Positions 1 through 22,780 of a stretch of 22,780 bases of DNA are shown in pieces. The stretch's first letter is position 1. Each line of letters begins with the position of its first letter. Source of the DNA: a virus. The translations under genes and the position numbers were made by a program. The stretch covers positions 1 to 22,780 of the IMG/VR virus record IMGVR_UViG_3300006810_000428; one strand, 5' to 3'. The notes beneath the pieces were generated by a model that saw nothing but the letters and a program-made list of their open reading frames with translations, had not been told where the DNA came from and searched no databases.

Positions 1-76
1 AAAAGAAGAGGTTGTGCTTTGGAAGGAGTTTAACTCTAGTATGCCTGTAACAATTGAATACAATATAAATTTTTAA
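1..76 (+). CDS. C-terminal end of an unidentified protein (partial)
   Basis: An open frame enters from the left edge (first full codon at 2) and stops with TAA at 74-76. It encodes 24 residues ending in EYNINF. The stop shares its last A with the ATG of the next gene (TAATG), the same junction type seen at 643-647 and 21082-21086, which supports it being a real gene end. Too little remains to name a family. Confidence 0.6.
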   Translation, partial: KEEVVLWKEFNSSMPVTIEYNINF

Positions 77-645
77 TGAAATCACCTTTCTACTTCATAG
101 CTAAGCCTGTGAATGGAAGCCGATATAATAATACAAAAGAAGTAGCCGGAATTGAGTTAATCATAAACACATCAGAAGAAGAACACAAATTCTCAAACCG
201 ATACGCTGAAGTAGTCGAGCTTCCATTAGATTACAAAGGCCCAATAACAGTTGGTGACATATTACTTGTTCACCATAACGTATTTAAATTTTATAACGAC
301 ATGAAAGGTCGTAGAAAGAGCGGTAAAAGCTTTTTCAAAGAAGACTTATTCTTTATTGAGAATGACCAATTTTATATGTACAAGCATGATGGTAATTGGT
401 ACTCTCACGATAGGTATTGTTTTATAAAACCTATTGACGCAAAAAAATCGTATATTATGAAGCCTTTCAAAGAAGAGCCTTTGATGGGTGTAATGCGATA
501 CCCCAACGATTATTTAATCAGTAAGGGTGTCAAAGAAGGAGATACTATATGCTTTGAGCCTGAGTCTGAGTATGAGTTTGACGTTGATGGTGAAAAGTTA
601 TATAGGATGTTTGATCACAATATAACAATGAAGATATGTCCTTAA
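76..645 (+). CDS. GroES-like co-chaperonin-type protein with two tandem domains
   Basis: This 189-residue protein looks like two GroES-type beta-barrels in series. Domain 1 (about residues 20-120) has GIELII, then AEVVELP, VGDILLVHHNVF (59-70), then FKEDLFFIENDQFYMY (87-102), following the co-chaperonin order of strand, conserved VGD, hydrophobic strand and IxxxxILA-like end. Domain 2 (about 125-189) repeats it: GVMRYP, VKEGDTICFEP (152-162), VDGEKLYRMFDHNITM (170-185). Known biology: T4 gp31 is a phage co-chaperonin that lets host GroEL fold the capsid protein; a similar role beside capsid genes is inferred. It starts at an ATG overlapping the upstream stop and overlaps the next gene. I see no clear mobile loop, so GroEL binding is unproven. 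It could instead be a GroES-fold structural protein. Confidence 0.55.
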   Translation: MKSPFYFIAKPVNGSRYNNTKEVAGIELIINTSEEEHKFSNRYAEVVELPLDYKGPITVGDILLVHHNVFKFYNDMKGRRKSGKSFFKEDLFFIENDQFYMYKHDGNWYSHDRYCFIKPIDAKKSYIMKPFKEEPLMGVMRYPNDYLISKGVKEGDTICFEPESEYEFDVDGEKLYRMFDHNITMKICP

Positions 646-1115
646 TGATTATGGAAGATGTCCTTGCCAATCCAGATGCATATGTCGATGACATATATAG
701 ACTAGGGTTTGGTGAATTTGAAGACGGTGAAAATGTTTTCAAGGGAGTTCAACAAAGGCCAAATACTGATGAGTTTGCTTACGTAGTAAGTGAGTTGTTT
801 CCGAGCTACGATATTGCTTTGAACTTTGTAAGGAGGTCTCCATATATGCAAGAGGAACCAAACTTCATCCATACAGATGAAATGATGGGTGATGTTACGT
901 GTATACTTTATTTGAATAAATACCATCCTTATGAGGATGGTACTACGTTATATGATGACGAGGGCAAACCATCGATGATAATAAAAGCTAAATACAATAA
1001 AATGTTTTGCTTTGACTCATCAATGGTTCACTCACGTAATATGTATAATAATTTCGGTGAAGACCGTGATGCAAGATTAATTCAAGTTATATTTTTAATT
1101 AGAAGAGATGAGTGA
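645..1115 (+). CDS. 2-oxoglutarate/Fe(II)-dependent oxygenase-like protein
   Basis: The protein has the double-stranded beta-helix dioxygenase signature. Numbered from the upstream ATG at 636, H79-T-D81 is the HxD pair, followed by the strand CILYLN, an acidic-Gly turn (DGTTLYDDEG), FDSSMVHS giving distal H132, and R147 as the likely 2-oxoglutarate salt-bridge residue. The run EPNFIHTDEMMGD is typical of phage prolyl-hydroxylase-like proteins of the DUF6445 type. Such enzymes couple decarboxylation of 2-oxoglutarate to hydroxylation; the substrate cannot be read here. I chose the ATG at 645 (156 residues) because it forms a TAATG overlap with the previous stop, as at 74-78; an in-frame ATG at 636 gives three more residues. 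Its end overlaps the next gene by 8 bases. All metal and cosubstrate residues are present, so it should be active. Confidence 0.75.
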   Translation: MIMEDVLANPDAYVDDIYRLGFGEFEDGENVFKGVQQRPNTDEFAYVVSELFPSYDIALNFVRRSPYMQEEPNFIHTDEMMGDVTCILYLNKYHPYEDGTTLYDDEGKPSMIIKAKYNKMFCFDSSMVHSRNMYNNFGEDRDARLIQVIFLIRRDE

Positions 1116-1395
1116 TTCAAATGAAATCAAATTGAAGATTATTGAGGCAGGAAGACAAGCTGTTGAACAACTAGTAAAGGTTGCTAGGGAGGATATAATA
1201 AAACCCGACCCAGACGATGAACTAGCTGCCGATCGTTTGAAAAATGCTGCTGCAACAAAGAAGTTAGCAATCTTTGATGCGTTTGAAATTTTAAACAGGA
1301 TAGAAGCAGAAAAAGAAAGTCTAGAAATGTCTTCAAAAGGCTTAGATTCATATACGCAAAGTAAGCAAGGTTTTGCAGAACGAAGATCAAAATAG
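1108..1395 (+). CDS. Small helical protein before the large terminase; possible small terminase subunit
   Basis: A 95-residue, mostly helical, charged protein with a helix at 5-30 (IKLKIIEAGRQAVEQLVKVA), a proline/aspartate break (KPDPDDE, 32-38), a second helix at 39-72 (ELAADRLKNAAATKKLAIFDAFEILNRIEAE) and a polar basic tail. Position directly before the terminase large subunit, size and helical content are what one expects of a small terminase subunit, but I cannot see a convincing helix-turn-helix, so the name is positional. It starts 8 bases inside the oxygenase gene, and its last 23 bases overlap the proposed terminase start, implying translational coupling. Confidence 0.45.
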   Translation: MSDSNEIKLKIIEAGRQAVEQLVKVAREDIIKPDPDDELAADRLKNAAATKKLAIFDAFEILNRIEAEKESLEMSSKGLDSYTQSKQGFAERRSK

Positions 1396-3616
1396 CATAT
1401 ACCGCATTATACCTGACTATGTCAAGAAAGCGACTAGGCTTAGTAAGAATTCTTCTAGGTCCTGGAAGTATGGATATGATGACAAATATGATATGGTCGT
1501 TATATCTAAGACTGGTCAGATAGGTGATGTTATTGAGATATCGGGTTTAAAGATTGCACTACCTGCTGTACCTAAAGATGTATTTAAAAGGAGTGATGTA
1601 CCTTCCGAGCAATATTGGGAGCGTACTCCATTGCCAAATGAACTAAGTAAGATAACTTCCATTTTCAAATGGAATGAGATGCCATCTACATTTAAGAACC
1701 GATGGGTTGATTATGTAGAGAATCAGTTTGATTATCGTGAGGATGGTTATTGGTTCATGAATAATGGAATGCCTACGTACATTACAGGTAGCCATTGGAT
1801 GTATTTACAGTGGTCTAGTATTGATGTTGGATTCCCAGATTATCGTGAGGCCAATAGAATATTCTTTTTGTATTGGGAGGCTTGTAGAGCTGATAAGAGG
1901 TCATTCGGTATGATTTACTTGAAGATTAGACGTTCGGGTTTTTCATTCATGTCATCATCAGAATCTGTAAATATTGCAACTCTCGCTAAAGACGCTAGGG
2001 TAGGTATATTATCTAAGACAGGTTCTGACGCTAAAAAGATGTTCACGGACAAGGTAGTTCCGATAAATAATAAACTACCATTCTTTTTCAAGCCCATCAT
2101 GGATGGTATGGATAAGCCAAAAACAGAATTAGCTTATCGTGTACCTGCTTCTAAAATCACTAAGAAGAATATGCATGATCTCGATAGTGATATTGATGGC
2201 TTGGATACAACCATTGACTGGAAGAATACAGAGGACAATAGTTATGATGGTGAGAAGCTTTTGTTTTTGGCTCATGATGAGAGCGGAAAATGGATTAAGC
2301 CAAATAACATATTGAATAACTGGCGTGTAACTAAAACTTGTTTGCGTCTAGGTAGCAAGATTATTGGTAAATGTATGATGGGTTCAACATCTAATGCTTT
2401 GAGCAAAGGTGGTGAAAACTTCAAGAAGCTTTACGAAGATTCAAATGTATCAAACAGAAATGCCAATGGTCAGACTAAATCAGGTCTTTATTCTTTGTTC
2501 ATCCCTATGGAGTGGAATATGGAAGGCTTTATTGATAGGTATGGGATGCCTGTATTTAAGAAGCCAAAAGAAGCTGTTATAGGAGTAGACGGAGAAGATA
2601 TAGTAAACGGTGCTATTGACTATTGGGAAGCTGAAGTTGAGTCTATGAAAAGCGATGCTGATGCTTTAAATGAGTTTTATCGTCAGTTTCCAAGAACGGA
2701 GTCTCATGCATTCCGGGATGAGAGTAAGCAGTCTATATTCAACCTAACTAAAATATACCAACAGATAGATTACAATGATGCTATGATAAAGGAGCATTAT
2801 TTAACTAGGGGTAGTTTCCATTGGAAAGATGGAGTTAAGGATACCACTGTTGTTTGGTCACCCAATAGGAGTGGTAGGTTTTTAGTGAGTTGGTTGCCTG
2901 AAAAGAATCTACAGAATAGAGTAATAAAAAAGAACGGATTAAAATATCCTGGTAACGAGCATATGGGTTCATTCGGTTGTGACTCATATGATATATCTGC
3001 TGTTGTTGGGGGTAGAGGTTCTAATGGTGCTTTACATGGCATGACTAAATTCCATATGGATAACGGCCCTACGAATGAGTTCTTTTTAGAGTATATAGCT
3101 AGGCCTCAAACGGCTGAAATATTTTTTGAAGAAGTTTTAATGGCTTGTGTATTTTACGGAATGCCTATTCTTATTGAGAATAACAAGCCTAGGTTATTGT
3201 ATCATTTTAAAAATAGAGGATACAGAAACTTTTCTTTAAATAGACCTGATAAGCAATATTCTAAATTAACTAAATCAGAAAGAGAGCTTGGAGGCATACC
3301 AAATAGTAGTGAAGATGTGAAGCAAGCACACGCTGCTTCTATCGAGTCATACATAGAGAAGCACGTAGGTCTAGATACCTCTGGAGCGTACAGAGATGCT
3401 GATATTATGGGTTCTATGCCTTTTTCAAAAACACTTGAAGATTGGGCTAAATTTAATATAAACGATAGAACTAAATTTGACGCATCAATCAGTTCAGGAT
3501 TGGCTATAATGGCTAATCAAAAACATCTGTATGTGCCTGAAAAGCAAGAGTCCAAAATTAGCATTAACTTTGCTAAGTACTCGAACAAGGGTAATATAAG
3601 CGAAATAATTAGATGA
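1373..3616 (+). CDS. terL: Terminase large subunit (packaging ATPase and nuclease)
   Basis: This 747-residue protein is the DNA-packaging motor. ATPase domain: Walker A-like loop RRSGFSF at 186-192, in which phenylalanine stands where the Walker A lysine is expected; Walker B LLFLAHDE (296-303, D302/E303); coupling motif GSTSN (337-341). C-terminal RNase H-like nuclease: D537 in GCDSYD, E602 in ILIENN and D703 in FDASISSGLAIMA are the likely metal ligands. The N-terminal stretch with VVISKTGQIG and GLKIALP resembles crAss-like terminases. The only conventional start is a TTG at 1373, because an in-frame stop lies at 1343 and the first ATG is residue 41, inside apparently conserved sequence. 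The final TGA overlaps the portal ATG (ATGA). Function is confident from motifs and neighbours; the start codon is less certain. Confidence 0.93.
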   Translation: MQNEDQNSIYRIIPDYVKKATRLSKNSSRSWKYGYDDKYDMVVISKTGQIGDVIEISGLKIALPAVPKDVFKRSDVPSEQYWERTPLPNELSKITSIFKWNEMPSTFKNRWVDYVENQFDYREDGYWFMNNGMPTYITGSHWMYLQWSSIDVGFPDYREANRIFFLYWEACRADKRSFGMIYLKIRRSGFSFMSSSESVNIATLAKDARVGILSKTGSDAKKMFTDKVVPINNKLPFFFKPIMDGMDKPKTELAYRVPASKITKKNMHDLDSDIDGLDTTIDWKNTEDNSYDGEKLLFLAHDESGKWIKPNNILNNWRVTKTCLRLGSKIIGKCMMGSTSNALSKGGENFKKLYEDSNVSNRNANGQTKSGLYSLFIPMEWNMEGFIDRYGMPVFKKPKEAVIGVDGEDIVNGAIDYWEAEVESMKSDADALNEFYRQFPRTESHAFRDESKQSIFNLTKIYQQIDYNDAMIKEHYLTRGSFHWKDGVKDTTVVWSPNRSGRFLVSWLPEKNLQNRVIKKNGLKYPGNEHMGSFGCDSYDISAVVGGRGSNGALHGMTKFHMDNGPTNEFFLEYIARPQTAEIFFEEVLMACVFYGMPILIENNKPRLLYHFKNRGYRNFSLNRPDKQYSKLTKSERELGGIPNSSEDVKQAHAASIESYIEKHVGLDTSGAYRDADIMGSMPFSKTLEDWAKFNINDRTKFDASISSGLAIMANQKHLYVPEKQESKISINFAKYSNKGNISEIIR

Positions 3617-6048
3617 AGGATGTAAAAATCAATATAGCTAATACTAGTTTCCCGAATCAATTTGCTACTGACGAGGAGAAGATGTCTCCTGAATATGGCC
3701 TCCAAGTTGGACAAGCTATTCAGTATGAGTGGTTCAGAAAGGACGGTGTTAACTGTCGGTATTATAGCCAGTGGAGGGAATTCCATAAACTAAGATTGTA
3801 TGCGAGAGGCGAGCAGCCTGTTCAAAAGTACAAGAATGAATTAGCCGTTGATGGTGACTTATCTTATTTAAATCTTGATTGGACTCCTGTTCCTATTATC
3901 CCAAAGTTCGTAGACATTGTGGTAAATGGTATGGCTGACCGTTTGTTTAAGGTTAAGGCGTATGCGCAAGATGCTATGTCTCAATCTAAGAGAAGTAAAT
4001 ACCAAGATATGATTGAAGGTCAAATGGCTGCTAAGGACATTTTGACTATTATTCAAGATAATACAGGTGTTAATCCTTTCTCTATGGATCCTGATGACCT
4101 TCCTGCAAACGATGAAGAGATGTCTTTGTATATGCAGCTTAATTACAAGCCTGCAATTGAGATTGCTGAAGAGGAAGCTCTTAATACCATTTTAGAAGAG
4201 AATAAGTATTTAGATTTAAGAAAGCGTGTTGACTATGACCTTGCTGTTTTAGGTATAGGTGTAATGAAGCATGAGTTCTTAAAAGGTTCTGGAGTTCAAC
4301 TTTCATATGTTGACCCTGCCAATATAGTATACAGCTATAGTGAAGACCCTTACTTCAAAGATTGTTTCTACTGGGGTGAGATAAAGACTTTGCCAATTAC
4401 TGAGTTAATCAAGATAGACCCTAGTCTTACTAATGAGGACCTAGAGGAGATATCCAAGTATAGTCAGAGTTGGTACGATTATTATAATGTAGCTCAGTTC
4501 TATGAGAATAGTATCTTCCATAGAGATACCGCTACCTTACTATACTTTAACTACAAGACAACTCAAAAGATAGTTTACAAGAAGAAGTATCTTGATAATG
4601 GTGGTGTGCGTTATGTAGAAAAAGATGATTCATTCAACCCTCCTGCTGAAATGATGGAGGAAGGTCGATTTGAAAGAATTGAAAAAACTATTGACGTATG
4701 GTACGAGGGTGTTATGGTGATGGGTACTAATATTATTCTCAAGTGGGAGCTTGCTAAGAATATGGTTAGACCTAAGTCTTCATCTCAACACGCAATACCT
4801 AATTATGTTGCTTGTGCTCCAAGATTATACAAGGGTAATATTGAGTCATTGGTTAGGCGAATGATACCATTTGCTGATTTGATTCAGATCACTCATTTGA
4901 AGTTGCAACAAGTAATTGCTAGAACTGTCCCTGATGGTGTATTTATTGATGCGGATGGATTGAATGAAGTTGACTTGGGAACAGGTGCTGCTTACAATCC
5001 TGAGGACGCTCTTAAGTTATACTTCCAAACGGGTTCTGTTATTGGTAGATCGTATACGCAAGATGGTGACTTCAATAATGCTAGAGTTCCAATTCAAGAG
5101 CTTAATTCAAATTCTGGAGCCAATAAAGCTCAGATGTTGATATACAACTATAACCACTATCTAAATATGATACGTACGGTTACCGGATTGAATGAAGCTA
5201 GAGATGCGTCAACTCCTGATGCAAACTCTTTGGTTGGATTGCAGAAGCTTGCAGCATTGAATTCAAATACCGCTACTAGACATATATTGGATGCAGGTCT
5301 TCATATTGTTAAGAGTATATCTGAGGCATTAACTTATCGTATAGCTGATATTTTAGAGTATGCTGATTTTAAGGATGACTTTGCAAGCAGAATAGGGAAG
5401 TACAATGTATCTATATTGAATGAGATAAAAGACTTGTACATCTATGACTTTGGTGTTTTCATTGAGATATCTCCAGATGAGGAGCAGAAAGCTCAGCTTG
5501 AGCAGAATATCCAAATGGCTTTATCTCAAGGTGATATCAATCTTGAGGATGCAATTGACATTCGTGAGATTAAGAACATCAAGTTGGCTAACCAATTGCT
5601 TAAGGTTAAGCGTATCAAGAAGCAAGAAAAAGAGCAGCAGTATGAGATGCAGAAGCAACAGATGGTTGCTAATCAGCAAATGGAATCTCAGAAGATGGCG
5701 GCTCAAGTTGCCTTGCAGAAGATTGATGCTGAAGGCCAAAGTAAGATGCGTACTAAACAGGCTGAGATTGCTTTTGAAATCGAGAAGATGAAAAATGAAG
5801 CAGAGCTTAAGCGTATGTTGATGGCTGAAGAATTCCAATATCAAATGAGGATTGCTGAGTTACAAGGTGGTACTTTGAAGGATAGGGAAGAGATGAAAGA
5901 AAAAGCAAAAGATAAACGTATAAGTTTACAAAACACACAACAATCTAAACTTATAAGTCAAAGGAAAAACGACTTACCTCCAATAAACTTTGAATCTAAC
6001 GAGGATAGTCTAGATGGCTTTGACTTAGCAGAGTTTGAACCGAGATAA
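3613..6048 (+). CDS. Portal protein (crAss-like)
   Basis: An 811-residue protein that should form the dodecameric DNA entry ring at one capsid vertex. Its place between terminase and scaffold/capsid, its size, and the N-terminal run LDWTPVPIIPKFVDIVVNGM (about 89-108) match portals of the crAss-like group. The middle has a portal-type region (DYDLAVLGIGVMKHEF; YVDPANIVYSYS) followed by clip/stem helices around residues 480-600. Residues about 666-750 form a long Gln/Met/Lys/Glu-rich coiled coil (KEQQYEMQKQQMVANQQM and following), then a basic segment and an acidic tail ending EFEPR. The start overlaps the terminase stop as ATGA, so translation is probably coupled. An alternative reading frame stays open across the coiled coil only because of its codon composition. 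Confidence 0.9.
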   Translation: MKDVKINIANTSFPNQFATDEEKMSPEYGLQVGQAIQYEWFRKDGVNCRYYSQWREFHKLRLYARGEQPVQKYKNELAVDGDLSYLNLDWTPVPIIPKFVDIVVNGMADRLFKVKAYAQDAMSQSKRSKYQDMIEGQMAAKDILTIIQDNTGVNPFSMDPDDLPANDEEMSLYMQLNYKPAIEIAEEEALNTILEENKYLDLRKRVDYDLAVLGIGVMKHEFLKGSGVQLSYVDPANIVYSYSEDPYFKDCFYWGEIKTLPITELIKIDPSLTNEDLEEISKYSQSWYDYYNVAQFYENSIFHRDTATLLYFNYKTTQKIVYKKKYLDNGGVRYVEKDDSFNPPAEMMEEGRFERIEKTIDVWYEGVMVMGTNIILKWELAKNMVRPKSSSQHAIPNYVACAPRLYKGNIESLVRRMIPFADLIQITHLKLQQVIARTVPDGVFIDADGLNEVDLGTGAAYNPEDALKLYFQTGSVIGRSYTQDGDFNNARVPIQELNSNSGANKAQMLIYNYNHYLNMIRTVTGLNEARDASTPDANSLVGLQKLAALNSNTATRHILDAGLHIVKSISEALTYRIADILEYADFKDDFASRIGKYNVSILNEIKDLYIYDFGVFIEISPDEEQKAQLEQNIQMALSQGDINLEDAIDIREIKNIKLANQLLKVKRIKKQEKEQQYEMQKQQMVANQQMESQKMAAQVALQKIDAEGQSKMRTKQAEIAFEIEKMKNEAELKRMLMAEEFQYQMRIAELQGGTLKDREEMKEKAKDKRISLQNTQQSKLISQRKNDLPPINFESNEDSLDGFDLAEFEPR

Positions 6049-6067
6049 AAAAATTATATTAAATTTG
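6034..6067 (+). promoter_or_regulatory. Predicted Bacteroidota-type promoter for the scaffold/capsid genes
   Basis: TAAATTTG at 6060-6067 fits the Bacteroidota -7 consensus TAnnTTTG exactly, and TTTG at 6034-6037 lies 22 bases upstream, near the expected -33 spacing (the -33 box is inside the portal gene end). The -7 box lies in the 40-base gap before the scaffold gene, leaving roughly 15 bases of A/T-rich leader. Such 8-mers occur by chance in AT-rich DNA, so position is the main support. Confidence 0.5.
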
Positions 6068-6088
6068 CAATTATAAAAATCTAATCAA

Positions 6089-7228
6089 ATGGAAATTAAA
6101 GTAAAAGAGGTTAACGTAGGTGAGGAGAAAAGCGTTCAAGAAGTTGAAGAGCAGCTCCTTAACGAACACGAAGAAAAAGTAGGCGCAGAAGAAGAAAACC
6201 AAGCGCAAACAGAAAGTGTTCAAGAAAACGAGGTGATCAGTGACACTGAACAGCCTGCTGAAGTTGTACAAGATGATGTACAATCTGATGTACAAGCACC
6301 TGAGTTAACCGAAGAAGACGTTCTGTCATTTATAAAGAATAGGTATGATAAGGAAATCAATTCTATTGATGACCTTGTTACTGAGCGTGAGCAAGAAGAT
6401 TTACCAGATGATATTGCCAACTACATGAAGTATAGGCAAGAGACTGGTAGAAGTTTTGATGATTACATGAAGTTGAATGAAGACTTCGATAGTATGGATC
6501 AAGATTCTTTATTACGCCAATACTTTAAACAAACTCAAGATGGCTTAGATGATGAAGACATTGATGTTCTAATGGAAGATTATTCTTACGATGAGGACAT
6601 AGATGACGATTCAACTATAAAGAAAGCCAAAGTTGAGAAGAAAAAAAAGATTGCTGAAGCCAAAAAATATTTCAACTCTCAGAAGGAGAAATACAAAGTG
6701 CCCCTTGAGTCAAGTACGGCATCAATTGATCCCAAAGAGAAAGAAGATTTGGAGGCCTATAAGCGATATATTGCTGAGGCAAAAACAATTGAGGAAGAGT
6801 CTGAGCGTAAACGCAATTGGTTTGTTGATAAGACCAATGAAGTTTTCAATGATGAGTTCAAAGGTTTTGAATTTAAAATCAATGATAACGTGATGCAGTT
6901 TAAGCCAGCTGAAGCTTCGGAACTTAAAAAATCTCAGTTGAATCCACAGAACTTCATACAGAAGTATTTGGATGAGAACGGGATGATTAAAGATGCCAAA
7001 GGTTACCACAAGAGTTTAGCCGTAGCCATGAACCCCGAAAGGTTCGCAAAGTTCTTTTATGAACAAGGTGTTGCAGCAGCGACTGAAGATGTAAACAAAA
7101 AGATTAAAAACATCGACATGAGTGAACGCAAATCTCCTGAAATTGTGAGCAAGAACGGAGTACAGGTTAGGTCTGTGAATCCTGACTCTGGAAGGGGATT
7201 GAAAATTCGCAGTAAACGTAAAAACTAA
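6089..7228 (+). CDS. Probable capsid scaffolding protein (acidic, helical)
   Basis: A 379-residue protein between portal and major capsid protein, the usual scaffold position. Residues 1-75 are very Glu/Gln/Val-rich and probably disordered (EEKSVQEVEEQLLNEHEEK). A helical acidic part follows (75-175, with DGLDDEDIDVLMEDYSYDED), then Lys-rich helices at 178-245 (IKKAKVEKKKKIAEAKKYF). The C-terminus (280-379) holds a compact region, LNPQNFIQKYLDENGMI and AVAMNPERFAKFFYEQG, and ends in a basic tail (LKIRSKRKN). An acidic body with a basic capsid-binding C-terminus is typical of scaffolds, though no specific family motif is seen, so the role is inferred from position and composition. A three-copy 12-base repeat codes for VVQDDVQSDVQA around residue 59-70. 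Its stop codon lies inside the first copy of the repeat leading to the capsid gene. Confidence 0.65.
   Translation: MEIKVKEVNVGEEKSVQEVEEQLLNEHEEKVGAEEENQAQTESVQENEVISDTEQPAEVVQDDVQSDVQAPELTEEDVLSFIKNRYDKEINSIDDLVTEREQEDLPDDIANYMKYRQETGRSFDDYMKLNEDFDSMDQDSLLRQYFKQTQDGLDDEDIDVLMEDYSYDEDIDDDSTIKKAKVEKKKKIAEAKKYFNSQKEKYKVPLESSTASIDPKEKEDLEAYKRYIAEAKTIEEESERKRNWFVDKTNEVFNDEFKGFEFKINDNVMQFKPAEASELKKSQLNPQNFIQKYLDENGMIKDAKGYHKSLAVAMNPERFAKFFYEQGVAAATEDVNKKIKNIDMSERKSPEIVSKNGVQVRSVNPDSGRGLKIRSKRKN
6263..6298 (+). repeat. Three 12-base tandem copies each containing TGTACA
   Basis: Inside the scaffold gene, three consecutive 12-base units (6263-6274, 6275-6286, 6287-6298) each contain the palindrome TGTACA, starting at 6265, 6277 and 6289. 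Encoded residues are VVQD, DVQS and DVQA. Most likely a small in-frame expansion in a disordered acidic region. Confidence 0.7.
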
Positions 7229-7248
7229 AAAACTAAAAAACTAAAAAA
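7225..7248 (+). promoter_or_regulatory. A-rich translation leader of the capsid gene: three exact copies of CTAAAAAA
   Basis: The 8-base unit CTAAAAAA occurs three times without error (7225-7232, 7233-7240, 7241-7248) and abuts the ATG of the major capsid gene at 7249. The first copy contains the scaffold stop codon. No Shine-Dalgarno sequence is present. A-rich leaders are known to favour initiation in Bacteroidota, so this is read as a translation enhancer for the most highly made protein; that role is inferred. Confidence 0.6.
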
Positions 7249-8712
7249 ATGTCTGTATTAACTACACCTGGTTATCAGTTGCAGCCATCCGCTCAACAGG
7301 TAGCCCTCGCTACTAACTATATTACCGACTTCAACTTCTTGAATCAGTATCTTCCTGATACTTATGAGAAGGAGTTCGAGCGTTACGGTAATCGTACTGT
7401 TGCATCTTTCCTACGTATGGTGGGAGCTGAGATGCCTTCTAACTCTGACTTGATTAAGTGGGCTGAGCAAGGCCGTTTACACGTTAAGTACACCAACTGT
7501 ACTACAACTGTAATCACTAACTCTGACACAGCTACTTTCACAATCAACGATGTACTTAATCCTGATCGTGCTGCTATAGGTCTTACTGCTGGTAGTATCG
7601 CTATCCGTGTAGGTCAAACTGTTGTTGTTACTCCTAATGCTAACCCAACTGGTGCTGCTACTCAGAACAAAGCTATTGTTACTGCTGTAAACACTGGTGC
7701 TGGTACTATTGACGTAGCTTTCTACGAAGCTGCTGGTATGAGTAATGGTAACGCTGGTAACACTTACTCTATCTTCATTTACGGTTCTGAGTTCGGAAAA
7801 GGAACTGACGGAATGCAAGGTTCTTTGGAAGCTGACGATGAAATCTTTGAAAATAGCCCAATCATCCTTAAGGATAGATACTCTGTATCTGGTTCTGACA
7901 TGGCTCAAATCGGATGGGTTGAAGTTTCTACTGAGAATGGTGCTACTGGTTACCTTTGGTACTTAAAGTCTGAGCATGAGACTCGTCTACGTTTTGAAGA
8001 CTATCTTGAGACTTCTATGATTGAAGCTGTTCCTGCTGCTACTGGTTCTGGAGCTGTTGCTGCTGGTTACAAAGGTTCTGAAGGTGTATTCTACGCTGTA
8101 AACAACCGTGGTAACGTATTCGGTGGTGGAACTCCTGAGACTTTGGCTGACTTTGATAACATCATCAAGCGTCTTGACAAGCAAGGTTCTATTGAAGAGA
8201 ACGTATTGTTCTTGAGCCGTGACTCTAGCTTCGCTATCGATGATATGTTAGCTGAGCAGAATAGCTACGGTGCTGGTGGAACTAGCTACGGTCTATTCGA
8301 CAACGATGAGGAAATGGCCTTGAATCTTGGATTCTCTGGATTCCGCAGAGGTTATGACTTCTATAAGACTGATTGGAAGTACTTAAACGACCCAACCATG
8401 CGTGGTGGAACTGATACCGATGGTGTTACTTTCGGATCTAACACTGCTAGTTTGGTTACAGGTATGTTAGTTCCTGCTGGTTCTACTACTGTATATGACC
8501 AAATCATGGGTAAGAACGCTAAGCGTCCATTCTTGCACGTACGCTACCGTGCGTCTGAGACTGAGGATCGTCGCTACAAGACTTGGATTACTGGTTCTGC
8601 TGGTGGTGCAATGACAAGCGAAAAAGACGCTATGGAAGTTCACTTCCTATCTGAGCGTTGTGTTTGTACTTTAGGTGCTAACAACTTCTTCTTGTTCCGT
8701 TACGGTGCATAA
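7249..8712 (+). CDS. Major capsid protein (crAss-like, HK97 fold expected)
   Basis: A 487-residue protein of the size and pattern of crAss-like major capsid proteins: an N-terminal arm with DFNFLNQYLPDTYEKEFERYGNRT (split at about 27-50), a beta-rich insertion at about 80-180 (VGQTVVV, KAIVTAV, NTYSIFIYG), the long-helix region around YLWYLKSEHETRLRFEDYLE (about 235-254), a glycine-rich loop (GTPETLADFDNIIKRLD) and the C-terminal strands ending CTLGANNFFLFRYGA. It follows the scaffold gene and is followed at once by a strong terminator, as expected of the most abundant virion protein. It uses an A-rich leader with three CTAAAAAA copies. Codons are more GC-containing and uniform (GCT, GGT, CGT, TAC, AAC) than in neighbouring genes, fitting high expression. 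No maturation protease is seen nearby. Confidence 0.92.
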   Translation: MSVLTTPGYQLQPSAQQVALATNYITDFNFLNQYLPDTYEKEFERYGNRTVASFLRMVGAEMPSNSDLIKWAEQGRLHVKYTNCTTTVITNSDTATFTINDVLNPDRAAIGLTAGSIAIRVGQTVVVTPNANPTGAATQNKAIVTAVNTGAGTIDVAFYEAAGMSNGNAGNTYSIFIYGSEFGKGTDGMQGSLEADDEIFENSPIILKDRYSVSGSDMAQIGWVEVSTENGATGYLWYLKSEHETRLRFEDYLETSMIEAVPAATGSGAVAAGYKGSEGVFYAVNNRGNVFGGGTPETLADFDNIIKRLDKQGSIEENVLFLSRDSSFAIDDMLAEQNSYGAGGTSYGLFDNDEEMALNLGFSGFRRGYDFYKTDWKYLNDPTMRGGTDTDGVTFGSNTASLVTGMLVPAGSTTVYDQIMGKNAKRPFLHVRYRASETEDRRYKTWITGSAGGAMTSEKDAMEVHFLSERCVCTLGANNFFLFRYGA

Positions 8713-8728
8713 TTCATAATTTGTTTAA
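8713..8728 (+). repeat. Copy 1 of a TTCATAAT/TTGTTTAA preamble before a terminator
   Basis: TTCATAAT (8713-8720) joined directly to TTGTTTAA (8721-8728) precedes the G-run of the terminator by three bases. The same two words in the same order precede the second terminator (9523-9543), with five bases between them. Confidence 0.55.
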
Positions 8729-8731
8729 CAT

Positions 8732-8763
8732 GGGGGATGGTTAATCCCGTCCCCCTTTTTTTT
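8732..8763 (+). terminator. Intrinsic terminator after the capsid gene
   Basis: GGGGGATGG pairs with CCGTCCCCC (nine pairs, one T-G wobble) around a six-base loop, followed by eight T residues (8756-8763). It lies 19 bases after the capsid stop and only 11 bases before the next ATG, so the next gene is probably made by read-through. Confidence 0.85.
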
Positions 8764-8774
8764 AATATAATCAA

Positions 8775-9512
8775 ATGAAATATAACGTAAAAGCAGGCGA
8801 TAAGGTGTACCGCCTAAAAAACTCTTCACCTTTATCTTTCATGCTTCCTTCTAGAAGCACAAAGCGTTTTCCATTATTATACTTCGATGAGAAAACCAAT
8901 TCAAACAGACCTTTACGATATGCTGTAAACCAAAAAAGCCCATTTGAGGATGAGCAAGATGGTAACGCTATTATAGGTGCTGTTATTTTTGAGGATGGTA
9001 TGTTAAGCGTACCAAAGACTAATCCAGTATTACAAGCTTTCTTGCATTACCACCCTATGAATGGGCAGGTGTTTGAGGAGCTTAACTACGAGAGAGATGC
9101 TGAGACTGAGCTTGAAAATATGGCTTCTGAGGTTGATGCTTTAATAGCTGCCAAGGAGTTGAGTATTGAGGAGCTAGAGAGTGTATCAAGAATCTTGTTT
9201 AATACTGACCCTATGAACTTTACAACCGCAGAGCTTAAGCGTGACGTAATGGTATTTGCTAAGCGAAACCCTCAAGAGTTCTTAGATGTACTTGGGGATC
9301 CTGACTTGAAGTTAGAGTCTAAAGTGCGTAAATTCTTTGACGAGGGGCATCTTACATTTAGAAATAACGAACGTGAAGTATGGTTCAATACCAAGTCAAA
9401 TAAGAAAAAAATGATGAATATTCCTTTCGGGGAGAATCCATTTACATTAGTTTCTTTATATTTGCAGAGTGACGAAGGTATTGACTCTTTGACGTTGCTT
9501 GAAAGTCAGTAA
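8775..9512 (+). CDS. Conserved phage virion-module protein of unknown function
   Basis: A 245-residue protein with two parts. Residues 1-95 are beta-type (KAGDKVYRLKN, SFMLPSRS, FPLLYFDEK, IIGAVIFEDGMLSVPKTNP). Residues 100-190 are helical and acidic (EVDALIAAKELSIEELESVS, then DPMNFTTAELKRDVMVFAKR, then FLDVLGDPDLKLESKVRKFF). The end returns to short strands (HLTFRNNEREVWFN) and the helix LVSLYLQSDEGI. I recognise the overall pattern from marine and Bacteroidota phages, where it lies near the capsid gene, but know of no assigned function; head completion or capsid decoration are possible. It forms a single-gene cistron between two related terminators. Its leader ATAATCAAATG resembles that of the scaffold gene (CTAATCAAATG). 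Confidence 0.6.
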   Translation: MKYNVKAGDKVYRLKNSSPLSFMLPSRSTKRFPLLYFDEKTNSNRPLRYAVNQKSPFEDEQDGNAIIGAVIFEDGMLSVPKTNPVLQAFLHYHPMNGQVFEELNYERDAETELENMASEVDALIAAKELSIEELESVSRILFNTDPMNFTTAELKRDVMVFAKRNPQEFLDVLGDPDLKLESKVRKFFDEGHLTFRNNEREVWFNTKSNKKKMMNIPFGENPFTLVSLYLQSDEGIDSLTLLESQ

Positions 9513-9522
9513 TAATTTCTGT

Positions 9523-9543
9523 TTCATAATATTACTTGTTTAA
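9523..9543 (+). repeat. Copy 2 of the TTCATAAT/TTGTTTAA preamble before a terminator
   Basis: TTCATAAT (9523-9530), five bases, then TTGTTTAA (9536-9543), seven bases before the G-run of the second terminator. It repeats the arrangement at 8713-8728. Confidence 0.55.
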
Positions 9544-9550
9544 TGGTTAA

Positions 9551-9580
9551 GGGGGAGTTAAAAGCTCCCTCTTTTTTTTT
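9551..9580 (+). terminator. Intrinsic terminator after the 245-residue gene
   Basis: GGGGGAG pairs with CTCCCTC (seven pairs, one G-T wobble) around the seven-base loop TTAAAAG, followed by nine T residues (9572-9580). The 95-base gap at 9513-9607 holds the preamble repeat, this terminator and then a promoter box. Confidence 0.85.
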
Positions 9581-9583
9581 ATT

Positions 9584-9591
9584 TATCTTTG
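9584..9591 (+). promoter_or_regulatory. Predicted -7 box (TATCTTTG) for the tail genes
   Basis: TATCTTTG fits the Bacteroidota consensus TAnnTTTG exactly and lies between the terminator and the ATG at 9608, leaving a leader of about ten bases. No clear TTTG is visible at the -33 distance because the terminator occupies it. The same eight bases occur at 18019-18026. Confidence 0.55.
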
Positions 9592-9607
9592 TGTAAAACA
9601 AGGTGTA

Positions 9608-10555
9608 ATGATTAACTCTATAAGGAATACGGTACTGTCCGTTCTTAATAAAAACAACTACGGTTATATCTCACCATCAGACTTCAATTTGTTCGCAAAG
9701 CAGGCTCAATTAGAGATATTTGAAGAGTATTTCTCAAGGTATAATACCATTGTAAACTTGCAAAATGCACGATTGTCTGGAACTGAATATGGTGATGAAC
9801 TTAAGACTATAGAGGAGGCTATTGAAGTATTCTCTACTACTAACTACTTGAGTAACAGCGACAGGAATGTATTTTTCTTGCCATCCATCACAACTACAGG
9901 TGATGACTATTATTTGCTTAATAAGGTTACTTGCTATCCGGTAAAGTTATTGGATGGTACTACTACAGCGAATACGGCTAATAGGTTAGTTGACTCAGCT
10001 GCTGACTTTGTTACTAGTGGCATTGAGGAAGATGATGTTGTAGCAAACAACGACACAGGAGAGGTTGCTGTCGTAACTGAAGTTATAAGTGCTACTGAGT
10101 TGGGTTTGTCTGCTAATATATTCACAGCTTTCCCTGAGGCTTATTCTATCTATGATGAGGATGAGTCTAGCGAATCTGAAAAGGTAAGCCACAACAGAAT
10201 AGATATGTTGCGTAAGTCTTTGCTTACGGCTCCTAACAACAAGTACCCAATATACACGCAAGAGGATATATCTCTCAAGGTATTCCCAAAGACAATAAAT
10301 TCAGTTGGGCAAGTTTGGGCTCAATACTTCAGGTATCCTGCTGATCCTAAATGGACATACGTTACACTAGTTAGTGGTGAGCCATCTTTCGACCAAACGC
10401 AGCCAGACTATCAAGACTTTGAGTTGCCTATAGAGGATGAGTACCGCCTAGTCGCTAAAATACTTCAGTACTCTGGTATGTCTATACGTGAGAACGATAT
10501 ATATAGTTTTGCTAAGAGAGAAGAAACTGAACAGTCTAACAACGATTCTAAATAA
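9608..10555 (+). CDS. Head-tail connector ring protein (crAss-like, stabilization-type)
   Basis: A 315-residue protein, first of the tail-connector genes. The N-terminal helical part (NNYGYISPSDFNLFAKQAQL, about 16-35) and the later segment IYTQEDISLKVFPKTI with QYFRYPADPKW (about 215-249) match ring/adaptor proteins that sit under the portal in crAss-like virions. Between them, residues about 112-184 look like an inserted beta module (DDVVANNDTGEVAVVTEV ... AYSIYDED). The C-terminus is a helix (EYRLVAKILQYSG) followed by a polar tail ending NNDSK. It has its own promoter box just upstream and ends two bases before the next ATG (TAATAATG). The exact ring position cannot be fixed from sequence. 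Confidence 0.7.
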   Translation: MINSIRNTVLSVLNKNNYGYISPSDFNLFAKQAQLEIFEEYFSRYNTIVNLQNARLSGTEYGDELKTIEEAIEVFSTTNYLSNSDRNVFFLPSITTTGDDYYLLNKVTCYPVKLLDGTTTANTANRLVDSAADFVTSGIEEDDVVANNDTGEVAVVTEVISATELGLSANIFTAFPEAYSIYDEDESSESEKVSHNRIDMLRKSLLTAPNNKYPIYTQEDISLKVFPKTINSVGQVWAQYFRYPADPKWTYVTLVSGEPSFDQTQPDYQDFELPIEDEYRLVAKILQYSGMSIRENDIYSFAKREETEQSNNDSK

Positions 10556-10557
10556 TA

Positions 10558-11481
10558 ATGGCATATATATCAGACTTTAAATACTACACTAACAACGGTC
10601 AGGCTCCTGAGGATTCCAATTGGGGCTCATACCAATACGTTAGTTTGTACGATATAGTAAACAACTTTCAGTTGATGTATACTGGGAATAACTCTCTAGT
10701 GAATAATGAAGAAAGGTACAAGATTATCTTCCATGCTAAGAGAGGTATACAAGAGTTGAACTATGATGCATTCAAGGAAGTGAAAGTTCTTGAGTTAGAT
10801 GTGGCAGAGTCTCTCAGATTTGTGCTACCTCCTGACTTTGTAAATTGGGTTCGTATATCTTTATTCAAGGATGGTATATTATTCCCGATGACGGAGAATG
10901 TTCAAATACTATCTTCTAATTCATACCTGCAAGACAATAGTGCGAATATTTTGTTTGATTCAGATGGTAACATATTGAAGCCTGAGAATTCAAATATTGA
11001 TTATGAGCGTTTGCAAGGAACAAAGAAATCTATCTACCTAAACCCAAACAATATGTTTAATGGGTTAGAGGGTTGGAATATTGATGGGGTATGGTACTTT
11101 GACTATGCTGTAGGTAAGCGTTTTGGACTTGATACTACAACAGCCAATGTAAACCCAACTTTTGCTATCGATAAAAAGAAAGGTGTAATAAACTTCAATT
11201 CCGACATGGATGGTCAGACTTGTATACTTGAGTATATTTCTGATGGTATGGAGAACGGAGATGACTCTCAAATTTTCGTAAATAAGTTATTTGAGAAGTA
11301 TATTTACGCTTACATTAATTATGAGATTCTGAATTCCAAATTGGGAGTTCAAGAGTACATAATAGCTAGAGCTCGTAAAGAGCGTGGTGCATTATTACGT
11401 AATGCAAAAATAAGAATGAGCAACATACACCCAGGTCGTTTATTGATGGCTATGCGTGGACGTGATAAGTGGATAAAATAA
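10558..11481 (+). CDS. Head-tail ring protein (crAss-like, tail-tubular type)
   Basis: A 307-residue protein with a pattern I recognise as strongly conserved in crAss-like phages: NWGSYQYVSLYDIVNNF (21-37), FHAKRGIQELNYDAFK (58-73), LRFVLPPDFVNWVRISLFKD (86-105), FNSDMDGQTCILEYISDGME (213-232), then a C-terminal helical end with NKLFEKYIYAYINYEIL and RKERGALLRNAKIRMSNIHP (273-292) and GRDKWIK. Such proteins build a neck ring between portal and muzzle, comparable in role to T7 gp11. It is co-translated with its neighbours: two bases from the previous gene and one base before the next ATG (TAATATG). Confidence 0.8.
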   Translation: MAYISDFKYYTNNGQAPEDSNWGSYQYVSLYDIVNNFQLMYTGNNSLVNNEERYKIIFHAKRGIQELNYDAFKEVKVLELDVAESLRFVLPPDFVNWVRISLFKDGILFPMTENVQILSSNSYLQDNSANILFDSDGNILKPENSNIDYERLQGTKKSIYLNPNNMFNGLEGWNIDGVWYFDYAVGKRFGLDTTTANVNPTFAIDKKKGVINFNSDMDGQTCILEYISDGMENGDDSQIFVNKLFEKYIYAYINYEILNSKLGVQEYIIARARKERGALLRNAKIRMSNIHPGRLLMAMRGRDKWIK

Positions 11482-11482
11482 T

Positions 11483-14400
11483 ATGGTAAACTTCTCTAGA
11501 AACTTTGTACTAGGTAAGATGAATAAAGTCGTTGATGAACGACTTGTTCCTAATGGTGAATATATAGATGCGTTAAATATACGAATGGGATCTACCGAAG
11601 GGGCTGAAATTGGTGTTATTGAAAATACCAAAGGGAACTCTAGGTTGACTACATTAAGGTATATTGATGGTACTGAATTGAGTGGAGATGCTAGATGTAT
11701 TGGAGCTATTGAGGATAGCGAAGAGGAAATTATATATTGGTTTGTTCACGATCCATCATTCACTGTAGGAGCCACAGGTAAATTAGATTTAATTGTTTCT
11801 TACAATTCAGTTCGTGATATACTTACTTATCATGTTGTGAGTATAGATGATGGGGGTGGTGTAAATACTAAACTTAATTTCAATCCTGAGTACTTAATAA
11901 CTGGAGTTGATATCGTAAAGACAGGTAACGGTGATGAGGCGTTAATATTCTTTACTGATTACTATAATCAACCACGATTCATAAATAACTTAAGGAGTTA
12001 TGCTCTTCCTTCAGGTAATGTAGACCAATTGAATGAAGAAGCTTTATTGGTTATAAAGAAACCACCAATTGCTGCTCCAACTATTGAATTATCAAAAACA
12101 AATAGTCAAGAGAACTTCCTAGATGAAAGATTTATATCCTTTGCTTATAGGTATAAATATAAGGATGGGGAGTACTCTGCTATATCTCAATTCTCTAGAC
12201 CTGCATTTGAGCCTAATCCGTATGAGTTTAGTGTAGACAGTTTCTTGAATGAAGGGATGGTGAATTTCTACAACAAGGCTACTATAACTTATAATACAGG
12301 AGGCCCATTAGTAACTGGTATTGATATACTCTTCAAAGATATGAGTACTGGCATTATTAAGGTTGTAGAGAAGATTGACAAGACAGGTCCTGATAATACT
12401 GATGTTCAGTATGATTTCACCAACAGTAAGATATTTACGGTACTTCCTGAGTCAGAGATACTAAGACTGTACGACAATGTTCCATTGTTAGCTAAAGCCC
12501 AAACAATTATGGGTAATAGACTGATGTATGGTAACTATGTTGAGGGTTATGATTTGCTTACCGATGATAATCAACCTGTATTATTAAATTATGTGGTTTC
12601 ATTGGAGTCTAATGTAATTGGACTAACATCTATAACTGGGTCAACCACTAGTGGTAGTTACACTATCGATGGGGCTATTACAGTTAATGACTCTAGAATG
12701 CTAATATTACTTGCTGATGTTGATTTGGTTAAGGGTGCTGCTATATCTATAGATTTTAGATTTGAGCATGACCAGTTTTCTGGAGGTAGTCCATCAGCCA
12801 CTACGCAGCCTATTGAATCTACATTCAATTTTGTTTTGCCTAAAGATTATACATCTGTATACGAAATGGCTACGAGTGTTGAGTTCCAAAATGCAGTTGG
12901 TACTGTTACCAATATACAGCCATTTGCTGATGCTTGTAATGGTAATACGTTTACAGATATCTTTAATTGTGCTGTGCCGGATACGTTGGGTGTCTATACA
13001 AAAGAAAATAGCGGTATTGCTAACGATGGTGACCCTATAGCTATTATAACTAGCCCTACTAGTAATATTGTAGGTTTTCAATTGCCAGCTGTTAAATACG
13101 TAGACAATTCAGGTGGTGGTGGAGCTGATGCTTATGAGTATTACTCTGTAAACTTTATAGATGCATCATTTACTGAAGTTGCCAATCCTACTAGCCTACA
13201 TAGTAATAGAGGGTATGAGATTGGTATTGTGTATATGGATGAATTCAATCATTCTACAACTGCTTTGGTTAGTGAGCAAAACAATATTTATGTTCCTTGT
13301 AGTGCATCGTCTTTACAAAATAAAATACAGGTAACTGTACCGCCTACACAAGTTCCTCCATCATGGGCAACTAGATATAAGTTTGTAATCAAGCCTGATC
13401 GTGAGAATTACGAAACCATATACAGTTCTATATTCTTTGCTGATCCTGACTCAAATTCTACTTACTTCTTATTAGAAGGAGAGAATGCTCAGAAAGTTCA
13501 GACGGGAGATAGATTGATTGTTAAGGCTGATACAGGAGGTGCTACACGTAATTGCCTATATGCTACCGTATTAGAGAAAGAAGCTCAAGCTGAAGACTTT
13601 ATAGATGTTCCTAGTACAGTTGGTAGTGGTAATGTTACAGTCCCTGCTGGTGTCTACATGAAGATAAATGCCAATGAGTTCTCTACTGTTCGTGATGACC
13701 AATCTATAATTGGCCTAGGCAAGAAAGAAGTAACTCAAGAGGATACAAACGAATTTGCATTACTAAAATATACAGTAAATATAAAAGATGGTTCAAATTT
13801 CGTAGATTATAACATACCTGCTGGAAGTCGTATTGAGATGAACTTTAGATTTAGGCGTTGGGGTTCAGGAGATGGTAATAATCAGTGTGAGAGAAGAATA
13901 TATGATTTGAATCTTGATTTAATTTCTTCTGGAGATTATAGTAACTTCAAAGATTGGTGGGATGGTGACAATGTAGAAGAGTTGCTTAATAGCGGAAGTC
14001 AAACTGTTGGGGCTAGTAGTAGTGCTTGCGATATTAGCAACCAATATATTGAAACACTAGCATCAGATGATGGAGATATTAGCCAATCTTTATGTATTAA
14101 CTATTTTAGATTTTACAGAGATACCGCTACAAATAAGTTACAATTATTAATTAGGGGCACAAGAAGCTGTAATGGATATGTATCTAAAAATAATAGATCA
14201 TCTCATATCAGTGCTAATATTACGGTGTTCCGTGCAGATACTACTATGGTATTTGAGACTGAGCCTCAAGAAGCTCAGCCTGATTTGTTCTATGAAAACC
14301 ATTTGTCGTTCCCTATAACAAATGGATTCCATGAAGGAAACGTACAAAACCAAACAGCTACTCAATCTGCTATTGTCGATACTGAGTTCTTTAATTGCTT

Positions 14401-17200
14401 CTCATTTGGTAACGGGGTAGAGAGCTACAAGGTACGTGACTCTATCGTAGGTAAGCCATTATTATTGGGTAATAAAGTAACGGCTGTCGCTTCTCAAGAT
14501 TACAAGAGAGCTGAGAGATACGCAGATATTACGTATAGTGGCATATTTAACGATGAATCGAACGTAAACAAGCTTAATGAGTTCAACCTAGGGCTGCTTA
14601 ATTTCAAGGCCTTAGAAGACTCCTTTGGGGCTATATACGTACTTGACGGTCGTGAGACCGATGTCCTTACACTTCAGGAGGATAAAATATCTTACGTACT
14701 ATCCGGCAAGAATCTATTATCAGATGCTGCCGCAGGTGGTGCTATCACATCAATACCTGAGGTATTAGGTACGCAGATAGCAAGAACAGAAAAGTACGGT
14801 ATAAGTTTTAATCCTGAGAGTTATGTGAATTGGGGATACGATAGGTTCTTCACTGACGTTAAGAGAGGTGCTGTAATCCAACTAAGAGGAAACTCAGCAT
14901 CAAATGACCAACTGAAAGTGATATCCGAGCAGGGTATGCGTAGTTGGTTTAGAGATACATTTATTGAGTCATTCGATACTCAGAAACTTGGAGGATACGA
15001 TCCTTACATGACTGAATATGTGTTGGTGTCTAATGAAAGAGCGATACCAATTTTAGATAATTGCATAGATTGTAATATAAGGAAGACATTAAGTTTCTTA
15101 AATCCATCAGGTGAAACTATTGGGTACTGTGTAAACTTGGACGATGCAGTTGGTACGTCAGATATTACTTATGAGGTTGTAAGTATCAACCCAGGAGCAC
15201 AGTTTGACGTGAGTGCTACATACGATGGGACTACTGTAAATACAGGTCTTACATCTACTAGTGGTACTTTGAGTGTAGATAAAGATAAAGTTGCTGTAGA
15301 GCAAGTTGACTTGAGTATAACGTCAACAGGCCCTGTAGTGTTGTCAATAAACGTACAGTGTCCTACTGCTCAAACCATTGATGTTATACAGGTAGTGGTA
15401 ACAAATGAATGGGAGTCAGGAGAAACAATGCATACTGAGTATTACTATGAAGATGGTACTTATGTAAGCCCTACTACATTTGCAGGTGTTACATTTGCTA
15501 CAGGCACAGATAGACCATTAGTAACTAGATACAATAGAGTTAGTGGTCCAAAAGGGAGTGCGGCTATACCTACAGATAATAGTACTGTTACAATAGGTGC
15601 TCATAAGTGGGCTACTGATAGTTATATTTGGAATCCTACTAATGACTTGTTTAGATACTTAAGGAGTAATACGCTTTATGATAATAATTCAGCGGATATA
15701 TTATCTCTTATTTCTGCGTCATCGATACCAACTCCTGTAACTTCACCTTTGCCATTTGCAAGCTACTCTGAGTTCAACTCTGGTAGTACAGGTGATTACT
15801 TGTATTTAATATGGGATTTGAGAAACGCATCCGACTTGTTCTTATGTTACTCAGCCACTAGCGCAGAAGATGTTTGTTGTAACTGCCCATCTAGTACGGG
15901 ATATGTAGTTGATGGATCGTCATTGGGTTCTTCAACGTCAATATACACAGATGCTAGCTTAAGTACTTTTGCTGCTGATGGTTATTACTCTGATGGTTCT
16001 ATAGTAAGAGAGCTTATCAGTGGTATATTACAGCCACAACAAACTTGCCCATCATGCGCACATCCATGTAATACAGGAAACATAACAGCTTCTGGTGATG
16101 GTGTGTTTACGATGGATATTGACTTAGGGTCTAGTAATGGTGCTGTAGTTGTAGAGTTCACTCTGCCTACGCCAAATGCTTACCCTGTAGGTGTTAATGC
16201 GGAGTACAATGGAATAGTTTATAATGGAGGTAGTTCTCCTGTATATGGATTCTTGCAAGGTGATGCTAACCTATCTACATGGATAGGGTCAAGTTCACTT
16301 GATTGCGGATTGGTAGCAAATAGTCCACACGCTGCTGTAAACAAATACAGATACGATGGAGCTACATTTGTTACTGATACTTTATTAGAGATAATAACTG
16401 TTCAGAGTGACCAATTAGAGTTAACGACTCAATCTCCTGCTAAGTTCTACATGATTATACCAAAGACATCTGCATCAATTGACCAAATAAGAGTCAATAT
16501 GGTTCAGCTTTGTGGGTCTTTCTCATCTACGGATGTGAATGTTTACTGCCCTGCGGTATTATCTTCTGGAAATGGCAGCTTGGGTTATGCTAACGCATCC
16601 TTAGCTTGTGAGGCATCTATAGACCAAGACATATACTACTACCATGTAAATGGAGCAGCAGGTATATTAGGTCTGTTTGACTTTGTATTCTCAGATGAGA
16701 ATGGTGTCAATCCTTTAGCTAATGGATTCTATAGAGCTCCTGGAATGCTATCAGGTGATGATTGGTTCCAAGTTGAGAATGGAATAGTCATTCAAACTGG
16801 TGCTTGCGTTACAGGATCCGATTATAAACTACGCAGATGTGGTGATGGTACTGAGATATACGCTGATTACGCAGGTAGCGGTATAGTCGTTGGTGACTTC
16901 GTAGATACTGTTGGAGAGCCAACTTGTACTTGGGAAGTTATCGCATTGGTTACTGCTCCTGTCATAAACGATACAATTAATGGATTATTAGCAATAACTG
17001 ATTGTTCACAAGGTTGTGGCCAATATCAGGCGGTAAATAACGATACGGTAAGCCATACATTTACATACTATGCTTGTGGTAGTGGCACACCATTCAATAT
17101 TACATTACCTCCTGGTTATTCAATAAACTTTCAATCACTAATGGATCCGAGTATACCAAGAACAGGGTTGTTCTCAATTACTTGGACTAACTGTCCTTAA
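11483..17200 (+). CDS. Large muzzle-type tail protein with Cys-rich C-terminal region
   Basis: A 1905-residue protein opening with FSRNFVLGKMNKVVDERLVP and GEYIDALNIR, the start of the large tail nozzle or muzzle protein of crAss-like phages (role comparable to T7 gp12). The best-conserved block is about 950-1175: FNLGLLNFKALEDSFG, EDKISYVLSGKN, FNPESYVNWG, RGAVIQL, SEQGMRSWF and GGYDPYMTEYV. From about 1190 the sequence turns into Ser/Thr/Gly-rich beta domains likely to face outward. These carry cysteine pairs (C1194/C1197, C1465/C1466/C1468, C1522/C1525/C1529) and two related modules, about 1465-1522 and 1709-1775, each with a Gly-Tyr/Phe-Tyr turn and ending in a GI(L/V)xxQ stretch just before a Cys. 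A final beta domain ends ITWTNCP. The outer half may contact host or sister proteins (inferred). Confidence 0.8.
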   Translation: MVNFSRNFVLGKMNKVVDERLVPNGEYIDALNIRMGSTEGAEIGVIENTKGNSRLTTLRYIDGTELSGDARCIGAIEDSEEEIIYWFVHDPSFTVGATGKLDLIVSYNSVRDILTYHVVSIDDGGGVNTKLNFNPEYLITGVDIVKTGNGDEALIFFTDYYNQPRFINNLRSYALPSGNVDQLNEEALLVIKKPPIAAPTIELSKTNSQENFLDERFISFAYRYKYKDGEYSAISQFSRPAFEPNPYEFSVDSFLNEGMVNFYNKATITYNTGGPLVTGIDILFKDMSTGIIKVVEKIDKTGPDNTDVQYDFTNSKIFTVLPESEILRLYDNVPLLAKAQTIMGNRLMYGNYVEGYDLLTDDNQPVLLNYVVSLESNVIGLTSITGSTTSGSYTIDGAITVNDSRMLILLADVDLVKGAAISIDFRFEHDQFSGGSPSATTQPIESTFNFVLPKDYTSVYEMATSVEFQNAVGTVTNIQPFADACNGNTFTDIFNCAVPDTLGVYTKENSGIANDGDPIAIITSPTSNIVGFQLPAVKYVDNSGGGGADAYEYYSVNFIDASFTEVANPTSLHSNRGYEIGIVYMDEFNHSTTALVSEQNNIYVPCSASSLQNKIQVTVPPTQVPPSWATRYKFVIKPDRENYETIYSSIFFADPDSNSTYFLLEGENAQKVQTGDRLIVKADTGGATRNCLYATVLEKEAQAEDFIDVPSTVGSGNVTVPAGVYMKINANEFSTVRDDQSIIGLGKKEVTQEDTNEFALLKYTVNIKDGSNFVDYNIPAGSRIEMNFRFRRWGSGDGNNQCERRIYDLNLDLISSGDYSNFKDWWDGDNVEELLNSGSQTVGASSSACDISNQYIETLASDDGDISQSLCINYFRFYRDTATNKLQLLIRGTRSCNGYVSKNNRSSHISANITVFRADTTMVFETEPQEAQPDLFYENHLSFPITNGFHEGNVQNQTATQSAIVDTEFFNCFSFGNGVESYKVRDSIVGKPLLLGNKVTAVASQDYKRAERYADITYSGIFNDESNVNKLNEFNLGLLNFKALEDSFGAIYVLDGRETDVLTLQEDKISYVLSGKNLLSDAAAGGAITSIPEVLGTQIARTEKYGISFNPESYVNWGYDRFFTDVKRGAVIQLRGNSASNDQLKVISEQGMRSWFRDTFIESFDTQKLGGYDPYMTEYVLVSNERAIPILDNCIDCNIRKTLSFLNPSGETIGYCVNLDDAVGTSDITYEVVSINPGAQFDVSATYDGTTVNTGLTSTSGTLSVDKDKVAVEQVDLSITSTGPVVLSINVQCPTAQTIDVIQVVVTNEWESGETMHTEYYYEDGTYVSPTTFAGVTFATGTDRPLVTRYNRVSGPKGSAAIPTDNSTVTIGAHKWATDSYIWNPTNDLFRYLRSNTLYDNNSADILSLISASSIPTPVTSPLPFASYSEFNSGSTGDYLYLIWDLRNASDLFLCYSATSAEDVCCNCPSSTGYVVDGSSLGSSTSIYTDASLSTFAADGYYSDGSIVRELISGILQPQQTCPSCAHPCNTGNITASGDGVFTMDIDLGSSNGAVVVEFTLPTPNAYPVGVNAEYNGIVYNGGSSPVYGFLQGDANLSTWIGSSSLDCGLVANSPHAAVNKYRYDGATFVTDTLLEIITVQSDQLELTTQSPAKFYMIIPKTSASIDQIRVNMVQLCGSFSSTDVNVYCPAVLSSGNGSLGYANASLACEASIDQDIYYYHVNGAAGILGLFDFVFSDENGVNPLANGFYRAPGMLSGDDWFQVENGIVIQTGACVTGSDYKLRRCGDGTEIYADYAGSGIVVGDFVDTVGEPTCTWEVIALVTAPVINDTINGLLAITDCSQGCGQYQAVNNDTVSHTFTYYACGSGTPFNITLPPGYSINFQSLMDPSIPRTGLFSITWTNCP

Positions 17201-17210
17201 GAAATAAATA

Positions 17211-18011
17211 ATGGCGAATTATACACTTACATATGATGACGGAGTACAAGGGTGGGTATCCTTCTACTCCTACGAGCCCGATTGGATGATTGGGATGAAT
17301 AATTACTTTTATACGTTCAAGGGAGGCAACCTTTGGAGGCATAATGTGAACGAGACTAGAAACAACTTCTATGGCGTTCAGTATACATCTAAAATTACTA
17401 GTGTAATAAACCAATCACCGTTAGAGAATAAACTATTCAAAACTTTAAATATAGAGGGAGATGACTCTTGGGATGCTACCCTACAAACGGACATCCAAAC
17501 CACAGGGTTCATAAACAAAGAGTGGTTTGAGAAGAAAGAGGGTGCATACTTCGCATTCGTTAGAAACTCTGGTAGTACGCCTGCTGACCCTGACGAGTAT
17601 CCATTGCGTTCTTTAAATGGTATTGGTAGGTCAATAAATATATCTGGTCCTGCTAATGCGACAGTGGTTGATTTTTCTATCAATCCATTAGTAAGTATAG
17701 GTTCTATTTTATCTGTAGGGGATACGCTTTACTTCTCTCTACCACCTGACTACGACACACCTATTTTATTTGGTGAGGTTACAGAGATAAACGTAAACCT
17801 TAGAGGGGGCATAAATAATATTGTAGTAGACGCTACTCCACCTGGTACTGTCCCAGGTATAAACGATCCTTATCTACTTTATATAAAGAACTCAGTTGCT
17901 GAGTCTCATGGTGTTTTAGGTCACTATTGTGTGTTTGATATTGAGAATGATAACACGAGCCCAATAGAGCTATTTACCATTGAGTCTGAAGTGATGAAGA
18001 GCTATCCGTAA
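17211..18011 (+). CDS. Tail-hub-like protein (crAss-like structural protein)
   Basis: A 266-residue protein beginning with a highly distinctive stretch: GWVSFYSYEPDWMIGMNNYF (14-33), then YTFKGGNLWRHN (34-45), which I recognise from crAss-like tail proteins following the muzzle gene. Further on, FKTLNIEGDDSWDATLQTDI (76-95) and WFEKKEGAYFAFVRN (105-119) complete the core. Residues about 160-227 form a beta module (LSVGDTLYFSLP, GEVTEINVN, PYLLYIKNS), then a C-terminal strand region with LFTIESEVMKSYP. It lies 10 bases after the muzzle stop, without Shine-Dalgarno site. Tail hub is the likely location by gene order; the exact ring is uncertain. Confidence 0.65.
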   Translation: MANYTLTYDDGVQGWVSFYSYEPDWMIGMNNYFYTFKGGNLWRHNVNETRNNFYGVQYTSKITSVINQSPLENKLFKTLNIEGDDSWDATLQTDIQTTGFINKEWFEKKEGAYFAFVRNSGSTPADPDEYPLRSLNGIGRSINISGPANATVVDFSINPLVSIGSILSVGDTLYFSLPPDYDTPILFGEVTEINVNLRGGINNIVVDATPPGTVPGINDPYLLYIKNSVAESHGVLGHYCVFDIENDNTSPIELFTIESEVMKSYP

Positions 18012-18018
18012 AATTTAA

Positions 18019-18026
18019 TATCTTTG
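18019..18026 (+). promoter_or_regulatory. Predicted -7 box (TATCTTTG) just before the GNAT gene
   Basis: The same eight bases as at 9584-9591, here in the short gap after the tail-hub gene. If transcription starts about seven bases downstream, the RNA would begin at or near the ATG at 18033, giving a leaderless message. No clear -33 TTTG is seen. Confidence 0.45.
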
Positions 18027-18032
18027 TACAAG

Positions 18033-18446
18033 ATGGATTTGTACTTAAGACCATTAGATGAAACCGATTATGATGAAATCTTAGTGGGTTGGTGGAACGA
18101 TTGGGGCTGGGATGCTCCGTCAAAAGAGTTCTTGCCGGATGATGGTCGTGGGGGGTTCATGGTATGTGATGAAGATGATACACCAATATGTGCTGGATAT
18201 ATGTACCTTACAAATTCAAGAGTTTCTTGGGTTGATTGGATAATATCTAGCAAGACATACAGAAAGAAACCACAGAGAAAGCAAGCGATTGATTTGCTTT
18301 TGGAGGGGCTCACATTAGTTTGTAAGAATAGTGGGTCTAAATATGTATATGCATTAATCAAGCATAAAGGCTTGGTTGAGGCTTACAAACGCTTGGGGTA
18401 CTCTCAGGCAGATACTTACACAACTGAAATGATTAAAAAACTATAA
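18033..18446 (+). CDS. GNAT-family acetyltransferase-like protein
   Basis: A 137-residue protein with the GNAT layout: N-terminal strand-helix (MDLYLRPLDETDYDEILVGW), two tryptophan-rich turns (WWNDWGWDAP, 20-29), central strands (GFMVCDED, ICAGYMYLT, VSWVDWIIS), a helix where the CoA loop belongs (YRKKPQRKQAIDLLL, 76-90) and the motif-B-like end HKGLVEAYKRLGYS (111-124). GNAT enzymes transfer acyl groups from acyl-CoA to amines; the substrate is unknown. The pyrophosphate loop lacks the usual glycines (RKKPQRKQA instead of RxxGxG/A), so CoA binding may be altered or lost. I chose the ATG at 18033; an in-frame TTG at 18024 would overlap the predicted promoter box. Its place between hub and ejection-protein genes suggests a virion or assembly role (inferred). 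Confidence 0.65.
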   Translation: MDLYLRPLDETDYDEILVGWWNDWGWDAPSKEFLPDDGRGGFMVCDEDDTPICAGYMYLTNSRVSWVDWIISSKTYRKKPQRKQAIDLLLEGLTLVCKNSGSKYVYALIKHKGLVEAYKRLGYSQADTYTTEMIKKL

Positions 18447-18447
18447 T

Positions 18448-19263
18448 ATGGCAGCAACAACAGCAGCAGTAGTAGGAATAGCTAGTACATTAACAACAAC
18501 AGGTTTAAGCTTCAGACAAGCGGCAAAACAAAGCCGTTTGGAAAAGAGAGCTTTATCTGAGGCGGCAAAGGCAGAAGCCGATGCTAGAAAGCGTCTTACT
18601 AAAAATACAATGGCAGGTTTGGATATCCAAAAAGAACCATATGAATTGCAACGTGAAGCTTTACTATCTACAGGGGCTCAAGCTCTTGAGGCAGGTAGAG
18701 AGAGTGATCGTGGTCTATCAGCAGTAACGGGTCGTGTACTTGAGCAACAAAGAGCTGCACAGGGACAAGTTCGTTCAGCTATGGGTCAAGAGATGACTCA
18801 AAATATTTTACGTGAGCGTCAAGAGGAGGGAAGACTTGCTGATATTGGTATGGGATTAGAGCTTGAAAAATTAAGTGGAGCTCAACTAGCTGCTAGAGAT
18901 GCAGCAGTAGCTGGTAAGAAAGCTATGCAAGAAGGATTCCAAGGGGCAATAAGTGCCGCAGGTCAGATAGCTGCTCAAGTTCCATTATATATGGAAACAA
19001 GAGGAGATAGAGCTGCTCAAAAAGCATTTGACTTTGCTAGTGAAACAGGAGTTAGCGATGTTCAAAAGGTTGCAGCAGTTACACCTGGTTTAGAGGCAAC
19101 AAAAAGCATGACTCCAGAGCAATTTAAAACTTTCTTACGTGAAGACTCTAAAAGAGGTGAGTTATTATTACAATCATTACAAACTCAAGGAGGATTAGGA
19201 GTTAAGCCTGATCAAGACATTTTAAGTCAAAGTACAAACCCTTTTGAAATTTTCCCTTATTAA
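18448..19263 (+). CDS. Internal virion (cargo/ejection) protein, helical
   Basis: A 271-residue Ala/Gln-rich helical protein. The N-terminus (TTAAVVGIASTLTTTGLSF, 4-22) is a weakly hydrophobic small-residue segment followed by a basic heptad-like helix (FRQAAKQSRLEKRALSEAAK). Helices continue through about 200 (VLEQQRAAQGQVRSAMGQEM; LELEKLSGAQLAARDAAVAG). The arrangement resembles small ejected core proteins of podoviruses such as T7 gp14, which enter the cell envelope with the DNA. No enzyme motif is seen. It starts one base after the GNAT stop (TAATATG) and heads a three-gene set of internal proteins. Identity is by composition and gene order. Confidence 0.6.
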   Translation: MAATTAAVVGIASTLTTTGLSFRQAAKQSRLEKRALSEAAKAEADARKRLTKNTMAGLDIQKEPYELQREALLSTGAQALEAGRESDRGLSAVTGRVLEQQRAAQGQVRSAMGQEMTQNILRERQEEGRLADIGMGLELEKLSGAQLAARDAAVAGKKAMQEGFQGAISAAGQIAAQVPLYMETRGDRAAQKAFDFASETGVSDVQKVAAVTPGLEATKSMTPEQFKTFLREDSKRGELLLQSLQTQGGLGVKPDQDILSQSTNPFEIFPY

Positions 19264-19269
19264 TAAGTT

Positions 19270-21084
19270 ATGGCTTCATATATAAGTTACGCAGAAAGGC
19301 AGACGGCTGACCAAATAAACTGGGCCGAGATAGGGAAGAATCTATCCGATACTCTTTATAAAGAAGCCGAGTTACGACAGCAGAAGAAAGATGCTATCGA
19401 TAAAGCTAGTAGGGAATATGGTGAGAGATTAAATAACGCTCCTACTGGTGAATATAAGAATGGAAGCGAGTGGGTACTTAACTATGCTTACAATGCTCAA
19501 GAGGCTAGATTATTGCAAGACCGTTTATTAAAAAGCGGTCAATTGAGTTTGCGTGACTACGCTATAGGTAGACAGAACTTAGAAGATGGCACAACTAGTA
19601 TTTTTACATTGATGAAAGAATACCAAGAAGAGTATTCTAGAAAAATGAAAGAATACCAAGAAGGTGCTACTTCAGGTGCTACTGTTGATATGATGGGTGA
19701 GATTGAGGGTCTAGCTAATTTGACCACTTCAGAAGCATACATTAACCCTACTACATTCAATGTTAATCTAGCTACTAAGAAGATGAACAAGGATGGTGTG
19801 TATGAGATGGATGGTAATTTCGTATCTGTAGCAAGTTTAAGAAACAGAGTCAAGATGGATGTCAAGAAATACGACATCAACACTGGTGTAGACGAAACCA
19901 TTAAGACTTTAGGTCAGGCTACTAGAACTGAAATATCAAGAGTAAAGGGTGCTAGAGGTTTATTTACTGTAAAAAGCGTAATTGACGCTAGGAATAGAGA
20001 TGATTTAACTGCTGAAGATAAAAAGCTAATAGGCGATTATACCAAGTGGGAGAATAATGCTATTGGGTCAATACTTAGTAATGACTTTAGTAAGCTATCT
20101 ATACTGAGAGATAGTTCAGAAAAAGACTACCAAGTTACATTTGATAGAGAGGCTTTTGAGAATGATAAGACAGGTAAGCTTATCCTTATGGATCAACAGT
20201 CCAATGGTGCTTTACTTCCGAAGTTCAAGAAGGAGCAAGAGGAAGATGCCAAGGAGATTTTAAAGAATAGAATCAGAAATGGTATTGACCAAGAGACAAA
20301 AGTAACGACAGTAAGAGAAGAGCCTACTCCAAGACCTCGTGAAAAAAGTACGGCAGAAATAGCGGCAAGAAAAGGTAAAGAAAAGCAATTTTCAACTTTA
20401 GAGAATTGGATGAAATTTGGTACGGGTACAGATCAAGAGAAAGCTACAGCAAAGGCTGCTTTACTAGCCGATGGGGCTAAGGATGGTCTTATTGATATAG
20501 TGTCTGACGGTGAAAATATAACATTTATCTATAGTGATGATAGAGCAAATCTAACAGTTGAAATACCTGATTCAACTAGAGATTGGGTTGCCGCTGGTAA
20601 ATCACTTCATGGTCTTGAGGGGTCTGAGGCTGATACTAAAATGGGTAATTACTACAAAAAACCTATGACAGGTAATTGGGGAAAAGCAGCTAGTGTTAAA
20701 AGAGCTGGTGAGTTAGATAGAGCTGAAGCTGCCGCTAGAGTAGTATCTAATATAAACTTGCCTAATTTAGTCCAACAAGATGATGCTGTAGGAACAGCAG
20801 AAAGATTAAATAATGCCTTAGCTGAATATGGAATTAAAGTAACCCCAAATGTAAGTCGCGGTATGACTGGAAAGGCCGATACAATAATATTTACATATAA
20901 TACGGAAAAAGGGCCTCAAGAGATAAAAATGAATATTGATTGGCCTTCTGAGGTTGCTTCTGCTATTACGCAAATAGAAAAAATAATTGAAAACTTTGGT
21001 AAAGGAAGTGCCTTAAGAGAAGCGGTAGGGGGGTCAAGTGGATCTGCATCTAAAACCACAATGCAAGGAGGAAATACAAGATAA
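19270..21084 (+). CDS. Internal virion (cargo) protein, helical, 604 residues
   Basis: A long, charged, mostly helical protein. Residues 1-140 form helices (INWAEIGKNLSDTLYKEAEL; EARLLQDRLLKSGQLSLRDY) that end in an 11-residue duplication, MKEYQEEYSRK then MKEYQE (about 115-131). The middle (about 150-345) is mixed alpha/beta with LTAEDKKLIGDYTKWENNAI. A proline/glutamate/arginine linker (REEPTPRPREKS, about 348-359) leads to a C-terminal part (about 360-604) with strands (LIDIVSDGENITFIYSDDRA) and a Ser/Gly tail ending MQGGNTR. No catalytic motif is recognised; a muramidase cannot be excluded but is not seen. The stop overlaps the next ATG as TAATG. Order and composition suggest a protein packed in the head and ejected with the DNA. 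Confidence 0.55.
   Translation: MASYISYAERQTADQINWAEIGKNLSDTLYKEAELRQQKKDAIDKASREYGERLNNAPTGEYKNGSEWVLNYAYNAQEARLLQDRLLKSGQLSLRDYAIGRQNLEDGTTSIFTLMKEYQEEYSRKMKEYQEGATSGATVDMMGEIEGLANLTTSEAYINPTTFNVNLATKKMNKDGVYEMDGNFVSVASLRNRVKMDVKKYDINTGVDETIKTLGQATRTEISRVKGARGLFTVKSVIDARNRDDLTAEDKKLIGDYTKWENNAIGSILSNDFSKLSILRDSSEKDYQVTFDREAFENDKTGKLILMDQQSNGALLPKFKKEQEEDAKEILKNRIRNGIDQETKVTTVREEPTPRPREKSTAEIAARKGKEKQFSTLENWMKFGTGTDQEKATAKAALLADGAKDGLIDIVSDGENITFIYSDDRANLTVEIPDSTRDWVAAGKSLHGLEGSEADTKMGNYYKKPMTGNWGKAASVKRAGELDRAEAAARVVSNINLPNLVQQDDAVGTAERLNNALAEYGIKVTPNVSRGMTGKADTIIFTYNTEKGPQEIKMNIDWPSEVASAITQIEKIIENFGKGSALREAVGGSSGSASKTTMQGGNTR
19612..19663 (+). repeat. 19-base exact direct repeat, period 33
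   Basis: ATGAAAGAATACCAAGAAG occurs at 19612-19630 and again at 19645-19663, in frame, producing the duplicated peptide MKEYQEE/MKEYQEG. The exact match suggests a recent 33-base duplication. Confidence 0.8.
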
Positions 21085-22780
21085 TGGACGAAAAATTATT
21101 ACAATCACTAAGAGACTTCGTAGCCACATCAAATAGTGGTAAGTATGCTACTGAAGAAGAATTGATGTCTAAGTTCCCTGAATTACAAGGGTATGACGTA
21201 CAAGTTTTAAGAGACTTCGTAGCTACATCGAATAGTGGTAAGTATGCTACTGAGGATGAACTGATAAGTAAGTTCCCTGAGTTTGGTAAAAAAAAAGGAC
21301 AAATCAATTGGCAAGAAGCAAAAGAGTATCAAGTACCTATTCAGGCAAGCGCAGAGGACCAAAGAAAAGATGGCGAATTGGTTTCGTCATTGGAAGAGTC
21401 TTCATCGGTATCTCAAACGCCTGATAAACGAGGTTTAGAAGAAGCATTATCTACTCCGTTAGTAACTCCTTTGGTAGAGATACCAAAAGAAACTGATTTT
21501 AATAAGGCATTATCTCAAATAAATGCTGACTTAATAAACGACACTGAGGAGCCTGCAAAGCGAAAATTAGACTATTTATTTAGTCCTTTAGGTTTCAAGT
21601 TTGAGGAGTCAAGTATATTTGGTGATGCCATCACTGTTACGGCTCCTAACGGCAAAAAGAAAGAGTTTAATTTCGATCCATACTTTGGCGCAGAAGGAGA
21701 AGCTGAAAGCTTACGCTCGTTCATATCTGAAAATGCTAAAGATAAAAATGCATCTGTATCCATAGAAGAGAGATACAGAAAAGAAGGTGGTATTTTAGCC
21801 AATAAAAAACAAGCTGAAGAAGGCATAACTCAAATAGCTAAAAAAGAAGATGAACTAAATAAAAAGTTCTTATCATACGCTCAAGAAAAGTATTGGTTTG
21901 ACAAGGAAGTAGAAAAGCTAAGAGCTGTACCTACATCTCAAAGAGATGAAGCATTCCAAAAGAATGTAATGGAGTTGCAGAAACAAGAGGAAAGACTTGT
22001 TAAAGAATCTGAATTGCTACAGAACGAAGCGGCTAACTTTGAGGAGAGAAAGAAAGAGCTCAATAGAGCTGTTGGCAGATATGCTGAGTACAAAGAAAAA
22101 GACGGTAGTGCGGCTGGTGTACTATACAACTCTTGGTGGAGTGGTGTAGGAAGAAAAGTATCAGGTGCTGTATCTCTTGCTTTAGATGCTGTAATTGAAT
22201 TTAGCGATGTAAGTAAAAATGTAGACTACAAGGAGAGGGTTATTAAAAAAGCCAAAGAAATGGGACTCTATGATGATATAGAAATCCTAGTTAGAGATGA
22301 CCTCGAATTCAATCAAGAACAATTAAGAGCAGCATTAGGTAATAAGTTAGATAAACTAAATGCCGCAATAAAGGACGATATAAAGAAACAGACAAAGTAT
22401 GATTGGGGAACTATAGATTTAGCTAGAAGAACACCAAAGGAAATACTAGGAGTTGATGTATCTGAAGAGTACGAGAGAAAATTCAAAGAAGGATTTTTTG
22501 GTGGTGCTGTTGCCGGATTGATAGAATCTATGCCAACAATGCTTGGTGGTCCAGGAGGATCTGGGGTAAGGGTTGCTCAAATGTTTCTTTTAACATCTGA
22601 TTTTGTAGATGAAGAGATGGCCAATAATCCTGCATTTAAAGATGTATCAGAAAATGAAAAATTACTTATAAAATCTTCTATAGGGGCTGTAGGTGCTGTT
22701 TTGGAGGAGTTTGGTCTTAGAAGTGTTATGAAGAATTCTGGTCTAATGAACAGGATAATCATGAAAGCATTAGGGAAGGC
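21084..22780 (+). CDS. N-terminal part of a very large internal virion protein (runs off the window)
   Basis: The frame opens at the ATG overlapping the previous stop (TAATG) and stays open to the window end, over 565 residues. Residues 9-67 contain two copies of a 33-residue unit beginning LRDFVATSNSGKYAT and including SKFPE. Residues about 70-235 are charged and low in structure with one beta patch (FEESSIFGDAITVTAPNGKK). Residues about 238-340 are a long coiled coil (KKQAEEGITQIAKKEDELNK and onward). Gly-rich amphipathic stretches follow: LYNSWWSGVGRKVSGAVSLA (about 346-365), EGFFGGAVAGLIESMPTMLG (about 468-487) and SSIGAVGAVLEEFG. Large podovirus ejection proteins such as T7 gp16 combine coiled coil and membrane-active segments, so an ejected cargo protein is likely. 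A catalytic domain, if any, would be beyond the window. Confidence 0.55.
   Translation, partial: MDEKLLQSLRDFVATSNSGKYATEEELMSKFPELQGYDVQVLRDFVATSNSGKYATEDELISKFPEFGKKKGQINWQEAKEYQVPIQASAEDQRKDGELVSSLEESSSVSQTPDKRGLEEALSTPLVTPLVEIPKETDFNKALSQINADLINDTEEPAKRKLDYLFSPLGFKFEESSIFGDAITVTAPNGKKKEFNFDPYFGAEGEAESLRSFISENAKDKNASVSIEERYRKEGGILANKKQAEEGITQIAKKEDELNKKFLSYAQEKYWFDKEVEKLRAVPTSQRDEAFQKNVMELQKQEERLVKESELLQNEAANFEERKKELNRAVGRYAEYKEKDGSAAGVLYNSWWSGVGRKVSGAVSLALDAVIEFSDVSKNVDYKERVIKKAKEMGLYDDIEILVRDDLEFNQEQLRAALGNKLDKLNAAIKDDIKKQTKYDWGTIDLARRTPKEILGVDVSEEYERKFKEGFFGGAVAGLIESMPTMLGGPGGSGVRVAQMFLLTSDFVDEEMANNPAFKDVSENEKLLIKSSIGAVGAVLEEFGLRSVMKNSGLMNRIIMKALGK
21108..21284 (+). repeat. Two tandem copies of a 99-base (33-residue) unit
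   Basis: Copy 1 starts at 21108, copy 2 at 21207 (period 99). The first 26 residues match at 23 positions, including the identical run LRDFVATSNSGKYAT. Most base differences are silent third-position changes, which suggests the protein sequence is being conserved after duplication. Confidence 0.9.

Follow-up and report, generated by a model that had tools for sequence, protein, structure and literature searches.

A crassvirus-type tail muzzle encoded by two genes, and a probable decoration chain between them with a joint that is fused or separate

The DNA that we analyzed, hereafter the window, is a viral stretch of 22,780 nucleotides (IMG/VR record IMGVR_UViG_3300006810_000428), and all the features described here lie on its plus strand. 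An open reading frame at 11483-17200 encodes 1905 residues, of which the first 1187 (11483..15043) form a muzzle core with propeller strands and an Ig-like and crass-fold region, matching PHROG 14478 with an E-value of 9.9e-229. Crassvirus muzzles are hexamers with a gate loop at the end of the tail. The best structural match to a model of residues 1-1200 was the crAss001 muzzle (7qok_A; Z 14.1, rmsd 5.4, 359 residues aligned), followed by 7qol_P (Z 13.7), and the next unrelated structure reached only Z 7.9; 7qok_A was absent among the 50 Foldseek matches listed for the same model. The structural match bears out a previous sequence-only reading, in which the product had been called a muzzle protein, and makes it one of crassvirus type. 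Much of the propeller is expected at the two ends of the model, and confidence is low there. The crAss_MUZ profile was matched by 18 of the 30 members of the alignment, the window protein itself giving no match.

The muzzle of the window is not an all-in-one polypeptide, as its C-terminal domain is encoded by a separate 266-aa gene at 17211..18011, whose product matches crAss_MUZ_C of Pfam with an E-value of 2.2e-20 (score 73.3 bits, cut-off 27). Residues 2-37 of this product also resemble positions 1187-1222 of the 1224 in crAss_MUZ, with a score under the cut-off (E 0.003). The single protein gp97 of phi38:1 is matched by both products, the alignment of the window protein running as far as residue 1072 and that of the 266-aa product beginning at residue 1078, and we therefore regard the muzzle as split in the window. 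This C-terminal piece is internal to the muzzle protein in phi38:1, elemoF, Gundel, and crAss001. Among the loci of the search for it, the domain was carried by 84 distinct complete short ORFs, the starts of which agree within one position in all 84, and phi38:1 and elemoF were the only ones with it inside a long ORF. The muzzle here is thus encoded in two genes with a chain of modules in between: residues 1190-1905 follow the muzzle stretch, which ends near residue 1181, and precede the C-terminal piece, an arrangement that explains the muzzle genes without a C-terminal domain in these genomes. In crAss001 numbering the C-terminal match begins at residue 1199, and from the sequences and the published domain description we infer that the break falls at the turn that connects two strands in the last blade of the propeller. 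The two pieces would then form one propeller, with the insertion at the turn of its last blade. Previously, the chain had been assigned to the outer half of the muzzle protein; topologically, this label is wrong, because the last muzzle piece, encoded by the next gene, comes after the inserted segment.

Comparison with crAss001 gp44 (PF25731 crAss_MUZ plus PF25729 crAss_MUZ_C) shows a common core fold (Z 14.1) and C-terminal domain, but crAss001 has one polypeptide where the window has two genes, an insertion of about 700 residues near the end of crAss_MUZ, and cysteine-rich modules. Insertions in the regions of the crass and IG2 domains are reported to vary the length of muzzles in the crassvirus family (PMC10172136). 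Similarly, gp97 of phi38:1 (Pervagoviridae) and gp22 of elemoF contain the core and the C-terminal domain of the window pair in one protein, without the long extension. The titles and abstract openings of the open-access literature that we searched contained no pointer to these modules or to a muzzle in two pieces.

The chain begins with a beta sandwich of the PPC, collagen-binding or GOLD type (residues 1190-1296; 15050..15370; pLDDT mostly at least 90), whose model matched 1nqj with Z 11.2 and an rmsd of 2.5 over 95 residues, a score on a par with those of SIDT1 domains (Z up to 11.8). The similarity to the PPC/clostridial collagen-binding fold is at the level of the fold only, with about 10% identity, and implies no function; the fold search with the 1190-1905 model tested little past model residues 1-107. 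A second beta domain (residues 1311-1454; 15413..15844; mostly high pLDDT) ends after a YLYLIWD strand and could be aligned in gp120 of phi13:2 and phi19:3. It is followed by a short motif that we call B, of the form CYS..CCxC (residues 1455-1468; 15845..15886), whose four cysteines are kept by 47 of 48 relatives, the last one being gapped there; by module A, which is module 1 proper (residues 1474-1525; 15902..16057; HMM i-E 1.8e-28); by an inter-module domain (residues 1530-1700; 16070..16582) aligned in 76 downstream proteins; by module 2 (residues 1709-1775; 16607..16807); and by a variable end with further Cys-bounded stretches (residues 1776-1905; 16808..17197), the longer downstream proteins of relatives differing in content. 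The predicted structure of residues 1190-1905 is good over about 1190-1455 only and poor for A and module 2, perhaps because MAFFT misplaced the shorter downstream rows.

To place the window protein among its relatives, we drew on viral_contigs, where 504 relatives of module A were found and 80 were taken for analysis. In a first set of 80 loci, the muzzle ORF mostly stops at the position of residue 1468, or past additional repeats rich in cysteine, and a new gene opens with the sequence that matches residue 1469 or 1474 onward, typically with M(A/P)..YYLD. In the two best-ranked split relatives of this first set (L004 and L005), a stop, a 3-nt spacer, and an ATG stand at the point that corresponds to 15886..15887 of the window, which continues without them. 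The chain is therefore broken once more in most of the relatives examined, into a muzzle gene with B and a tip gene headed by A. This joint is fused in the window and in three other loci (L002, L003, and L075). By the Rosetta-stone argument, the fusion in the window provides direct evidence that two otherwise separate products belong together, and it names a protein to seek in virions.

We then counted these arrangements. A muzzle ORF that extends to profile position 1150 was present in 151 loci, of which 113 were distinct over the last 300 residues and 102 of those complete. Module A lies in a separate gene in 94 of the 102, always within the first 40 residues of that gene; it is only separate in 83 (including L025, whose muzzle ORF is cut short) and present both in the muzzle and separately in 11. 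It occurs only inside the muzzle in the four fused loci, and is missing from another four (L054, where the contig ends 14 bases on, phi19:3, elemoF, and phi38:1). A stricter pattern for motif B was found in 72 of 97 muzzles and missed the anchor strand in the other 25, so that we relied on the alignment and on counts of CCxC. After the first CCxC (99 distinct complete muzzle ORFs), 42 end within 0-4 residues, 11 within 5-40, and 43 beyond 40, and three have no CCxC; in those that end farther on, additional repeats follow. B is often not the last element before the break, as 43 of the 99 continue for over 40 residues past their first CCxC.

In the first 80-locus set there were 62 ORF boundaries, four of which are frameshift or premature-stop breaks (L025, L055, and L077 twice), leaving 58 joints. 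L077 was considered as a case of splitting module by module and left unused, as its extra breaks look like frameshifts; in this locus, the open stretch spanning B and A is likewise fused. Readthrough or frameshifting could, in principle, join the pieces during translation and yield one long protein in all the relatives, and the short spacers (1-21 nt in 56 of the 58 joints) would suit such a mechanism. Nevertheless, the joints occur in all three frames (28, 20, and 10) and end predominantly in TAA (54, with two TGA and two TAG), which indicates separate genes, and the tail genes carry their own ATG at a fixed position. We consider translational joining highly improbable.

In 118 of 125 locus rows, which count some contigs twice, a separate gene for A stands between the pair of muzzle genes. 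Among the other seven rows, the window, L002, and L075 are fused, phi19:3 has no A, and L077 has frameshifts with A in the middle ORF; L131 and L160 also have an A-headed ORF between the muzzle genes, but it starts too early for our filter. On a FastTree tree of the core, the state of A within the muzzle changed eight times, at least seven of them on starred branches, and the state of full fusion changed twice; the root and the direction of change are not fixed in this tree, and some branches are long. In the Pachyviridae phages phi13:2 and phi19:3 (gp120/gp121) the muzzle is split at the same point as in the window and the region 1190-1450 is shared, but a Big_9/cadherin-like domain (E 2e-20) stands where the window has B and A, and no further gene lies between the muzzle pair. 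Neither A nor B was seen in these two phages, the A HMM having been run on phi19:3, to which phi13:2 is 98% identical there. The alignment with phi19:3 continues past the Big_9/cadherin-like domain into the middle domain, reaching residue 1691 of the window protein.

A gene nested between two muzzle genes, with a conserved head and a diverse remainder, might also be expected of a helper for muzzle assembly that is not itself part of the virion, in which case the fusion in the window would simply leave the helper attached. We regard this as improbable, as the fused form has been retained in the window, L002, and L003, and again in L075, and the phi13:2/phi19:3 protein that bears a Big_9 domain at the joint is annotated as virion structural by similarity. 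The preferred reading, which we hold to be somewhat more probable than all others together, is that the region belongs to a chain of modules decorating a tail muzzle of crassvirus type, with the muzzle encoded by two genes and a joint of the chain either fused or separate. A conserved head on diverse proteins, whether fused to the muzzle or apart from it, reads as an attachment piece, and this is the part that we would assign to A. As the fusion and the gene order suggest, the tip protein would dock via its A module onto the B region of the muzzle, and the fused form would be a covalent version of the same contact.

The sequence-only reading had described residues 1465-1522 and 1709-1775 as duplicated modules bounded by cysteines. 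The coordinates (15875-16048 and 16607-16807) and the letters are right, and the common order of (Y/F)(T/S)D, A-x-G-(Y/F)-Y, G-I-(L/V), and Cys is present in both; the longer form GI(L/V)xxQ fits module 1 only, which reads GILQPQ where module 2 reads GIVIQ. Regarding the Cys-rich start, C1709 is part of module 2, but the CCNC ascribed to module 1 lies outside the module and is the end of the muzzle motif B; the muzzle ORF stops 0-4 residues past the first CCxC in 42 of 99 cases. The spacings from D to A and from G to the closing Cys are equal in the two modules, and between them module 2 has five more residues. The duplication itself was not apparent in a direct alignment of the two modules, which was no better than chance (score 31, shuffle mean 25, reached by 129 of 1000 shuffles), although the family profiles do match (hhalign probability 85%, P 6e-6, 38 columns; 27 rows for module 1 and 29 for module 2). 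In the 29-sequence alignment of module 2, C1 and C67 are invariant, the rows besides that of the window having been chosen by a pattern that demands both. The module-1 HMM scored only 3.6 bits on module 2 of the window protein; its best further hit fell on module 2 in 73 of 77 module-2 proteins, including that of the window, and elsewhere in four, with about 81% of the 77 above the 95th percentile of shuffles. It is over the N-terminal half that the profiles match; the C-terminal half is linked by motif and spacing. Given the profile match, the 73 of 77 hits, and the equal spacings, a distant duplication is likely, and as judged by profiles, module 2 is distantly related to A and lies farther along the chain. 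Searches for a known counterpart of A and module 2 gave no credible match in Pfam (best E 0.0016, in three of 29 members) or among PDB sequences (best E 0.26), nor did searches of PHROGs with the whole proteins that hold the modules (best E 0.03); tblastn of the module in a phage collection was convincing only in MW202828, six others having E-values of 0.6-2.

The cysteines of the modules proved to be conserved in relatives, those of the closing CxxC of A being kept in all 104 distinct copies at one position and in 103 at the other, with one gap. An extra pair in A was present in full in 20 copies and absent in full from 84, with no mixed copies. The same behavior was seen in the muzzle, where cysteines 802/896 (n = 49) were both present in 46 and both absent in three, and cysteines 1194/1216 both present in 43 and both absent in six, again with none mixed; no partner was found for variable columns such as 219, 974, 1305, and 1471. 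Disulfide-forming cysteines change in pairs. Counted as independent changes on the tree, which are few for most pairs, 849/871 were concordant in 9-10 of 10 (p about 0.002), the extra pair of A in four of four (p 0.125), 758/868 in four of four, 802/896 in two of two, and 33/609 in one of one; 485/496 were concordant in one of two, with one discordant row. These paired changes favor disulfides, by which the modules may be held. The presence of CxxC pairs had been considered unusual for a phage tail protein, but cysteines are not odd here, given that the tail barrel and fibre hubs of crAss001 are reportedly stabilized by disulfides (PMC10172136). The four conserved cysteines of B and the CxxC of A would allow metal binding.

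Finally, we compared the conservation of the parts of the chain. As the sequence-only reading had supposed, the outer part is more variable than residues 950-1175, with an identity to the window protein of 0.34-0.41 against 0.76. This variability, the occurrence of A-type modules near tail-fibre ends and in an ORF of Thermobacterium salinum, and a weak CBM_56 match, under the cut-off and outside the module, in one protein with an A-type module would all agree with the proposal that the host is contacted by the duplicated modules themselves, which would expose metal or disulfides on the virion. However, conservation within the detachable segment is highest in A (identity 0.55), and module 2 comes next (0.46), ahead of the inter-module domain (0.39; 76 relatives, 75 for module 2), and for this reason A is not the best candidate for host contact. 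We consider the proposal unlikely; the conservation of A fits a joint better than a surface that meets the host. Under the decoration-chain reading, it would be the variable parts past A, and not A itself, that meet the host or a host polysaccharide. The variability of the tip and the similar modules near the tail fibres make contact of the tip with the host plausible. Such modules were found in genes near the tail-fibre end in two of 14 chosen records of 60-65 kb, an S74 domain being confirmed in one and the other being assigned by visual inspection. Module A is present at the muzzle locus of all 14, in part by construction since loci were gathered by muzzle or A searches, and 13 carry module 2. 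The 88 distinct downstream proteins comprise 11 of at most 230 aa, 18 of 300-320 aa that stop at about module 2, and 59 longer ones; because of the first two groups, a host-contact end past residue 1775 is not general.

The muzzle, a conserved gatekeeper, comes from two genes, with an exchangeable extension at one fixed place and a joint that is fused or separate by lineage, which shows how one group of crassvirus-related phages may change its tail tip. A more specific version, which we put forward tentatively and think has less than an even chance of being right, is that the joint works as a cysteine snap-fastener, the six conserved cysteines (four in B and the CxxC in A) linking muzzle and tip. 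Linkage by disulfides or by a shared metal would make the peptide bond at the joint dispensable, and phages could split, fuse, repeat or swap tips there and leave the muzzle unrebuilt. Counting against the decoration-chain reading, tandem copies of A, as in an extra 81-aa gene made of A and B alone in some genomes and in the muzzle of L053 with its two copies of A, are left unexplained by a one-to-one joint, and in the nearest named record the homolog of the tip protein is annotated as a "putative glycosidase."

Among the relatives, a single contig (L077, 6001-11643) has a muzzle region that apparent frameshifts, which may be sequencing errors, interrupt. In four loci (L112, L114, L115, and L116, 6001-7656) the product of the separate gene headed by module A (the first Cys-bounded module of the fused protein) is 552 aa long and contains the middle domain plus module 2 in duplicate, arranged in tandem. 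In the window, the muzzle C-terminal gene is followed by a small gene (18024-18446), whose positional counterpart in MW202828, the nearest named record, bears the annotation N-terminal acetyltransferase subunit.

We also found an A-module gene followed by a muzzle C-terminal gene in an archaeal (Aenigmatarchaeota) MAG contig (CP070801.1; L173, 5001-6600). As the muzzle core was not found beside them in the examined stretch of this contig, it may come from a chimeric bin. A 120-aa ORF holding module A is present in Thermobacterium salinum (L174, 4797-5156), in surroundings that, by eye, are perhaps a prophage tail region.

Finally, A-type modules occur at a second tail site in genomes that also carry A at the muzzle locus, in accessory genes near the tail-fibre end of loci L171 (1448-2164, plus strand), where Peptidase_S74 was confirmed, and L170 (580-1050, minus strand), where the tail-fibre end was judged by eye.
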